Assembly (NCBI RefSeq): GCF_002250115.1
Contig: NZ_CP019985.1
Location: 1,240,001-1,304,000, forward strand
Direction of reading: 5' to 3'
DNA length: 64,000 bases
Origin: Shouchella clausii
Lineage (GTDB): Bacteria; Bacillota; Bacilli; Bacillales; Bacillaceae_D
How positions within the stretch are numbered: the stretch's first letter is position 1; every line of letters starts with the position of its first letter. The notes beneath the pieces were generated by a model. The model was not told the origin of the DNA and did no database searches. It saw nothing but the letters and a program-made list of their open reading frames with translations. Made by a program: the position numbers and the translations under genes. Below are positions 1 to 64,000 of the stretch, piece after piece.

Positions 1-480
1 ATCGCTTCCATTGGCGCACAGCCACAACTGCTCTTCCTCATGGTCGTACACAGCTACTTCCTCAAAAACGAGAAAATAGACTTCAGGCAGTTGCAAATCA
101 TCAACCGCAGTTTCCTTTAATGACTCAATTTCTCGGACAACATCATAAGACAAGTATCCAATCGCCCCACCTTGCATTGGTGGACCTGTTAAGGTGTCCT
201 CTGTTTGGTAGGGGGCAAGCACCGTTTCTAACGAAGATAACAGTGGGCCTTTAAAAAGATGGTTGCCGTTTTGGTCGCTGACCATTAATGTGTGGCCCTT
301 GCCTTCGATCACAGCAACAGGCGTTAAGCCGATTATGCTATACCGCCCTGTCTGTCCACTTTCCAACAGTACATGATGGGGCTCGTCTTTCGCCAATGCT
401 GAAAATCGGTGAAACCACTCGTTTTGCGGCATGGCGATTTTTTTATTTATTGATGTGCGAATGGCAGACCTTTGCGCCAT
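1..480 (-). CDS. pabB: para-aminobenzoate synthase component I, N-terminal part (cut by window edge)
   Basis: The reverse strand reads from an ATG at 480, preceded by GGAGTG at good spacing, to the window edge, giving 160 residues without a stop. The segments GRYSIIGL and GGAIGYLSYDVVREIE are typical of the N-terminal domain of chorismate-binding TrpE/PabB enzymes. PabB with a PabA glutaminase makes aminodeoxychorismate for folate. Following cysK, this is where B. subtilis carries the pab-folate operon, so PabB is preferred over TrpE or a menaquinone or siderophore isochorismate synthase. The catalytic C-terminal domain lies outside the window. Confidence 0.85.
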   Translation of the reverse strand, partial: MAQRSAIRTSINKKIAMPQNEWFHRFSALAKDEPHHVLLESGQTGRYSIIGLTPVAVIEGKGHTLMVSDQNGNHLFKGPLLSSLETVLAPYQTEDTLTGPPMQGGAIGYLSYDVVREIESLKETAVDDLQLPEVYFLVFEEVAVYDHEEEQLWLCANGSD

Positions 481-536
481 AGACTCACTCCGTCTCTAAA
501 GCATATGTGCTTATTCTACTAAACAATTTCTAAGAA

Positions 537-566
537 GAAAAGCAGCCTCTTCGAAAAGAGACTGCT
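537..566 (-). terminator. intrinsic terminator after cysK
   Basis: On the minus strand AGCAG(T)CTCTT pairs with AAGAG(G)CTGCT across a TTCG loop and is followed by TTTTCTTC. It lies 86 bp beyond the cysK stop and before pabB, so it probably ends the cysK transcript. Confidence 0.75.
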
Positions 567-567
567 A

Positions 568-595
568 CAGACTGTAGACAGACGCATCGTTTGCC
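568..595. repeat. interspersed CAGAC-type element, copy A
   Basis: It contains CAGACTGTAGACAGACG and CGTTTGCC, in the same order and spacing as the elements at 12048, 35117 and 43562. It sits in the cysK 3' flank. This is a degenerate member of the family described in the findings. Confidence 0.45.
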
Positions 596-651
596 TTGTT
601 CATATCTTTTAAACCCTCATGTCGAGTGGCCGACAAACAGAAGTTGGTAAA

Positions 652-1590
652 TTATGAATGGGTCGTTTCTTCCTCAAATTGGTACAGCGGCGTGCTCAAG
701 TACCGTTCTCCGTTTGAAGGAATGATGGCAACCACTTTTTTACCTGGGCCTAGCTCTTTCGCAAGCTCTAATGCTCCATAAATCGCTGCCCCTGAGGAAA
801 TACCGCCTAAAATACCTTCTTCACGTGCCGCACGGCGTGCATATTCAAACGCTTGTTCAGTCGATACTTGCAAAACCGAATCATACACATCTGTATTTAA
901 GATGCCTGGCACAAAGCCTGGGCCAATACCTTGAAGTTTATGAGGGCCAGGCTTGCCGCCTGACAGCACAGGAGAGTCTTTCGGTTCAATCGCGACAATT
1001 TTTAATTCTGGAAAATGCTCTTTTAATAGGCCGCCTGCTCCAGTTATCGTGCCGCCTGTGCCGATGCCGGCGACAAAGCCGTCAAGCTGCCCATCGACTT
1101 GCTTAAGCAGTTCTTTACCAGTCGTTTCACGGTGGATTTTCGGATTTGCGCTGTTTTCAAATTGCTGCGGCATAAAATGCCCGTCTTGTTTGGCTAGCTC
1201 TGTCGCTTTTCGGATTGCCCCGCCCATGCCTTCTGGACCTGGGGTCAACACAAGCTCGGCTCCGTAAGCGCGCAGCAAGTTACGCCGCTCCATACTCATG
1301 GTTTCAGGCATAACCAGCTTTGTTTTATAGCCTTTTGCCGCTGCAACCATCGCAAGGCCAATTCCCGTGTTGCCACTTGTCGGTTCAACAATGGTCGCTC
1401 CTGGCTTTAGTTCTCCCGATTCTTCAGCTGCATTCACCATCGCCAGTGCAATCCGATCTTTTACGCTGCTTCCTGGATTTTGGTATTCAAGCTTTAAGTA
1501 CACGTCTGCATGCTCAGCAGTCGCCAGGCGATTTAATTTTACAAGCGGGGTATTGCCGATCAATTCCGTAATGTTGTTTACAACGGTCAC
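652..1590 (-). CDS. cysK: cysteine synthase A (O-acetylserine sulfhydrylase)
   Basis: This PLP enzyme makes cysteine from O-acetylserine and sulfide in the cytoplasm. The protein opens with [17 protein letters not shown], has the PLP lysine in [11 protein letters not shown] and the substrate loop [12 protein letters not shown], and carries the [10 protein letters not shown] phosphate-binding loop. The GTG start at 1590 (312 aa) is chosen because GAGGAGG lies just upstream. A longer frame from a TTG at 1608 would put that Shine-Dalgarno inside the gene. It has its own SigA-type promoter and a terminator. B. subtilis has yacD (PrsA-like) between hslO and cysK; it is absent here. Confidence 0.95.
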
Positions 1591-1639
1591 AATCAAACGC
1601 CTCCTCAATCCCTAGTATCTTCATTGGTTTTATAAAAAT

Positions 1640-1668
1640 AGGATAGCAAACATTTTCAGATAAGTCAA
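1640..1668 (-). promoter_or_regulatory. SigA-type promoter of cysK
   Basis: On the minus strand TTGACT (1663-1668) and TATCCT (1640-1645) are separated by 17 bp, about 50 bp upstream of the cysK start. A CymR-type operator was not recognised. Confidence 0.65.
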
Positions 1669-1724
1669 TCAGACATCTTTGATTTTCACGCTTTTCGCTT
1701 GCGTCAATGAAGCATGGTTTTTGG

Positions 1725-2612
1725 CTACCGTTTGCTCTCAGCTTCTTCTAACAACGCTTCTAGTTCTGTTTCTGTGAATGAATACGATTCATTGCAAAAA
1801 TGGCACACCGTTTCAGCGCCAGCATCCTCTGTAATCATCGCTTCAATCTCCTTCGGCCCAAGGCTAATAATCGCGTTGCCGATCCTCTCCTTCGAGCACG
1901 TGCATTCGAAGAAAACAGGTTTTGTTTCAAGGAATTTGACATTTTCCTCTCCAAGAAGGCCTGTAATTATTTCTTCAGGTGTTTTGCCCTGTTCCACCAG
2001 CTTTGAAATAGGCGGCGTTTCCCCAATCCGTCTTTCAATTTCTGTAATGGTTGCTTCCTTTGCTCCAGGCAGTAGTTGGATGACAAACCCTCCCGCTGCA
2101 AGGACGCTTTCATCAGGATTGACAAGGACACCGACACCAACCGAGGAAGGTGTTTGCTCTGAGTTGGCAAAGTAGTACGTGAAGTCATCGCCTATTTCGC
2201 CTGAAACAATTGGCACGCTTCCTGTAAATGGTTCTTTCATGCCGATGTCTTTTACAACTGAAAGCGTCCCTTCATTCCCGACAACTCGTGCAACGTCGAG
2301 CTTGCCTTGGCTGTTTAACTCTGGGCTGACATGAGGGTTGGTCACTGTCCCACGCGTTGCCCCTGATGCATGGGCATCAACGATGATTTCTCCAATCGGT
2401 CCATTTCCTTGAATTCGTACAGTTAGCTTATCCTTGCCTTTTAACATCGATGCCATAAGGGCTCCGCCCATCATTGTCCGTCCAAGGGCAGCGGAAGCAG
2501 TCGGCCAAGTGCCCTGCCTTTTGCATGCTTCTTTGACCATTTCTGTCGCTCTAAGGGCAATCGCCCGTACCTCACCGTCGTAGGCTGTTGCTTTTACTAC
2601 ATAATCTTTCAT
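1725..2612 (-). CDS. hslO: Hsp33 redox-regulated chaperone
   Basis: Hsp33 is a cytoplasmic holdase activated when oxidation releases its zinc and forms disulfides. The 295-residue protein has the family N-terminal domain and the C-terminal redox switch: CTC at residues 237-239 and CHFC at 270-273. All four zinc cysteines are present, so the switch looks intact. It lies 16 bp downstream of coaX in the same orientation, as in B. subtilis (yacC), and is probably cotranscribed with it. Confidence 0.95.
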
Positions 2613-2628
2613 TCAAAACCCGCTCCAA

Positions 2629-3399
2629 TCATTGGTTTTTATCGTAAATATATTTTAGCCCACTTAACGTTAACTCTTGTTCCAAATGTTGAATTTGCTT
2701 TGATTCTTCCGCATAAAGATAGGCTAGTCCGCCTGTTGCAATGACTTTAGCATCGTCAAGACGTTGCTCCTCCTTGATTCGTTCAACCACGCCGTCAATC
2801 ATCGCTATATGCCCATAGAATGTCCCACTTTCCATGGAGGCAACCGTTGTCTTTCCTACAACAGATGCCGGCTTTGTAAGTTCAATTTTCGGCAATTTAG
2901 ATGCTTTATTCGACAAAGCTGCCGTCGAAATAGCCGCTCCAGGGGCAATAACGCCCCCTCGGTAACGGTGCTTTGCATCAATGCAGCAAAATGTCGTAGC
3001 CGTACCAATGTCGACTACAATACACGGAGCACCGTAGCGAGCAATTGCTGCAACGGCATTAGCAATCCGGTCGGCACCGACTTCTTTCGGATCTTGATAA
3101 TGGATTGAAAGGCCGGTGCGAATGCCAGGTCCGACAATTAAGGGGGTTACGTGTAAATAATCTTGGCACATGCGGCGAAAGCGGTGCATAATTGTTGGAA
3201 CGACAGACGCGATGATCACACCGGTGACGTCGTTGAAACGGCAACCTTTTTGCTCAAAAAAAGAGTGCAGCAACATGGCATATTCATCACTCGTTTTATC
3301 GTGCGTGGTTGCGATCCGAAATATGAATGCAAGTTGGTCGTTCTCGTCGTAGACGCCTGTTACGATCGAAGAATTGCCAATATCAATGGCCAACATCAT
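2629..3399 (-). CDS. coaX: type III pantothenate kinase
   Basis: It phosphorylates pantothenate in the first step of coenzyme A synthesis. The N-terminal MLAIDIGNSS phosphate loop, GADRIANAVAA and VDIGTATTF are the ASKHA-fold signatures of CoaX. The ATG at 3399 is chosen (256 aa) because AAAGGGG lies about 9 bp upstream; eight further in-frame residues upstream are unlikely to be translated. A strong terminator after ftsH lies just upstream, so coaX-hslO probably start a new transcript. Confidence 0.93.
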   Translation of the reverse strand: MMLAIDIGNSSIVTGVYDENDQLAFIFRIATTHDKTSDEYAMLLHSFFEQKGCRFNDVTGVIIASVVPTIMHRFRRMCQDYLHVTPLIVGPGIRTGLSIHYQDPKEVGADRIANAVAAIARYGAPCIVVDIGTATTFCCIDAKHRYRGGVIAPGAAISTAALSNKASKLPKIELTKPASVVGKTTVASMESGTFYGHIAMIDGVVERIKEEQRLDDAKVIATGGLAYLYAEESKQIQHLEQELTLSGLKYIYDKNQ

Positions 3400-3423
3400 T
3401 GGCTTCAACCCCTTTCTTACCAA

Positions 3424-3450
3424 AAAGAGAGTGCCATCTAGGCACCCTCT
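3424..3450 (-). terminator. intrinsic terminator after ftsH
   Basis: On the minus strand AGAGGGTGCC and GGCACTCTCT form a 10-bp stem (one wobble) around TAGAT, followed by TTTTTG. It begins 10 bp after the ftsH stop. Confidence 0.85.
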
Positions 3451-3459
3451 ATTTTTTGC

Positions 3460-5448
3460 TTAATCGCGGTTCTCCTTTGTTTCCTCTGAAGACGGCGGAC
3501 GGTTTTCGCCTACGTTTGTCGTTTCTTCATAAGCGCCTTCCACTTCTTCCGCTGAATCTTTTGACTGGATGTTCACTTTCATGTCGCCATTTTTCTTCGA
3601 CGCATGATGGTTTTCAGGCAGCTTGCCTTCATTAATGAGGGATTGGATTTGTTCGGCATCAAGCGTTTCGAGCTCAAGCAAATTCTTGGCAATAAGGTCT
3701 AGACTATCCTTATTCGCAAGCAAGATTTGTTTACAACGCTCATAACTGTCTTTAATGATGCGTTGAACTTCCAAATCAATTTCATGAGCAATCGCATCTG
3801 AATAATTTTGGTCGTTTTGGATGTCTCTTCCTAGGAAAACTTGACCGCCAGAACTTTGCCCAAATTGCATAGGCCCCAATTTGTCGCTCATGCCATATTC
3901 CGTTACCATTTTCCGCGCTATGCTTGTCGCTCGTTGGAAGTCATTATGAGCACCGGTGGAAACTTCGCCAAACTGGATTTCTTCAGCGACACGCCCACCA
4001 AGCAAGCCGACAATTTTATCAAGCAGCTCAGGCTTTGTCATAAAATAACGGTCTTCTTTTGGCAGCATCATCGCGTAACCGCCTGCCATTCCACGAGGGA
4101 CAATCGTTACTTTGTGGACCATGTCGGCGCTTTCCAACTTGACGCCAACAACAGTATGCCCAGCTTCATGCCACGCCACAATGTTCTTTTCTTTTTCGGA
4201 AATAACGCGGCTTTTTTTAGCTGGTCCCGCAATGACACGGTCAATTGCCTCTTCAATATGTTCCATGCCAATTTCTTTTTTGTCGTTTCTTGCTGCCACA
4301 AGCGCTGCTTCATTCAACAAGTTTTCAAGATCTGCGCCGGAAAAACCAGGCGTCCGAATAGCAATGAGATCAAGCTTTACTTCCTCACTAAGTGGCTTGT
4401 TTCTCGCATGGACTTTGAGCACTTCTTCACGCCCTTTAACATCAGGGGCGTTCACTTGAATTTGCCTGTCAAAACGACCTGGACGAAGGAGGGCTGGATC
4501 AAGGATATCAGCACGGTTTGTAGCAGCAATGATGATGATGCCTTCATTTGCGCTAAAACCGTCCATTTCCACAAGCAATTGGTTCAACGTTTGCTCACGT
4601 TCATCATGGCCGCCGCCAAGCCCTGCGCCACGCTGGCGCCCAACTGCGTCAATTTCATCAATAAAAATAATACACGGGGAATTCTTTTTAGCGTTCTCAA
4701 ATAAATCACGCACACGGGAAGCCCCAACCCCAACAAACATTTCGACGAAATCAGAACCACTAATTGAGAAAAACGGCACGCCTGCTTCCCCGGCAACAGC
4801 TCGGGCAAGAAGCGTTTTCCCTGTACCTGGAGGACCGACAAGCAGCACCCCTTTAGGAATCCGCGCCCCAATCGCGGCAAACTTGCGCGGGTCTTTTAAA
4901 AACTCGACGACCTCGACAAGCTCCTGCTTCTCTTCGTCAGCACCGGCGACGTCTTTAAACTTCGCCTTTTTCTTCTCATCGCTAACCATTTTCGCTTTGC
5001 TTTTGCCAAAGTTCATGACGCGGTTACCGCCACCGCCGCCACCGCCTTGGGCAGAACTCATGAGAAAAATGATGATCAGAAAGATTAGTAAAAACGGCGC
5101 GATCATAATGATGGTTGACAACCAGTTGCTTTGTTCTTCTTCTGGTTCAACCGTCAATTCGACGCCTTCTATATTAGAGAGAAGGTCTGCTGTAATATCT
5201 GAATTCAGAATCGTTGTGGTGAAATTTTCGCCATCTGTTTGCCCTGCAAACTGTCCTGTAACAACTAAAACAGAACGTTCAGGCTGAACAGTAATATTTT
5301 CCACTTCTCCTTGCTCGAGCTTCTCTAAGAACTCATCATAGCGAACTTGCTGGGTTTCTGTAGGATCATTTGAAAAGCTTTGGACCCCTGCAATAATAAT
5401 CAGCATCAGTATCGTCAAGATGACTATCGTGCGTACTGTACGATTCAT
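3460..5448 (-). CDS. ftsH: ATP-dependent zinc metalloprotease FtsH
   Basis: This is a membrane-anchored AAA+ protease of 662 residues. Two N-terminal membrane segments (about 6-25 and 109-132) flank an external domain. A glycine-rich stretch follows the second segment, then Walker A GPPGTGKT (205-212), Walker B IFIDEID (261-267), the second region of homology around [17 protein letters not shown] (311-327), and the zinc site HEAGH (427-431). The C-terminal tail is charged and variable. It lies downstream of tilS and hpt, matching the conserved tilS-hpt-ftsH order. Confidence 0.98.
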
Positions 5449-5517
5449 TCTGTACCTCCTCCCGCGTCCAACAAAACTGCACCTATCTTACCATAAGAAA
5501 TCGTTCTATACCAATAA

Positions 5518-6057
5518 TTAGCCTTCATAAACTTCAGGTTTCAGTATTCCGACATAAGGCAAATTCCGGTAGCGTTCTGCAAAGTCTAGACCGTATCCTA
5601 CAACAAATTCGTCCGGGACAACAAAACCTGTCATATCCGGCACCAAATCCACTTTTCTGCCTTCAGGCTTATCGAGAAGCGTTACCACTTTTACGGACTT
5701 AGCCTTCCGGTATTTAAACAACTCGATTAAATAGCTTAGCGTTAAGCCGCTGTCAATGATGTCTTCGACAATTAAGACATCACGCCCTTCCACTTTCGTG
5801 TCAAGGTCTTTTACAATTTTCACTTCACCTGAGGAGACAGTGCTTTTTCCATAGCTGGACACGTCCATAAAATCAATTTCCAAATGAGTGTCCACAGCTT
5901 TAATCAAATCAGCCATGAAAGGAAGGGCGCCTTTTAAAACACCGACAAATAGTGGAAAACGGCCTTCATACTCTTTTGTGATAGCCTGCCCCAATTCCTT
6001 GATTTTTTGCTGAATTTGTTCCTCAGTCAATAAAATTTCTTTCATGTCGTTCTTCAT
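5518..6057 (-). CDS. hpt: hypoxanthine(-guanine) phosphoribosyltransferase
   Basis: This purine salvage enzyme joins hypoxanthine or guanine to PRPP. The 179-residue protein has the PRPP loop [14 protein letters not shown] (about 94-107) with the acidic pair E98 and D99. Its C-terminal segment [24 protein letters not shown] is typical of bacterial HPRT. It lies between tilS and ftsH, the usual arrangement; in B. subtilis the product also acts with TilS in controlling ftsH, which is known there and not shown here. Confidence 0.95.
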
Positions 6058-6097
6058 GTACGGTCATGTACCTCCTGTAAGTTGGTGCCTTTTTTCG

Positions 6098-7507
6098 TTA
6101 TGGCCATTTATGTTGGGAAAAAGTAACATGGAGTAGCTCGCCTTGTTCATTAGCGGAGCGGGTGAGAATGCGGGATGTTTGAAGTGAAGGCACCCAAAGA
6201 ATCGAGTCATTTGCATCGACAAGCAGAGGCCAAGCATCTCTTTTGGCGCGATCTACTTTTCGATCGATAAACAAACGGTTCACTTTTTTGCTTCCGCTCA
6301 TTCCGCTTGGGGAAAGCTTATCTCCCGGCTTGCGATTTCGTATGTATAGCGGAAAAGCCACTTGGCTCGCCTGAAATGAAACAGCATCCGTATGTTCCAA
6401 TTCCAATAGTTCTTCTCGTGTATCCGCCCTGATTACTCCAAGGGGCGTGTCTACTTTACCTGGGATACTAAGCAGATGACAATAAGCTTTTGTTTCTATA
6501 AAAGGGGCTGTTGTGAACAAGCACGTCCCGTAGGAACGTTTCACTTGTACCCCACCTGGCAAATTTAGTTGAGCGGAAGGGGCACTTGTTTGGAGAAACG
6601 CTTGGATCTGCTCAATTGCATCAGGAAAAGCACGCATGTCATTTACTCCGTAAACATTTAAGTGAAGATAATTTAATATTAGATGAATCATTCTTCTTTG
6701 TAAAGGAAAGGGGGCAAGACAAAGCGCCTGAATTTCAAGTTCAATGCTTTTCTCGCTTTTTTTCGTTAAAATTTGATCCAAATGAGCTTTTGCCTGCTCC
6801 ATTAAATAATGGTTGTCATCATCCTGCCAGCGGTCAAAACGGCCAATATGTTTATGGATATGGGGGTTCTCCTCAACAAGATAAGGCGCGATGTTCATTC
6901 GAAACCGATTGCGCGTATAAGCATCGGAAAAATTGCTCCGGTCGATTCGGTAAGGAATGTCCTTTTCGTTGCAGTAGGCGACGATGGAACGCTTCGTTTC
7001 TTCAAGAAGCGGCCGCGCCAATACACCATTTGCGAATGGCCTTGTAGCCGCAATGCCTAGCTTCGTCAACGGTGTCGTACCGCGAGTCAGTTTCATAAAA
7101 GCCGTTTCCACTTCGTCGTCGCCATGGTGGGCAGTCAAAAGCACAGTAGCATGTACTCGCTCCATTTCCCCTTGGAAGACTTGGTAGCGGAGGGCACGGG
7201 CCGCTTGTTGCGTTCCAACATGGCGCTCGGCTTTAAAGGCCGCGACGTCAACGTCTTTCACATTGCACGGCACGCCAAGGCGAGCAGAGAAAGCCTGAAC
7301 TAGTTCGGCATCTTTATTTGACTCTTCGCCTCGAAGTCGGTGGTTAACATGAACAACAAACAAATTGAGCCTCCACTTTTCTCGCAAATTGGCGATAATG
7401 GCAAGCAGCGCCATTGAATCAGGGCCGCCTGAGACGGCAACAAGTACGTTTGTTTCCATTCCAAACAATCGATTGTTTTCTATAAACTGTTCCACGCGTG
7501 CTTCCAT
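6098..7507 (-). CDS. tilS: tRNA(Ile)-lysidine synthetase
   Basis: TilS converts the wobble cytidine of tRNA-Ile(CAU) to lysidine, an essential modification that allows AUA decoding. The 469-residue protein has the N-type ATP pyrophosphatase loop SGGPDS (about 26-31) and ends with the TilS substrate-binding domains, including IRNRKPGDKLSPSGMSGSKKVNRLFID. It is followed by hpt and ftsH and preceded by the yabT-like kinase, as in B. subtilis. Confidence 0.96.
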   Translation of the reverse strand: MEARVEQFIENNRLFGMETNVLVAVSGGPDSMALLAIIANLREKWRLNLFVVHVNHRLRGEESNKDAELVQAFSARLGVPCNVKDVDVAAFKAERHVGTQQAARALRYQVFQGEMERVHATVLLTAHHGDDEVETAFMKLTRGTTPLTKLGIAATRPFANGVLARPLLEETKRSIVAYCNEKDIPYRIDRSNFSDAYTRNRFRMNIAPYLVEENPHIHKHIGRFDRWQDDDNHYLMEQAKAHLDQILTKKSEKSIELEIQALCLAPFPLQRRMIHLILNYLHLNVYGVNDMRAFPDAIEQIQAFLQTSAPSAQLNLPGGVQVKRSYGTCLFTTAPFIETKAYCHLLSIPGKVDTPLGVIRADTREELLELEHTDAVSFQASQVAFPLYIRNRKPGDKLSPSGMSGSKKVNRLFIDRKVDRAKRDAWPLLVDANDSILWVPSLQTSRILTRSANEQGELLHVTFSQHKWP

Positions 7508-7528
7508 TCTATTCGCCCCTATAGCTCT

Positions 7529-8476
7529 TCAAAATGATTGTATCAATAAGTATAGGACAAAAAGGATGAGAACAAAAGACATCACTAGGATTAAGTCGAT
7601 CGGCGCACCTTTCTGTTTTCTAGCTTTACGTTGCTGTTTCCGTTTCACTCGGCTACGCTCTTCGGTTTGCTTTACCGAGGCAAGAAAGTCGTTTTTCATT
7701 GCTTCTGCAGATCCATACCCTCCCATTAACGCTTTATAAACAATTTCCCGGTAAGGTTTTAATAGCGGCGCTTGATAAACAAGCTTTTTTAATTGGCTTG
7801 CCGTATTGCCCCGCTCTTTTTTTACTTGCCGTGGGTACGCACAGTCGACGACCATCATTGCCGCCGCAAATAAGTCATAGGTCGGCTCCGCCTTTCGTGT
7901 ACCTTGTTCCCAGTAACCTCGGTCATAATACTCAGTATATTCCTTGATCGCGCGGCCCACTCGTGTCGTTCCGCCTACATCCAACAGTCTGACTTCAGCC
8001 GAACGACGCGTAACGATCACATTTTCGGGCTTTAAATCGCCAAATACCCAGCCTTGTTGATGGAGCGCGCTTAATGCACTCAACAATTGCAATGCCAATA
8101 CAGGCAGCCACTCTGGCCCTTTGCCCCGGAGGAAGTCAACAAAATTTTCACCTTCAATATACTCCATTGCGTAAAAAGGAAGGACACTATTGGCAGAAAG
8201 AAAGTCGTCAACGTCAAATAAGCAAGGCCCAAGCGGCTTGCCTTGGACCTTGCTGAACTGTTTCAGTACATTCGCTTCTGCTGTAATTGACATCGGTTCT
8301 GTGCCAATCTTTAAAGCAACTGAACCCGTTTCTCCTTCTGCCAAGTAAACATAGCCAGTGACCCCTGCCCCAAGTTTTCGAATCAACTTATAAGGTTTAC
8401 GGTTCCACTTGCCGCGAAATGCCAGTCCTGGGTAAAGTTCAAAATCCAAATCGCCCTTGGCGCTGTTCATTCTCAT
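7529..8476 (-). CDS. yabT: membrane-anchored serine/threonine protein kinase, YabT-like
   Basis: The protein has a small eukaryotic-type kinase domain: glycine loop KLGAGVTGYVYLA, catalytic loop FGDLKPENV and DVGGT where DFG is usual. A basic linker and one C-terminal membrane segment (about the last 23 residues) follow. B. subtilis YabT is a DNA-stimulated sporulation kinase; the same role is inferred from order and architecture. The ATG at 8476 (315 aa) is chosen because AAAGGAG lies upstream. The start overlaps the 3' end of yabS by 38 bp in another frame, which implies translational coupling. The altered DFG motif is worth noting. Confidence 0.88.
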   Translation of the reverse strand: MRMNSAKGDLDFELYPGLAFRGKWNRKPYKLIRKLGAGVTGYVYLAEGETGSVALKIGTEPMSITAEANVLKQFSKVQGKPLGPCLFDVDDFLSANSVLPFYAMEYIEGENFVDFLRGKGPEWLPVLALQLLSALSALHQQGWVFGDLKPENVIVTRRSAEVRLLDVGGTTRVGRAIKEYTEYYDRGYWEQGTRKAEPTYDLFAAAMMVVDCAYPRQVKKERGNTASQLKKLVYQAPLLKPYREIVYKALMGGYGSAEAMKNDFLASVKQTEERSRVKRKQQRKARKQKGAPIDLILVMSFVLILFVLYLLIQSF

Positions 8477-9176
8477 CGTCTTCCAATCTCCTTTTGCCCC
8501 GTCTTTCCTCAAACACTTGGAGTGCTGCTTGCAAAGCTGGGCCAGTCGGTGTCATTCCCGCCGTCGACAGTTTTGTAAAAGTTGCCGTTAGTGATTGGAG
8601 CTTTGGAGTCCAATCAAGCAATCTCTCAATCGGATTTCTTTTCCCGGGAAATGAATACAGAGAAAATTTCGTATCCCCTGAGCGGGAATTTAAGCTAATG
8701 GACAAATCCAATAACGCTTCCTGCACCATCGGTAATTTATTTGTCATGCTTGCACTCGTGTCGATTAACACAAGTACCTCCAAGAGCACTTTCTCCCCTA
8801 GATCATCCACTACTTCCATCACTTGCCCGCGTTTTTCCGGCGGCAAGTCCTCCATTTCATCATTTTGACCTAATATTTGTTTAAGTTCTTGGTTAACGAC
8901 ACCGTGGAGTGTTTGCGTCATCGCTTTTCTTGTTACCATCTGAACTGTTTTGGCCAGTTGCCTGGCAAATACAATTTCGCTTACCCCTCCACCAGCTAGA
9001 GCAATCGCTTCAACCTCTTGAAGCCCTTTTTCATTTTCGCGGTTTTCATCAGTAATGCCGATTACATTTACCGTAACGTCATACTCTTGAGCCAAGCGCG
9101 CAATCGCTACAGGATCTTCGCCGTAATTCGAATGCCCGTCGGTCATGAGCAAAATTTGCCTTAATGTCCCATTCAT
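8439..9176 (-). CDS. yabS: VWA-domain protein, YabS-like
   Basis: The 245-residue protein has a von Willebrand A fold. LRQILLMTDGHSNYGEDP lies near the N-terminus and a DTSAS metal-ion site (LVLIDTSASM) in the C-terminal half. The start at 9176 follows GGAGGGG; the frame is open for 14 more codons upstream. B. subtilis YabS is also 245 residues and of unknown function. It lies between spoIIE and the kinase gene, and overlaps the latter, so a function linked to the kinase is plausible but unproven. Confidence 0.85.
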   Translation of the reverse strand: MNGTLRQILLMTDGHSNYGEDPVAIARLAQEYDVTVNVIGITDENRENEKGLQEVEAIALAGGGVSEIVFARQLAKTVQMVTRKAMTQTLHGVVNQELKQILGQNDEMEDLPPEKRGQVMEVVDDLGEKVLLEVLVLIDTSASMTNKLPMVQEALLDLSISLNSRSGDTKFSLYSFPGKRNPIERLLDWTPKLQSLTATFTKLSTAGMTPTGPALQAALQVFEERRGKRRLEDDENEQRQGRFGF

Positions 9177-9238
9177 TCGTTTCCCCTCCATCTGATTTCG
9201 TGTTACCATCATGATCATATTGGAGGGAAAATATACCT

Positions 9239-11761
9239 TTACGTGCCTGTTGCCTGTTTATAGAACGGCGCGGTTTTCTTGTTTTTAGTCGTTTTCGGAT
9301 GGATCGGAATCGAAGACCATTTCGGCGTATTATGTTTCAACTGAGTAACAACGATCGTCATGTCATCCTCAATCACAATCCCTTTTTCCGAACGAATGAC
9401 TTTTTCTAATAGCACATCGGCCACTTCTTGGGGGTCATCGGTTTCAATTTCCTTAATCATACGTTTCATCCACTGCTCTTTGTTTTCAATTTGCCTTTTC
9501 GCATCAAACACCCCATCGCTGCACATAATCAGCAAGTCACCTGGCTTAAGCTGCTCGCTAACAACGTCTACTTCAAATTCGTGGAGAATGCCCATTGGCA
9601 AGTTGCCTGCTTCAATTTTTATGACGTGGTCTTTCCGCTTAATAAAGCTTGGCGTTGATCCAATTTTCAGGAATTTTGCTCCTGCATCTTGCATATCGAT
9701 CATCGCCAGATCGAGGGTGGAGAACATTTCTTCGGTGTTGCGCAATGACAAGATGGAATTGACTGATTTGATTGCCACTGTTTCTTCAATTCCTGATTGC
9801 AGCACTTTTTGCAGCAACTTTAACGTCTCACTGCTTTCCAAATGGGCTTTTTCGCCGTTGCCCATGCCGTCGCTTATCGCAACTGCGAACTTTTCGCTAT
9901 TTAATTTGATCATGGCATAATTGTCTCCAGACAGCCATTCGCCGCCTTTGGCGACTTTGGCAATGCCTGTTTCAACAGTAAAAGGCTTTGCTGACCCAAA
10001 TGAAATATGGCTATATCCATTTGAATAAAAGCCTGGTTCTTCCCGCATTAACACAATCGTTTCCTTGACTAAATCAGAAAGCATTGGCGCGATGATTTTT
10101 TCCGCCTCGCCATTTTCATGGCTGCATAAAACACTCATTTCAATTTCAATACTGCCACTCTCCATGCTGTAAATATCTATATGCCCAACCTCAAGGCCAG
10201 CGTTCCTCAAAGCATCCACCATGTCTTCTTCTTGGATGACATGAGGTTGCTTTTCTTTTTGGATTTCTTTGGCGAAATCCCCCATTACCCGGGAAACGCC
10301 AAGCAATTGGTCGGCGACTAGCCGTTGGCTCTCTAACACTTGCCTCTTCAATTCCTTGTTTGCCCGGTAATGGTTCACTTCCGCATTAAGGGCAGCCATA
10401 ACTTGGTCAGGCTTACGGCAATGGCTGCGCCATTGCCTTTGTAATTTTGGATCGACAACTGTTCCATGCGCCTCACTTTCCTGGACCATTTGCTTCATAG
10501 AATCATAAGTAGCATTAAAATTTTGCATCCAGCACTTTTCTTTCAACATGCACGTTTGGCATGTTTTTTCTGTCACGCGGCTCAGGAGGACATCGACCTC
10601 ATGGTCATGCTCTTCTTCCTCATTTTTAGAAGGTGTATGAAAGCTGTTCGATAGCGTTTGGAATAAAGACGAAAACCGTTCAACCTTTCCCGCTGTCGCG
10701 TCCCGGACTTTCCGTAAATATTGCTGCTGTTCCTGGGAATGCTCAACTGTCCCAGGAATATAGCGTGCTACTTTCGTCAGCCAGCTCTTCGGCGTCAGCA
10801 AAAATAGCGTGATCGCAATGGCAGATTCTGACACACTTGCCCCAAGCCCGCCCCCTTGGCCATACATGCCAATTAAGAGCGTTCCTACAAGTAAGCCAAG
10901 TGACACGCCGATCCGTTTCCCTTCCTTTAACAACCCTCCTAACAAGCCTGCAAAGGCAAGCAGGCTCATCTGATAAAGACTTGCTAAACTCGCCAAGCTT
11001 AAAATCAAGCCGGTCACCACTCCGACGGTCGAGCCTATTGCAGCCCCGCCAACAAAAGCAAACACTAAAACGAGATAACTGGCAAAGCTATGCTGAAGCA
11101 CAGCCTCATTTATCGTCCAACCGACTGTTCCTGTCATTACAGAGGCAAGCAAGATAATTAAACAAATAATTTCTTCATTACGGAGTGCTTGTCCACCTCT
11201 TTTTCCTGTCACAAGCGGTATGCTTTGAATAAAGATCATTGTCAGGATAAAGCTAAGCGCCGCTTCGACTGTAGCCATCATCATCGCATATTGGCTTAAT
11301 CCACCTTCTGTTAAAAATACGAGTGACAGCCTTGTAGCGATGCTAGCTGAAAACACGAGATAAGGGAGCGATTTAGTAGGGTGTTTCATGAACATTTTCA
11401 TACATTTGTACAGGATAAGAAAAAACCCGATCCCTGCAATCGCAAAAATAAACTGACCATGAAAACTAAACACGGCACCTGCTAATAACGAAGCTGCAGC
11501 AATGAGTGATTGAGAGCGCCTTAACAAAAACACAGCCGCCAAGAATGGCAAGATAAATGGCGTCAACTCTGATAAAATCATAGCCCTTCCTAGCAGAAAA
11601 CCAAGAATGGCAATGAATATGCCCCAATCATAAAGCACCGTTTTGGCTCCGCTTTTAAGGGCTTGTCCACTGCTTGCACATTTGGTCCATATGCCGTTTA
11701 GCTTTTCGGCTACTTTCGCTGTACCCATTTCTTCTGACGTCTTTATCACTTTACTGATCAT
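9239..11761 (-). CDS. spoIIE: stage II sporulation protein E, PP2C serine phosphatase
   Basis: SpoIIE sits at the polar sporulation septum and dephosphorylates SpoIIAA to release SigF. The N-terminal third is strongly hydrophobic with about ten membrane segments, followed by a central FtsZ-interacting region and a C-terminal PP2C phosphatase domain with ISDGMGNGEKA and IMCSDGVFD. The ATG at 11761 (840 aa) follows GGGTGG; a GTG four codons upstream is possible. Length compares with 827 in B. subtilis. It has a promoter of the Spo0A-dependent class just upstream. Confidence 0.97.
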   Translation of the reverse strand: MISKVIKTSEEMGTAKVAEKLNGIWTKCASSGQALKSGAKTVLYDWGIFIAILGFLLGRAMILSELTPFILPFLAAVFLLRRSQSLIAAASLLAGAVFSFHGQFIFAIAGIGFFLILYKCMKMFMKHPTKSLPYLVFSASIATRLSLVFLTEGGLSQYAMMMATVEAALSFILTMIFIQSIPLVTGKRGGQALRNEEIICLIILLASVMTGTVGWTINEAVLQHSFASYLVLVFAFVGGAAIGSTVGVVTGLILSLASLASLYQMSLLAFAGLLGGLLKEGKRIGVSLGLLVGTLLIGMYGQGGGLGASVSESAIAITLFLLTPKSWLTKVARYIPGTVEHSQEQQQYLRKVRDATAGKVERFSSLFQTLSNSFHTPSKNEEEEHDHEVDVLLSRVTEKTCQTCMLKEKCWMQNFNATYDSMKQMVQESEAHGTVVDPKLQRQWRSHCRKPDQVMAALNAEVNHYRANKELKRQVLESQRLVADQLLGVSRVMGDFAKEIQKEKQPHVIQEEDMVDALRNAGLEVGHIDIYSMESGSIEIEMSVLCSHENGEAEKIIAPMLSDLVKETIVLMREEPGFYSNGYSHISFGSAKPFTVETGIAKVAKGGEWLSGDNYAMIKLNSEKFAVAISDGMGNGEKAHLESSETLKLLQKVLQSGIEETVAIKSVNSILSLRNTEEMFSTLDLAMIDMQDAGAKFLKIGSTPSFIKRKDHVIKIEAGNLPMGILHEFEVDVVSEQLKPGDLLIMCSDGVFDAKRQIENKEQWMKRMIKEIETDDPQEVADVLLEKVIRSEKGIVIEDDMTIVVTQLKHNTPKWSSIPIHPKTTKNKKTAPFYKQATGT

Positions 11762-11793
11762 TCTCGCCACCACCCTATTAATATCGTACGTCC

Positions 11794-11826
11794 ACTATAG
11801 CAAGCAAAGCTGGAGCAATTTGTCAG
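11794..11826 (-). promoter_or_regulatory. spoIIE promoter, 21-bp spacer
   Basis: On the minus strand CTGACA (11821-11826) and TATAGT (11794-11799) are separated by exactly 21 bp. The long spacer matches the known spoIIE promoter of B. subtilis, where SigA polymerase needs phosphorylated Spo0A. The start codon is about 33 bp downstream of the -10. Confidence 0.7.
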
Positions 11827-11852
11827 AATTAAGGGCCAATATGAAAAATTAT

Positions 11853-11859
11853 TTCGACG
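11853..11859 (-). promoter_or_regulatory. candidate Spo0A box upstream of spoIIE
   Basis: On the minus strand CGTCGAA matches the 0A box TGTCGAA at six of seven positions, 27 bp upstream of the -35 element. The nearby AATCGAA on the plus strand (about 11894) is weaker. No perfect box was seen. Confidence 0.4.
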
Positions 11860-12020
11860 TACTTCGGGCAAATCAGTGTGGATGATTCACAAAAATCGAA
11901 TAATGGGGGTTTGATGTTAGCGTATCTTTGGATAGATGCTCAATGGTTGGCTAGAAATGACGTACGAATTTAGGCATGGGGAAAAATCTTTTTTCTCAGT
12001 CTGTTGCTTTACCGCCAACA

Positions 12021-12048
12021 TAAAAAGCCGCACCTAACGATGCGGCTT
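12021..12048 (-). terminator. intrinsic terminator after the CitMHS gene
   Basis: On the minus strand AAGCCGCA and TGCGGCTT form an 8-bp stem around TCGTTAGG, followed by a run of T (AAGCCGCATCGTTAGG, then TGCGGCTTTTTA). It lies about 45 bp beyond the transporter stop. Confidence 0.85.
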
Positions 12049-12084
12049 CAGACAGTAGGCAAACGTGCTTTCTATCAGTCTGAG
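12048..12084. repeat. interspersed CAGAC-type hairpin element, copy B
   Basis: It begins TCAGACAGTAG and ends CTATCAGTCTGA, which can pair imperfectly around GCAAACGTGCTTT. It lies between the CitMHS stop and its terminator. It shares its ends and core with the copies at 568, 13803, 35117 and 43562. Confidence 0.55.
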
Positions 12085-12092
12085 TAGAGCTT

Positions 12093-13415
12093 TTATGCAA
12101 ATGTAATAATGCCGAGGATGTAAGCGATCACAAGCATGACGATGCTAAATCCCCACATGATAAAAAAGGAATAGCGGATATGTTTGCCCATTTCAAGGCC
12201 TGCAAGTTGCAATGCCAGCCATACAGCCGGAGCAAGGGGGCTAACAAATGTCCCAATGATGTTTCCGATCACGAGCGCATATGCGGCTGAAGTAGAAGAA
12301 ACTCCGACTTCCGTTACAATCTGTTCAACGAGTGGCAACAATGCAAAATAATAGGCATCTGTGCTTAAAATTAAGTCAAATGGGACGCCAAAAAAACCGA
12401 TAATGACGTGAATATAAGGAACAACAGCGTGTGGAAGCACGCCGACTATATCGACTGCTAGCGCCTGGAGCATTCCCGACTCGTTTAAAATCCCTAAAAA
12501 ACAGCCTGCAGCAATGATGATCGTTGCCATCATTAACGCATTGGGTGCATGCTTTTTAATGGCTTCCATTTGGTCGTCTACGTTCCGTAAATTAAACGGC
12601 AGCGCCAGTGCCACGCCAAGCATAAATACGAGCGGGGCCGGCAAGACGTCGATTGCCAAAACAATAATGACGGCAGCCATTAGGAGAGCATTGACGGTCA
12701 TTTGCAGAGCGCCTGCTTTCTTTTGGCTTTCTGTTTCTTTCGAGTCATTTGCCGCGTAAGCTGTAGCTGCTGCTTCATTCCATACGTGGCGATTAGCAAT
12801 TCTCTTCTTTTCTCTAATAGCAAGCAACACCGCTAGCCCGATCAGCAAGGCGATGCCAATAAGCTGCAAAGGGATAAGCGGCAACCAAAGTTCCCCGGCG
12901 CTCATATTAAGTACGGTACCAACGCGCGCCACCGGTCCTGCCCACGGCACCATATTCATAATGCTTGCCCCTAGACCGACTAAAAGCAAGAGCAAATACG
13001 GGCTCATCTGTAAACGCTTGTAAGTAGGCAAAAGCGCCGGGATTGTCAGCAAGAACGTTGTTGCTCCCGAGCCATCGAGATGAGCGACGCAGGCAACGAT
13101 CACTGTTGCTACTGCTACGCCAATGACATTTCCTTTTGAGAGGGCAAGCACTTTATTGATAACAGGGTCAAACAAGCCTGCATCTTGCATAATGCCAAAA
13201 AAGAGTATCGCAAAAATAAACATGACGGCGACAGAAATCACATCATTGACACCTACACTGAAAAAGCTACCAATGTCATTTAAATCGAAGCCTGCAACAG
13301 CCGCAGCTATAATGGGAATAAGCGTAAAAGCAACGATTGGCGACACTTTTTTGCTGATAAGCAAAGCGACGACTGCCACAATCGCAATCAGTCCAATAAA
13401 ACTAAGACTAAACAT
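12093..13415 (-). CDS. CitMHS-family citrate/divalent-cation transporter
   Basis: This 440-residue integral membrane protein has about 11-12 hydrophobic segments. The conserved AHLDGSGATTFLLTIPALLP and GASIMNMVPWAGPVARV stretches are hallmarks of the CitM/CitH/CitN family, which imports citrate complexed with magnesium or calcium. An AAGGAGA precedes the ATG. No two-component system or catabolic gene is adjacent, so inducer and exact substrate are not evident; a malate or other dicarboxylate substrate is possible. It is not part of the B. subtilis core order here. Confidence 0.88.
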   Translation of the reverse strand: MFSLSFIGLIAIVAVVALLISKKVSPIVAFTLIPIIAAAVAGFDLNDIGSFFSVGVNDVISVAVMFIFAILFFGIMQDAGLFDPVINKVLALSKGNVIGVAVATVIVACVAHLDGSGATTFLLTIPALLPTYKRLQMSPYLLLLLVGLGASIMNMVPWAGPVARVGTVLNMSAGELWLPLIPLQLIGIALLIGLAVLLAIREKKRIANRHVWNEAAATAYAANDSKETESQKKAGALQMTVNALLMAAVIIVLAIDVLPAPLVFMLGVALALPFNLRNVDDQMEAIKKHAPNALMMATIIIAAGCFLGILNESGMLQALAVDIVGVLPHAVVPYIHVIIGFFGVPFDLILSTDAYYFALLPLVEQIVTEVGVSSTSAAYALVIGNIIGTFVSPLAPAVWLALQLAGLEMGKHIRYSFFIMWGFSIVMLVIAYILGIITFA

Positions 13416-13554
13416 ACTGGTCTCCTTCCAAGCAATTAATCCATCTTATAATGAGATTTCTCTTATCTTAACGAAACAGGCGCACTTTGTAACCGTTTTC
13501 AATTTAATGGGCATTCTATTCATTTTTTTTATTTTGTCCATTTTGTTTATGAGA

Positions 13555-13593
13555 CAAAAAAACCCCTCTTTTCCTAAACAGAAAAGAGGGGTT
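13555..13593 (-). terminator. intrinsic terminator downstream of tRNA-Met
   Basis: On the minus strand AACCCCTCTTTTC pairs with GAAAAGAGGGGTT (13 bp) around TGTTTAG and is followed by a T-run. It lies 52 bp past the tRNA 3' end. Confidence 0.88.
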
Positions 13594-13644
13594 CATCCTG
13601 TAGAAAACGCTCAATGTCTATCTACTAGTCTGACAAATGATAGA

Positions 13645-13718
13645 TAGCGGCGGAGGGGATCGAACCCCCGACCTCACGGGTATGAACCGTACGCTCTAGC
13701 CAGCTGAGCTACACCGCC
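13645..13718 (-). tRNA. trnM: tRNA-Met (anticodon CAU), CCA not encoded
   Basis: The reverse strand folds as a 74-nt cloverleaf: acceptor GGCGGTG with CGCCGCT (two wobbles), D-arm GCTC/GAGC, anticodon arm TACGG-TTCATAC-CCGTG with anticodon CAU, and T-arm GGGGG-TTCGATC-CCCTC. The 3' CCA is not encoded. B. subtilis has tRNA-Met plus tRNA-Glu between yabR and spoIIE; only the Met gene was found here. The sequence matches elongator-type tRNA-Met as remembered. Confidence 0.95.
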
Positions 13719-13802
13719 TCGCTTTTCACGACATTAGTTAATATACTTGTTTTTTGGATGAAAGTCAACATTAAAATCTAGAGCGAACCGAATTTCCTTC
13801 CC

Positions 13803-13836
13803 ACAAACATGATCGAGCGTTTCTATCAGTCTGAGT
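13803..13836. repeat. interspersed CAGAC-type element, copy C
   Basis: It contains AAACATGATCGAGCGTTTCTATCAGTCTGAG, whose right end TTTCTATCAGTCTGAG is identical to copy B at 12048. The left end is degenerate. It lies in the yabR 3' flank. Confidence 0.5.
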
Positions 13837-13855
13837 AATGTTGTCGACAACATTA
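13836..13855. repeat. perfect 20-bp palindrome
   Basis: TAATGTTGTCGACAACATTA is its own reverse complement. It lies between the repeat element and a GC-rich hairpin in the yabR 3' flank. No known operator was recognised. Confidence 0.6.
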
Positions 13856-13881
13856 GAGGAGCAGGATTGCCCTGCTCCTCT
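13855..13881 (-). terminator. GC-rich hairpin after yabR, possible terminator
   Basis: AGAGGAGCAGG and CCTGCTCCTCT form an 11-bp perfect stem with a five-base loop, 46 bp after the yabR stop. The downstream T-tract is missing, so it may act as an RNA-stabilising 3' hairpin rather than a classic terminator. Confidence 0.5.
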
Positions 13882-13926
13882 CTCACTCCTATTTACAAAC
13901 AGATATACGTTACACAAGCAACATCG

Positions 13927-14355
13927 CTATCCGCGTTTTGCACCCCGACCGCCGCGTTTAGACTCTGTTTGCCTTTTGATCGTCGACAAACGTTCTTCGC
14001 TATCTTTTAGGAAACGGCTCATCTTGTCTTCAAAAGACGCAGCAGGGCGCGACTTTCCGCCTCCCCGATTGTTACCGGAGCGCGGATGAGGGCGCGGAGG
14101 GCGGCTTTCTCCTTCGGGACGGTCAACCGCTTTACGGATCGAAAGACCAATTTTGCCGTCTTTTTCTACATTGACGACTTTGACTGTCACTTCATCGCCA
14201 ACCTTTAGAAGTTCATTTATATCTTTTACATAATGATCCGCAACCTCACTAATGTGAACCAGACCCGTTGATCCGCCTGGCAATTCCACAAATGCACCGA
14301 AATGTGTAATGCCAGTCACCTTGCCTTGCAGCTTGCTGCCTGCTTCAATGGACAT
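13927..14355 (-). CDS. yabR: S1 RNA-binding domain protein, YabR-like
   Basis: Residues 1-75 form a single S1 domain (GSKLQGKVTGITHFGAFVEL, then GLVHISEVAD and DGKIGLSIRK). A low-complexity arginine, glycine and proline-rich tail follows, then a C-terminal FEDKMSRFLKDSEERL motif. It is 142 residues from the ATG at 14355, which has AAGGAGG about 12 bp upstream; an ATG directly abutting that site is less likely. Its place after divIC matches B. subtilis. It probably binds RNA or ribosomes; the target is unknown. Confidence 0.9.
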   Translation of the reverse strand: MSIEAGSKLQGKVTGITHFGAFVELPGGSTGLVHISEVADHYVKDINELLKVGDEVTVKVVNVEKDGKIGLSIRKAVDRPEGESRPPRPHPRSGNNRGGGKSRPAASFEDKMSRFLKDSEERLSTIKRQTESKRGGRGAKRG

Positions 14356-14432
14356 GAAAACGTACATCCTCCTTAAATTTTGGGTGAACTAAACGTACTC
14401 CAATATATTATACCCGACCTGAAATTTTGGTG

Positions 14433-14825
14433 TCAATCGCTCGACTGCTGCTTGGAGACGTTAATTCTTGTTTCGCCTGGAAGAGTGAGGTAATAATCAC
14501 GTCTGGCAATCTCTTTAATGAATTCATCGTCTTGAAAATTGGCAATGTCGCGCAAGAGCTGTTCTTCCTCATTCTTTAACTGTTCCAATTGTTCAGCCGC
14601 AGCTTGTTGTTCTTGCCGTTTTTCATTAATATCAGCTCGTTGCGAAAACAGCGTTACACTGCAACAAATAGCGAGCACACTAAAGACGACGCCCATAAAC
14701 CCAAGCCTGCGATAGAGACCTTTTCGCCTTTTCGCTTGTCGGATTAGTTCTTGCTGCCTTTGCTCCATATAGTCTGTGTCAAGTTCTTTAATCGTTGCCC
14801 GGTGTTTCACTGCCAAGTCGCTCAC
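14433..14825 (-). CDS. divIC: septum formation initiator DivIC
   Basis: This bitopic division protein acts with FtsL and DivIB at the septum. The 130-residue sequence has a short charged cytoplasmic N-terminus, one membrane segment (about 42-62) and an external coiled coil rich in E, Q and L. It ends with the FtsB/DivIC-like EIARRDYYLTLPGET motif. It overlaps the end of yabQ by 4 bp, so translation is probably coupled. Confidence 0.95.
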   Translation of the reverse strand: MSDLAVKHRATIKELDTDYMEQRQQELIRQAKRRKGLYRRLGFMGVVFSVLAICCSVTLFSQRADINEKRQEQQAAAEQLEQLKNEEEQLLRDIANFQDDEFIKEIARRDYYLTLPGETRINVSKQQSSD

Positions 14826-15385
14826 CTCTCGTCTTTTTTCCTAAAACGCTCCAATCGTTCCTGCCATTTACGCAAGATAGGCTGTCCTTTTTTTAACAGG
14901 CCAACAACGCCTAGTTTTTTCATTAGCCAATATAGGGGTTTAAGCAGGACATAAAGAATGATGCTCCACACAGAGATTACTATAATCATAACCAAGCGGC
15001 GCACGGACATCAACAACCATTTTATCGGCATGACAATGAATGCTTTTAACAAACCCCAAACAAACCGTAATACAGCTTGAACGATTGTAATGACTAAATT
15101 GACGAGCCAGTTATACACGCCTTTAAACAATGCTTGGTAGGCAGCATAGCCACATAGTAGCGCCAAAAATACGTAAATTCGAATATCTCCCTGGTTTGTC
15201 TTAAATAAAATATAAAAGACAAGCAGCGCTTGGACAATCCAAAAGGCAATGTCAAGCAAGGCGATGTGAATCCGGAAAGTACGTTGCCTTGGCAGAAAAC
15301 GGCCGTACGTATCAACAGCCGCGCCAAGACAGATGCCCATTGCGGCCATAGCGACCATTGTATAGAACTGAACAGTTAAAGCCAT
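14822..15385 (-). CDS. yabQ: spore cortex biosynthesis protein YabQ
   Basis: This 187-residue membrane protein has about five hydrophobic segments and a basic C-terminal tail. In B. subtilis YabQ lies in the outer forespore membrane and is needed for cortex formation. Here it follows yabP with the stop of one touching the start of the other at 15385, and overlaps divIC, reproducing the B. subtilis yabP-yabQ-divIC order. Confidence 0.92.
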   Translation of the reverse strand: MALTVQFYTMVAMAAMGICLGAAVDTYGRFLPRQRTFRIHIALLDIAFWIVQALLVFYILFKTNQGDIRIYVFLALLCGYAAYQALFKGVYNWLVNLVITIVQAVLRFVWGLLKAFIVMPIKWLLMSVRRLVMIIVISVWSIILYVLLKPLYWLMKKLGVVGLLKKGQPILRKWQERLERFRKKDER

Positions 15386-15699
15386 TATTTAAACAGTTTT
15401 CCAAAGAGCCCTTTGGATTTTCCTTGCTGGTTTTGATCGACATAAATCAGGTCGTGGATTTTTCCCTCAATCGAAACATTCCCTTGCTCGACATTTAAGT
15501 TTTTCATATAAAGGTTTTCGCCTCGGACCGACAAATAGCCTTGTACCGTTTCCAGCAAAAATTCTTCGCTATCGAAACTGTCTACTTGTTTGACGCCTGT
15601 TATATCTAATTGCTTGCGCCCGCGCAACGTAACGTCGTGGTCGTTGTTTTTTCTTTCACGTCCCATTGGTGTGCCAAACTCGTAAGTAGAACCGTCCAT
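15385..15699 (-). CDS. yabP: sporulation protein YabP
   Basis: The 104-residue protein matches the YabP/YqfC family (HDVTLRGRKQLDITGVKQVDSFDSEEFLLETVQGYLSVRGENLYMKNLNVEQG). The ATG at 15699 is chosen because AGGAGGG precedes it; the longer open frame upstream is cysteine-rich and unlike the family. B. subtilis yabP is SigE-controlled and required for cortex assembly. Its usual upstream neighbour rqcP lies 4.4 kb away here, so it needs its own promoter. Confidence 0.93.
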   Translation of the reverse strand: MDGSTYEFGTPMGRERKNNDHDVTLRGRKQLDITGVKQVDSFDSEEFLLETVQGYLSVRGENLYMKNLNVEQGNVSIEGKIHDLIYVDQNQQGKSKGLFGKLFK

Positions 15700-15734
15700 T
15701 TTTTGCACCCTCCTAGAAAGCATGTCTTTATTGC

Positions 15735-15742
15735 AATGTATG
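15735..15742 (-). promoter_or_regulatory. possible SigE -10 element before yabP
   Basis: On the minus strand CATACATT matches the SigE -10 CATACANT perfectly, 35 bp upstream of the yabP start. The expected -35 region is a poor match and contains a GGGGCAAAGCCCC hairpin, so this is tentative. Confidence 0.4.
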
Positions 15743-15835
15743 CATGGGGCTTTGCCCCTAGAACAAGCTGCTAGCACAAAACACACTCTAATGGAGACGG
15801 TCCGGCTCTATTTGTTTAAAGGATGTTGCTTCCAA

Positions 15836-16429
15836 TCATGAAAGTTCTTTGCCCTTTTGCGGTTCTGTTTTTGGGCGCTCTTGAATGCGGCGCTTTAAGT
15901 AGATGCCGACGGCAAGAAGAATAGCCACTCCTAACATTGCGTACGTCAAGTATGAATGAACCATGTTCTCGGCTGCACGCCCATATACATAAAAGAGGAT
16001 GCCAACTGCATAAAACTTAACAGCTCTCCCAAGTGCGGCGTAAACCATCAGTTTCCATAGCGAAAAGTGGAGCGCCCCTGATAAAATCGTAAATACTTTA
16101 AAAGGGATCGGCGTAAACGCGCCAATTAATATAGCTGCCTCACCGTTCTTCTTAAACAGATTCTCGGCCTTTGTTAAAGCGCTTGGCTTTAACCACTTTT
16201 GCAAGACAGAATTTCCGAGCAAACGGCCAAGCATATACCCTACTGGCGTGCCAAGAAGACAAGCGATATACCCTACTGTTGCAAACCAAATGGCTTGGTT
16301 TGGGTGAAGCAAGCTTAAGGACACTTGTAGAAAAAACGCAGGCACTGGAAAAATCACAGCATCTGCAAAGGCATGCACGAATAACCCCCAGTAACCAAAA
16401 TCTTCTAAAAACCCCATTATTCCGTCCAA
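15836..16429 (-). CDS. VTT-domain (DedA/YqaA-type) membrane protein
   Basis: The 197-residue protein has about five membrane segments and the VTT domain: GYWGLFVHAFADAVIFPVPAF, GTPVGYMLGRLLG and the FTPIPFKVFTILSGAL motif. Relatives act in lipid or undecaprenyl-phosphate traffic and membrane homeostasis; YqaA-type members are uncharacterised. A TTG start at 16429 has AGAGGGG about 10 bp upstream, while an ATG four codons later has no good site. It is the first gene of the block inserted between rqcP and yabP. Confidence 0.8.
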   Translation of the reverse strand: MDGIMGFLEDFGYWGLFVHAFADAVIFPVPAFFLQVSLSLLHPNQAIWFATVGYIACLLGTPVGYMLGRLLGNSVLQKWLKPSALTKAENLFKKNGEAAILIGAFTPIPFKVFTILSGALHFSLWKLMVYAALGRAVKFYAVGILFYVYGRAAENMVHSYLTYAMLGVAILLAVGIYLKRRIQERPKTEPQKGKELS

Positions 16430-16515
16430 TCGATAGGCGCCCCTCTCTGAAACAAGAGCTTCTTTTATTCTCTATTTTATGAGCGCTTCCGCTGTCTAAG
16501 TACAGCCTTGCCAAC

Positions 16516-17562
16516 TTAGTTCATTAGCTGTGCTTGTTTCTCCTGCTTTAGCTGCTCATTTTTTTTCTTAAATTTTTCATTATGGGAAGATACATACGCT
16601 TGCTTATCCGCTTTTGGGTCCAAAAACTGCTTAACGCCATTTACTGCTGTTGCCCCTTCAACAAACGCCCCTGATATGAGCTGAAGTTTCCCTTCGTGCC
16701 TTGTCACATCTCCAGCAGCAAAAATGCCAGGCTGACTTGTCTCCATACAGGCCGATACGCGGAGAAAGCCGTCTTCTTCCAATTCAAGGCCTGCTTCAAT
16801 TAAAAAGCAGCCATCTAGTTTCATTCCATGGTTTACAATGACAGCATCGACTTCGATTTGTCGTTGTTCGCCTGTATCACAATGAGCAAGGGTAACCGCT
16901 TCAATCGCAGAGCCTACGCCATGCAGTTCTTTTATTTGGTAGGGGGTGTGTATTTTTGTCACTGATCTCATTTGTTCTACATTTTTTTCATGGCCGCCAA
17001 ACTCATTGCGCCGATGGCACACAACCACTTCTTTTGAAATGTTGGCCAGTTCGTTCGCCCAGTCGACAGCTGCATTGCCCCCTCCAGAGATTAAAACCCG
17101 TTTGTTTGCAAATATGTCCATTTGCGTGACCGTGTAATGGAGATTGGAAACTTCATACCGGTCGGCGCCCTCAATTTCAAGCTTCTGCATAACAGGGATG
17201 CCATGCCCAGAAGCAAGCATTACCGCCCGTGTATAATGGGCCTCACCTTGCTCGTTCATTAGGGTGTACGTGTTATCAGGCTCCCGCACCATCCGTACGA
17301 TGTGTTCATTTAAACATATCGTTGGGTTAAAGGTCGTTGCCTGTTCCACAAGCTGGTCAATTAATTTTCTGCCTGTTGTAGGCGGCATTCCCCCAACATC
17401 CCAAATAATTTTTTCTGGGTAAAACAAAATTTTGCCGCCTAGCTCTTTATTGTATTCAACGAGCTTTACTTTTAAATCGCGCATCCCTGCATAAAACGTG
17501 CTATATAAACCGGCTGGCCCGCCGCCAATAATGGTTAGGTCAAACATCTCTTTTTCCTGCAC
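16516..17562 (-). CDS. ferredoxin/flavodoxin-NADP reductase, thioredoxin-reductase-like
   Basis: This 348-residue flavoprotein has the FAD loop LTIIGGGPAGLYST, the NADPH loop VLISGGGNAAVDWA and the C-terminal FAD motif GIFAAGDVT. It lacks the CxxC of thioredoxin reductase, which is typical of Bacillus YumC-type ferredoxin-NADP reductases. The GTG at 17562 is chosen because GGAGGA lies 6 bp upstream. A near-perfect Fur box lies 26 bp upstream, so this copy is probably iron-regulated and may supply electrons for flavodoxin or for heme or siderophore iron release. Confidence 0.9.
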   Translation of the reverse strand: MQEKEMFDLTIIGGGPAGLYSTFYAGMRDLKVKLVEYNKELGGKILFYPEKIIWDVGGMPPTTGRKLIDQLVEQATTFNPTICLNEHIVRMVREPDNTYTLMNEQGEAHYTRAVMLASGHGIPVMQKLEIEGADRYEVSNLHYTVTQMDIFANKRVLISGGGNAAVDWANELANISKEVVVCHRRNEFGGHEKNVEQMRSVTKIHTPYQIKELHGVGSAIEAVTLAHCDTGEQRQIEVDAVIVNHGMKLDGCFLIEAGLELEEDGFLRVSACMETSQPGIFAAGDVTRHEGKLQLISGAFVEGATAVNGVKQFLDPKADKQAYVSSHNEKFKKKNEQLKQEKQAQLMN

Positions 17563-17587
17563 GGTTATTCCTCCGTCCACTCTCTAG

Positions 17588-17606
17588 GATAATGAAAATC
17601 ATTCTC
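17588..17606. promoter_or_regulatory. Fur box upstream of the ferredoxin reductase gene
   Basis: GATAATGAAAATCATTCTC matches the classical 19-bp Fur box GATAATGATAATCATTATC at 17 of 19 positions. It overlaps the region where the reductase promoter must lie. Confidence 0.75.
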
Positions 17607-17661
17607 ACTTTTCTTTTAGTTTAGAGGAGGAATGCACCATTTTCAAGCGCCAAAACGAGGT

Positions 17662-18159
17662 TTACAACAATTTCCCCATATAAATCTCATTAAGCCACTT
17701 GTCGCCATGTCGGATTGCCCGGCGGCGGACGCCTTCTTGCTCATAACCGCATTTTTGGTACAAGTGCAGCGCCCGTCCATTCTCTTCAATCACCGTTAGC
17801 TCTAGCCGGTGAAGCTGAACGCTCTGGGCAAAATGGTCCGCTTGCTCTAACAGCTTCCTGCCAATCCCTTGGTTGCAATACTCCTCTAAAATCCCGATCG
17901 TAATATAGCCAACATGGCGAATGCGCTGCAAGCGGGAACCAAACACACTCAGATAGCCAATAAGCTTCTTGTTGTGTTCCGCTACAAAAATGGTAGATGA
18001 CGGAGATTGCTGAATATCGGCAATCGCCTTCCGCTGTTCTCGTACCGTTGTCGTTCTTTCCCCAGGCTCATAGAGCATGTAACTCGCTTCTTTATCTAAT
18101 TGCAACTGCAACTGCAAAAACGGCTTTGCATCGCTAATTGTTATTTCTCGAAGTTGCAC
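17662..18159 (-). CDS. GNAT-family N-acetyltransferase
   Basis: The 165-residue protein has the GNAT fold: FVAEHNKKLIGYLSVFG, the acetyl-CoA loop CNQGIGRKLLEQA and LTVIEENGRALHLYQKCGYEQEG. It resembles SpeG/YhhY- or RimI-like acetyltransferases; the substrate cannot be told. The GTG start follows a weak purine-rich site. It is divergent from the dehydrogenase gene at 18291. Confidence 0.85.
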   Translation of the reverse strand: MQLREITISDAKPFLQLQLQLDKEASYMLYEPGERTTTVREQRKAIADIQQSPSSTIFVAEHNKKLIGYLSVFGSRLQRIRHVGYITIGILEEYCNQGIGRKLLEQADHFAQSVQLHRLELTVIEENGRALHLYQKCGYEQEGVRRRAIRHGDKWLNEIYMGKLL

Positions 18160-18290
18160 AGCTACTCGCCCCCATATACCTAATTTACTTTCTCAGATCA
18201 TTCTACATTGATTTGTTCTCTCCTGCATTAAGATGGGAGGTGACAAATCAAGCATAGATTGCTATCGTTAAACTTAGAGGAGGGGTACAT

Positions 18291-19256
18291 ATGAGCAAAC
18301 CGACTGTTTTCTTAGCACGTTCTTTGCCTGAAGCTGCGCTTAACCATGTCTCACAATTCTGCCATTTGCGGATATGGGACGAAAGCAAACCGCTCACTAG
18401 AGAAGCATTGGCACACGAATTGGCTGATGTCGACGGCGCGATGCTGACAGGAATTGGCGCAGATGCCGAGCTCGTCAAACATGCTAGCAAGCTAAAAGTC
18501 ATTAGCACCGCCACCGTTGGTTACGATGGCTTTGATGTTGCAGGCCTATCAGAGCAAAACATTTATGTCACAAACACGCCGTATGTTCTTGACGAAACGG
18601 TTGCAGACTTGCTGTTTGGCCTCATTCTATCAGGGGCTCGCCGTATCGCTCCACTGCACGAACAAGTGAAGGCAGGCAACTGGACAAAACAGACGACGGC
18701 ACAATCTTTATATGGACAGGATGTCTACAACCAAACACTCGGTATTGTCGGCATGGGGCGCATTGGCGAAAAAATCGTTCATCGGGCCAAGGAAGGTTTT
18801 GGGATGAAGATTCTTTACCATAACCGCTCAAGCAGGCCGGAAATCGAAAAGAAGTATGGCGCCAAAAAACTAGAATTACATGAACTGCTTGAACAAGCGG
18901 ATGTTGTTGTCGTCATGGTACCACTTACTGAGGCAACAAGGCATTTAATCGGGAAAGAAGAGCTAAGCAAAATGAAAGAAACGGCCATTCTCGTTAATGG
19001 GGCCCGTGGTGCCGTTATCGACGAAGCTGCCCTGATTGAAGCATTAAAGCAAAAAACGATTTTTGGTGCTGCTCTTGATGTGTTTGAAATCGAACCATTG
19101 CCACCAGGACATCCATTGCTAGAGTTGGATAATGTTACATTAACACCTCATACTGGTTCAGCCACAGCTGCTACCCGTGAAGCAATGGCGCTCCGCGCTG
19201 CAGAAAACCTTGTGGCTGGAGCACTCGGGCAAAAGCCTCGTGATGCTCTTTCCTAA
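18291..19256 (+). CDS. D-isomer 2-hydroxyacid dehydrogenase (glyoxylate/hydroxypyruvate reductase type)
   Basis: This 321-residue NAD(P)-dependent enzyme has the Rossmann loop GIVGMGRIGEKIVHRA, the LVNGARGAVIDEAAL segment with the substrate arginine, and the catalytic His in LTPHTGSAT. The family reduces glyoxylate, hydroxypyruvate or 2-ketogluconate; D-glycerate dehydrogenase is the closest guess. GGAGG precedes the ATG. It is one of the few plus-strand genes in the left half and ends at a hairpin. Confidence 0.88.
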   Translation: MSKPTVFLARSLPEAALNHVSQFCHLRIWDESKPLTREALAHELADVDGAMLTGIGADAELVKHASKLKVISTATVGYDGFDVAGLSEQNIYVTNTPYVLDETVADLLFGLILSGARRIAPLHEQVKAGNWTKQTTAQSLYGQDVYNQTLGIVGMGRIGEKIVHRAKEGFGMKILYHNRSSRPEIEKKYGAKKLELHELLEQADVVVVMVPLTEATRHLIGKEELSKMKETAILVNGARGAVIDEAALIEALKQKTIFGAALDVFEIEPLPPGHPLLELDNVTLTPHTGSATAATREAMALRAAENLVAGALGQKPRDALS

Positions 19257-19273
19257 TAGCGTCGAACATACTA

Positions 19274-19298
19274 GCCGTAAACAAAAATTGTTTACGGC
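19274..19298 (+). terminator. hairpin after the 2-hydroxyacid dehydrogenase gene
   Basis: GCCGTAAACA pairs with TGTTTACGGC (10 bp, five-base loop), followed by CCTTCTTC. The tail is only moderately T-rich. Confidence 0.6.
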
Positions 19299-19399
19299 CC
19301 TTCTTCATTTTAAAGGTTTTTGGGACAACCCCTTCAAATTGTGGACAAACGCCCGCATACGTCGTCGCTGAACCCGGTTCAATTCGCAGCTTCCCTCAC

Positions 19400-19423
19400 C
19401 TGCACTTATCAGTCTGAGTGCAG
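19400..19423 (-). repeat. hairpin with CAGACTGATA loop, copy D
   Basis: CTGCACT and AGTGCAG pair around a loop that on the minus strand reads CAGACTGATA, the conserved end of copies B and C. It begins at the base next to the HAD gene stop codon, so it may serve as a 3' hairpin. Confidence 0.5.
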
Positions 19424-20086
19424 TTATCGATTGTTCTCAATCACGATTTCCGCAGCTCGCGGTTGGATTTGCCGTATCTCGTTTACTTGGTCGTGTGCTG
19501 CACTTAAGTCTTGGCTGCCTGAATTTGGGTTCACAAAGCCAATGGCGCGCATTCCTGCGGCCAAGGCAGCCTGCACGCCATGTGCAGCGTCTTCTAATAC
19601 CGTGCAAGCATCCGGTTGAACGCCCAGTTTTTCGGCTGTTTCCCTATAAATGTCAGGTGCAGGCTTCCCGTTAGCGACTTCCTCTCCGCTCATGACAACA
19701 TCAAAATAGTCGCTGATGCCAAAACCGTTAAGCACCGCTTCAATGAACGGCCGTGGCGACGAAGACGCTAAACCAATGCGGTACCCGTTATTTTTTAAAG
19801 CGGCAAGCAGTTCTTTAATGCCAGGGATCGGTTCGACTTCCCCGCTGACCACATAGGCTTGCTTTCGCTCATTGGCCTCGTTCAGCACGGCAGATACTTC
19901 AAACGTGGCACCGTGTGTTTTCTTGATTTGCTGCCACATATCCCTCGCGCGGGTGCCTACATAGGATTCTAATTCTTTTTCCGCCAGCTCAACGCCGTAT
20001 TTCTTACACAAATCTTGCTCTACTTGGAAATGGAGCGGCTCGCTGTCAATGATGACGCCATCCATATCAAAAATAAAACCGCGCAT
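19424..20086 (-). CDS. HAD-superfamily hydrolase, beta-phosphoglucomutase-like
   Basis: The 220-residue protein has HAD motif I (FIFDMDGVIIDSEPLH), motif II (LASSSPRP), motif III lysine (GKPAPDIY) and motif IV (VLEDAAHGVQAALAAGM). The cap insertion after motif I is the helical type of the PGM/phosphatase subgroup. It could be a sugar-phosphate phosphatase or mutase. Its start touches the rqcP stop at 20086, so it has joined the yabN-rqcP transcript; this link is not in B. subtilis. Confidence 0.85.
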   Translation of the reverse strand: MRGFIFDMDGVIIDSEPLHFQVEQDLCKKYGVELAEKELESYVGTRARDMWQQIKKTHGATFEVSAVLNEANERKQAYVVSGEVEPIPGIKELLAALKNNGYRIGLASSSPRPFIEAVLNGFGISDYFDVVMSGEEVANGKPAPDIYRETAEKLGVQPDACTVLEDAAHGVQAALAAGMRAIGFVNPNSGSQDLSAAHDQVNEIRQIQPRAAEIVIENNR

Positions 20087-20340
20087 TATACAGACTCCTC
20101 TTTAACAATCGTATACATTTCAGCAGCTTCTTCTTTTCGCGTTGTCTCACGTACATCGTTTATTTTTACCGTGACAACTTTTTGCCCAAACCGAATCGCC
20201 AGTTCATCTCCTGCTTTTACTGTTGTCCCCGCTTTTGCTACTTGGCCATTGACCGTGACTCTGCCTTGGTCACTAACTTCTTTCGCTAACGTTCTCCTTT
20301 TAATCAGGCGCGAGACTTTTAAAAATTTATCCAACCGCAT
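20086..20340 (-). CDS. rqcP: S4-domain RNA-binding protein RqcP (YabO)
   Basis: The 84-residue protein is essentially one S4 domain: MRLDKFLKVSRLIKRRTLAKEV then RVTVNGQVAKAGTTVKAGDEL. RqcP acts with RqcH in ribosome-associated quality control, stabilising peptidyl-tRNA on stalled 50S subunits during alanine tailing. The ATG at 20340 follows GAGGAG and aligns with the family start; the frame is open further upstream inside yabN. Confidence 0.93.
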   Translation of the reverse strand: MRLDKFLKVSRLIKRRTLAKEVSDQGRVTVNGQVAKAGTTVKAGDELAIRFGQKVVTVKINDVRETTRKEEAAEMYTIVKEESV

Positions 20341-20353
20341 CCAATCACTCCTC

Positions 20354-21826
20354 TTATTCGCTAAATTTGCCTTTCGCTTCATTCCACCAGCGATCCAGTT
20401 CGCGCATCTCTATGTCGGCTATCGCCTGCCCTTTTTCCTGCGCTTTTTGTTCCACATACAAAAATCGCTTCTTAAATGTAGTCAACGAACGATGGAGCGC
20501 GATCTCTGGGGAGAGATCATAAAATCGAGCCAAGCTTACCGCTGCAAGCAGGATGTCTCCATATTCTTTTTCCATTTTGCTTTTGCTTGACTTGGCCGCT
20601 TCCACTTTAAATTCTTCTATTTCCTCAAACAATTTTTCCCACACTTCTTCGACGTTTGCCCATTCAAAACCGGTCTTGGCTGCACGCTTTTGCAAGGCGG
20701 CTGCATCTACAAGCATGGAATTCGTTTCAGCTAGCCCGTCTAATGCAGACTTGGGCTTGGGCTGTTCTTCTTGTTCTTGCGCTTTTATTTGCTGCCACGT
20801 CTGTAACGCTTCGCCAGCTGTTTCCGCCTTTGCCCCGCCAAACACATGGGGGTGGCGGCGAATCATTTTTTCCGTAAGCGCCCCAATCACATCATCCACG
20901 TTAAAATACCCTTGTTCTTCGCCAATTTGCGCATGCAGGAGCACTTGGAGCAAGACATCGCCCAACTCTTCTGCCAAATGGCTGTCGTCTTCTTCATCAA
21001 TCGCCTCAAACACTTCAAATGCTTCCTCAAGCAAGTACCGTTTTAATGACTGGTGTGTTTGCTTCTGGTCCCAAGGACAGCCTTTTGGCCCCCGCAACGT
21101 TGCAATCACGCCTCGCAAATAGGAGAAGTCGCGATGCAATAATTGATCCTCTATTACAGGCGGCACATATACAGCGGTTAAATTGTTTGTTTTTACATAA
21201 TGGTCCAATTCAAACAAAGGCACTCGCAAAATTGATTGCTCTGGCGTGCCGGCTGCGGTCACAATCGACACTTCATAATCGTCTGGCAATTTTTCCATTA
21301 ACGTTAGTTTTACTTCTGAGGCGATCAGTGTATCGTATACTTGCACGATGATGAGGTGATGGCGAATTTGCAACTCCTCCGCTCGTAGTGCCGTGCCGTC
21401 AACAATTTGGCAGCCTTCAATTGGATCGATTGCCAAAGCCGTATACATGTTGTCCAAAAACGAGGCACCGCCAAGTACATCGATCGTTACGCCTGTTCCT
21501 TGCGCTTGTTTTTGCAAAAGTTGGACCGTCCGCTCCGCCACAAATGGATGCCCAGGCACAGCATAAAGGACGTCACCTTGTTTTGCCTCTTCCAGCAAGC
21601 GCGTCGCAATCTCTTTATAAACATCTTCAAATTCGCTATGTTGTTCATAAACAGCATCAAATGACGTAAACGCCAGCCCCTCTTCCGCTAGTTCCACTAG
21701 GACGGGATGGTTGTCTGTACGTACATAAATGCGATTCGCCTTTTTTAAGGCACGGTAAATGCCAAGGGGCAGTTGCGCAAGATTGCCTGCTCCTAGTCCT
21801 ACAACTGATATGGTTCCCATAGTCAC
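20354..21826 (-). CDS. yabN: YabN: tetrapyrrole methylase-like domain fused to MazG pyrophosphohydrolase
   Basis: The N-terminal half (about 1-225) is a SAM-dependent tetrapyrrole methylase fold (ISVVGLGAGNLAQLPLG, VPGHPFVAERTV). The C-terminal half has two MazG repeats with GCPWDQKQTHQSLKRYLLEEAFEVFEAI and EKEYGDILLAAVSLARF. MazG proteins hydrolyse noncanonical NTPs. The length of 490 equals the B. subtilis fusion. The start could be the GTG at 21826 or the ATG at 21820; both have only AAGG nearby. Confidence 0.93.
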   Translation of the reverse strand: MTMGTISVVGLGAGNLAQLPLGIYRALKKANRIYVRTDNHPVLVELAEEGLAFTSFDAVYEQHSEFEDVYKEIATRLLEEAKQGDVLYAVPGHPFVAERTVQLLQKQAQGTGVTIDVLGGASFLDNMYTALAIDPIEGCQIVDGTALRAEELQIRHHLIIVQVYDTLIASEVKLTLMEKLPDDYEVSIVTAAGTPEQSILRVPLFELDHYVKTNNLTAVYVPPVIEDQLLHRDFSYLRGVIATLRGPKGCPWDQKQTHQSLKRYLLEEAFEVFEAIDEEDDSHLAEELGDVLLQVLLHAQIGEEQGYFNVDDVIGALTEKMIRRHPHVFGGAKAETAGEALQTWQQIKAQEQEEQPKPKSALDGLAETNSMLVDAAALQKRAAKTGFEWANVEEVWEKLFEEIEEFKVEAAKSSKSKMEKEYGDILLAAVSLARFYDLSPEIALHRSLTTFKKRFLYVEQKAQEKGQAIADIEMRELDRWWNEAKGKFSE

Positions 21827-21833
21827 CTTGCCT

Positions 21834-23453
21834 TTACTTTAAAATATTCATTGCTTTTCGCCGCCAATTTGCCAGCTTTGGAACACTTGCCCACTCACGC
21901 AATGTCAAGACAGAACTGGCAAGCAAACAACAAGCAACGGCGGCTACCCCGACAAGCGAGGTTGATAGGGCAATCACTGTATCGCCTACTCGGTCTTCAC
22001 TTGTGAAAAGAAACGCCTCCAACAGCCACTTCCATCCGTAAGCGACTAGGAACAGCAGGAAAAGCGTTACACCAGTGCTTATATAGGAACGTTTTTGCAC
22101 AAGCAGAACACCATCTTGGCGCCTAATCGCGTACAGAGCGATAGCCGCCATCGCCAAAAAGGCAAGTAAACTTGCATACGCCCCTCCCATTGCTGATGCC
22201 ATAACTGGTATAAACAAGAGGTTACCCGCCAGCTTTACTGCAAGACCAACAGCCACGGCATAGAGGGGAATATGGATTTTGCCATAGCCTTGCAAAATGG
22301 CTGCAGCCGTCAAGTAGAGCGAAGCAGGGAAAATCGAGACAGCAACAACTTGCATGATGTCTGTTCCTGCACGGTCCGTAAACAGCATATGGTTGACAGG
22401 TCCCATTAGTACAACCAAGCCAATCGCGGCCCCTCCCCCTAGCAAAATCGTCATCCGAACTGCTGCATCGCGGTATATCTGCGCATGTCGCTCCTTTCCT
22501 CCTGCCAGCGCTTTAGCTAACAGGGGAACAAGGGCGAGAGCGAGGGAAGTGGCAAGCACCGTGCCAAGCTGTATGAGCGGCTGGCCTCGGTCATACACAC
22601 CCTTTGCCAAATAAGCTTGTTCTTCTTGTAAGCCTGCTTCTTGGAGCAAACGAACGACAGTAAAAACGTCAACCATTTGAAACAGCAATAAGACTAAAGC
22701 GTTGATACACACGTACACGCTTTGCGATAAAGTCGATGTACTTTGCCTAAGCGCTGAGCCTATAGAGGCGAAGGAAAGCTTCCATTTTTTCCATTTAATC
22801 TGCCTTGTAGCAACTACGACAATGATACAGCCAGCAAAGCTTCCTAAAAGCGAGCCGTACACAGCACCTGTGCCGATCATATAAGGTCCACTATTGGCAG
22901 CTGCCAAAGCATATGTTACAAAAATAATCGCCGCTACCCGTAAAAGCTGTTCGCCTATATGGGAAAAAGCAGTCGGTTTCATATCGCCGTACCCTTGTCC
23001 AACTCCCCTACCTACGCTCAGTATAGGCAAAAACAAAAAACCAACGCTTACGAGGCGAAGAAGGGGGGCAAGGCGTTCATCCCCCATAAATTGGGCAACT
23101 AACGGCGCTGCTGCTGCGAATCCAATGCTAGCTATGACAGCGAATACGGCCATTCCCACAAACGCTTGTCTGGCCAATTCATTTGCTTGTTTATCTAGCC
23201 CTTGCGCCTTCTTCTCAGCAACTTGCCGGGAAATAACAACTGGAAAGCCATAAAGGGCAAGAATGGCAATTGTCCCGTAAAAAGGGTAGATTTGCTGGTA
23301 TACGTAAAAACCAAAGTCACCAGCAATGTTTTGAAATGGGATTCGGTAGACAGCCGATAGTACCTTAGCCATCAGTGCTGCAAACGCAATAAACACTGCG
23401 CCTTTAACTGCTCCCGTCCTGCCTGAATCACCCAACCATTGTTTGCTACTCAA
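21834..23453 (-). CDS. yabM: MOP/MATE-family polysaccharide or lipid flippase, YabM-like
   Basis: The 539-residue protein has about 14 hydrophobic segments and belongs to the MurJ/SpoVB/Wzx superfamily (AALMAKVLSAVYRIPFQNIAGDFGFYVYQQIYPFY). Position before yabN identifies it as the YabM orthologue; transport of lipid-linked cell-wall precursors is likely but not shown. The TTG at 23453 keeps the conserved N-terminus but has no convincing ribosome-binding site. A candidate structured RNA lies about 105 bp upstream and may belong to its 5' leader. Confidence 0.85.
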   Translation of the reverse strand: MSSKQWLGDSGRTGAVKGAVFIAFAALMAKVLSAVYRIPFQNIAGDFGFYVYQQIYPFYGTIAILALYGFPVVISRQVAEKKAQGLDKQANELARQAFVGMAVFAVIASIGFAAAAPLVAQFMGDERLAPLLRLVSVGFLFLPILSVGRGVGQGYGDMKPTAFSHIGEQLLRVAAIIFVTYALAAANSGPYMIGTGAVYGSLLGSFAGCIIVVVATRQIKWKKWKLSFASIGSALRQSTSTLSQSVYVCINALVLLLFQMVDVFTVVRLLQEAGLQEEQAYLAKGVYDRGQPLIQLGTVLATSLALALVPLLAKALAGGKERHAQIYRDAAVRMTILLGGGAAIGLVVLMGPVNHMLFTDRAGTDIMQVVAVSIFPASLYLTAAAILQGYGKIHIPLYAVAVGLAVKLAGNLLFIPVMASAMGGAYASLLAFLAMAAIALYAIRRQDGVLLVQKRSYISTGVTLFLLFLVAYGWKWLLEAFLFTSEDRVGDTVIALSTSLVGVAAVACCLLASSVLTLREWASVPKLANWRRKAMNILK

Positions 23454-23558
23454 AACATAAACAAAAGTGAAAACGAGCCAATCGCTCCTTTGTTTACGGT
23501 GTTATTAAAAGCAGCATTCCTCTCCTTTTTGACACTAACACGGTGTTCTCTAAACATG

Positions 23559-23625
23559 CCCCGTTGGATTTGCACCGGGCTTCGATCCCCTCAGTAGGGT
23601 GGTCGGCCCAAACCGTCCAACGGTA
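23559..23625 (-). ncRNA. unidentified structured RNA element upstream of yabM
   Basis: The segment folds into one nested hairpin. An 8-bp outer stem CCGTTGGA/TCCAACGG (23561-23568 with 23616-23623), an inner GGGC/GCCC stem (23577-23580 with 23606-23609) and a CCCT/AGGG tip (23588-23591 with 23596-23599) are separated by unpaired internal loops. The minus strand is preferred because a weak SigA-type promoter (TTGAAG, 16 bp, AATAAT) lies upstream and yabM downstream. It does not match tRNA, SRP RNA, T-box or any riboswitch I remember. Confidence 0.4.
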
Positions 23626-23704
23626 TCTTTGCGTCTTCTCTATGTATGATACTAATAATTATTTTCTTTTTCCAGTGCGCTTCAATCCGACTGGAGAAAC
23701 GTGG

Positions 23705-23710
23705 TATGAT
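23705..23710 (+). promoter_or_regulatory. -10 of the first Yip1-family gene
   Basis: TATGAT is preceded by TGG, an extended -10 arrangement, 34 bp before the chosen start codon. The -35 region is poor (TTCAAT). Confidence 0.5.
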
Positions 23711-23743
23711 AGAGGGTAGAATTTGATAAGCGAAGGTGATGTT

Positions 23744-24352
23744 TTGAAAGCGCGAAACCTATGGTTTTCGGTCTGGCTCCACCCGCGTAGGCAGATGCAG
23801 GATGTCCTTCAGTATGGCTTACATAAAAAAGCCGCCCTATTGATCTCATTATTGTTTGGCTTGCTTACGACATTGTCCTATTCTCACATCCAAGCCTTTA
23901 TTTTGTTAGGCGAGTTGTCAGCCGCCTCCATATTGGTTATTTTAGTGATTGGTTCTTTGATGGGTCCTTTGCTATACTACGTGTTTGGCCTTCTTCTGGG
24001 AAGGGTCGGCAGTTGGTATGGTGGCAATGGCGATGTGGAAGCGACAAGAAAAGCACTGGTTTATGGCTTTTTTATGCCAGGAATCCTGCTAGGGCTTGTC
24101 AGCATACTCCTTTTTGGTATAGCCTATGTGCAGGCTTATTTTTTACACAGCAACGTCGTGTATATCGTTTACCGAATCGGCGTGTTTGTCCATAACGTGG
24201 CTTCGATTTGGTTGATCGGCATTTTTCTCGTTGCTTTTGCAGAAGCGCAAAAAATTAAACTGTGGCGATCGATGCTGATTTTGATCGCTTTTCTTGGCTG
24301 CATGGCGATTCTTTTTATCGTCATTGACCAAATCACACGGCTTTTTATATAG
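23744..24352 (+). CDS. Yip1-family membrane protein (first paralogue)
   Basis: The 202-residue protein starts with LWFSVWLHPRRQMQDVLQYG followed by about five membrane segments, the layout of Yip1-domain proteins. The same W(F)xVWxxPR opening and topology recur in the gene at 25482. The TTG at 23744 is chosen because GAAGGTGA lies just upstream; an earlier TTG at 23723 would place that site inside the gene. Bacterial Yip1 proteins have no established function. It precedes murG2 by 33 bp in the same direction. Confidence 0.75.
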   Translation: MKARNLWFSVWLHPRRQMQDVLQYGLHKKAALLISLLFGLLTTLSYSHIQAFILLGELSAASILVILVIGSLMGPLLYYVFGLLLGRVGSWYGGNGDVEATRKALVYGFFMPGILLGLVSILLFGIAYVQAYFLHSNVVYIVYRIGVFVHNVASIWLIGIFLVAFAEAQKIKLWRSMLILIAFLGCMAILFIVIDQITRLFI

Positions 24353-24385
24353 GAATTGAAATTCGTTTGAACAGAAGGGACTTTT

Positions 24386-25450
24386 ATGAAAAAAATTATT
24401 TTTACTGGGGGAGGGTCGGCTGGCCATGTCACCCCGAATCTTGCTATTATCAACGAGCTTAATGACAAAGACTGGTCAATTGCCTATATCGGTTCTTATG
24501 AAGGGATTGAACGGCAACTAGTTGAAAAGGCCGGGATTCGCTACTTTGGCATCTCCAGTGGCAAGCTACGCCGCTATATGGATTGGAAAAATGTGACCGA
24601 TATTGCTCGAATTGCAAATGGTTTTCGCCAAGCCCGGAAAATTTTAAAAGCGGAAAAGCCCGATGTGGTGTTTTCCAAGGGAGGCTTTGTCACGGTACCA
24701 GTTGTTGCTGCAGCTTATACGCTCCGGATTCCCGTCCATTTGCACGAAAGCGACTTGACGCCAGGGCTTGCAAACCGCCTCGCTAAACGATTTGCTAACA
24801 CATTTTATACATCATTCGCTGAAACAGCCGCCCATTTCCCAAAAGGAGCAACCACAACGGTCGGCTCTCCAATTCGCCGCGAGCTCCTCGAAGGCTCCCG
24901 CATTCAAGGGCTGACCTTAACAGATTTTAGCCGAGAGCGGCCGACATTGCTCGTTATGGGCGGGAGCTTAGGGGCAAAGCGGATTAACGAAGCCATTCGC
25001 GAATCCCTTGATACGCTAACAAACACGTATCAAATCATCCATATTTGCGGTAAAGGCCACCTCGATCCAGCGTTGGAAGGGCGCCGCAACTACAAACAAT
25101 ATGAATATGTTCATGATGAACTGCCTCACTTTCTTCAAGCGGCAGACCTCGTTGTCACACGCGGCGGTTCAAATGCCATTTTTGAGTTTTTGGCTTTGCA
25201 CATTCCAATGCTCATCATCCCTCTTTCACGAGCACAAAGCCGGGGCGACCAAATCTTGAACGCCCAGACTTTTGTCAAAAATGGCTATGCCCGCATGTTA
25301 GAGGAAGAAAATTTGACAAAGGAAACATTGCAACAGGAAGTCCAGGAACTTTATGATGGAAGGCAAACATACATTGAGGCAATGAATGCGAGCCAAGCAA
25401 CAAACGCTGTTGCCTACATTACGGAGAAGCTTGAGCAAGAAGTCCAATAA
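24386..25450 (+). CDS. murG2: second MurG-like UDP-GlcNAc:lipid I N-acetylglucosaminyltransferase
   Basis: The 354-residue GT-B glycosyltransferase has the MurG G-loops FTGGGSAGHVTPNLA and VMGGSLGAKRINEAI and the donor-site block RGGSNAIFEFLALHIPMLIIPL. It lies outside any mur/dcw cluster, next to Yip1 genes, so it is probably the extra MurG found in some Bacillus species rather than the sole enzyme. It may act on lipid I under special conditions such as sporulation, or on another lipid-linked acceptor. No separate SigA promoter was found, so cotranscription with the upstream Yip1 gene is likely. Confidence 0.88.
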   Translation: MKKIIFTGGGSAGHVTPNLAIINELNDKDWSIAYIGSYEGIERQLVEKAGIRYFGISSGKLRRYMDWKNVTDIARIANGFRQARKILKAEKPDVVFSKGGFVTVPVVAAAYTLRIPVHLHESDLTPGLANRLAKRFANTFYTSFAETAAHFPKGATTTVGSPIRRELLEGSRIQGLTLTDFSRERPTLLVMGGSLGAKRINEAIRESLDTLTNTYQIIHICGKGHLDPALEGRRNYKQYEYVHDELPHFLQAADLVVTRGGSNAIFEFLALHIPMLIIPLSRAQSRGDQILNAQTFVKNGYARMLEEENLTKETLQQEVQELYDGRQTYIEAMNASQATNAVAYITEKLEQEVQ

Positions 25451-25482
25451 AAAAACGCCCGTGGGCGTTTTTTTATTGGACT
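25441..25482. terminator. bidirectional terminator between murG2 and the second Yip1 gene
   Basis: AGTCCAATAAAAAAACGCCC and its exact complement meet around GT, giving a perfect inverted repeat with A/T runs on both sides. It overlaps the stop of murG2 and reaches the stop of the convergent Yip1 gene. Confidence 0.9.
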
Positions 25483-26120
25483 TATAGAGCACCAACTATT
25501 ACGAGGAAAAAGCTAACAACCATCGCAATCACGAGCAGCATCGCTCCTAAAATGAGGACAACCAAAACTGATTTCCATGCAGAAAATTGATGGGCTTCGC
25601 CAATTCCATGCATCAAAAGTACGAATGTCCAAATCCCCGCTGTCACACTAATAAGGCTGAGGATGTTTTGTGCCCACAGTTGTAGTGGCGAAAGCGCGAT
25701 CTCTATACCTAAAAGAATGCTTTCGATGTCAAACCAATAATAGGTTTCGCCGATAACGAGAATAAAAGGGATGCTAATAAGGCCAAGAATACTTAATGGG
25801 ATCATGCTTGTATGTACAGTAGCGACGCGAAGGTCAAGTGCTGTCCCTTTTCCACCAAGCCAACTACCGACCCACTTGTATAGCCAAGAGAGGACATAGA
25901 GGCTAATCGGAGCTACCACAATGCTAGTAAGTAAAGCAAACACAATAACGTAAGCAAATGTTGGAACAACTTCGCTCGAAAAATTTGTAAAAGTGCTCAC
26001 TACAGCAGACACATAAGCAATCAGCAAATAATTCCATGTCTGATTCTTTTCTCTGGCTGTTTTTAATTCATCAGCGACAACTTGACGGGGACGAATCCAT
26101 ACTTTAAACCAATTTTGCAT
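25482..26120 (-). CDS. Yip1-family membrane protein (second paralogue)
   Basis: The 212-residue protein opens with MQNWFKVWIRPRQVVADEL and has about five membrane segments separated by a short GSWLGGKGTALDLR loop. It resembles the protein at 23744 in its opening, in the VGSW/GSWYGG loop and in size, so the two are paralogues. The ATG at 26120 has AAAGGAGG about 13 bp upstream, a little far. It is convergent with murG2 and lies next to spoVT, from which it is separated by the spoVT terminator. Confidence 0.75.
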   Translation of the reverse strand: MQNWFKVWIRPRQVVADELKTAREKNQTWNYLLIAYVSAVVSTFTNFSSEVVPTFAYVIVFALLTSIVVAPISLYVLSWLYKWVGSWLGGKGTALDLRVATVHTSMIPLSILGLISIPFILVIGETYYWFDIESILLGIEIALSPLQLWAQNILSLISVTAGIWTFVLLMHGIGEAHQFSAWKSVLVVLILGAMLLVIAMVVSFFLVIVGAL

Positions 26121-26198
26121 GTTTTTTGATATACCTCCTTTTTTTACTTGAACTCTTATCGTATCATACTCTCTTTTCAATTGATCAAAGAACACACA

Positions 26199-26229
26199 AA
26201 AAACACCATGTCGTTTCCATGGTGTTTTT
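26199..26229 (-). terminator. terminator after spoVT
   Basis: AAAAACACCATG pairs with CATGGTGTTTTT around a short loop, flanked by A and T runs. It starts 8 bp beyond the spoVT stop and could act in both directions. Confidence 0.85.
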
Positions 26230-26236
26230 GTTTGTG

Positions 26237-26776
26237 CTACTGCTCCATTTGCCTAGCCAAAAAGCCAGCTGCGGTTTCAGCCATTTTTTGTTCAAGATTG
26301 CCGTTCAATGGTTCATTTTTAGAGAAGATCACCACTGTACCAATGGGATCGCCGCCCGCAATGATTGGCGCGACAACGTATCCTTGATAATCGTCTTTGT
26401 GATCGCCAACAAGGTTGTATTCACCAGCATTGGCTTCCAAGTAAGATTTACGCTCTACCATAGCAGACTCAACCGCATCGCCAATTGCCTTATTGGCAAA
26501 TTCTTTCTTTGGCGCCCCCGCTACAGCAATATACGTATCACGATCCGAGATGAGTACATTTTGATTTAAGCTATCATAAAGGGCTTCCGCATATTCTTTT
26601 GCAAAATCGCCAAGCTCGGAAATCGGCGAGTATTTTTTCAGAATCACTTCGCCGTCACGATCAACAAATATTTCTAAAGGGTCGCCTTCGCGAATCCGCA
26701 ACGTGCGCCGTATTTCTTTCGGGATGACCACTCTCCCGAGATCGTCAATGCGTCGTACAATTCCTGTTGCTTTCAT
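26237..26776 (-). CDS. spoVT: stage V sporulation protein T, AbrB-type regulator with GAF domain
   Basis: SpoVT tunes SigG-dependent forespore genes. The 179-residue protein has an N-terminal AbrB swapped-hairpin DNA-binding domain (MKATGIVRRIDDLGRVVIPKEIRRTLRIREGD) and a C-terminal GAF-like domain (about 60-178). It lies beside mfd, as in B. subtilis. A close match to a SigG promoter lies about 80 bp upstream. AbrB itself is encoded at 55443 in this same window. Confidence 0.97.
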   Translation of the reverse strand: MKATGIVRRIDDLGRVVIPKEIRRTLRIREGDPLEIFVDRDGEVILKKYSPISELGDFAKEYAEALYDSLNQNVLISDRDTYIAVAGAPKKEFANKAIGDAVESAMVERKSYLEANAGEYNLVGDHKDDYQGYVVAPIIAGGDPIGTVVIFSKNEPLNGNLEQKMAETAAGFLARQMEQ

Positions 26777-26853
26777 AAGAAGAGCCTCACTTTCTGAAGG
26801 TGTTTACACAGAATGATACAAATCAGAAGAATACATTCAATGGGGTGTAAATG

Positions 26854-26883
26854 TAGTATTCTTCCGTTTCCATGAACTATTCA
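26854..26883 (-). promoter_or_regulatory. SigG promoter of spoVT
   Basis: On the minus strand TGAATA (26878-26883), a perfect match to the SigG -35 TGMATW, is followed after 17 bp by AATACTA (26854-26860), one mismatch from CATACTA. Confidence 0.75.
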
Positions 26884-26950
26884 CCAGCGATTGAATTATT
26901 TTGTAATCTTTTTCGAAAGGAGGCTCTTAAAGCGGAAAATAGGACTAGCC

Positions 26951-29900
26951 TTACGACGCGGACATCGCTTTCTTTGACTTGTCAGCACGGATCAATGCTT
27001 CCAGTAATTCAATGATGTACGCAAGCAATGTTTCATCAGATAGTTGCTTTGTCTTAATAACCAGTTTGATTTGGCTTCCTTGTGAGCCGATGCTAACATC
27101 ACGACCGATTTTTTGGGCAGCATCGACAAGTGTTGCAACATGGATGCGATTGGTTGTTTCCTCTGTCAATAAAATCGTAACGGCGTCTTTGCCTTCTGTA
27201 ATTTTCTCAACTTTTTCTTGATCGGCAATCAGCTTAATTTTTGTCATTTCAAAAAGATAAGCGACTTGTTTTGGATATTCGCCGAAACGATCAACGAGCT
27301 CATCTTGCAAGTCAGCGATTTCTTCTAACGTTTCCACGCCTTTAAAGCGCTTGTACATCTCGATTTTTTGTTTCGCGTCAGGAATATACCGCTCTGGAAT
27401 GTAGGCGTCAATATTTACATTCAGCTCCGCCTTAAATGGCGGTTCTTTCGGTTTTTCCCCTTTCCGTTCCTCAATTGCTTCTTTCAACATTTGCGAATAC
27501 AAGTCAAACCCGACAGAGTCAATAAAACCATGCTGTTGGGACCCTAACAAGTTTCCGGCACCGCGGATCGTTAAATCACGCATCGCTATTTTAAAGCCTG
27601 AGCCAAGCTCAGTAAATTCTTTGATTGCCTGTAGGCGCTTCTCAGCCACTTCGGTTAACACTTTGTCAGGCTGGTACGTAAAATACGAGTATGCCACCCG
27701 GTTCGAGCGACCAACACGCCCGCGGATTTGATAAAGTTGGGACAAGCCCATCTTGTCAGCGTTGCAAACAATGAGCGTATTCACGTTTGGAATGTCAACG
27801 CCTGTTTCGATAATGGTTGTCGTTACGAGCACATCGCTTTCCCCTTCAAGGAAATCCAAAATGATCGATTCGAGTTCGCGCTCATTCATTTGCCCATGTG
27901 CATAGCTTACTCTTGCGTCAGGGACGAGCGTAGAAATTTGCTCCGTCATCCGCTCAATGTCTTCTACACGGTTATAGAGGACATACACTTGGCCACCACG
28001 GCTTAGTTCACGTTCGATCGCCTCGCGTACAATGGCTGGATTAAACTCAACAACATACGTTTGGACAGGAAAGCGGTTTTCTGGTGGCGTCTCAATAACC
28101 GATAAATCACGCACACCGAGCATCGACATATGGAGAGTTCGCGGAATCGGCGTCGCTGTCAACGTCAGCACATCGATATTGGCCTTCATGCGTTTGATTT
28201 TCTCTTTATGGGTAACGCCAAAACGCTGTTCTTCATCGACGATCAATAATCCCAAGTCTTTAAACTGTACGTCTTTTGAAAGCAGACGATGCGTACCGAC
28301 GACCAAATCTACAGATCCTGCTTTTAAGCCTTTCAGCACTTCAGTTTGCTCTTTTCGTGAACGGAAACGGCTTAAAACGCCAACTGTAATCGGAAAGTCA
28401 GAAAATCGTTCTGAAATCGTTTCAAAATGCTGTTGCGCTAAAATCGTTGTCGGTACTAAAATGGCGACTTGCTTGCCATCCATTATCGCCTTAAAGGCAG
28501 CACGAATCGCCACTTCCGTTTTTCCGTACCCAACATCGCCGCACAATAGGCGATCCATTGGCCGTTGCTTTTCCATGTCTTCCTTAATTTCCTTAATGGC
28601 CCGCAACTGGTCTTCCGTTTCCTGGTACGGGAATGAGCTTTCAAACTCAGCTTGTTCCGGACCGTCAGGAGAAAAGCGGTGGCCAACACTTGCTTCACGT
28701 TCTGCATACAGCTTAATCAAATCATCAGCAATGTCTTCAACCGAAGATTGGACTTTCTTTTTTACTTTTTTCCAATCGCTTCCTCCGAGTGCATAAATCT
28801 TCGGATCTTTTTCTTCTGTTCCGACATATTTCTGCACTTGGTCAATTTGTTCGACGGGCACATAGAGCTTGTCATTGCCCGCATAGCGCAAATTTAAATA
28901 GTCTTTATGGACGCCATTGATTTCAAGCGTCTCGACGCCTAAATATTTACCGACACCATGATTCGTATGAACGACCAAGTCGCCAACAGCTAATTCGGAA
29001 TAGCTTTTAATCCGCTCAGCGTTTGATAGCTTTTGCCGACGCTTAGGACGTTTCGCCCGCTTTGAAAATACTTCCTCTTCAGTAACGACGACAAGTTTCT
29101 GTTCGGATAGCTCAAACCCGGTGTGCAGGTGCCCTGTATAAATTTGCACTTTACCAGGAGTCAAATCCGTTATCGCCTCAATCAAATGGGCATCGATTTT
29201 TTCATCTTCTAAATTTAAAGCAAGCCGATTGGCACGGTCCTCTGTTCCGGCAATGAACAAAACGGTGTAATCGTTTGAAAGCCAGCGATTGACTTCGGAA
29301 GTAAGCAAATCCATTTGCCCATGGAAATTTTGCATTGACTTACATGACAAGTTAATGATTTGCTCTGGCTTCGTGGAAGGCACTTGTTTTTGGAAAAGCG
29401 ACGTATAAAGAACCGGCTGCGGCGCCTGTTGCAGCCTTGCAAGGGCATCAAGGGACAATTGCGTACCGTGGACGATGCTCCCTTGTTCAAGCATCGCCGT
29501 ATGCCATTCTGCCTCTTCTTTTTGCAAGTGTTCAGCCATTTCTTTGACGCGATTCATTTCGTCAACCCAGACAAACGCATTCTCTGGCATATAAGACAAT
29601 AACGATTGCGGCGTTTCATAATAAAGCGACATGTATTTATACATGCCTTCAAACGTAGCCGATTGCTTCAGTTGGGCAATTTCAAAAGGAATATGTTCTT
29701 GTAATTTATCCCGCGTTTGTTTGCTTGATACTTTTTTTAGCGTTGCCTCATATTTTTCTTCCAACAACTTCGCCCCGTGGCTATAGTGTTGATGATGGAG
29801 CAGCACTTCTTGAGCAGGACCAATTGTTACTTCATCGATCATTCCTTCAGAACGCTGCGTCTCCAATGAAAAGTAGCGCATTGAATCGACTTCTGTATCA

Positions 29901-30493
29901 AACAGCTCAATTCGCAAAGGATGTTCCTTCGTAAGCGGATACAGATCGACAATGCCTCCGCGCACACTAAATTCCCCAGGTGCTGACACCATATCAGACC
30001 TGCGGTAACCCATTGTGACGAAATTTTTTATAAATTCTTCCAAATCACCGATGTCCTCGCCTGTTTTCAAATGGAGCTGGCTGCTTTGCCATAAAGCCTT
30101 TGGCGGCAATAAGCGGCGAATCCCAGCTAGCGGAGCGACGACAATGCCCTTAAAATCTTGGACAAGCGCATTAAGCAAATCCAAGCGCTGCGCTTTCATT
30201 TCCGGGCTGGCGACGGCAATTTCTGCTGAGATGAGCTCATTCACAGGATAAAGATAAACTGTGTCCTCATCTAATAATTCAACAAGATCTTCATATATTT
30301 TTTGGGCTTGGTATAAATTATGGGTAACCACGAGTTGGCTTCTTCCTGTTTCCCTGAATAACGCAGCGCTTACAACCGTGCGAGCGGAACCGGTCAGGCC
30401 AGTAAGAAGTTGCTCATTCATTTCATTTTCAATACCCTTTGCAACAGCGCGCACTTCTTTTACGCTGCCCACCAATTGCTGCAATCCTAACAT
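26951..30493 (-). CDS. mfd: transcription-repair coupling factor
   Basis: Mfd displaces stalled RNA polymerase at DNA lesions and recruits UvrA. The 1180-residue protein has the N-terminal UvrB-like region, the CarD-type polymerase-interacting domain (AVGDLVVHTNHGVGKYLGVETLEINGVHKDYL), the RecG-like helicase with Walker A LLCGDVGYGKTEVA and the DEEQRFGV box, and the C-terminal TRCF domain. AGGGGGA precedes the ATG. Fin and pth lie upstream as in B. subtilis. Confidence 0.98.
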   Translation of the reverse strand: MLGLQQLVGSVKEVRAVAKGIENEMNEQLLTGLTGSARTVVSAALFRETGRSQLVVTHNLYQAQKIYEDLVELLDEDTVYLYPVNELISAEIAVASPEMKAQRLDLLNALVQDFKGIVVAPLAGIRRLLPPKALWQSSQLHLKTGEDIGDLEEFIKNFVTMGYRRSDMVSAPGEFSVRGGIVDLYPLTKEHPLRIELFDTEVDSMRYFSLETQRSEGMIDEVTIGPAQEVLLHHQHYSHGAKLLEEKYEATLKKVSSKQTRDKLQEHIPFEIAQLKQSATFEGMYKYMSLYYETPQSLLSYMPENAFVWVDEMNRVKEMAEHLQKEEAEWHTAMLEQGSIVHGTQLSLDALARLQQAPQPVLYTSLFQKQVPSTKPEQIINLSCKSMQNFHGQMDLLTSEVNRWLSNDYTVLFIAGTEDRANRLALNLEDEKIDAHLIEAITDLTPGKVQIYTGHLHTGFELSEQKLVVVTEEEVFSKRAKRPKRRQKLSNAERIKSYSELAVGDLVVHTNHGVGKYLGVETLEINGVHKDYLNLRYAGNDKLYVPVEQIDQVQKYVGTEEKDPKIYALGGSDWKKVKKKVQSSVEDIADDLIKLYAEREASVGHRFSPDGPEQAEFESSFPYQETEDQLRAIKEIKEDMEKQRPMDRLLCGDVGYGKTEVAIRAAFKAIMDGKQVAILVPTTILAQQHFETISERFSDFPITVGVLSRFRSRKEQTEVLKGLKAGSVDLVVGTHRLLSKDVQFKDLGLLIVDEEQRFGVTHKEKIKRMKANIDVLTLTATPIPRTLHMSMLGVRDLSVIETPPENRFPVQTYVVEFNPAIVREAIERELSRGGQVYVLYNRVEDIERMTEQISTLVPDARVSYAHGQMNERELESIILDFLEGESDVLVTTTIIETGVDIPNVNTLIVCNADKMGLSQLYQIRGRVGRSNRVAYSYFTYQPDKVLTEVAEKRLQAIKEFTELGSGFKIAMRDLTIRGAGNLLGSQQHGFIDSVGFDLYSQMLKEAIEERKGEKPKEPPFKAELNVNIDAYIPERYIPDAKQKIEMYKRFKGVETLEEIADLQDELVDRFGEYPKQVAYLFEMTKIKLIADQEKVEKITEGKDAVTILLTEETTNRIHVATLVDAAQKIGRDVSIGSQGSQIKLVIKTKQLSDETLLAYIIELLEALIRADKSKKAMSAS

Positions 30494-30691
30494 CTTTTAT
30501 TTCCCCCTGAATTTCTTCTCTTCGCGTATTCACATAAGCGGACAAACAAGTCGAGACGCGTTAAAGAAACCCCGAGCGCCGTACGTATTTTTACGGATAC
30601 ATACTCGACTTTTTAACGATAACTCCTTAAAGGAACTTGCTTATTGCTACTCATTGACAGCGCTGAATATGCCAATGCATCTTATGAACGG
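30494..30691. other. intergenic stretch between mfd and the fin terminator
   Basis: About 200 bp with no convincing open frame. It presumably holds the mfd promoter, but no good SigA pair was found. Short inverted repeats such as CGTACGTATTTTTACGG are present, without a clear role. Confidence 0.5.
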
Positions 30692-30723
30692 AAAAATGCT
30701 TTGGTTAAAAAGCTGACCAAAGC
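30692..30723 (-). terminator. terminator after fin
   Basis: On the minus strand GCTTTGGT and ACCAAAGC form an 8-bp stem followed by ATTTTTCC, about 40 bp beyond the fin stop. Confidence 0.7.
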
Positions 30724-30764
30724 GTTGGTATTTTTGTTCTTTCTATAAACGAAGCCGCCTCTTT

Positions 30765-30992
30765 TCAATGGATGAAATACGGGTAACTATACAGCTGAGG
30801 ATTATCACTCAACGCTGTATAGCAATCTTCACATATGGCCTTCACATGTATATCACCATTCTCGGAGTAAGTCAATAGTTCGTCTTTTTCCATTTCATTC
30901 AATTCATGAAAACCTAAGTCAGCTTCGGTTGCGTTTTCAAATACAACACCGATCGTCTGTCCACAATGGCGGCAGCCATAGTATACAGCCAT
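30765..30992 (-). CDS. fin: anti-SigF factor Fin
   Basis: Fin inhibits SigF during the switch to SigG in the forespore. The 75-residue protein has two zinc-binding pairs, CRHC near the N-terminus and CEDC near the C-terminus, with the conserved LTYSENGDIHVKAICEDCY segment. It lies between pth and mfd, exactly as B. subtilis yabK. GAGGTGG precedes the ATG. The upstream sequence matches both SigF and SigG consensus. Confidence 0.93.
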   Translation of the reverse strand: MAVYYGCRHCGQTIGVVFENATEADLGFHELNEMEKDELLTYSENGDIHVKAICEDCYTALSDNPQLYSYPYFIH

Positions 30993-31022
30993 TTTCCCAC
31001 CTCTTTTTCACACTTGATTTTC

Positions 31023-31053
31023 ATAGTATGGGCAAAAAAGATGGAAAATATCC
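31023..31053 (-). promoter_or_regulatory. overlapping SigF/SigG promoter of fin
   Basis: On the minus strand GCCCATACTA contains a perfect SigG -10 CATACTA and is one mismatch from the SigF -10 GGNNANAMTW. GGATA lies 15 bp upstream of it, close to the SigF -35 GYATA; CGGATA gives a weaker SigG -35 at 18 bp. Confidence 0.6.
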
Positions 31054-31158
31054 GAATTCTAGTAGCTGCCCTTTCCCTTGTGCCTCCAACATGGCCCAAG
31101 CCATAGGATAGCTCGTTCATCCACGTCTAGAACGACCGGTTATCGTTGTCAAATCAGA

Positions 31159-31716
31159 TCAGTTAAACGTATTCATCACTTCTAGAAAAGGCTTTTCTAG
31201 CCACGCCTCAATCGCCTTTGCCGATTTTTCAGCTGCTTCATCCATAAAGACCAATTCCTCTTTGCGATACGTATCGAGGACATAATTGACTACAGGCTCA
31301 CCATGTGCAGGCCTGCCTATTCCAACGCGAATACGGTTAAACTCCTCTGTTCCTAAATGAGCTATCAATGATTTAATGCCATTGTGGCCGCCAGCGCTGC
31401 CTTTCTTTCGCAAGCGTATTTTTCCTACAGGCAAGTCGAGATCATCATAAATCACAACAAGCTCGTCGTTGCTGATATTAAAATAATCCATAAACGGGCG
31501 TACAGCTTCGCCTGATAAATTCATATACGTTAACGGCTTTAAAAGAACAACTTTTTCACTACCGATCCGCTTTTCTCCATAAATTGCTTTAAACTTTTGC
31601 TTGTCCAGGGGCAAGTCAAGTTCTTGTGCGCAACGGTCAATAATGTCAAACCCAATATTATGCCGTGTGTGTTCATACTTTTTCCCAGGGTTCCCTAGAC
31701 CCACTACTAACTTCAT
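31159..31716 (-). CDS. pth: peptidyl-tRNA hydrolase
   Basis: Pth recycles tRNA from prematurely released peptidyl-tRNA. The 185-residue protein shows the family blocks VGLGNPGKKYEHTRHNIGFDIID (with the catalytic His), LKPLTYMNLSGEAV, VIYDDLDLPVGKIRLRKKGSAGGHNGIKSL and RIRVGIGRP. B. subtilis calls the gene spoVC. It lies downstream of ctc as there. Confidence 0.97.
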   Translation of the reverse strand: MKLVVGLGNPGKKYEHTRHNIGFDIIDRCAQELDLPLDKQKFKAIYGEKRIGSEKVVLLKPLTYMNLSGEAVRPFMDYFNISNDELVVIYDDLDLPVGKIRLRKKGSAGGHNGIKSLIAHLGTEEFNRIRVGIGRPAHGEPVVNYVLDTYRKEELVFMDEAAEKSAKAIEAWLEKPFLEVMNTFN

Positions 31717-31732
31717 TTGCTACTCCTTTACG

Positions 31733-31764
31733 AAAAAGGCATAACTCACACGAGCCATACCTTT
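31733..31764 (-). terminator. terminator after ctc
   Basis: On the minus strand GGTATGGCTC and GAGTTATGCC pair (with wobbles) around GTGT and are followed by TTTTTCG, 10 bp past the ctc stop. Confidence 0.75.
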
Positions 31765-31773
31765 CCTTTACAC

Positions 31774-32430
31774 TTATTCTACACGGCCTGGCCGATCAAG
31801 GTTATCGTCATTCCGTTCTCCTGTCGCTTCCACTGATTCTGCCGTCGTATTGTCTTCCTCTGTTGCATCTGGATCTTCAGTAACCGTCGGCGGTGTTACC
31901 GTTACAACCGTCTCCTCGTCTTCATTGACGATCGTAACAGGCACATTGGCACGAATGTCAGAAACAGAAAGGCTGTCGCCAATGTTTAAATTTGAAATAT
32001 CAACTGTTATTGCTTCCGGAATGTCAGCAGGAAGGCAATTGACCGTTATTTCATAAAGCAAGTGGTTGACGATGCCGCCTTCCTTCGCTCCCGGCGCATC
32101 CCCCTCTAAATGGACAGGGACATTCGCATCCCGTTCTTCATTCATATCAACTTCAAAAAAATCAACGTGCATATACTGATTGTTGAGAGGATCGATTTGT
32201 ACTTCTTGAACCATGACATGATGTTTGCCGCCGTTCTCTAATTGAAGGTCAAATAAGCCATTTTGGCCGACATCGCGGAATGTCTTTAAAAAGGCGACAG
32301 CTTCTACCGATACAGGTGTGCTTTTAACCTTTTTGCCATATAATACGCCAGGGACATGCCCTTGATTACGAAGTTCTTTTGTTTGGTGTGCTTTTTGGTC
32401 TTTGCGTTCACGAGCATTCAATACGGTCAT
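31774..32430 (-). CDS. ctc: general stress protein Ctc, bacterial L25/TL5 family
   Basis: This 5S rRNA-binding ribosomal protein of the L25/TL5 family has the N-terminal L25 domain (HQTKELRNQGHVPGVLYGKKVKSTPVSV) and the TL5 C-terminal beta domain. An acidic low-complexity tail ends the 218-residue chain, as in B. subtilis Ctc. It lies between prs and pth. A strong SigB promoter match upstream supports general-stress induction. Confidence 0.95.
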   Translation of the reverse strand: MTVLNARERKDQKAHQTKELRNQGHVPGVLYGKKVKSTPVSVEAVAFLKTFRDVGQNGLFDLQLENGGKHHVMVQEVQIDPLNNQYMHVDFFEVDMNEERDANVPVHLEGDAPGAKEGGIVNHLLYEITVNCLPADIPEAITVDISNLNIGDSLSVSDIRANVPVTIVNEDEETVVTVTPPTVTEDPDATEEDNTTAESVEATGERNDDNLDRPGRVE

Positions 32431-32475
32431 GATCTTTCACCTCTACTGTAAGATTTAACACAACTACTTACATGT

Positions 32476-32501
32476 GTTCCCTCATAGCTTGGTTTTCAAA
32501 C
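32476..32501 (-). promoter_or_regulatory. SigB promoter of ctc
   Basis: On the minus strand GTTTGA (32496-32501) and GGGAAC (32476-32481) are 14 bp apart, close to the SigB consensus GTTTAA-N14-GGGTAT of the B. subtilis ctc promoter. The -10 is 46 bp upstream of the start codon. Confidence 0.7.
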
Positions 32502-32549
32502 AGACATGGATCGTTTTTCCCCGTGACCTTCTGACATCAGCAGCTAACC

Positions 32550-33500
32550 TTAATCAAAAAGCGTTGACACCGACGCGTCTTCATGGACGCGGATAATCGC
32601 TTCAGCCATCAAGCCGGCAACAGAAAGTTGCGTAATGTTTTCCCCTTTTTGCTTTTCATTTAGGGCAATCGTATTGGTTACGACTAGCTCTTTTATTTTA
32701 GAATTGCTAATACGTTCGATAGCCGGACCCGACAAAACCGGATGTGTACAGCACGCGTACACTTCTGTAGCCCCTTGCTCTACTAATGCATTCGCCGCAA
32801 GTGTAATCGTTCCTGCCGTATCAATAATATCGTCAATAATAATAGCTGTTTTTCCTTCAATATTGCCGACAATATTCATTACTTCTGAAACATTTGGTTT
32901 CGGGCGGCGCTTATCAATAATGGCAATTGGCGCTTTTAAGCGGTCCGCCATTTTTCTCGCGCGTACAACACCGCCGTGGTCAGGCGATACAACAACAATA
33001 TCATCAAGCTTTTTGCTCTCAAAGTAATCAGACAAGAGCGGAACGCCCATTAGCTGGTCAACTGGAATGTCAAAAAACCCTTGGATTTGCGTAGCATGTA
33101 AATCAATGGTCAACACGCGGGTTGCCCCTGCTGTTTCAAGTAAATTGGCAACGAGTTTGGCGGTAATTGGCTCTCGCGCCCGCGCTTTCCTGTCTTGGCG
33201 CGCATAGCCGTAATAAGGGATCACAACATTTATCGTCCGTGCTGAAGCCCGTTTCACTGCGTCAATCATAATGAGGAGCTCCATTAAATGTTCGTTGGCT
33301 GGAGCCGACGTCGATTGAATCAAATAGACATCACAGCCGCGGATGCTTTCTTCAATGTTAATTTGCACTTCTCCGTCGCTAAACCGCATCACTGAGTTCT
33401 TTCCAAGTGAGACGCCGATGTGACGGGCAATCTCTTCAGCCAACCCTTTATTAGAATTGAGCGTAAACACCTTTAAGCTTGGATCGCTGTAATTTGCCAT
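32550..33500 (-). CDS. prs: ribose-phosphate pyrophosphokinase
   Basis: Prs makes PRPP from ribose 5-phosphate and ATP. The 316-residue protein has the [18 protein letters not shown] metal-binding segment, [20 protein letters not shown] and the PRPP loop [14 protein letters not shown]. The ATG at 33500 ([12 protein letters not shown]) is chosen because GGAGGT lies upstream and because the longer frame would run into glmU. It is 25 bp downstream of the glmU stop. Confidence 0.97.
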
Positions 33501-33525
33501 TTCGTTGCTTGACCTCCAGTTGTTC

Positions 33526-34890
33526 TTAAACATCTTTTTTCACGTAATTGTCCTTATTTACTTGCCTCGACCTTGCAATCGATAGCGCTTGGCTCGGAAC
33601 ATCATCGGTGATCGTTGAGCCGGCTGCAACAAATGCACGCTCGCCAATCTCCACAGGCGCAATTAAATTTGAGCCTGAACCGACAAAAGCGCCGTCTTTA
33701 ATAATCGTCTTATGTTTATTTTTGCCATCATAATTGACTGTCACGACGCCGCAGCCGACGTTGACATCGCTGCCTACTTCCGCATCGCCTACATAAGTAA
33801 GGTGCGAAACTTTGCTTCCAGTGCCGACGCTTGCCTTTTTTAGTTCGACAAAATTGCCAACACGCACATTTTCTCCAACATCCGAACCAGGGCGGATATG
33901 GGCAAATGGGCCAATCGATGAGCCGTCAGCCACCACGCTGTCGCTTATTACCGAACTGCACACGTGAACGCCTCTGCCAAGCGTTGCAGAAGCGATTTCT
34001 GTACCTGATTCAATCACACAGTCTTCCCCAATAACAGACCGCCCTTTTATGGACGTATTTGGGTAAAGGACCGTATCTTGGCCAATCGATGCGTCTGCAG
34101 AAATATACGTTGTTTGCGGATCAATAATCGTAACGCCTTGGCGCATCCACTCTTCGTTAATGCGCTTGCGCATCGCTGCCTCTGCTTGTGACAGCGCCAC
34201 ACGATCATTCACGCCCATCGTTTCCGAAAGGGTATCTGTTTGGTAAGCTGAAATGGTTTCGCCTTTTTGCCGTAAAATGCCAATCACGTCAGGCAAATAA
34301 TATTCCCCTTGGGCATTTTCATTTTTCACTTCTGCAAGCGCTTCAAACAATGCTTCATTGTCAAAACAGTACGTACCTGTATTCACTTCCGCAATCGCTA
34401 GCTCATCCACAGAAGCATCTTTATGTTCAACAATTTTCTCTACTTGCCTATGGCTTCCGCGAATCACACGGCCATAGCCAGTAGGATCTGGAGCGTGAGC
34501 TGTCAACACAGTTGCTTTGGCTCCGTTTGCTTCATGGGTATCCATTAATTTTTTAATTGTGGCGGCAGTAATCAAAGGGGTGTCACCGCACAGCACAACC
34601 GTTGTGCCTTTTTGGCTTGCCAATAGATGCTCAGCACATTTAACAGCATGGCCTGTACCAAGCTGTTCTGGTTGCATCACAAATTCAATTTTTTCAGTTA
34701 GCGTTTTTTTTACTTCCTCTGCTCCATGCCCCACAATAACCGCTGTTGTATCAAATTCCAATTTGGAAACTTGATCGACTACATGTTCAACCATCGGTTT
34801 GCCACAGACAGGGTGCAGTACTTTATAAAGCTTTGACTTCATACGCGTCCCTTGCCCTGCTGCTAAAATAACCGCAAATCGTCCGCTCAT
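33526..34890 (-). CDS. glmU: bifunctional GlmU (GlcN-1-P acetyltransferase / GlcNAc-1-P uridylyltransferase)
   Basis: GlmU makes UDP-GlcNAc for peptidoglycan. The N-terminal pyrophosphorylase domain opens with [27 protein letters not shown] and the C-terminal half (from about residue 250) is a left-handed beta-helix of hexapeptide repeats ending in acetyltransferase motifs ([36 protein letters not shown]). The length of 454 is typical. It starts after a strong terminator that closes the spoVG transcript, so it probably has its own promoter. Confidence 0.98.
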
Positions 34891-34982
34891 TATGTCCCTC
34901 CAGCCAATCCTTTGTCATTAAAACTATACTTTAAAAAATGCGGTATTTCAAGGCATTCCACCGCCTTTACACAGTTTAGGCA

Positions 34983-35039
34983 GTTGCAGTTGTAAAAAGC
35001 CAGCCTACATTTTGCCGGCTGGCTTTTTACAACTGCAAC
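34983..35039. terminator. long bidirectional hairpin between spoVG and glmU
   Basis: GTTGCAGTTGTAAAAAGCC pairs with its complement across TACATTTTGCC, with A and T runs flanking the CCAGCC/GGCTGG core on either strand. It separates the spoVG and glmU transcripts. Confidence 0.85.
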
Positions 35040-35116
35040 ATCCATTTTTGGCCACCCTTTTTAGCGAATGGCTAAAAATGAAAACTCTTACCAAGTTCAG
35101 GAAAGTTCGACGTTCT

Positions 35117-35147
35117 CAAACTGTAGACAAACGGCTCGCTTCTACGT
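35117..35147. repeat. interspersed CAGAC-type element, copy F (degenerate)
   Basis: It contains CTCAAACTGTAGACAAACGGCTCGCTTCTACG, sharing CTGTAGACAAACG and the GCTTCTA segment with the family. It lies in the spoVG 3' flank. Confidence 0.4.
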
Positions 35148-35221
35148 TTTGGAAGCTGAAAACAAGCTATGTGCTAATTCGCACCTTTGCCTAAGTGATT
35201 TTGCCGACTCTTCCGACAACC

Positions 35222-35518
35222 TCAAGAAGCTCCTGCTTCCTCATAATTAGGCGCGTCTTCATATTCGCCTACACGCTCATACTCGTTTATAACGGCAATC
35301 TGGATCTTTTCTCTCGTTTTTGAGGAAATAGGATGGGCAATATCTCTAAATTCGCCGTCAGGCGTCCGCTTGCTTGGCATTGCGACAAAAAGCCCGTTGT
35401 TGCCATCTATTACGCGGATATCATGAACAACAAACTCATGGTCCATTGTAATCGATGCGATTGCACGCATGCGGCCTTCCGTATGGACACGGCGAAGTCT
35501 CACGTCAGTAATTTCCAT
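35222..35518 (-). CDS. spoVG: SpoVG, septation and RNA/DNA-binding regulator
   Basis: The 98-residue protein matches SpoVG throughout ([26 protein letters not shown], then [21 protein letters not shown]). SpoVG affects asymmetric septation and binds nucleic acids. The ATG at 35518 is chosen because AGAGGTGG lies 5 bp upstream; three upstream codons would overlap it. A SigH-type promoter precedes it, as in B. subtilis. Confidence 0.97.
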
Positions 35519-35553
35519 GTTAGCCACCTCTCTTATTGTTGATCTGTTTAAAC

Positions 35554-35580
35554 AATTCGCGGTAAAAAGAAAATTACCTT
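35554..35580 (-). promoter_or_regulatory. SigH promoter of spoVG
   Basis: On the minus strand AAGGTAATTT (35571-35580) resembles the SigH -35 RWAGGAWWW, and GAATT (35554-35558) the -10 GAAT, with 12 bp between. The -10 lies 36 bp before the start. Confidence 0.6.
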
Positions 35581-35620
35581 CACCTATTTCAAATCTTTTT
35601 TGCTAAACTTTTTTACCAAC

Positions 35621-35653
35621 GAAAAAGCACCTTTTCCCACATGAAAAAGGTGC
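35621..35653 (-). terminator. terminator after ridA
   Basis: On the minus strand GCACCTTTT and AAAAGGTGC form a 9-bp stem followed by TTTTTCG, about 30 bp beyond the ridA stop and upstream of the spoVG promoter. Confidence 0.8.
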
Positions 35654-35679
35654 GTCCAGAATAGTAGAAGATCAGTGTT

Positions 35680-36051
35680 TTAAATGGTTGCAATGACTTC
35701 GACTTCAATTAGTACATCTTTAGGCAGCCGCGCTACTTCCACACATGACCTAGCCGGCTTATGTTCACGGAAATAGCTGCCGTACACTTCATTAATACGG
35801 GGGAAATCGTTCATATCTTTGATGAAAACGGTCGCCTTTACCACTTTTTCAAGTGATGAACCGGCTTCTTCCAATACCGCTTTTACGTTTGCAAACACTT
35901 GATGGGTTTGCTCTTCTACTCCGCCTGTAACTAGTTCACCAGCAGGCGTAAGTGGAATTTGCCCAGATGAGAAGAATAGATTTCCTACAATAATTCCTTG
36001 TGAATAAGGGCCGATTGCAGCCGGCGCTTCATTGGTATGCACGACTTTCAT
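35680..36051 (-). CDS. ridA: RidA-family enamine/imine deaminase (YabJ)
   Basis: The 123-residue protein has the RidA fold: [33 protein letters not shown], with the catalytic Arg in [24 protein letters not shown]. RidA hydrolyses reactive 2-aminoacrylate-type enamines. It is 13 bp downstream of purR, the order seen in B. subtilis, where YabJ was linked to purine regulation. Confidence 0.96.
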
Positions 36052-36064
36052 AAAGCAGCCTCCT

Positions 36065-36898
36065 TTAAGACGTTTCTAATTTCGTTAGAATGTTTCCTTC
36101 TGTAACATCGATCACTTTTTCACGAACATTGACGTTCGTTAACTTTGTTAAAGACAAATAATCATCAACAAGCCTTTCTGATACTTCCGCCGACTCGACT
36201 AATACGCCAATGCCGACTAAATCGGCTTCAAACTCTTCGAGCAAGTCGACCATTCCTCGAAGTGTGCCGCCTGCTTTCATAAAGTCATCGACGATGAACA
36301 CGTTTGACCCTGGCGCCAAGCTTCTTCGTGCGAGCGTCATCGTCTGGATTCGGTCAGAAGATCCAGACGCATAATTGATGCTGACCATTGAACCTTCTGT
36401 AATGCGGTGATCCCTTCTTACAATGCTAACGGGGACCCCTAAGTAATGGCCGACCGCATAGGCAAGGGGAATGCCTTTCGTTGCTACTGTCATCACCGCA
36501 TCAATTTCCTTATCGGCAAGCACCGCTGCAAACAAGCGGCCCACTTTGTGCATTAACTTTGGATTGCCTAACAAGTCCATCATATACAGGTATCCGCCTG
36601 GCAAAATCCGTTCTTGTTTGTTTAACGCCTGTACCAATTCGCCAATTAATTGCTCTGCTTCTTGTTTGTTCATCTTTGGCATAAACTTTACGCCGCCACT
36701 TGCCCCTGGTATCGTCACTAACGCACCATAGCCTTCTTCTTCAAACATGTCTTTAATAATGACCAAGTCTTCACTAATGGAGGATTTAGCCGCTTGATAA
36801 CGTTCAGAAAAATGGGTTAGTGATACGATTTCATGGGGATGTTGCAGCAAAAAATGAGTCATATCTACAAGGCGCCCACTGCGCTTCAACTTTTTCAT
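36065..36898 (-). CDS. purR: pur operon repressor PurR
   Basis: This Gram-positive PurR has an N-terminal winged helix ([40 protein letters not shown]) fused to a phosphoribosyltransferase-like domain with the PRPP loop [21 protein letters not shown] binding releases it from purine operators. The length of 277 compares with 285 in B. subtilis. It lies between ispE and ridA as there. No PurBox was identified in the adjacent intergenic region. Confidence 0.97.
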
Positions 36899-36929
36899 AA
36901 TCCCTCCGCACTCATAACCGAATATTTAT

Positions 36930-37823
36930 TTATAACATACCATTTTCATCCGTATTTGGACAAGTGTCGCTTGTACGAATCAGCCGCACTGCGTACACTT
37001 CATCACAAAAGCCACGAAGGCCGTTATAAATCCGGTTAACCCGCGACTCCTTTTCGACAATGCCGAAAACCGTCGGACCGCTTCCACTCATTAATACACC
37101 GTTAGCGCCAAAACGCTTCATTTGCTCTTTAATATGGGCGACCTCTGGATAAAGGCGTAGCGTCACATCTTCGAGCGTATTATGGAGCAACGCACAAATC
37201 GATGCTGCGTCTTGGCGCTCAAGTGCCGCGATCATCTCCGCTGTTTTTGCATGCCTTGCCTCGTTTAATTTTAGGCCATTATAAACGTCCGCCGTTGATA
37301 GGCCAATCGGCGGCTTTGCCAAAATCACCCATAATGGCGGTGGGGAAGCAATCGGCTTAATTTTCTCTCCTCTGCCTGTCGCTAGCGCCGTGCCGCCGTA
37401 CACACAAAAAGAAACGTCAGAACCAATCTCAGCGCCTAGTGTCGCCAGCTCATCCACTGAAAGGCCAAGTTGCCAAAGCTCATTTAAGCCCTTTAACGTC
37501 GCAGCTGCATCACTGCTTCCGCCAGCCAGGCCGGCTGCTACCGGTATCCGTTTCGTAATGTAAATGTGTACGCCCTCTTTAACGTTGTACCGTTTTTTTA
37601 ATAACGATGCCGCTTGGTAAGCAAAGTTCCGCTCATCACTCGGGACAAACCCTTCAGAAACGTCTATCGATATGCCTCCATCGGCCCGAAGTGATAAGTC
37701 TACTCGGTCAGCTAAGTCAACCATTGTCATGATCATTTCAACTTCATGATAACCATCTTCCCGTTTCCTTATCACATCAAGGGACAAATTGATTTTTGCA
37801 GGCGCTTTAATTGAATACTTCAC
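36930..37823 (-). CDS. ispE: 4-diphosphocytidyl-2-C-methyl-D-erythritol kinase
   Basis: IspE is the GHMP kinase of the MEP isoprenoid pathway. The 297-residue protein has [22 protein letters not shown], the ATP loop [21 protein letters not shown] and the C-terminal [11 protein letters not shown] motif. A GTGA-rich site precedes the ATG. It lies between sspF and purR, as in B. subtilis. Confidence 0.97.
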
Positions 37824-37965
37824 ATCGTCACCTTCTATACTCGCATATGCTTTCGTTATTTTATCACTTGTCCGTGCAACATACCACCTTTTCTATCCTG
37901 CCAGCTTCAACGGCAAATAATCTCTGGATGTGAACCTGTTCAAGTACGCCTTATTGAATTTAAAC

Positions 37966-37995
37966 AAGCCTGTTGCGCAGCTGCGCAACAGGCTT
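37966..37995 (-). terminator. hairpin after sspF
   Basis: AAGCCTGTTGCGCAG meets its exact complement with no spacer, giving a perfect 30-bp inverted repeat. The minus-strand tail TGTTTAAATT is a weak T-tract. It starts 8 bp past the sspF stop. Confidence 0.7.
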
Positions 37996-38002
37996 CAAAC
38001 CA

Positions 38003-38179
38003 TTACTGTCCATTTTGCAAGTTTCGTTCGGCAATTTCGATGGCGCGTTTTACCATATTCCCTGCGTCTCTTGTCGTAATGCCGCCCCAGCCTTCTCTTT
38101 GGACCGTATCATAAAAACCAAGCTCTTTTGCAAGTTCTTCTTTTAAGCGATCTGACATAATGCCTCGTCTTCTCCCCAT
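38003..38179 (-). CDS. sspF: small acid-soluble spore protein, SspF type
   Basis: This 58-residue frame encodes [17 protein letters not shown] followed by [29 protein letters not shown] and a short tail. It is the alpha/beta-type SASP variant of B. subtilis SspF, which coats forespore DNA. GGAGCGGG precedes the ATG, and the gene sits between veg and ispE as in B. subtilis. A SigG promoter is expected, but no convincing match was found in the short veg-sspF interval. Confidence 0.93.
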
Positions 38180-38242
38180 TTTAAACCCGCTCCTTTTGCT
38201 TGTTGCTGGTTAGCCCAGCACCCTTAGTATGAGCAAATGGAC

Positions 38243-38277
38243 AAAAAAAAGACTTTCTTTTTGCTGGAAAGAAAGTC
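38243..38277 (-). terminator. terminator after veg
   Basis: On the minus strand GACTTTCTTT and AAAGAAAGTC form a 10-bp perfect stem around CCAGCAA, followed by eight T. It lies 20 bp past the veg stop. Confidence 0.92.
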
Positions 38278-38297
38278 ACTGAGGCAAACGCCTATTC

Positions 38298-38561
38298 CTA
38301 TATGATTGTTGCTTTTTGGCCGTTTTCTCCTGACAAAAACAGTTCAACTGTTTCCGTAAGCACATCTGCATAGCTGTAAGAGACGCGTTCTACCGAGTTT
38401 TGGTCTTCATCCAACTTGACAATAAACACGGCAGGATATGTCTCCTCAATCATGCCTGACTGCTCTGAAGAGCGTCTGCGTCCGCCATTTGCCTTAATGG
38501 TAATACGCTTGCCAACATTTTTGTCTAGTGCCCGTTTAATGTCAATTATTGTGTTTGCCAT
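38298..38561 (-). CDS. veg: Veg protein (biofilm-related regulator)
   Basis: The 87-residue protein reads [31 protein letters not shown] and matches Veg in length (86 in B. subtilis). Veg stimulates extracellular matrix gene expression by opposing SinR. The ATG at 38561 follows GAGGTGG; the open frame extends upstream only through the promoter region. Two strong SigA promoters lie immediately upstream. Confidence 0.95.
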
Positions 38562-38585
38562 ACTCACAACCACCTCGCTCTTCAT

Positions 38586-38614
38586 AGTATATAACACAAT
38601 TACAAAAAAGTCAA
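38586..38614 (-). promoter_or_regulatory. veg promoter, proximal (SigA)
   Basis: On the minus strand TTGACT and TATACT are separated by 17 bp; the -10 ends 24 bp before the start codon. Confidence 0.8.
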
Positions 38615-38621
38615 ATTTTAA

Positions 38622-38651
38622 ATTATAACAACCAGAAAACCTGTTTGTCAA
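38622..38651 (-). promoter_or_regulatory. veg promoter, distal (SigA)
   Basis: On the minus strand TTGACA and TATAAT, both perfect consensus, are separated by 18 bp, in tandem with the proximal promoter. Confidence 0.82.
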
Positions 38652-38740
38652 CAACTATCTTTGTCAACTTTTGTTGTTTGTAGGATATACTAAAAACGCT
38701 TCCTTTATGTATGCTAATAAATGTCAATGACAGCCAAAAA

Positions 38741-38764
38741 ACGCCTCAATCGGTTTGAGGCGTT
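38741..38764 (-). terminator. terminator overlapping the yabG 3' end
   Basis: On the minus strand ACGCCTCAAA and TTGAGGCGT pair around CCGA and are followed by TTTTTTGG. The stem includes the last codons and stop of yabG. Confidence 0.82.
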
Positions 38765-39624
38765 TCATCTTGTTCTTTTAACGGCAAACCGAGGCGCATG
38801 GAGCCACGTGTTTCAATGCCGCCTATTCCTTTTTGCCCTGTAATGGTATTGCGCAATATTTCCCATAAATTAACCGTCTCTAAAAAAGAAGTACGACTAA
38901 GCCTCGATGCAATATAGACTGGATCAAGCGCGTGGATGTTCACTCGTTCTGGGGAACTGGCAAAATTAGCGCCAGCTTTAATTAACGTCTCAAAATGGGA
39001 CTGACAGGCCCCGGCAAAAATAAGCAAGTCATCACGGCTTTGTACCGTCGTTCTTGCAATACGGACACAGTCAGCAAAATACTTTGTGTGGCGATAAGCC
39101 TTTAATTCATCTCGGTTTCCTTTAGCTTTTGAATAGGCATCATGTCCTGTAATCACAACTATATCTGGTTGGACCATTTCCATAAGCGAGGCCATTTGCG
39201 TTGGCATTTCTTTTTCTTCCATATGGACGCCGTAAACGGGGACGCCGAATTTTTCATATAACGCCGTGCAACGATTTAAATAATTTAAGTCCCCATCTAA
39301 GTGGAGCACACGGCCTCTCATCTCAAAAAAATGCGGCGTCTCTTCATAGCCTGATGCCGCTTGATATTCTTGCCTTCGTTTCATTAATTTCGCATCTTGG
39401 CGAAACAACCGGTAGGAGACATCCTCTCGCTCTTTTTGCCGTTTTTTATCCGTTTCCCGTTCTTTTGCGGACATCTTTTTTAGATCGGTCACTGGCGCAT
39501 CCGCCAGCAAACGCATTTCTTCACCGACTAATGTTGCCAAGCCGCGCTCGATTGCAAGCACACGAAACAAGACATCGCAATCATAAGAGAGTCGGCCTAC
39601 CACATCACCAACTTGTATTGTCAT
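38746..39624 (-). CDS. yabG: sporulation-specific protease YabG
   Basis: The 292-residue protein matches YabG, a protease that processes coat and germination proteins in the mother cell. Recognisable blocks are VGDVVGRLSYDCDVLFRV, RVLHLDGDLNYLNRCTALYEKFGVPVYG, PDIVVITGHDAYSK, IFAGACQSHFETLIKAGANFASSPERVNIHALDPV and LETVNLWEILRNTITG. The CQSH segment holds the residues thought to be catalytic. B. subtilis expresses it from SigK; no clear SigK promoter was found here. Confidence 0.95.
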   Translation of the reverse strand: MTIQVGDVVGRLSYDCDVLFRVLAIERGLATLVGEEMRLLADAPVTDLKKMSAKERETDKKRQKEREDVSYRLFRQDAKLMKRRQEYQAASGYEETPHFFEMRGRVLHLDGDLNYLNRCTALYEKFGVPVYGVHMEEKEMPTQMASLMEMVQPDIVVITGHDAYSKAKGNRDELKAYRHTKYFADCVRIARTTVQSRDDLLIFAGACQSHFETLIKAGANFASSPERVNIHALDPVYIASRLSRTSFLETVNLWEILRNTITGQKGIGGIETRGSMRLGLPLKEQDETPQTD

Positions 39625-39675
39625 CGCGTTGCCCCCTCTGCGATAGCCTATGAAGAGGCAACGGCGATGGTTCCT

Positions 39676-41125
<1,450 letters not shown>

Positions 41126-41188
41126 TAAAATGTCGTTCACTCCGTTCTCTAAAAAGACCATGACGTTATTGTAGCCTGTTTTCACACA

Positions 41189-41227
41189 AAAAAAAAGCAA
41201 GTGCTTTGCCAGCAACTTGCTTTTTTC
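41189..41227 (-). terminator. terminator after yabE
   Basis: On the minus strand AAAAAAGCAAGT and ACTTGCTTTTTT pair around TGCTGGCAAAGC, with nine T following. It begins 6 bp past the yabE stop. Confidence 0.88.
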
Positions 41228-41232
41228 GCTTA

Positions 41233-42588
41233 TTAATCAAGTATTGTTACTTTGACGCTTTTGCTTCCATAGTTCGTAGCGTCTTCTTTTGTCGGGACGT
41301 GTACGTCAATTTTGTTTCCTTTGATAGCACCGCCTGTATCACCAGCAATGGCTTCGCCGTACCCTTCCACGTGTACGCGGGTGCCGAGGGGGATGACACT
41401 TGGATCTACAGCAATGACTTTCATATTGGCGTTGCTGTTTAAATCAATGCCAGTCGCCGTAATCCCGCTGCAGCCATCACAAGCGGCTGTATAAGCAGTC
41501 GATTGCATTTGCAATGTCTTTTGTTGTTTCTCTTGTTCCACTTCTTGCTTTTCTTGCGGTTTCTGTTCGCTTTCCTGTTTCGGTTTTTCCGACTTTGCTG
41601 GTTCTTTTTCCGGTTGGCTTACTGGCTCTTGATCTACTGGCTCTTGATCCACTGACTCTTGGCTTACTGTTTCATGGGCCGTTTGTGTCTCAGAGACATA
41701 TTCTTTTGCCTCTTCTTGTTTTGTTCCAACCGCAATAATACGGTTTTCACTCTCTTCAACCATTTCCGTCTTCACAAGTTGCCTGTCAACCTCGATGCCG
41801 TCTTCAAGCGTCACTTCATAGTGAAGAGCTTGCTTGCCTTTTTTTCCTTGTTCTACTACACGCTCCACGCCATGGTTTAAATCGCTGTCTTCTTCGCGAA
41901 GCGTTTCAAATGCAGTTGGTTCCTCAATGACATCGGTGACTTTTTCAACACGTACGAGGCGGATATCAAGCCCGTCCCGCAATTCTTCGTCTAAACCTGG
42001 CTCAACTCGGTCAAGCTCGCCAAGCTCGACATTGGCTTCTTTCAAAAAGTCAGCGACAGTCGCTGAGGTGCTCCAGTACTCGTCTTCATTGCCGTCATAG
42101 GCAAAAGTCAAAAGCACTGCAGGCGAATAGGCAATATGTAACCCATCCTCAATCGGGGTATCTCCACTTGGCTCAATTTCGTCTTCGGCTTTTGGTTCGA
42201 TTCCTAACTCAGCAAACAAATCGTTTACATTGTCAGCAACTGTGTAGACTGTGGTCTCATCACCGGCAACAGACAATGTCACTTCAGCCGCAGGCTTGTA
42301 AACAATGTCCATCCCAGCTTCAATCTCCGTTTGCAACGACGGCTCAATCAAATCATGTTCGCCTACTTGAATCTCCAAGCTTTCAAGCAAATCCGCGACT
42401 GTCGATTCGTGCGTGCGCACAGTAACCTTCTCACCGTTCTGTTCAACAGCAACCGCTTTTTTGGTCAACTCAAATAATCCAGATAAAATAAGAATTAGTC
42501 CTAGGAAAAGCGCGACTGCAATTAAGATCCTCCGCCTAATGGCAGGGTCGGTTTCAGGCCTATTTAACAGGTTGTGCTTATCGCTCAT
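41233..42588 (-). CDS. yabE: YabE-like cell-wall protein: DUF348 repeats, G5 and 3D domains
   Basis: The 451-residue protein has a short cytoplasmic N-terminus and one membrane segment (about 20-40), three DUF348 repeats (STVADLLESLEIQ and similar), and a G5 domain (VERVVEQGKKGKQALHYEVTLEDG). A Q/E/P-rich linker with repeated VDQEPV follows, then a C-terminal 3D domain with the metal-site aspartates (AVDPSVIPLGTRVHVEGYG, AGDTGGAIKGNKIDV). It is likely a peptidoglycan-cleaving enzyme of the Rpf/lytic transglycosylase type. GGAGGGACG supports the start at 42588. Confidence 0.92.
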   Translation of the reverse strand: MSDKHNLLNRPETDPAIRRRILIAVALFLGLILILSGLFELTKKAVAVEQNGEKVTVRTHESTVADLLESLEIQVGEHDLIEPSLQTEIEAGMDIVYKPAAEVTLSVAGDETTVYTVADNVNDLFAELGIEPKAEDEIEPSGDTPIEDGLHIAYSPAVLLTFAYDGNEDEYWSTSATVADFLKEANVELGELDRVEPGLDEELRDGLDIRLVRVEKVTDVIEEPTAFETLREEDSDLNHGVERVVEQGKKGKQALHYEVTLEDGIEVDRQLVKTEMVEESENRIIAVGTKQEEAKEYVSETQTAHETVSQESVDQEPVDQEPVSQPEKEPAKSEKPKQESEQKPQEKQEVEQEKQQKTLQMQSTAYTAACDGCSGITATGIDLNSNANMKVIAVDPSVIPLGTRVHVEGYGEAIAGDTGGAIKGNKIDVHVPTKEDATNYGSKSVKVTILD

Positions 42589-42706
42589 CGTTCGTCCCTC
42601 CTCAAGCACCGAATTATAGAGACGAACGAATAGCGTGTCAACAACAGTTACACAAACGTAACAAAGCAGTAACCTTTGCAATTTGCCCAAATGCTAGGAA
42701 TAAAAA

Positions 42707-43483
42707 CTAATTATTGTCTTTAATTCCAAATAATTTTAGGGCGTTTTCTCTCGTTTTCTGGCTCAGCTCCTCATAGCTGATACCGCGTAATTCTGCGATA
42801 TCTTCTGCCACCCGCTTTACATAGGCTGGCTCATTTCGTTTGCCGCGATAAGGGTGAGGAGCCAAATAAGGACAATCGGTTTCAATTAGCAACCGATCGA
42901 TTGGCACATGCGCAGCTACTTCTTTTGGCCGTTTAGCGTTTTTAAATGTGACAGGGCCACCTAGGCCAATATGGAAATTCATGTTTAAGCAACGGTCCGC
43001 TATTTCCACGCTGCCGCCAAAACAGTGCATAATGCCGCCAACTTCAGCTGCTCCTTCTTCCTCAAGGAGATGAACGACATCTTGGTCGGCTTCGCGATTG
43101 TGAATAATAATCGGCAACTTCACTTTTTTTGCTAAAGCAATTTGTTTGCGGAACACTTCTTTTTGGACATCTTTTGGCGATTTGTCCCAATGATAATCAA
43201 GGCCCATTTCGCCAAGAGCAACCACTTTCCGATGGGCTGACAGCTCTTCCAACCAGTGCAAATGCTTATCCTTCATATCAATGGCGTCTACCGGATGCCA
43301 ACCGACCGCTGCATATAAATCATCGTATTGTTCGACAAGTTCCATCGCCCGTTCAATTGTAGGCTCGTCAAAACCAATGACAACCATTTCTTTAACGCCT
43401 GCATCTTGGGCCCTCGCAATCGTTTCCTTTACATCTCCGTGGAACTGCTTGGCATTCAAGTGGACATGCGTATCAAATAACAT
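42707..43483 (-). CDS. tatD: TatD-family metal-dependent DNase
   Basis: The 258-residue TIM-barrel hydrolase has LFDTHVHLN, the conserved VGWHPVDA, GEMGLDYHWD, PIIIHNREADQDVV, HCFGG and LLIETDCPYLAPHP motifs, covering all metal-binding residues. The family acts in DNA quality control as a 3'-5' exonuclease. The ATG at 43483 is chosen over the GTG one codon upstream because GAGGTGA then has normal spacing. It lies between metS and yabE in B. subtilis order; here an accessory block separates it from metS. Confidence 0.94.
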   Translation of the reverse strand: MLFDTHVHLNAKQFHGDVKETIARAQDAGVKEMVVIGFDEPTIERAMELVEQYDDLYAAVGWHPVDAIDMKDKHLHWLEELSAHRKVVALGEMGLDYHWDKSPKDVQKEVFRKQIALAKKVKLPIIIHNREADQDVVHLLEEEGAAEVGGIMHCFGGSVEIADRCLNMNFHIGLGGPVTFKNAKRPKEVAAHVPIDRLLIETDCPYLAPHPYRGKRNEPAYVKRVAEDIAELRGISYEELSQKTRENALKLFGIKDNN

Positions 43484-43561
43484 CACTATTCACCTCAAAG
43501 GCATTTTATGCCTTTTGGCCATGTGAACGCAAGCAAAGCATAAAAAATGTAGGCCTCTTTA

Positions 43562-43599
43562 CAGACGAGAGACAAACGGGCACATGCTTTCGTCGTCTG
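43562..43599. repeat. interspersed CAGAC-type hairpin element, copy E
   Basis: CAGACGA and TCGTCTG pair perfectly as the ends of a 38-bp element with GAGACAAACGGGCACATGC inside. Core and ends match copies A, B and F. It lies between the WG-repeat gene stop and tatD. Confidence 0.6.
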
Positions 43600-43650
43600 C
43601 CTTGCAACCCCACTCAACCGCACTTTCACTCGCCTTCTTGCGGTTTTCGA

Positions 43651-45354
43651 TCAGTTTGGCTGATTGTGATAGTGGAATGACTGCCAAAACGGCCCCGATT
43701 GGTCAATGATTGGTTCAATCTCAGCAAAGGGAATTTTGAAAGTCGGAAAACCAGCCGCATAAGGCGCCAGCTCATATACATCAAAGACAAGATAGAGCGC
43801 ATGCTCATCAACATAGAAAGGTTGTGTGCTTTTCACCCCTTTGTATGCATTTGGAAAGTAATCATCAGCCTGTTTCTTCATTTGTTCGCCTACCAGTTTG
43901 CTTAACACTGTCACATAATCACGGCCATGTTTAAATAGTTCCGAAAGGGCATAATCATGGCCATTGCGCACGTCCACATTTGCAAAAGTCCTTGTTGGCA
44001 TCCCATGCGCCGCGCCAAATGGATACGTATAGCCATCAATTTCCAACACAACGAGGTGTTTTTTAAAAAAGAGCACATTAAAATCACCTGTAAACGTACG
44101 TTCTTTTGTTTCCGCTTCCGTAACATCGCGGACGCCTGCTTGCTTCGCCAATTTTTGGTTGATGGCCTGTTGTTCGAGTTGGTTCGCCATTCCTTCAATT
44201 TGCGGATAATAAACATAATAACTGGGACCATGTTTAAACAGGCGTTCTTGAATGCGATAAGGACGGCGCAGTCGGATTTCCGTGTCTGGATGCCAAATGA
44301 TTTTTCCATGCTCATCTGTATAAAAAAGACGCTGGTCAATGAACGCCGCAACAATGCCGTTTTCCTTCCGAAGTACACCTGTACCAGAAAAAGCGGGGAA
44401 TGTCTTGGCTTTGCGGCCTTCTTTATCAATAAAAAACGTTTTGTCGTCCTTTACCGCGCTGGCAGTGCCTTTGTTAAAAGAGCCAACATCATCATAGACA
44501 AAGTCCGTCAATACCGCCCCGCTTGTATTAGCGATCGCATAACGGCTTAAAAACGGCCTATTGGCGTCCTTCGCTTTCCCAAGCGCAATACGTCCTTCTT
44601 GAAGCAAACGTATTTCGTTGTATACAGGTTCAAAGACGGTGTCGCCTGCTTGATTAATCAACCCATAAGAATAGTTGTCGCCACTCGTTGCGATAATCGC
44701 AAAGCCATCCTCGTAGGCAAAAGCCATGCCATATTTGGGCGGAATAACAACATTTCCTGCCTCATCCAAATAGCCATAACGATCGCCTTCCTTAAAAGCG
44801 ATTCGTCCTTCGCTTAGTGATCCAACATCGGCATATGGATATGTATGGAGCACATGACCGTTCTCATCAATTAGCTGAAACTCTGCCGTTTTCGTTTGCA
44901 CGACCGCTTTTCCTTCGTCAAAATCAAAGGCAAAAAGATAACGGGCTGCTATCACTTCCTCGCCATCAGAATTAAGAAACCCGTACCGGCCATTTGTTTG
45001 AAACAGCGCACGGCCATGTTTCATTGGAGCCATGTAGGCATACGTTTTTTTCGTACGCACATGGCCTTCCTCATCAATCATTTTAAACCCGTCTTTTGTT
45101 TGGATAATTGCTCGTTCTTCTGAGAAAGGTTGAATACTTTTATAGACCGGCTTAACGGCAAAACGGCCAAATTGATTAATAAGCCCTTGCTTTTCATTTA
45201 ACGTAACAATTGCAAAACCATTCTTTTGGAAAGGCTCTGCCCCATCATAAACAAGGGAAATGCGGATGCGCCCTCTGTCGTTTATATACCCCCATTTCGT
45301 GCCATTTACCGTCTTCGTCGAAACGGGATACAGGTTCTCAGTCAATCGTTCCAC
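43651..45354 (-). CDS. WG-repeat protein with C-terminal RsiV/DUF3298-like domain
   Basis: The 567-residue protein has about eight WG-type repeats in residues 15-330, such as KWGYINDRGRIRISLVYD, RYGFLNSDGEEVIAARY and RYGYLDEAGNVVIPPKY. The C-terminal part (about 370-560) resembles the DUF4163/DUF3298 region of RsiV and PdaC (FPTFKIPFAEIEPII, ANVDVRNGHDYALSELF). The GTG at 45354 has AGGAGGT 7 bp upstream. No signal peptide is visible with this start, which is odd because DUF3298 domains are usually extracellular. It is divergent from the USP gene. Function unknown; a ligand or lysozyme-like sensor is possible. Confidence 0.8.
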   Translation of the reverse strand: MERLTENLYPVSTKTVNGTKWGYINDRGRIRISLVYDGAEPFQKNGFAIVTLNEKQGLINQFGRFAVKPVYKSIQPFSEERAIIQTKDGFKMIDEEGHVRTKKTYAYMAPMKHGRALFQTNGRYGFLNSDGEEVIAARYLFAFDFDEGKAVVQTKTAEFQLIDENGHVLHTYPYADVGSLSEGRIAFKEGDRYGYLDEAGNVVIPPKYGMAFAYEDGFAIIATSGDNYSYGLINQAGDTVFEPVYNEIRLLQEGRIALGKAKDANRPFLSRYAIANTSGAVLTDFVYDDVGSFNKGTASAVKDDKTFFIDKEGRKAKTFPAFSGTGVLRKENGIVAAFIDQRLFYTDEHGKIIWHPDTEIRLRRPYRIQERLFKHGPSYYVYYPQIEGMANQLEQQAINQKLAKQAGVRDVTEAETKERTFTGDFNVLFFKKHLVVLEIDGYTYPFGAAHGMPTRTFANVDVRNGHDYALSELFKHGRDYVTVLSKLVGEQMKKQADDYFPNAYKGVKSTQPFYVDEHALYLVFDVYELAPYAAGFPTFKIPFAEIEPIIDQSGPFWQSFHYHNQPN

Positions 45355-45431
45355 GCTACCAACCTCCTGCTTCGCCTGGTTGGTCCAGTATATGACGGCT
45401 TTTCCTAAGCCATGTACAAAAATTGCAGATT

Positions 45432-45459
45432 TTGATTTGGCGATTGCCATGTGTATACT
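45432..45459 (+). promoter_or_regulatory. SigA-type promoter of the USP-domain gene
   Basis: TTGATT and TATACT are separated by 16 bp; the -10 lies 37 bp before the start codon, within the region divergent to the WG-repeat gene. Confidence 0.6.
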
Positions 45460-45496
45460 GTTTGTTAAGCATAAGAAAAGGAATGGAGGGGAATGT

Positions 45497-46150
45497 ATGT
45501 CTACTTCGTCTAACGAACGGATTCTTGTTTGCGTCAATTACGGCCACCACGGCAGCAAACTCATTAAAAGAGGGGCCGCTCTTGCTTCTCAACTAAACGC
45601 GCCTTTATCGATTCTTGTGTTTGATTCTTTGCCGGAGGAGGAGTATAAACACGATAAAAAAATCGATATGTCCCTTTTTAAAGAACTTGCTGATGAATAC
45701 GGCGCTGATTTGAGTGTAGAGAAGTCTCATGCCTACAACATTACAAACGTCATTTCCAACTTTGCAAAAGAAAAACAAGCAACACAAATTGTCATCGGCC
45801 AAATTGCCGAAAATTTATGGACTACTTTACTTGGCGGTTCCATTATTGACACGTTGCTTGAAAAAGCGCCTTTCGCTGATCTTCATGTTGTCCCTAAAGA
45901 ACGGGCCGATGAAACGGATAATTGGAATTTTGAAAGGGGCGTATCCGCCTATTTGGTGGAACAAGCAGATGGCACTTATGAGCTGCGATTTGACGACAGC
46001 AAAGGCTTCAGCTATGAAGGCGTCTTCTTTAAAGAGCTGCAAACGAATTTTAATAGCGGCATTTTCTCCTTCACTAAGGACAGCCATATATTTGAAGTTC
46101 GTGTTGACGATGGCACAGTCCGCCGACTGGTCGATATCGATGAAACATAA
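45497..46150 (+). CDS. KdpD-like universal stress domain protein without kinase
   Basis: The 217-residue protein begins with a USP fold as found in the cytoplasmic part of KdpD (ERILVCVNYGHHGSKLIKRGAALASQLNAPLSILVFDSL, then ATQIVIGQIAENLWTTLLGGSIIDTLLEKAPFADLHVVPKE). A C-terminal domain of about 75 residues is of no recognised family (GTYELRFDDSKGFSYEGVFFKELQ). No histidine kinase follows. It may sense potassium, nucleotides or stress. The ATG follows GGAGGGG. Confidence 0.8.
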   Translation: MSTSSNERILVCVNYGHHGSKLIKRGAALASQLNAPLSILVFDSLPEEEYKHDKKIDMSLFKELADEYGADLSVEKSHAYNITNVISNFAKEKQATQIVIGQIAENLWTTLLGGSIIDTLLEKAPFADLHVVPKERADETDNWNFERGVSAYLVEQADGTYELRFDDSKGFSYEGVFFKELQTNFNSGIFSFTKDSHIFEVRVDDGTVRRLVDIDET

Positions 46151-46192
46151 TAGGACGAAACCAGTTATTTGCCAATCGCCCTCTTCTATCTA

Positions 46193-46237
46193 AAAAAGCG
46201 CCAAACGATGGGCATTTCCCCTTTGTCTGGCGCTTTT
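46193..46237. terminator. bidirectional terminator between the USP and ABC-F genes
   Basis: AAAAAGCGCCA and TGGCGCTTTT pair, with A and T runs on the two sides, between two convergent genes. Confidence 0.8.
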
Positions 46238-46248
46238 GCTTTGGCTGC

Positions 46249-47880
46249 TTATTGCTCGTGTTTTTTTCGTTTTGCCCAGGCGTATGAAAACGAGCCTTCA
46301 TAACGAGTGACAGCTCCATTTTCAAGCCAATAGGTGACAGGAAAAAGTTTGTTCAAAAAATAACGGTCATGTGATACTGCGATGATCGTGCCTGCAAAAT
46401 CAGCCAATGCCTCTTCAAGCACTTCTTTTGAGTCTATATCGAGATGGTTAGTCGGTTCATCCAACACGAGCACATTATGCTTTTCGAAAATCAACTGTGC
46501 TAGCCGCAGCCGCATTTTTTCGCCTCCACTTAAATCGGCGACACGCTTAAAAACGTCTTGCCCATAAAACAAAAACCGCGCTAACTGGCCTCGGGCTTCG
46601 CCATCTGCTAAAAGCGCACTGGCGCGGAATGCTTCGAGCACCGTCTGCTTTGGATCAAGTTCTGTGCCATGCTGGGACAAATAGCCTAATGAAACACTAG
46701 CCCCTATTTTGCATTGTCCTGTATCAGGCTCGATCTCCCCTAAAATCAGCTTTAATAGCGTCGACTTCCCCTCTCCATTAGCGCCAACGAGGGCGACTCG
46801 TTCTTGATGGCGCACAGCTAAGTCAACTTGACCAAGCACTTGCCGTTCAGCAAATGTTTTCGAAACGGCTTTTAATTCAACTACGTCTTCGCCACTGCGC
46901 CCTTGCTGCTCAAAAGACAGTTCTACTTTCTTCGTTTGCGGCGGCTTTTTTAGCTCTTCCATCCGCGCCAATGCTTTTTCCATGCTCTTAGCCTGGCGGT
47001 GCATCCCTGCATTAGGCGGATTAGCGCGGTTCGCCCATTCTTTCAGGCGCTTAATCGCTTCCCGCATTTTCTTCATCTTTTTCTGTTGATCCGCGTATTG
47101 CTGGAATTCTCTCATGAGGCGTTCTTCCCGCTCTATTAAATAGCCACTGTAATTGGCTGCATATTGATGCAGCACCCCGTTCTCCATTTCCCATATTTCC
47201 GTTACAGCCGCATCAAGGAAAGCACGGTCATGAGAAATAATGAGCACAGCCCCTGCATAATGGCGCACCCAGTCAGCAAGCCAATCAAACGCGTACAAAT
47301 CAAGATGGTTAGTTGGTTCATCTAGAATGAGTAGATCAGGCTTTTGCAACAATAAACAGGCTAGGCCGACTTTCGTCCGTTCGCCACCGCTAAGAGCCCC
47401 CCAACGTTTCTCAAGCAATCCCGTAATGCCAAGACCTGCGGCAATGCGGCGAATATTGGCCTCATATTCAAAGCCACCAACATCAGCAAACTGCTGCTGT
47501 AAACGGCCGTATTCCTCTAAGACACGTTCTAGCTTGGCTGGTTGCTGCTCGATTGCGAGCACTTCTTCCAATCGCGTCATATGCTCTTTCACTTTTTTTA
47601 TATCGCTAAATACCGTTTCTAGTATCGTGTAGACACAACTATCTGGCGAATAGGTAGGTGCTTGGGCTAACATGCCTTTCGCCAGTCCTTTTCGCCAGCC
47701 GACCTCGCCAGTCGCAGGGGGTTCTAGTCCTGCAAGGATGCGGGCCAGCGTTGTCTTCCCCTCGCCATTCCGCCCGACGAGGCCAATGCGGGCACCGCTT
47801 TTGATTTCCATTGACAGGTTCGCAAACACTTGTGTAGCGCCATATGATTGGCTGACATGATTGGCATAACAAAGAATCAC
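46249..47880 (-). CDS. ABC-F family ATPase (ribosome-associated, possible antibiotic resistance)
   Basis: The 543-residue soluble protein has two ABC domains: Walker A GRNGEGKT (36-43) and GANGEGKST, signatures LSGGERTK and LSGGEKMRL, and LDEPTNHLD in both. A basic inter-domain linker rich in K, R and M follows the first domain, which in ABC-F proteins reaches into the ribosomal E/P site. No membrane segments. The GTG at 47880 has AGGAGG 8 bp upstream. A leader peptide, an intrinsic terminator and an RBS-sequestering hairpin precede it, the arrangement typical of drug-inducible ABC-F resistance genes. The drug is not predictable. Confidence 0.88.
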   Translation of the reverse strand: MILCYANHVSQSYGATQVFANLSMEIKSGARIGLVGRNGEGKTTLARILAGLEPPATGEVGWRKGLAKGMLAQAPTYSPDSCVYTILETVFSDIKKVKEHMTRLEEVLAIEQQPAKLERVLEEYGRLQQQFADVGGFEYEANIRRIAAGLGITGLLEKRWGALSGGERTKVGLACLLLQKPDLLILDEPTNHLDLYAFDWLADWVRHYAGAVLIISHDRAFLDAAVTEIWEMENGVLHQYAANYSGYLIEREERLMREFQQYADQQKKMKKMREAIKRLKEWANRANPPNAGMHRQAKSMEKALARMEELKKPPQTKKVELSFEQQGRSGEDVVELKAVSKTFAERQVLGQVDLAVRHQERVALVGANGEGKSTLLKLILGEIEPDTGQCKIGASVSLGYLSQHGTELDPKQTVLEAFRASALLADGEARGQLARFLFYGQDVFKRVADLSGGEKMRLRLAQLIFEKHNVLVLDEPTNHLDIDSKEVLEEALADFAGTIIAVSHDRYFLNKLFPVTYWLENGAVTRYEGSFSYAWAKRKKHEQ

Positions 47881-47887
47881 GTTTCAT

Positions 47888-47987
47888 TCCTCCTATTGAT
47901 AGTAGGAAGAGACTTGTGTACACCAAAAAGACGGCAGAGAAATTCTCCGCCGCCTCAATCCGTATGCGAGTAGAAATGTCTCTTCCT
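47888..47987 (-). promoter_or_regulatory. attenuator and RBS-sequestering leader of the ABC-F gene
   Basis: On the minus strand there are three elements. A GGCGGCGGAGA/TCTCTGCCGTC stem (47930-47954) is followed by TTTTT, forming an intrinsic terminator. TCTTCCTA/TAGGAGGA (47903-47910 with 47888-47895) hides the ribosome-binding site. AGGAAGAGAC (47978-47987) pairs perfectly with GTCTCTTCCT (47904-47913) and competes with the RBS hairpin. Ribosome stalling in the upstream leader frame could choose between them. Confidence 0.7.
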
Positions 47988-47998
47988 AATGGTTTTTC

Positions 47999-48118
47999 CT
48001 ATGCCGTTGCGTAAAAAAGGACAGACTGGTCCAATTTTGCAACAACAGCGGAAAAAATAGCCTGACAAATCCACAAATAGGCGCGAAACTTTGCCTGGCT
48101 GCCATTAAAAAGATCCAT
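47999..48118 (-). CDS. 39-residue leader peptide upstream of the ABC-F gene
   Basis: An ATG with a near-ideal AAAGGAGGTGAG site opens a frame for MDLFNGSQAKFRAYLW, then ICQAIFSAVVAK and a C-terminal LDQSVLFYATA before a TAG. It ends 12 bp before the first pairing element of the attenuator. A short, hydrophobic, well-translated frame at this position fits a ribosome-stalling leader as known for vmlR- and lsa-like genes; no homologue is recognised. Confidence 0.65.
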   Translation of the reverse strand: MDLFNGSQAKFRAYLWICQAIFSAVVAKLDQSVLFYATA

Positions 48119-48148
48119 GTTCTACTCACCTCCTTTATCATTACTGCT

Positions 48149-48177
48149 AGCGTAATGGAAGAAGGCAAAAATGTAAA
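48149..48177 (-). promoter_or_regulatory. SigA-type promoter of the leader-ABC-F transcript
   Basis: On the minus strand TTTACA and TACGCT are separated by 17 bp, about 31 bp upstream of the leader start codon. Confidence 0.6.
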
Positions 48178-48243
48178 GCATTCTATTTCTAAAACGGGAG
48201 GTAGTTGCCTTTCTATCTCTTTAGGCAGCGCTTTCAAACAACT

Positions 48244-49248
48244 TTAAGGCGAAATAACCCCGACTCCGGCGTTCGCCCGCACTACATCCTTCACTTGGTT
48301 TACAGGCGTTGCTTGATAGCTGTATGGTGGATTATAAGTCGTTGTCGAGACAGTTGGCTGCTCGCCAGTCGAAGAAACATAGCGATTATTGACCAGATGC
48401 CAATACCCGATTTCCTTGCTGTCTCGGCTTACAATTGGATTGTTTGCCCTTTCAAAATAGTTTTCCTCGATTCGTACTTGAGCCCCCATCCGAGAATTGA
48501 TCCCTGTCTCTCTAATATCTGCGTAGTAATTGCTGAAAATATGGGCTTCGCCAAAACGAACAGAAGGCACACGAGAATTCAAGTTTTCAAAGTAATTATT
48601 GTGGAACGTGATTTTTCGTCCGTATGAATCGCTGTCAGACGAACCCATCAGCATCGACTTCCAGCTGTCGTGTACATAGTTCCATGAAAAAGTAATGTAA
48701 TCAGCATCCCGTTTCACATCAAACAATCCATCATAATAGTCCTTATGCACATCAAGGCTATTATAGAGTTCGTTATGGTCCACCCAAATGTTTTTGGACG
48801 GGCCTTCAATGCTGATTGCATCTTTATCGCCTGTATTCACATGATGGATTTTCAAATTGCGGATGATCACGTTATTGGCCCGCCATACTTTAATGCCAAT
48901 TCCGTTAAGCTCCCCATTTGTTCCTACTCCTAACAAAGACACATCATTGACATCTTTAATGTCAATCTTGCTCGCCGATGTGTTTGCAGGCGTGATCGTT
49001 CCGTCTATATAAATGGTTAAAGGCGTGTTCGCCTTTTTATTTTTTAGCGCGGCTATCAATTGGTCACCGGTAGAAACGGTTACAACATCTCCTCCAGCAC
49101 CCCCTGTAGTCCCTCCATTAAGAGTGGCAAACCCTTGCATTGAAAAATTAACATTGGCTGCTTCAGCCCCTTCTTGCCCATACGCTGGTACGGAAAAAGC
49201 ACCAAACGCCAGCAAAAACGCAACCATGAACGACCACAACTTTCTCAA
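48244..49248 (-). CDS. pel: secreted pectate lyase, polysaccharide lyase family 1
   Basis: The 334-residue protein has a signal peptide ([24 protein letters not shown], cleavage about residue 24) and a parallel beta-helix with PL1 hallmarks. [12 protein letters not shown] and [21 protein letters not shown] carry the calcium aspartates, and [20 protein letters not shown] the catalytic arginine. It cleaves polygalacturonate by beta-elimination. The TTG start at 49248 has AGGGGA 6 bp upstream. It is divergent from an HTH regulator. Alkaliphilic bacilli commonly secrete such enzymes. Confidence 0.94.
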
Positions 49249-49281
49249 ATCTCATCCCCTGCTTTCTTTTATTTTTTCTAC

Positions 49282-49299
49282 TCAACAACCGACTTCCAT
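49282..49299 (-). CDS. possible 5-codon minicistron before the pectate lyase gene
   Basis: On the minus strand ATGGAAGTCGGTTGTTGA (MEVGC) is preceded 5 bp upstream by a perfect AAAGGAGG, stronger than the site of the pel gene itself. It lies 33 bp before the pel start. It may be a leader that controls pel translation or message stability, or chance. Confidence 0.35.
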   Translation of the reverse strand: MEVGC

Positions 49300-49352
49300 A
49301 CTTGCCTCCTTTCATTTGTAAATCATGCTCAGTTTATTACACAGCTTGCTAT

Positions 49353-49371
49353 AACCATGATAATCATTCTC
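49353..49371. promoter_or_regulatory. candidate Fur box between pel and the HTH regulator gene
   Basis: The 12-bp core ATGATAATCATT is identical to the Fur box core, and the whole 19-mer matches at about 15 positions. It lies about 105 bp upstream of pel and 200 bp upstream of the regulator gene. Confidence 0.5.
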
Positions 49372-49571
49372 TCAGAACCCATTCAAAGCTGATTGTCCAC
49401 TGGCTTTTTTCGTTATTTTCTTACTCAGACAATCGAGTCGTTATCGGCTGTTTTAGAGATTTTTGTACTGGCAATACAGTTGCAATTTTGTTTCTCAATA
49501 GGTAGAATAGATGCTACTGTTAATTTAAAAAAATAAATCGACTTGCATATTTACAAAAATGAGGGGTCATC

Positions 49572-50039
49572 ATGCAAAATTATGAAATTATGGACATTAC
49601 GTTAAAACAACAAAAAATCATATCCGATCCTTTGCGTGGGCAAATTATCAGTTTGCTCGCAGAAAAACCGATGACTTCAAAGCAAACAGCCGTTGAGCTA
49701 GGAAAGAACCCTGGAACAATTTATTACCATATTAAGCAATTGTATGAACATGGCATTCTGGAACTCGACCATGTGGAAACAGTAAAAGGAATTGTCGAAA
49801 AGTATTATAAAGCGAAAACGACTTTGTTCAGGGGACCTGGGGGAATAGGGGAAGAACACCGTGTGAAAAATAGGACGCCTTTATACTTATCCGATACGTT
49901 AATGGATGAAATGCAGGAAGAGATGTACCAGCTCTTTAAAAAATACGGCAAAAAAGCACGTGCCGATAAAACCGCGCAAATCCCGTGCATGGTTGAATTT
50001 TCTATCACCGAGATAAAAGAAGAAGACAAAGGTGAGTGA
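49572..50039 (+). CDS. ArsR-like winged-helix transcriptional regulator
   Basis: The 155-residue protein has an N-terminal helix-turn-helix (SDPLRGQIISLLAEKPMTSKQTAVELGKNPGTIYYHIKQLYEHGILELDH) of the HTH_20/ArsR type and a C-terminal helical region, ending in an acidic tail. GAGGGG precedes the ATG. No metal-binding CxC motif is present, so it is not a classical metal sensor. No partner gene lies downstream; the divergent pel gene is the only obvious candidate target. Confidence 0.8.
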   Translation: MQNYEIMDITLKQQKIISDPLRGQIISLLAEKPMTSKQTAVELGKNPGTIYYHIKQLYEHGILELDHVETVKGIVEKYYKAKTTLFRGPGGIGEEHRVKNRTPLYLSDTLMDEMQEEMYQLFKKYGKKARADKTAQIPCMVEFSITEIKEEDKGE

Positions 50040-50050
50040 CGGCACTCACA

Positions 50051-50089
50051 AAAGAACCAGTCGGCCGGCAACTCGGTCAACTGGTTCTT
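50051..50089. terminator. bidirectional terminator between the HTH gene and metS
   Basis: AAAGAACCAGT and ACTGGTTCTTCTTT pair across a 17-base loop. It serves convergent genes on both sides. Confidence 0.75.
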
Positions 50090-50110
50090 CTTTGTATGAT
50101 TAGGCAAATA

Positions 50111-52360
<2,250 letters not shown>

Positions 52361-52369
52361 CTTATCCAA

Positions 52370-52399
52370 AATATAGCCAATCATACATCACTTTGTCAA
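52370..52399 (-). promoter_or_regulatory. SigA promoter of the metS T-box transcript
   Basis: On the minus strand TTGACA (52394-52399) and TATATT (52370-52375) are separated by 18 bp. The -35 overlaps the herA stop codon region. Confidence 0.7.
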
Positions 52400-54228
52400 G
52401 CCTGGTCATACAACGTCGCAAATGGTGTTTTCTCTTTTTTAAGCCTTCCTTCCCTGCATAACCGTTCAAGTTCGTCTTTCCACTCAGAGACATCCCATGC
52501 TTTGGACGCTTGTTTGTTTAATGCATCCAGCTTTTGCATCACATGCATTTCCGCCATCGGCAAAAAGTCCGCTAATGCAGCGATAACTTCTTCATCGTCT
52601 GCTGCATTCATTTGCTCAAGCTCATCAAATGGATTCATCGTATGGGGACTCGTTGAGTGGGCTAGCCTTATCCGAACCGCCATTGTCCGGCCGATGATCG
52701 CCGATGAAACAAACACATCGCCTGACCGCAAATAGGGAAGACGCTTGCCTTCTTCCGCTGTTAAGTCGGTTTCTTCCTTAATCGTTTGAATGTCTGTTCC
52801 CCGCACTGTACGAAAAACAAATTTTGAATTGAGCTGTGCCGTAATCGTTTCATCGAGCAACGTTGGTCGTTGCGTTGCGAAGATTAGAAACGTCCCATAC
52901 TTCCGTCCTTCTTGGGCAATTTCCTTTAACACTGACTTGGCTGGCGCATCAAAGCCTTTCGGGGCAAAATTGTGCGCTTCATCGGTCACAATGACAAAAG
53001 GCGGAAAAAATTGGGCTTGTTGCTGCTGGAGCTTCGCATCTTTATAAGAGCGTCTTTTTGAATAAAGCGTACCAATGACATAGCTGGAGAACACTTGCAG
53101 CAACCAAACAGCCCCTTGGACGACAACGAGCTTGCCACTATGGATGCCGTGCTCAATGGCACGGATATTTTGTTGGAAAAGCCCTGCTTGGTTGAGCCGG
53201 TGCAAGCGCCATTGGATCCCTTTTACAGATGACGGCGGCAAACTGCCAAACTGGTCTAACAACTTTTTAAAGGTGCCGTATCTGGCTATTTCATCCCGGG
53301 ACATGCCGCCGTCATGGAGCATGCCGTCTATTTTCTGTTTGCCCATATCGAGTGCTTCTATTAAATTAGCAACGCGGTCGGAAAACGATTGGTAACTGTC
53401 TTTCTTTTTATGGAGTGTTTGCACAACATTGACCATCGACTCTGTCAACGATCCAGCAGCTCCGAGAAGCCTTTCGATGTCCCTTGTCGACAAGGCGGAG
53501 AAATCGACACCGACATCGCGGCCGATTTGTACGACTTCATAGCGGGAGTCGTAATCAACCTGACCTTTATGAGCTTCGGTTTTGCCTGAAAAATTCATTT
53601 CAAAATGGGGATCAAACACGAGCGCTGGAATTTTTAGCTTCATTAATTCCTCAAGCATCACCCGCAAACCGAATGATTTCCCTGACCCCGAGCCACCAAA
53701 TACGCCAATGTGGGGATATTGCTGCATCGCGCGAATGTCAAAAATAAACGGGACACCCTGTTGTGCCGTTGTCTTACCTTGTTCGTGCATAAGCATGAGC
53801 CCTTGTAAATGCTCAGGAATCGTTTCGGCGATAAAGTCAGTCGACTTCACTTCCCCGAGAACCATCCCTTTCTCTGGCCCTGTCGTCAACAGCAAATGCT
53901 CGATTTCACTGAACTCAGGATGGCGCACTGCTGCCCCTGTTTGGATTGGCTTTTGGGCCTCTTCAAACAAGCGCACTTTAGCTAGGTGGATATCGTCTTG
54001 GCCAATATCGTACCCAATCGCTTCGAGTGTTTCCAGTACGTCGCGGTCGACTAACCCTTTGTCCATTCCCATTGGAATATAGCGATTGTAGGAAAATGTT
54101 TCGACGACTTCCCCCTTTGGCTTAAACAGTTCGTCGTCTTCAATGACTAGCATTTCATTCATGCGGAACTTATGGGTTTTTGAAGCAACATGGACTTCAT
54201 GCTGCGTCGTGACACCAACCACTTGCAT
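52396..54228 (-). CDS. herA: HerA-family hexameric DNA-pumping ATPase
   Basis: The 610-residue protein has an N-terminal HAS-barrel-like domain and a FtsK/HerA ATPase core: Walker A GGSGSGKS (178-185), Walker B IVTDEAHNF (413-421) and KYGTFLIFATQRP (443-455). HerA pumps DNA into the NurA nuclease for end resection. It lies 15 bp downstream of nurA in one operon. It has no FtsK membrane segments or gamma domain, and no conjugation genes are near, so FtsK or VirB4 is unlikely. Confidence 0.9.
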   Translation of the reverse strand: MQVVGVTTQHEVHVASKTHKFRMNEMLVIEDDELFKPKGEVVETFSYNRYIPMGMDKGLVDRDVLETLEAIGYDIGQDDIHLAKVRLFEEAQKPIQTGAAVRHPEFSEIEHLLLTTGPEKGMVLGEVKSTDFIAETIPEHLQGLMLMHEQGKTTAQQGVPFIFDIRAMQQYPHIGVFGGSGSGKSFGLRVMLEELMKLKIPALVFDPHFEMNFSGKTEAHKGQVDYDSRYEVVQIGRDVGVDFSALSTRDIERLLGAAGSLTESMVNVVQTLHKKKDSYQSFSDRVANLIEALDMGKQKIDGMLHDGGMSRDEIARYGTFKKLLDQFGSLPPSSVKGIQWRLHRLNQAGLFQQNIRAIEHGIHSGKLVVVQGAVWLLQVFSSYVIGTLYSKRRSYKDAKLQQQQAQFFPPFVIVTDEAHNFAPKGFDAPAKSVLKEIAQEGRKYGTFLIFATQRPTLLDETITAQLNSKFVFRTVRGTDIQTIKEETDLTAEEGKRLPYLRSGDVFVSSAIIGRTMAVRIRLAHSTSPHTMNPFDELEQMNAADDEEVIAALADFLPMAEMHVMQKLDALNKQASKAWDVSEWKDELERLCREGRLKKEKTPFATLYDQA

Positions 54229-54243
54229 CGTTGTTTCCTCCTT

Positions 54244-55188
54244 TTAATAAGGCCTGCTTTGCCGCATTTTTGTAAAAAACTGCTTACGAACATCGGGATC
54301 TAAATATTGTTCAACCAACCCTTCGACAAGCTGGTCCGTTATGCGGATTTCTTTGTCAATGTAATCAAGCCAAAGAGGAATGCCCCGGCCTTCTTTTGGT
54401 GTAAGCGTACAAAGCAAATCGCCGACAAACGCCATATGTGGCGCTTGTTCTTCAAGCATATCAAATCCGGTGATCGCCGGCGTTGCCCCAAGCCTCATCC
54501 AAACGGACGTTAAGCCTGCTTTATGTTGGATATCTTCAAGGTAAACCATTTCATTTTGGTTTAACACGCCAAACAGCAAGTCTCTGTCATAAGAATACGG
54601 GTTCTTCGCAAATGAGGCAAAGGCCGGCAACTGAACTAAATTTTCCGTTGTGATTTCTTCTGATACGCCAACAAGCAACGTATCGTTTTTTAACGCAAGC
54701 GCCCGCAATGCTTCCCATTCCTCTGGGGCGTCGATCCGATAATGGTAGAGCGCTCCGTCCATGAGCATGACGCGTATATCTTCTGCTTCAAGCAAGCGAG
54801 TAGCCGCTTCCAGCTCCAACTTGGCAAGTAAATACGAGCGGCGGTTGCCTGAAGACTCATCTTGTTCCTCCAACAGTGGCACATACAAATCAGAAGCCCA
54901 TTGTTCCTTTCCATCTGTTGTTTTCGCTAGCGCTTGAAAAAAATAAAGTACATGTGGTGGCTCGCCATTTGTTTGGTTGACCGAGCCGTCAGCGCCGCCA
55001 ATTTTCCGACCTTCTAAAAGATCAACGAGGTGGCTTGCCGAAATTGTCTCCATTTGTCGAATAAGCGTTGCCGACTTCCTCAAATTTTGTCGAATCAAAT
55101 CTTTTTGACTATGACTATTTGAATACTGCTTTTTTAAAAGGTTGTTAGATTGCTTTAATTTGGAAATTATTTCTTCGTTTAAATCCAT
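54244..55188 (-). CDS. nurA: NurA-domain nuclease
   Basis: The 314-residue protein matches the NurA fold. GGADGSVNQ near residue 64-72 and MLMDGALYHYRI near 141-152 hold aspartates of the RNase H-like active site, KLELEAATRLL near 123 supplies further acids, and LDYIDKEIRITDQLVEGLV closes the domain. NurA is a 5'-3' nuclease that works inside a HerA ring. AAAGGAGG precedes the ATG. The gene is divergent from abrB. Confidence 0.87.
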   Translation of the reverse strand: MDLNEEIISKLKQSNNLLKKQYSNSHSQKDLIRQNLRKSATLIRQMETISASHLVDLLEGRKIGGADGSVNQTNGEPPHVLYFFQALAKTTDGKEQWASDLYVPLLEEQDESSGNRRSYLLAKLELEAATRLLEAEDIRVMLMDGALYHYRIDAPEEWEALRALALKNDTLLVGVSEEITTENLVQLPAFASFAKNPYSYDRDLLFGVLNQNEMVYLEDIQHKAGLTSVWMRLGATPAITGFDMLEEQAPHMAFVGDLLCTLTPKEGRGIPLWLDYIDKEIRITDQLVEGLVEQYLDPDVRKQFFTKMRQSRPY

Positions 55189-55314
55189 TTTTCCTTTCCT
55201 CCTTTCTAAGACACTACCTCTGTTAAACCATTGCTATTACAGGATTATTCTTTCCAATGCACTACCGGGGCGCACAAGTTTTCACAAAATATGCGATTTT
55301 TTATATAAATTTGT

Positions 55315-55343
55315 TTGACTTGTTTTGGAAATATTGTTATTCT
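55315..55343 (+). promoter_or_regulatory. SigA promoter of abrB
   Basis: TTGACT (55315-55320) and TATTCT (55338-55343) are separated by 17 bp. The start of transcription should fall near 55350, leaving a leader of about 90 nt. AbrB is autorepressed in B. subtilis. Confidence 0.65.
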
Positions 55344-55361
55344 TAGATTACTATAGAATTA

Positions 55362-55368
55362 TGTCGAA
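55362..55368 (+). promoter_or_regulatory. Spo0A box downstream of the abrB promoter
   Basis: TGTCGAA is a perfect 0A box about 12 bp past the predicted transcription start, the same place where phosphorylated Spo0A represses abrB in B. subtilis. A weaker inverted TGTCATA follows at about 55372. Confidence 0.7.
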
Positions 55369-55442
55369 TTATGACACATACAGAGTCCGTTTATTTTTCG
55401 TAAATAAGCGCACACCACCATATTTGAGGAGGAAATCTAAGA

Positions 55443-55727
55443 ATGAAATCTACAGGAATTGTACGCAAAGTGGATGAACTAGGTCGTGTTGTCATTCCCA
55501 TCGAACTGAGACGTACATTGGAAATCGCCGAAAAAGACGCGTTGGAAATTTATGTCGACAATGACCGCATCATTCTCAAGAAGTATAAAGCTAACATGAC
55601 TTGCCAAGTAACTGGCGAAGTGTCTGATGACAACCTATCACTCGCAAACGGCAAGATCATTCTTAGTCCTCAAGGTGCCGAAGCAATCATTGGCCAACTG
55701 CAAGAATATGTCGCTAAAAAATCATAA
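55443..55727 (+). CDS. abrB: transition state regulator AbrB
   Basis: The 94-residue protein has the AbrB swapped-hairpin DNA-binding domain (MKSTGIVRKVDELGRVVIPIELRRTLEIAEKDALEIYVDNDRIILKKY) with the conserved arginines, and a C-terminal oligomerisation region (KIILSPQGAEAIIGQLQEYV). AbrB represses many stationary-phase genes during exponential growth. GAGGAGG precedes the ATG. Spo0A control is supported by the perfect 0A box downstream of the promoter. Confidence 0.98.
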   Translation: MKSTGIVRKVDELGRVVIPIELRRTLEIAEKDALEIYVDNDRIILKKYKANMTCQVTGEVSDDNLSLANGKIILSPQGAEAIIGQLQEYVAKKS

Positions 55728-55740
55728 GCATGACGCTTTT

Positions 55741-55767
55741 AAAACCTGCCTCTTATGTGCAGGTTTT
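55741..55767. terminator. terminator between abrB and rsmI
   Basis: AAAACCTGC and GCAGGTTTT pair around CTCTTATGT and are followed by TTG and a second T-run. It lies 14 bp past the abrB stop and just beyond the convergent rsmI stop. Confidence 0.85.
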
Positions 55768-55773
55768 TTGTTT

Positions 55774-56640
55774 TTAGTGCTGATGGTACATTTGGTAAAT
55801 TTGCCGTTTCGGAACCCCACGATCAACAGCTACTTGCTTAATCGCGTCTTTTTGGCTTAAGCCAATGGCGATATAATGATCCACATGCGCTGTTTCACTT
55901 AACGATGCCCACCATTGTTCTTGCTCTTCATTTGCTTGTTGGCTAGCCCCTTCTACAACTAAACAAAACTCCCCTTTGATCGTCCCTGTTTCTGTCCAAG
56001 CGACCGCTTCACTTAGGAGACCACGCTGATACTCTTCAAATTTCTTAGTCAGTTCCCGGCCAATGGCGATTTCCCTGTCGCCAAACGCTTCGTACATCGC
56101 TGCTAACGTCTGGCTAAGGCGGTGTGGCGCTTCGTAAAACAACATGGTTTCGTTTGCTGTGGCCAAACGGGCTAACGCTTCCTTCCGATCTTTTTTCCCT
56201 CGCGGCAAGAAACCGTGGAAAGCAAATTGCTTAGCCGGCAAGCCTGAAGCGACCAAAGCAGTCAGCGCTGCATTTGCCCCAGGCAAAGCGACAACTGGAA
56301 TGCCTGCATCAATGCAAAGCTTGGCAAGCGCTTCACCAGGGTCGGAAATTCCGGGCATGCCTGCATCACTGACAAGAGCAATTGTTTTTCCCTTCTCCAT
56401 TTCCGCTAAAAGGTCAGCGCCGGCTTGCTTTTGATTATGCTCATGATAGCTGACTAGCGGCGTATGAATGTCAAAGTGAGCCGTAAGTTTCCGAGTTTGC
56501 CTTGTATCTTCAGCGGCAATTAAATCGGCTTCTTTCAATATCCGAATTCCGCGGAATGTCATGTCCTCCAAGTTGCCAATTGGCGTCGGCACTAAATAAA
56601 GGCACCCAGCAGCGTGCTGGAAACTTTTTTGCTCTTTCAT
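55774..56640 (-). CDS. rsmI: 16S rRNA (cytidine1402-2'-O)-methyltransferase
   Basis: RsmI methylates C1402 of 16S rRNA. The 288-residue protein shows YLVPTPIGNLEDMTFRGIRILKEADLIAAEDTRQTRKL, VSYHEHNQ, ALVSDAGMPGISDPGEAL and FHGFLPRGKKDRKEAL, all typical of the family. It overlaps the GIY-YIG gene by 4 bp, forming the conserved yabB-yazA-yabC string. Confidence 0.97.
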   Translation of the reverse strand: MKEQKSFQHAAGCLYLVPTPIGNLEDMTFRGIRILKEADLIAAEDTRQTRKLTAHFDIHTPLVSYHEHNQKQAGADLLAEMEKGKTIALVSDAGMPGISDPGEALAKLCIDAGIPVVALPGANAALTALVASGLPAKQFAFHGFLPRGKKDRKEALARLATANETMLFYEAPHRLSQTLAAMYEAFGDREIAIGRELTKKFEEYQRGLLSEAVAWTETGTIKGEFCLVVEGASQQANEEQEQWWASLSETAHVDHYIAIGLSQKDAIKQVAVDRGVPKRQIYQMYHQH

Positions 56641-56900
56641 TGTCCTTCCTCTTTTCTTCGCTTGGCTATATAAAGCTGTTTTTCCTTTTTGGACAGTTGT
56701 TTAAAGGCATATTCGTAGCGCATCGCCTCTTCTTTTGTAGCAAATTCTTCAAAGAATACGAGCGTAAACGGCCCTCTTCCCCGGGTATACTTTGCCCCTT
56801 TGCCTGCTTCATGCATCGCTAATCGTTTTTGCAAATGGTTGGTATACCCGGTGTACCAACTGCCATCCTTGCATTCAAGCACGTACATCACATGTGTCAT
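56637..56900 (-). CDS. yazA: GIY-YIG nuclease domain protein, YazA-like
   Basis: The 87-residue protein is one GIY-YIG domain of the UPF0213 type: MYVLECKDGSWYTGYTNHLQKRLAMHEAGKGAKYTRGRGPF with the YVL and YTG motifs, the conserved arginine and a late glutamate (EAMRYEYAFK). The function of stand-alone UPF0213 proteins is unknown. It overlaps both neighbours by 4 bp. Confidence 0.92.
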   Translation of the reverse strand: MTHVMYVLECKDGSWYTGYTNHLQKRLAMHEAGKGAKYTRGRGPFTLVFFEEFATKEEAMRYEYAFKQLSKKEKQLYIAKRRKEEGQ

Positions 56901-57628
56901 CTTCCAAAATACTCCCTTTGAAAGGCTGGCGTATACTCGTCTTCATTATAAACAATTAACGGCGGTTCACAAACAAGCCCTGGCTTGCCACCCTTTGTCC
57001 CTTCTAAAAGGACGATGTTGGCGTTTGCTTCCCCCCGTGGATGGCAAAAACGCAGTCGTTTTGGCTCAATGTTGCATTTACGCATCTCGTCCATCATGTC
57101 CGCAAGGCGTTCTGGCCGATGGACGAGCGCTAGCTTGCCGCCATATTTCAATGCATAACTGCCTGCTTGGACAACGTCCGCCAACGTGCAGGCAAGCTCA
57201 TGGCGAGCAAGGGAGAGGGCACGCTGTTCTTTTACTTGCTTGTTTCCTCCAAGTTGAAAATAAGGAGGATTGCATGTAACCGTATCATACGAGCTATGGG
57301 CAAGTTTGTTTTTCGTGTCTTTTAAATCAAAACATAGCGAAGTCACCTGTTTTTCTAGTTGATTCACGCGTATCGTCCGCTCTGCCATATCATGCAAGGG
57401 CGCTTGGACTTCAACCAAATCGATCAATGCTTTCGTGCGAGCTGACAGAACGAGACCGACAATGCCATTTCCGCTGCATAAATCAAGAATACGCCCCTTT
57501 TGGATGGGCACATAAGCAAAGCGGCCAAGCAACACCGCATCAATCGAATAAGCGAATGTCTGGTCACTTTGGATAATCGATAAGTTGCTACCGGCCACTT
57601 TGTCGAGCCGTTCTCCTTGTAAAAGCAT
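56897..57628 (-). CDS. TrmN6-like tRNA1(Val) adenine-N6 methyltransferase (YabB)
   Basis: The 243-residue SAM methyltransferase has the DLCSGNGIVGLVLSARTK SAM-binding motif and the NPPYF catalytic motif (VTCNPPYFQLGGNK). It matches the family of TrmN6 and YabB, which methylates A37 of tRNA-Val in E. coli; the Bacillus target is inferred. It overlaps yazA by 4 bp. Confidence 0.9.
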   Translation of the reverse strand: MLLQGERLDKVAGSNLSIIQSDQTFAYSIDAVLLGRFAYVPIQKGRILDLCSGNGIVGLVLSARTKALIDLVEVQAPLHDMAERTIRVNQLEKQVTSLCFDLKDTKNKLAHSSYDTVTCNPPYFQLGGNKQVKEQRALSLARHELACTLADVVQAGSYALKYGGKLALVHRPERLADMMDEMRKCNIEPKRLRFCHPRGEANANIVLLEGTKGGKPGLVCEPPLIVYNEDEYTPAFQREYFGR

Positions 57629-57646
57629 GGCCCCTCCTATTTCAAC

Positions 57647-57691
57647 GAAAAAGTCGGCTACCCGAATAGATCGTCCAAACGGAGCCGACTT
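57647..57691 (-). terminator. terminator after yabA
   Basis: On the minus strand AAGTCGGCT and AGCCGACTT pair across a 25-base loop and are followed by TTTTCG. It lies 32 bp past the yabA stop and before the trmN-like gene. Confidence 0.75.
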
Positions 57692-57722
57692 CTTTATTTA
57701 ACATCTTGATGGTTGCACGTGC

Positions 57723-58082
57723 TTATTTTTGGTGCAAAAAGGACAGGCAAAACAAGCAGTCATCCCCTTCAGGCCTTATACTGCCGTAATGGGTGTTGCA
57801 AATATGGAATCCTTCTTGGTACAAACGGGCCAAGTTTTCATGGCCTTCCCCAACCATTTTTTTGCGTGAGCTTTTTCCTGAGGGAGTGACCGTGTTTTTC
57901 GTCCCAGCTTCTGGTTCAAGCCGTTTACGGAGATTTTCATTTTCGACATGCAAGTAATGGTTTTCTTCAATTAAGTATGCCAGTTGCTCTTTTAGCCCTC
58001 TTAGTTCGTCATGAAGATCCCCTATCCGCTCTTCAAGGCTCGAGACTTGAGTGAATATGGCTTTTTTGTCCACATGGTTCAC
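57723..58082 (-). CDS. yabA: initiation-control protein YabA
   Basis: YabA binds DnaA and DnaN and restrains replication initiation. The 119-residue protein has an N-terminal coiled coil (about 1-60) for tetramerisation and a C-terminal zinc site: [21 protein letters not shown]. The middle linker is S/G/K-rich. It is 4 bp downstream of ricT, as in B. subtilis. Confidence 0.95.
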
Positions 58083-58086
58083 CTCG

Positions 58087-58914
58087 TTATTCAGTTGCTT
58101 CCGAAGCGACTGTCTCCTTTCTCATCAGTTCTTCAAAAGCATACTCCAGCGTTTGCTGTTCTTCTGCCAGTTGGACTTGAACGATTCGGTCAAGCAAATT
58201 TAAGCCAACGACTTTGCCTTTGCCATCAGGCGTAACAATCGGCTTGCCAATGTCAGGCATTTCTTTCTTAGCTTCCTCATATGTGTCATTTTCATACTTT
58301 AAACAACACATTAACCGGCCGCAAAGACCGGAAATTTTCGCTGGGTTTAACGATAAATTTTGGTCTTTTGCCATTTTAATCGAGACTGGCTCAAAGTCGC
58401 CTAAAAACGTTGAACAGCAAAGCATCCGACCACAAGGGCCAATGCCGCCAAGCATTTTTGCTTCGTCGCGGACACCGATCTGCCGAAGCTCAATCCTTGT
58501 CCGAAAAATCGCTGCTAAGTCTTTAACGAGCTCACGAAAATCGATTCGCCCATCAGCAGTAAAATAAAAGAGCACTTTGTTGCGGTCAAACGTGTATTCC
58601 ACATCAACAAGCTTCATGTCTAGTTGATGCTCTACAATTTTCTCGTGGCATGTTGCAAATGCGTCTTCAGCGGCCCGTTTGTTTTCTCTCACTGTTTCTT
58701 CGTCTTTGCTAGTCGCCACACGCATCACTGGCTTTAATGGCAAGACGATGTCCTCTTCACTAACAAACTTTGGAGGAACAACAATTTTCCCGTACTCAAC
58801 GCCCCGGGACGTTTCAACAATAACAGCTTCTGCGCCTGTAAGCTGAAACGGGCCTGGAGAGAAGTAGTAAATTTTGCCCGCTTTTTTAAAACGGACACCT
58901 ATGACCTCGTGCAA
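58087..58914 (-). CDS. ricT: RicT (YaaT), PSP1-domain protein of the Y-complex
   Basis: RicT forms a complex with RicA and RicF that carries iron-sulfur clusters and promotes RNA processing by RNase Y and Spo0A phosphorelay activity. The 275-residue protein has the PSP1 C-terminal domain and the conserved cysteines: [20 protein letters not shown] and [19 protein letters not shown]. It is 3 bp downstream of holB. Confidence 0.96.
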
Positions 58915-58917
58915 AAC

Positions 58918-59916
58918 TTAGCCCTCCTGTATGGTGAAAAGCAGCCGTTCCATCACTAGTTGGATGGAAACGTTGGCGCTAAGATGCCTTTTCGCTTCAA
59001 GCACATGGCTCATCGCTGCGCGAATGGTGTGCTGTGATGTAGAAAGCGCCAGCTCATCAAATTTGCTTTTGTTGTCAGCATAGACAAGCTTATCCTGCTT
59101 TCCAGCCTGTATATATAAAAGGTCTCTTAACCAAAGTAACATCATTTCAAGCCCCATTTCTTGTTGCAACCGCTCCTTCATAAGCGGAATCCACTTATCA
59201 GCAAGTGTGATTGCAGCAAGGTCTGGCCTTGTAAAAAGCTCATGCATCAATTGTAACACTACGGTTCTTGCTTGAAAAGACCAGTCTCCCTCGGCTAGTG
59301 CCTTCGCGTAAGCTTTGTTTCCCGTTAAAGCAGCTAAAAACAATGCCTGATTTTCTTCGATTCCCTCGGCAACAAGTTTGCTTGCTATTTGCGTTTGCGA
59401 AGGCGGCAAGAACCGCATTTGTTGGGCACGGGAGCGAATCGTCGGCAAGATGCTTGCACCGTTTTGCGTCAAAAGGATCGCCAATGTTTGGCCTTGTGGC
59501 TCTTCCAGAAACTTCAATAAACTATTTGCAGCGCTGGCGGTCATTTTGTCCACGTGGGAGATAATATACACTTTTGCAGCAGACTCCATGCCCCTGTACG
59601 TAAATTCTTTTTGTAAGTATTCGATCTGTTCTTTTTTAATCGATTGTCCGTCCGGTCCGACTTGGTGGACGTCAGGGTGGTTGCCATGTTCAATCCGCAA
59701 ACAGTCACTGCATGCATGGCACGGCTCTGCCCCGTTGTGTTCTTTGCAGAAAAAACGTTTCGCCATCAGCAAAGCCACTTCATGTTTGCCGCTTCCCGCT
59801 TCCCCTTCAAACAAGTAGGCATGGGCCAAGCGGTTTTTTTCAATGCTCGCAACAAGCATAGGCACAACCTGCGGCTGTGCCTCTTGCCAGTCTTTCCATG
59901 TATCCACGTGTCTCAC
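58918..59916 (-). CDS. holB: DNA polymerase III delta' subunit
   Basis: HolB is a clamp-loader subunit. The 332-residue protein has the Walker A-like FEGEAGSGKHEVA, zinc cysteines CKEHNGAEPCHACSDC, the arginine finger region PTIRSRAQQMRF and a C-terminal helical domain. B. subtilis has yaaR between darA and holB; here darA ends only 6 bp away, so yaaR is missing. Confidence 0.95.
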   Translation of the reverse strand: MRHVDTWKDWQEAQPQVVPMLVASIEKNRLAHAYLFEGEAGSGKHEVALLMAKRFFCKEHNGAEPCHACSDCLRIEHGNHPDVHQVGPDGQSIKKEQIEYLQKEFTYRGMESAAKVYIISHVDKMTASAANSLLKFLEEPQGQTLAILLTQNGASILPTIRSRAQQMRFLPPSQTQIASKLVAEGIEENQALFLAALTGNKAYAKALAEGDWSFQARTVVLQLMHELFTRPDLAAITLADKWIPLMKERLQQEMGLEMMLLWLRDLLYIQAGKQDKLVYADNKSKFDELALSTSQHTIRAAMSHVLEAKRHLSANVSIQLVMERLLFTIQEG

Positions 59917-59922
59917 CTGCTC

Positions 59923-60252
<330 letters not shown>

Positions 60253-60273
60253 CTATCGCACCCCACTTTATGT

Positions 60274-60915
60274 TTAGTCTTTAGTAGACAAAAGCACTCG
60301 GTTGATTTCTTCCATTGTATCATGAAACACTTCTGCAAAAGAACGGTTGGCATCAATCGCCTTTATTCGCTCCGGTTCCGCCTTTAGCAGTTTTTTGTAA
60401 CCTTCCTGGACACGCTTATGGAAGGCAAGCGTCTCTTGGTCCAAGCGATTCCAACTGCGGACAGCGTCCTGTTGCACCCTTTCCAGCCCGATTTCCGGCT
60501 CTACGTCAAAATACAACGTTAAATCCGGCATATAAGTCTCGATCGCAAAGCCATTAATGGCTCTGACTTCTTCCATTCCTATTCCTCTTGCATGGCCTTG
60601 GTAAACAAGGCTTGAATCTATATAACGATCACATAAGACAAGGGCTCCCTCCGCAAGTGCGGGAACAATTTTTTTGATCAAATGCTCTCTTCTCGCGGCA
60701 GCGTAAAGCAATGCTTCCGTGCGGTTATCCATTTCAACGCCTTGCGTATGCAACAATAAGTCGCGAATTTGTTCAGCCAGCTCGACGCCGCCTGGTTCTC
60801 TCGTGCGGATCACCTCGTAGCCTTGAGTGGCAAGTTGCTCTTGCACAAGATTAATGATCGTCGTTTTACCGGCGCCTTCTCCGCCTTCAACTGTAATAAA
60901 CAGCCCTTTTTTCAT
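60274..60915 (-). CDS. tmk: thymidylate kinase
   Basis: Tmk phosphorylates dTMP to dTDP. The 213-residue protein has the P-loop FITVEGGEGAGKTTI, the DR motif CDRYIDSSLVYQG, TREPGGVELAEQIRDLLL and a LID segment. It is 2 bp from yaaO in the same transcript. Confidence 0.97.
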   Translation of the reverse strand: MKKGLFITVEGGEGAGKTTIINLVQEQLATQGYEVIRTREPGGVELAEQIRDLLLHTQGVEMDNRTEALLYAAARREHLIKKIVPALAEGALVLCDRYIDSSLVYQGHARGIGMEEVRAINGFAIETYMPDLTLYFDVEPEIGLERVQQDAVRSWNRLDQETLAFHKRVQEGYKKLLKAEPERIKAIDANRSFAEVFHDTMEEINRVLLSTKD

Positions 60916-60917
60916 GT

Positions 60918-62354
60918 CTAATCCTCCGGCATTTGTACACGTAATCCATGTTCTGGGTCCAGCCCTTGAAAACGGACGCTTGCTTCAAGCAGTCGCTCAA
61001 TCTGCTCGGCATGGGCAGGAGTCACCTTTTCTCCTCGATATAATAAAGGAACTCCAGGAGGGTACGGGACAAGTGGCTCAGCTGCAACTCTGCCAACCGC
61101 TTCACTCAGCGGAACCGTTTCTGAGCTAAAGTCGGGCCGTTTCATGTCTATCAATTCGGAAATGGCCGGCCCTGCTCCTGCCTGGAACAGACCCGTTTTT
61201 CTATGCTTTTCTGGCTGCCAACAACGTGTCGAAAGCCGCGAATTGAACAGGCTAGCATCGAAGTCCTGCCCAACCCCTAGTACGAGAAGAATAGCGTTTG
61301 GATCAGCCATCTCCGCCCAAATCCCTGCCTTTGCCAACTCTTGAAGCAGCCATGTACCAGAACGTGAATCATTTGTTTTTATTGTAACCTTTAACGGGTC
61401 ATTTTGGTAGCACTCGCCTGCATTTTCGACAACTTCCAGCATAGGATGGCTGCCTATCGTCTCTTGCAAACGGTGGCTGGTGCGACATGCTTTAGCAAAT
61501 GCTGCTTCCCCTTCGCTTTCGATATAGGCACGTGCCCCATCTAATGAAGCAAGAAGCAAGTACGACGGACTGCTTGACTGCACCAACGTTAACGCCCGTT
61601 TGACTGGCTCCCTAATAGCCGCAGTCGTCTCTTTTGCAAAATGCAGCCAAGCCCCCATTGTTAAAGCAGGCAGCATTTTATGGGCCGATTGCACGACAAC
61701 ATCCGCTCCAATGTCAAGTGCTTGTTTAGGACAGCGCCCTTCACGTTCCCCTAGTTTAAAATGCGCTCCATGTGCTTCATCGACAAGCACGAGCAAACCT
61801 GCCTCCTTTGCCTGCGCAAAAATAGCTGCTTGATTGCGAACCGTGCCCCAATAATCGGGATAAGTAGCAATGAGTGCTTTTGCATCAGGGTATCGCCTTA
61901 GCGCTGCTTCAAGAACATCAGCAGTCAACCCTAGCGGCCGCCCTGTCTTTTTATCATATTCAGGCGCAAGAAAAACGGCTTTTGCTCTTGCCAACTCGAG
62001 CGCATGCAAAACCGACTTGTGGCAGTTCCGTTGAACAAAGACAACGTCCCCTTCTTTGCATAATCCGTAAATCATCGCTAAATTTCCACTAGTAGAACCG
62101 CCAACCAAGTAAGTTGTTTCGCCTGCACCGTAAAAGGCCGCGCAAAGGGCTTGCGATTCCGCAATTGGACCAGTAGGGTCATGAAGGTCATCCAACCCTT
62201 CTAGCTCCGTAACATCATAGGCAAGCACATGTTGAAAAGACGCCAAGCTTTCAGGCCAGACGGCGCCATTTTTATGGCCTGGCACATGAAAAGACAAAGG
62301 CTGTTTGTCGCTATGCCGTTGCAATGCAGCGATAATCGGTGTTCGTGCTTTCAT
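60918..62354 (-). CDS. yaaO: Orn/Lys/Arg decarboxylase family PLP enzyme (YaaO)
   Basis: The 478-residue fold-type I enzyme has VDEAHGAHF and the PLP lysine in QSAHKMLPALTMGAWLH, preceded by LVGGSTSGNLAM, and a C-terminal decarboxylase domain. It belongs to the group of SpeA and YaaO; the substrate is not certain, as B. subtilis YaaO has no defined reaction. It precedes tmk, the order in Bacillus. Confidence 0.9.
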   Translation of the reverse strand: MKARTPIIAALQRHSDKQPLSFHVPGHKNGAVWPESLASFQHVLAYDVTELEGLDDLHDPTGPIAESQALCAAFYGAGETTYLVGGSTSGNLAMIYGLCKEGDVVFVQRNCHKSVLHALELARAKAVFLAPEYDKKTGRPLGLTADVLEAALRRYPDAKALIATYPDYWGTVRNQAAIFAQAKEAGLLVLVDEAHGAHFKLGEREGRCPKQALDIGADVVVQSAHKMLPALTMGAWLHFAKETTAAIREPVKRALTLVQSSSPSYLLLASLDGARAYIESEGEAAFAKACRTSHRLQETIGSHPMLEVVENAGECYQNDPLKVTIKTNDSRSGTWLLQELAKAGIWAEMADPNAILLVLGVGQDFDASLFNSRLSTRCWQPEKHRKTGLFQAGAGPAISELIDMKRPDFSSETVPLSEAVGRVAAEPLVPYPPGVPLLYRGEKVTPAHAEQIERLLEASVRFQGLDPEHGLRVQMPED

Positions 62355-62440
62355 TTAAGATCCCCTTCTATGCCTCGATCATTTCTTTTGCATTTGCTAA
62401 ATAACTATTTTTCAAACCTGTTCGCTAACATAAAGGAATG

Positions 62441-62474
62441 AAAAAAGCCAGTTACGGATAAAATCAACTGGCCT
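62441..62474 (-). terminator. terminator after csfB
   Basis: On the minus strand AAGGCCAGTT and AACTGGCTT pair across an 11-base loop and are followed by TTTTCATTCC. It lies about 35 bp beyond the csfB stop. Confidence 0.75.
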
Positions 62475-62508
62475 TCTAACCATTCTATTATAGCGAATGG
62501 CGTATTTT

Positions 62509-62703
62509 TCAATTCCACAATCTTTTTAACGCATCTACACATTTTTGATAAGCGTCTTCGCCAGGTTCCAATCGCATGATCTCTTGCTCACAGTCTTGGC
62601 ACAAAAATAACGATCCTAATGACAAACCCGCTTCTTTCATAAATTGGCAGACGCCACAGCTACGCTTCCCTTTAATATAAACGGTTTTCGTTGTTGTTGC
62701 CAC
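62509..62703 (-). CDS. csfB: anti-SigG factor Gin (CsfB)
   Basis: Gin blocks early activity of SigG in the forespore. Starting at the GTG at 62703 the protein has 64 residues, the same as the B. subtilis protein, with two CxxC pairs (CGVCQ and CQDCE) that bind zinc. GGAGGT lies about 9 bp upstream. A longer frame from an ATG at 62805 would run through a SigF promoter and is rejected. It lies upstream of yaaO as in B. subtilis, although xpaC and yaaN are missing. Confidence 0.85.
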   Translation of the reverse strand: MATTTKTVYIKGKRSCGVCQFMKEAGLSLGSLFLCQDCEQEIMRLEPGEDAYQKCVDALKRLWN

Positions 62704-62723
62704 CTTTATGCCACCTCCACTAT

Positions 62724-62752
62724 AAGTGTCGCCATAAAGAGTGCCTTTATAC
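62724..62752 (-). promoter_or_regulatory. SigF promoter of csfB
   Basis: On the minus strand GTATA (62748-62752) and GGCGACACTT (62724-62733) are separated by 14 bp. The -10 matches GGNRANAMTW at every position. It lies 21 bp before the start codon. Confidence 0.72.
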
Positions 62753-62807
62753 ATATAGACGTTTATCCATCTTATGAAAAACAACTCGAATTGGTGTTTG
62801 GCCATTA

Positions 62808-63776
62808 TTAAACATGGTCTGCGACAACCGAAAAATCGATGACTTCATAGGTTTTAATGAACGACTGCAATTTCGCGGAAAGGTCCTCCTGAATCGTATC
62901 GAAATAAGGCTTGCCGTTAACCAAAGGCGCTTTGGCATATAATTTTCTTACGCTGATCGGGATGCCTGATCCGCTCGCCCCTTCACGCACAAGTAGTTTG
63001 TGCGGTTCTTCAAGCAACGTCCGTATCCACATCCTTGCCCGTAACGATGGCGATGTTTTCAAGACGGACAGGACGTCCCAATCTGTTAGCTCAACAAACA
63101 CATCGCGGTCATCGCCGACTTCCGCCCAGTCACAAAGGATCGCTTCGGCAAGGACTGCATCAGCTGCAAGCAGCGTTGGCGAGCACATCCATTCATGGGC
63201 ACGGACAACTAATTCCATCAACTGTGCTGCTGTTTCTTCTCCACACGCTACTCCAGATTCCGTACACTCCATCTGTTTAACAAGTTCCCACGGGTGGACA
63301 CGATTCGTGCCAGCCATGTACGTATCCCTTAAAAAGCTGTCCAAGTGGTCCAACCCCATTATCGTATTTGTGCCTGTTAGCGGCCCAGGATGATCGAGAT
63401 ACGCGATGACTTTATCGAAATCGATATTTGCTTCTGTTAACATAGCAGTAATAGAAGGCGAGTGAATACGCTTCGCCGTCAACTCATGATGATCAAAACC
63501 AAGGGCTTTCTCGACGCTATGGGAAAAAGGCAAATGCCCAATATCATGCAGTATCGCTGCAACCCGCAGTTCGTTATTGGCTGGTTGAAAATGGGCTGCT
63601 AATTTCCAAACGCCCACCGTATGTTCAAAACGTGAATGCACGACTGGAGAAACCAATGAACCTGCTCCGTAATGGGACAACAACTTTAACCGTCTTACCG
63701 CTTTTAATTGGAATAATTTCTCTTCATGAGGCAATCGAGCTATTTCTGGGTAAAGCGGTTCGGCAAATTCCTTCAT
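62808..63776 (-). CDS. HD-domain phosphohydrolase
   Basis: The 322-residue protein has the SAMHD1/dGTPase-type HD domain: VHSRFEHTVGVWKLA, then the HD pair in ILHDIGHLPFSHSVEKALG and GLDHLDSFLRDT. It probably hydrolyses a nucleotide; whether dNTP or ppGpp is unknown. GGGAGGC precedes the ATG. It is unrelated to the B. subtilis gene order at this place (there bofA, rRNA and yaaC-like genes lie near). Confidence 0.82.
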   Translation of the reverse strand: MKEFAEPLYPEIARLPHEEKLFQLKAVRRLKLLSHYGAGSLVSPVVHSRFEHTVGVWKLAAHFQPANNELRVAAILHDIGHLPFSHSVEKALGFDHHELTAKRIHSPSITAMLTEANIDFDKVIAYLDHPGPLTGTNTIMGLDHLDSFLRDTYMAGTNRVHPWELVKQMECTESGVACGEETAAQLMELVVRAHEWMCSPTLLAADAVLAEAILCDWAEVGDDRDVFVELTDWDVLSVLKTSPSLRARMWIRTLLEEPHKLLVREGASGSGIPISVRKLYAKAPLVNGKPYFDTIQEDLSAKLQSFIKTYEVIDFSVVADHV

Positions 63777-63805
63777 TTTGCGCCTCCCTTTTTCTACGTA
63801 TTTTT

Positions 63806-63811
63806 AGTATA
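63806..63811 (-). promoter_or_regulatory. -10 of the HD-domain gene
   Basis: On the minus strand TATACT is preceded by TGG, an extended -10, 30 bp before the start. No good -35 was seen. Confidence 0.45.
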
Positions 63812-64000
63812 CCATTCATTGTTTGCCTATATAGGAATGGCGGCTTCTAGTACCGTGGTGGGCCTTGTTATTTTAATTCTGGCAGTACGAACTGTCTGTG
63901 GAACGGGCAAAGAATTGAGAAGCCCGCTGCTTTCCATTAGACTATGCCTCTTCTTAACCGTTCGGTGAATAAAAAATGGTTATGAAAATGCGAACGCATA
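63812..64000. other. right edge of window, no supported gene
   Basis: A 43-codon plus-strand frame at 63837-63968 contains a hydrophobic stretch but lacks a spaced ribosome-binding site. The opposite strand also has only short frames. Nothing else was identified. Confidence 0.4.

Follow-up and report, generated by a model that had tools for sequence, protein, structure and literature searches.

A NurA-HerA gene pair conserved next to abrB in Shouchella clausii is probably an inherited machine for chromosomal DNA-end processing

The window, a stretch of 64,000 nucleotides of Shouchella clausii contig NZ_CP019985.1, contains two uninterrupted minus-strand open reading frames that together span precisely 52396–55188. 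The nurA gene (54244–55188) encodes an RNase H-like NurA-family nuclease of 314 aa and its start is preceded by a purine-rich ribosome-binding site, whereas herA (52396–54228) encodes a HerA-type DNA translocase ATPase of 610 aa. The minus-strand spacer between them (54229–54243) contains the ribosome-binding site of herA, AAGGAGG, and its length of 15 bp, which agrees with an earlier note describing two adjacent genes here, suggests that both are carried on one transcript and translationally coupled. The 254 bp (55189–55442) that separate nurA from the divergently oriented abrB (55443–55727, plus strand), the conserved neighbour on the nurA side, presumably hold the promoters of both genes. 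A promoter scan returned seven promoter-like matches against a shuffle mean of 5.7, which is no clear excess, and the nurA promoter is therefore assigned presumptively. On the herA side, the conserved neighbour metS (50111–52078, minus strand) has its own T-box leader (52129–52347, minus strand; Rfam RF00230, 78.8 bits, under the gathering score of 93) and a promoter-like site at the end of herA (52399–52370), so that transcription of metS is probably separate from that of nurA-herA. The family scans of neighbouring genes covered metS and abrB. No LexA/DinR-like box was found at nurA-herA, and the 16 matches in the window were fewer than the chance mean of 25. In addition, visual inspection of the ORFs of 46,000–62,000 revealed no mre11-rad50 of the kind linked to the archaeal pair.

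The first protein matched the NurA family profile PF09376 over positions 2–254 of 254 (E = 3.9e-41; 141.7 bits against a cut-off of 21) and contains the conserved acidic residues D67, E125, D144, E177, D201, D243 and D275; the earlier note had seen NurA-type acidic motifs in it. Residue D67, located in the strand 62–72, was found in 51 of 52 alignment rows, the remaining row being a gap, and both E125 and D144 were found in all 52. In the available text of published work, the catalytic acidic residue of NurA is D58 in S. solfataricus, D53 in D. radiodurans, where this Asp is essential, and D49 in T. kodakarensis. The D67 is proposed as their counterpart in S. clausii from its position, without residue-level superposition. 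The protein is predicted to be a nuclease, and Mn2+-dependent activity would be expected for this family. The predicted structure (pLDDT 92.6) returned chain G of the T. kodakarensis HerA-NurA complex (9X1M), taken to be NurA, at Foldseek ranks 1 and 2 (4.4e-9 and 1.1e-7). These top fold matches are moderate (TM 0.38–0.52), and endonuclease V, TdpAB and Argonaute entries were found at lower ranks. The PDB sequence search with NurA returned no match, even by profile.

The second protein has a strand-rich N-terminal region, a RecA-like core with Walker A and B motifs and a C-terminal extension, and it matched the Pfam DUF87 family ‘Helicase HerA, central domain’ (1.9e-14). The Walker A GGSGSGKS (178–185) and Walker B DEAH (416–419), the core seen by the earlier note, were invariant in all 42 aligned sequences, and the core also bears conserved EGRKYG and QRP segments. 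The S. solfataricus HerA (4D2I) was the top match in the PDB sequence search, and the best fold matches of the predicted structure (pLDDT 88.6; several N-terminal strands, where a HAS-barrel would be expected) were HerA of T. kodakarensis (9X1M) and S. solfataricus, aligned near full-length. Thus, the T. kodakarensis complex was the top fold match of both predictions, supporting the HerA-NurA identity, albeit at less than 20% identity to the archaeal proteins. The scores remained under the cut-offs of NCBIfam equivalogs for archaeal or defence HerA (65.8 against 800 bits, 59 against 970, 51.2 against 850 and 42.2 against 800), which places this protein in the HerA superfamily outside those narrow groups. 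It differs from archaeal HerA in the C-terminal extension, predicted to be winged-helix-like from secondary structure, and sequence searches for such a domain gave chance-level matches only (best E 0.026 in Pfam and 0.14 in PDB).

The possibility that herA encodes a plasmid mobilisation or conjugation ATPase next to an unrelated partner was also weighed. Distant HerA proteins of 35.5–38.5% identity were found on six Bacilli megaplasmid records, and two of the three stretches examined had AAA and T2SS/T4P/T4SS-type ATPase genes close to herA. However, the best sequence and fold relatives of the window protein are HerA, herA follows nurA in the same direction at all 80 named Bacillota loci, and no match to the window NurA was obtained among 72,556 plasmid records (E 1e-5). 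The earlier note had pointed to clustering with mobilisation ATPases and a missing NurA site as the signs that the pair is not HerA-NurA; instead, the relatives are HerA and the acidic residues are present. For the chromosomal form this explanation is already contradicted and retains hardly any probability.

The nurA and herA genes were adjacent in all 41 genomes of the family examined, as judged by comparing coordinates by eye, with nurA broken in two draft genomes, and the order abrB-nurA-herA was found at 39 of the 41 NurA loci. Among the named Bacillota loci, one has herA without a complete ORF (L164) and two have a broken nurA frame (L089 and L154). The abrB, rsmI and metS genes were all present at 66 of the 80 loci (36/36 of the Bacillaceae-type and 30/44 of the others), and this setting extends to another class of Bacillota. 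Among the control genomes, those of Synechococcus and Thermotoga were also matched by the NurA profile. The earlier note had called the pair inserted between metS and abrB and acquired. A recent insertion of a repair or defence module would agree with the adjacency of abrB and metS in all 20 order genomes examined in which the pair is missing from this site, and it is for this reason that the pair looks inserted from the viewpoint of B. subtilis. Against this stand the same setting in other Bacillota groups, a GC content of nurA-herA near that of the neighbouring genes, and HerA and NurA distances that correlated with those of metS and rsmI across 30 chosen taxa (r 0.77–0.90, the top of 999 shuffles being 0.45). 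Together with the occurrence in 41/41 family genomes and the plasmid and phage collections without a match to the window NurA, these results already contradict a recent insertion, which we regard as very improbable. The alternative wording of the earlier note, a selectively retained pair, agrees with the conservation across Bacillota and with dN/dS of 0.02–0.08 against two near relatives, which indicates purifying selection; against three further relatives the estimate was saturated for most genes. An old inherited pair, retained here with repeated loss elsewhere, fits best, and its vertical descent may extend across the phylum.

The HerA-SIR2, HerA-DUF4297 and TdpAB systems, which have a HerA-type ATPase in common with the S. 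clausii pair, use other nucleases or partner genes and are patchily distributed. A chromosomally fixed anti-phage nuclease, in which HerA would pump invading DNA into NurA in the manner of these systems, was considered. The window HerA does resemble defence HerAs (PADLOC HerA 9.6e-23; PDB 8xau, 9c1m and 8wiv), the sixth fold match of the NurA model is the TdpAB complex, whose chain 8wfd_G has a NurA-like fold, and in the available text of PMC12977600 the authors of the T. kodakarensis study propose antiviral action. On the other hand, NurA had no PADLOC match (PADLOC run on NurA and HerA only), the pair is bordered by metS and abrB with no SIR2, DUF4297 or other defence effector, and neither NurA (E 0.1) nor HerA was matched in the phage records, 50,697 of which were searched with NurA. 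The fixed site in 41/41 family genomes, the housekeeping-like distances and the lack of plasmid or phage NurA matches make nurA-herA unlike patchy, mobile defence systems. Thus, the designation as a defence module in the earlier note does not fit, and phage defence, although possible, is less likely than chromosomal end processing and on the whole improbable.

In Bacillus-like bacteria, end resection is the textbook task of AddAB. This enzyme is a UvrD-type helicase with a PD-(D/E)XK nuclease, unrelated to HerA-NurA, and both B. subtilis AddAB and the divergent AddAB-like pair of the window's family are presumed to have the same task of double-strand end processing. We found that nurA-herA tends to occur where canonical AddAB is missing or altered, an association that is new here. 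Within the order, canonical AddA was absent in 19 of 22 pair-carrying genomes against 11 of the 375 others. This count excludes G038 and G214, whose NurA-like matches (35.2 and 21.5 bits) are located elsewhere; the G038 protein gave no alignment with the Bacillota NurA profile. The exchange is not strict, because 5 of 13 Shouchella genomes have both canonical AddAB and nurA-herA, and all seven sampled genomes of the family f28 have neither canonical AddA nor NurA. These exceptions and the small number of independent lineages are also consistent with the association being a by-product of ancestry without functional exchange. Switches within families and within a genus (genus g69 against g11 in f5; G119 against G223 in genus g74 of f35) speak against it, and we consider this explanation a serious one, with a probability not far short of even. 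For most of the window's family, a simple absence of AddAB was rejected because these genomes proved to contain a divergent AddAB-like pair. Weaker AddA-like proteins of 1061–1074 aa were present in g69 of f5, G119, G037 and G193. The AddA-like protein of S. clausii itself had no nuclease domain match, and Shouchella lonarensis (G003) was the only family genome in which the searches returned no AddA-like protein beyond weak helicase matches.

The D. radiodurans NurA-HerA (PDB 7F6D, 7WRW and 7WRX) is likewise a bacterial pair with a HerA-family ATPase, and it carries out 5' end resection in vitro according to the available text of PMC9960219. It is remote in sequence from the S. clausii pair (14–16% identity in the HerA fold match, no NurA sequence match). 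D. radiodurans is described, in the portions of the literature available, as devoid of AddAB/RecBCD and S. lonarensis appears to be alike, whereas the pair of the Shouchella family mostly coexists with AddAB or an AddAB-like enzyme. Counter-evidence to a repair function comes from the same D. radiodurans report, in the available text of which deletion of nurA-herA increased UV and mitomycin resistance about 10-fold. Similarly, the available text of PMC12977600 has T. kodakarensis HerA-NurA cutting both DNA strands, with its authors sceptical about end resection. What bacterial HerA-NurA does in vivo is disputed. The literature searched yielded no biochemical or genetic work on HerA-NurA in Bacillota, and no treatment of the pair in Bacillaceae was found among the literature matches listed, subscription papers being largely outside coverage. 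As far as the available texts go, the HerA-NurA literature treats the pair as archaeal, with transfer into Deinococcus-Thermus.

Taken together, we favour, with somewhat better than even confidence, a true HerA-NurA pair that is vertically inherited in Bacillota at the ancestral abrB/rsmI-metS site and serves as a chromosomal DNA-end processing machine, which is its most likely role. The two proteins would form a complex in which a HerA ring pumps duplex DNA and a NurA dimer seated on it cuts, with a presumed polarity, the strand or strands fed by the pump, to yield a recombinogenic end or break the damaged DNA down. The machine may act alongside AddAB or partly replace it, most pair-carrying genomes of the order having divergent AddA-like proteins instead of canonical AddA. 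A bolder reading, which we hold only as a speculation with the odds well against it, is that the pair belonged to the ancestral Bacillota as a machine for double-strand ends, with repeated losses in lineages where canonical AddAB assumed its task, and that its HerA winged helix could read a polar DNA sequence. HerA-NurA would then be no archaeal loan and would have been held for very long at the abrB/rsmI-metS site, and the winged helix, placed like FtsK gamma, could be the counterpart of Chi recognition by AddAB. The species with canonical, altered or undetected AddAB form natural sets for comparison. Some of these Bacillaceae are mesophiles with genetic tools, and the conservation of a chromosomal HerA-NurA across cultivable members of the family would make the disputed in vivo role of the bacterial pair testable in mesophiles.

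The contig carrying the window is single and of 4,517,459 bp, and both minus-strand ORFs were found as the earlier note had described them, with nurA at 54244-55188 and herA at 52396-54228, separated by a 15-bp spacer that contains an AAGGAGG site for herA. The pair is flanked by abrB (55443-55727) and metS (50111-52078), and a T-box leader of metS maps at 52129-52347 on the minus strand with 78.8 bits, which the default Rfam scan overlooked because this falls under the gathering score of 93. PF09376 covers the full-length NurA (E = 3.9e-41) and HerA matches DUF87 (E = 1.9e-14). A search of PDB chains gave no sequence match for NurA, either at E up to 10 with the single query or at E up to 0.1 with a profile of 52 sequences. 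In fold, the NurA structure model (pLDDT 92.6) came nearest to T. kodakarensis HerA-NurA (chain G of the complex; 4.4e-9, 1.1e-7; TM 0.38-0.52), and its lower-ranked matches to endonuclease V, TdpAB and Argonaute are consistent with an RNase H-like fold. The top PDB sequence relative of HerA was S. solfataricus HerA (9.3e-15 with the single query and 9.6e-21 with a 42-sequence profile), behind which the defence HerAs and FtsK ranked, and the HerA model (pLDDT 88.6) was closest to the HerAs of T. kodakarensis (5.1e-28) and S. solfataricus (3.7e-27).

The conserved residues were also monitored. In HerA, the Walker A (G178-S185), Walker B (D416-H419), R442, K443, Q453 and R454 are invariant in 42/42 sequences. 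In NurA, the residues E125, D144, E177, D201, D243 and D275 are kept in 52/52 Bacillota sequences and D67 in 51/52, the remaining row being a gap. Judged by its place on strand 62-72, D67 is probably the counterpart of the catalytic residues given in the available parts of the respective papers as D58 in Sso NurA (PMC4641729), D53 in Dra NurA (PMC9960219) and D49 in Tko NurA (PMC12977600). The identity of the pair as HerA-NurA is well supported, and the window HerA differs from the NCBIfam HerA equivalogs in falling outside them. The last 78 residues of HerA (~533-610; 52396-52632, minus strand) are modelled as helices followed by two strands and are predicted to form a winged-helix-like extension. 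Database searches with this extension returned no match above chance; its pattern is conserved more than its sequence.

PF09376 matches were found in 13/13 genomes of the genus, 41/41 of the family and 24/397 of the order sample, 16 of these 24 being from the family. HerA adjoins NurA in the same 41 family genomes, as compared by eye from coordinates. The herA of one genome (G405) is split into two frames, and the nurA frame is broken next to an intact herA in two JCM-strain drafts (contigs G008:C37 and G419:C14; stretches L060, L061; L089, L154), where sequencing error is possible because holB (L060) and tmk and yabB (L061) are split as well. Among 41 loci compared from 49 NurA-positive genomes, abrB, nurA and herA have the same order and orientation in 39. 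In the other two genomes (G038 and G214) the NurA match is weak and located elsewhere, and both were left out of the pair-carrying set. The complete metS-herA-nurA-abrB-rsmI run was present in 18 of 20 larger stretches.

GTDB genomes were scanned with two short patterns, and the best 80 of 81 relatives were kept. These included the genera Shouchella, Alkalicoccobacillus, Halalkalibacter, Alkalihalophilus, Halalkalibacterium, Alkalihalobacterium, Salsuginibacillus and Tumebacillus, numerous Thermoactinomycetaceae (among them Laceyella and Shimazuella), Halanaerobiales such as Natroniella, and MAGs of Clostridia or Symbiobacteriaceae. By the NCBI taxonomy, Thermoactinomycetaceae belong to class Bacilli and Natroniella to Clostridia. 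In all 80 loci nurA precedes herA. The genes abrB, rsmI and metS were all found at 66 loci (36/36 Bacillaceae-type and 30/44 others), in part at 8 and not at all at 6. Of these six, L163 and L164 span 5-6 kb, whereas L157 and L162 end close to nurA. The two Tumebacillus loci (L159, L160) have full flanks without these genes, so the pair sits elsewhere there. In 57 of the 80 loci metS follows the pair at ≤1.5 kb, and in 11 at a greater distance of 1.7-5.8 kb. In seven genomes (G001, G004, G009, G207, G408, G409 and G415) the main contig carries the pair close to its start, at 47-66 kb from base 1, in line with the "near the origin" position claimed earlier, provided that the records begin at dnaA.

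The protein distances of HerA and NurA track those of metS and rsmI (r = 0.90, 0.89, 0.77 and 0.85; largest shuffle 0.45) among 30 chosen taxa, a comparison of distances and not of tree shapes. The HerAs of S. rhizosphaerae, S. tritolerans and S. clausii AKU0647 share 99% identity with the window HerA, which places the window in the Shouchella clausii group. Against two near relatives, dN/dS was 0.017-0.023 for herA and 0.061-0.077 for nurA, within the range of the neighbours, and the GC content is 0.477 for herA, 0.444 for nurA and 0.457 for the whole window. In 20/20 order genomes without the pair at that place (including G038), abrB lies beside metS at 347-1100 bp, and this interval has no match to any window gene. 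The earlier suggestion of a possibly acquired pair inserted between metS and abrB is contradicted by its presence throughout the family, the shared setting and the tracking distances; the locus is most simply explained as old in Bacillota and lost on the B. subtilis side. Separately, six megaplasmid records (0.36-0.72 Mb) of Paenibacillus, Aneurinibacillus, Brevibacillus and Jeotgalibacillus encode a full-length HerA 35.5-38.5% identical to that of the window. Stretches of NC_014628.2, NZ_CP116888.1 and CP009417.1 (L186-L188) were read; in L186 and L188, and not in L187, herA is preceded by a gene for a 215-216-aa protein that weakly matches AAA_15 and is followed by AAA and T2SS/T4SS-type ATPase genes.

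The co-occurrence of the pair with addAB was checked. Canonical AddA (E up to 1e-150) was found in 367/397 order genomes, the 30 without it being 20 from listed rows and 10 by elimination. It is missing from 19/22 genomes with the abrB-nurA-herA locus versus 11/375 others (Fisher p 6e-22, a value that ignores relatedness and is no proof of exchange), and switches occur within families f5 (genus g69 versus g11) and f35 (genus g74; G119 versus G223). A strict exchange of AddAB for the pair is opposed by several observations. Canonical AddA (TIGR02785) and AddB (TIGR02773) pass the cut-off in the same 5/41 family genomes (G001, G002, G004, G009 and G012), all Shouchella, so that 5/13 genus genomes retain both systems; in G002, G004 and G009, which are in the order sample, the divergent AddA-like protein was not matched at E 1e-150. 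Furthermore, 7/7 sampled genomes of family f28 lack canonical AddA and NurA yet have the divergent AddA-like protein, and f5 g69 and G119 carry weaker AddA-like proteins of 1066-1074 aa. In other groups, 24 named genomes with the pair were examined, from 44 such loci and with no NurA-negative controls; none reached the AddA cut-off, which may simply not fit those groups, and 18 of the 24 have weaker AddA-like matches.

The window genome itself encodes an AddA-like helicase of 863 aa (L064:7061-9652; C1 ~3079060-3081651) beside an AddB-like protein of 900 aa with a PD-(D/E)XK domain, behind pst-phoU-looking genes. No C-terminal PD-(D/E)XK match was found in the AddA-like proteins of part of Shouchella (857-863 aa; L064 and L073, and L069 by length). 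Those read from other family genera have 1099-1180 aa, with this domain in both examples scanned. G003, which matches S. lonarensis (L093) and is a draft in 30 contigs rated as 99% complete, gave only weak helicase matches and no AddA-like protein. The available text of Rocha et al (2005; PMC1193525) describes AddAB as missing from Bacillus halodurans, "having RecBCD instead", and does not mention HerA-NurA in that connection.

By analogy with D. radiodurans, as described in the available part of PMC9960219, a duplex end would be threaded by the HerA ring, which would feed DNA to the NurA dimer, and the dimer would cut the 5' strand during ring translocation. For the T. kodakarensis complex, cutting of both strands is reported in the accessible text of PMC12977600. 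No archaeal-type mre11-rad50 linkage was recognised near the window pair. The uniform and apparently non-mobile distribution suggests that HerA-NurA more probably serves a housekeeping task than defence. What is new is chiefly where the pair sits in Bacillota and how old it is there, together with its relation to AddAB.
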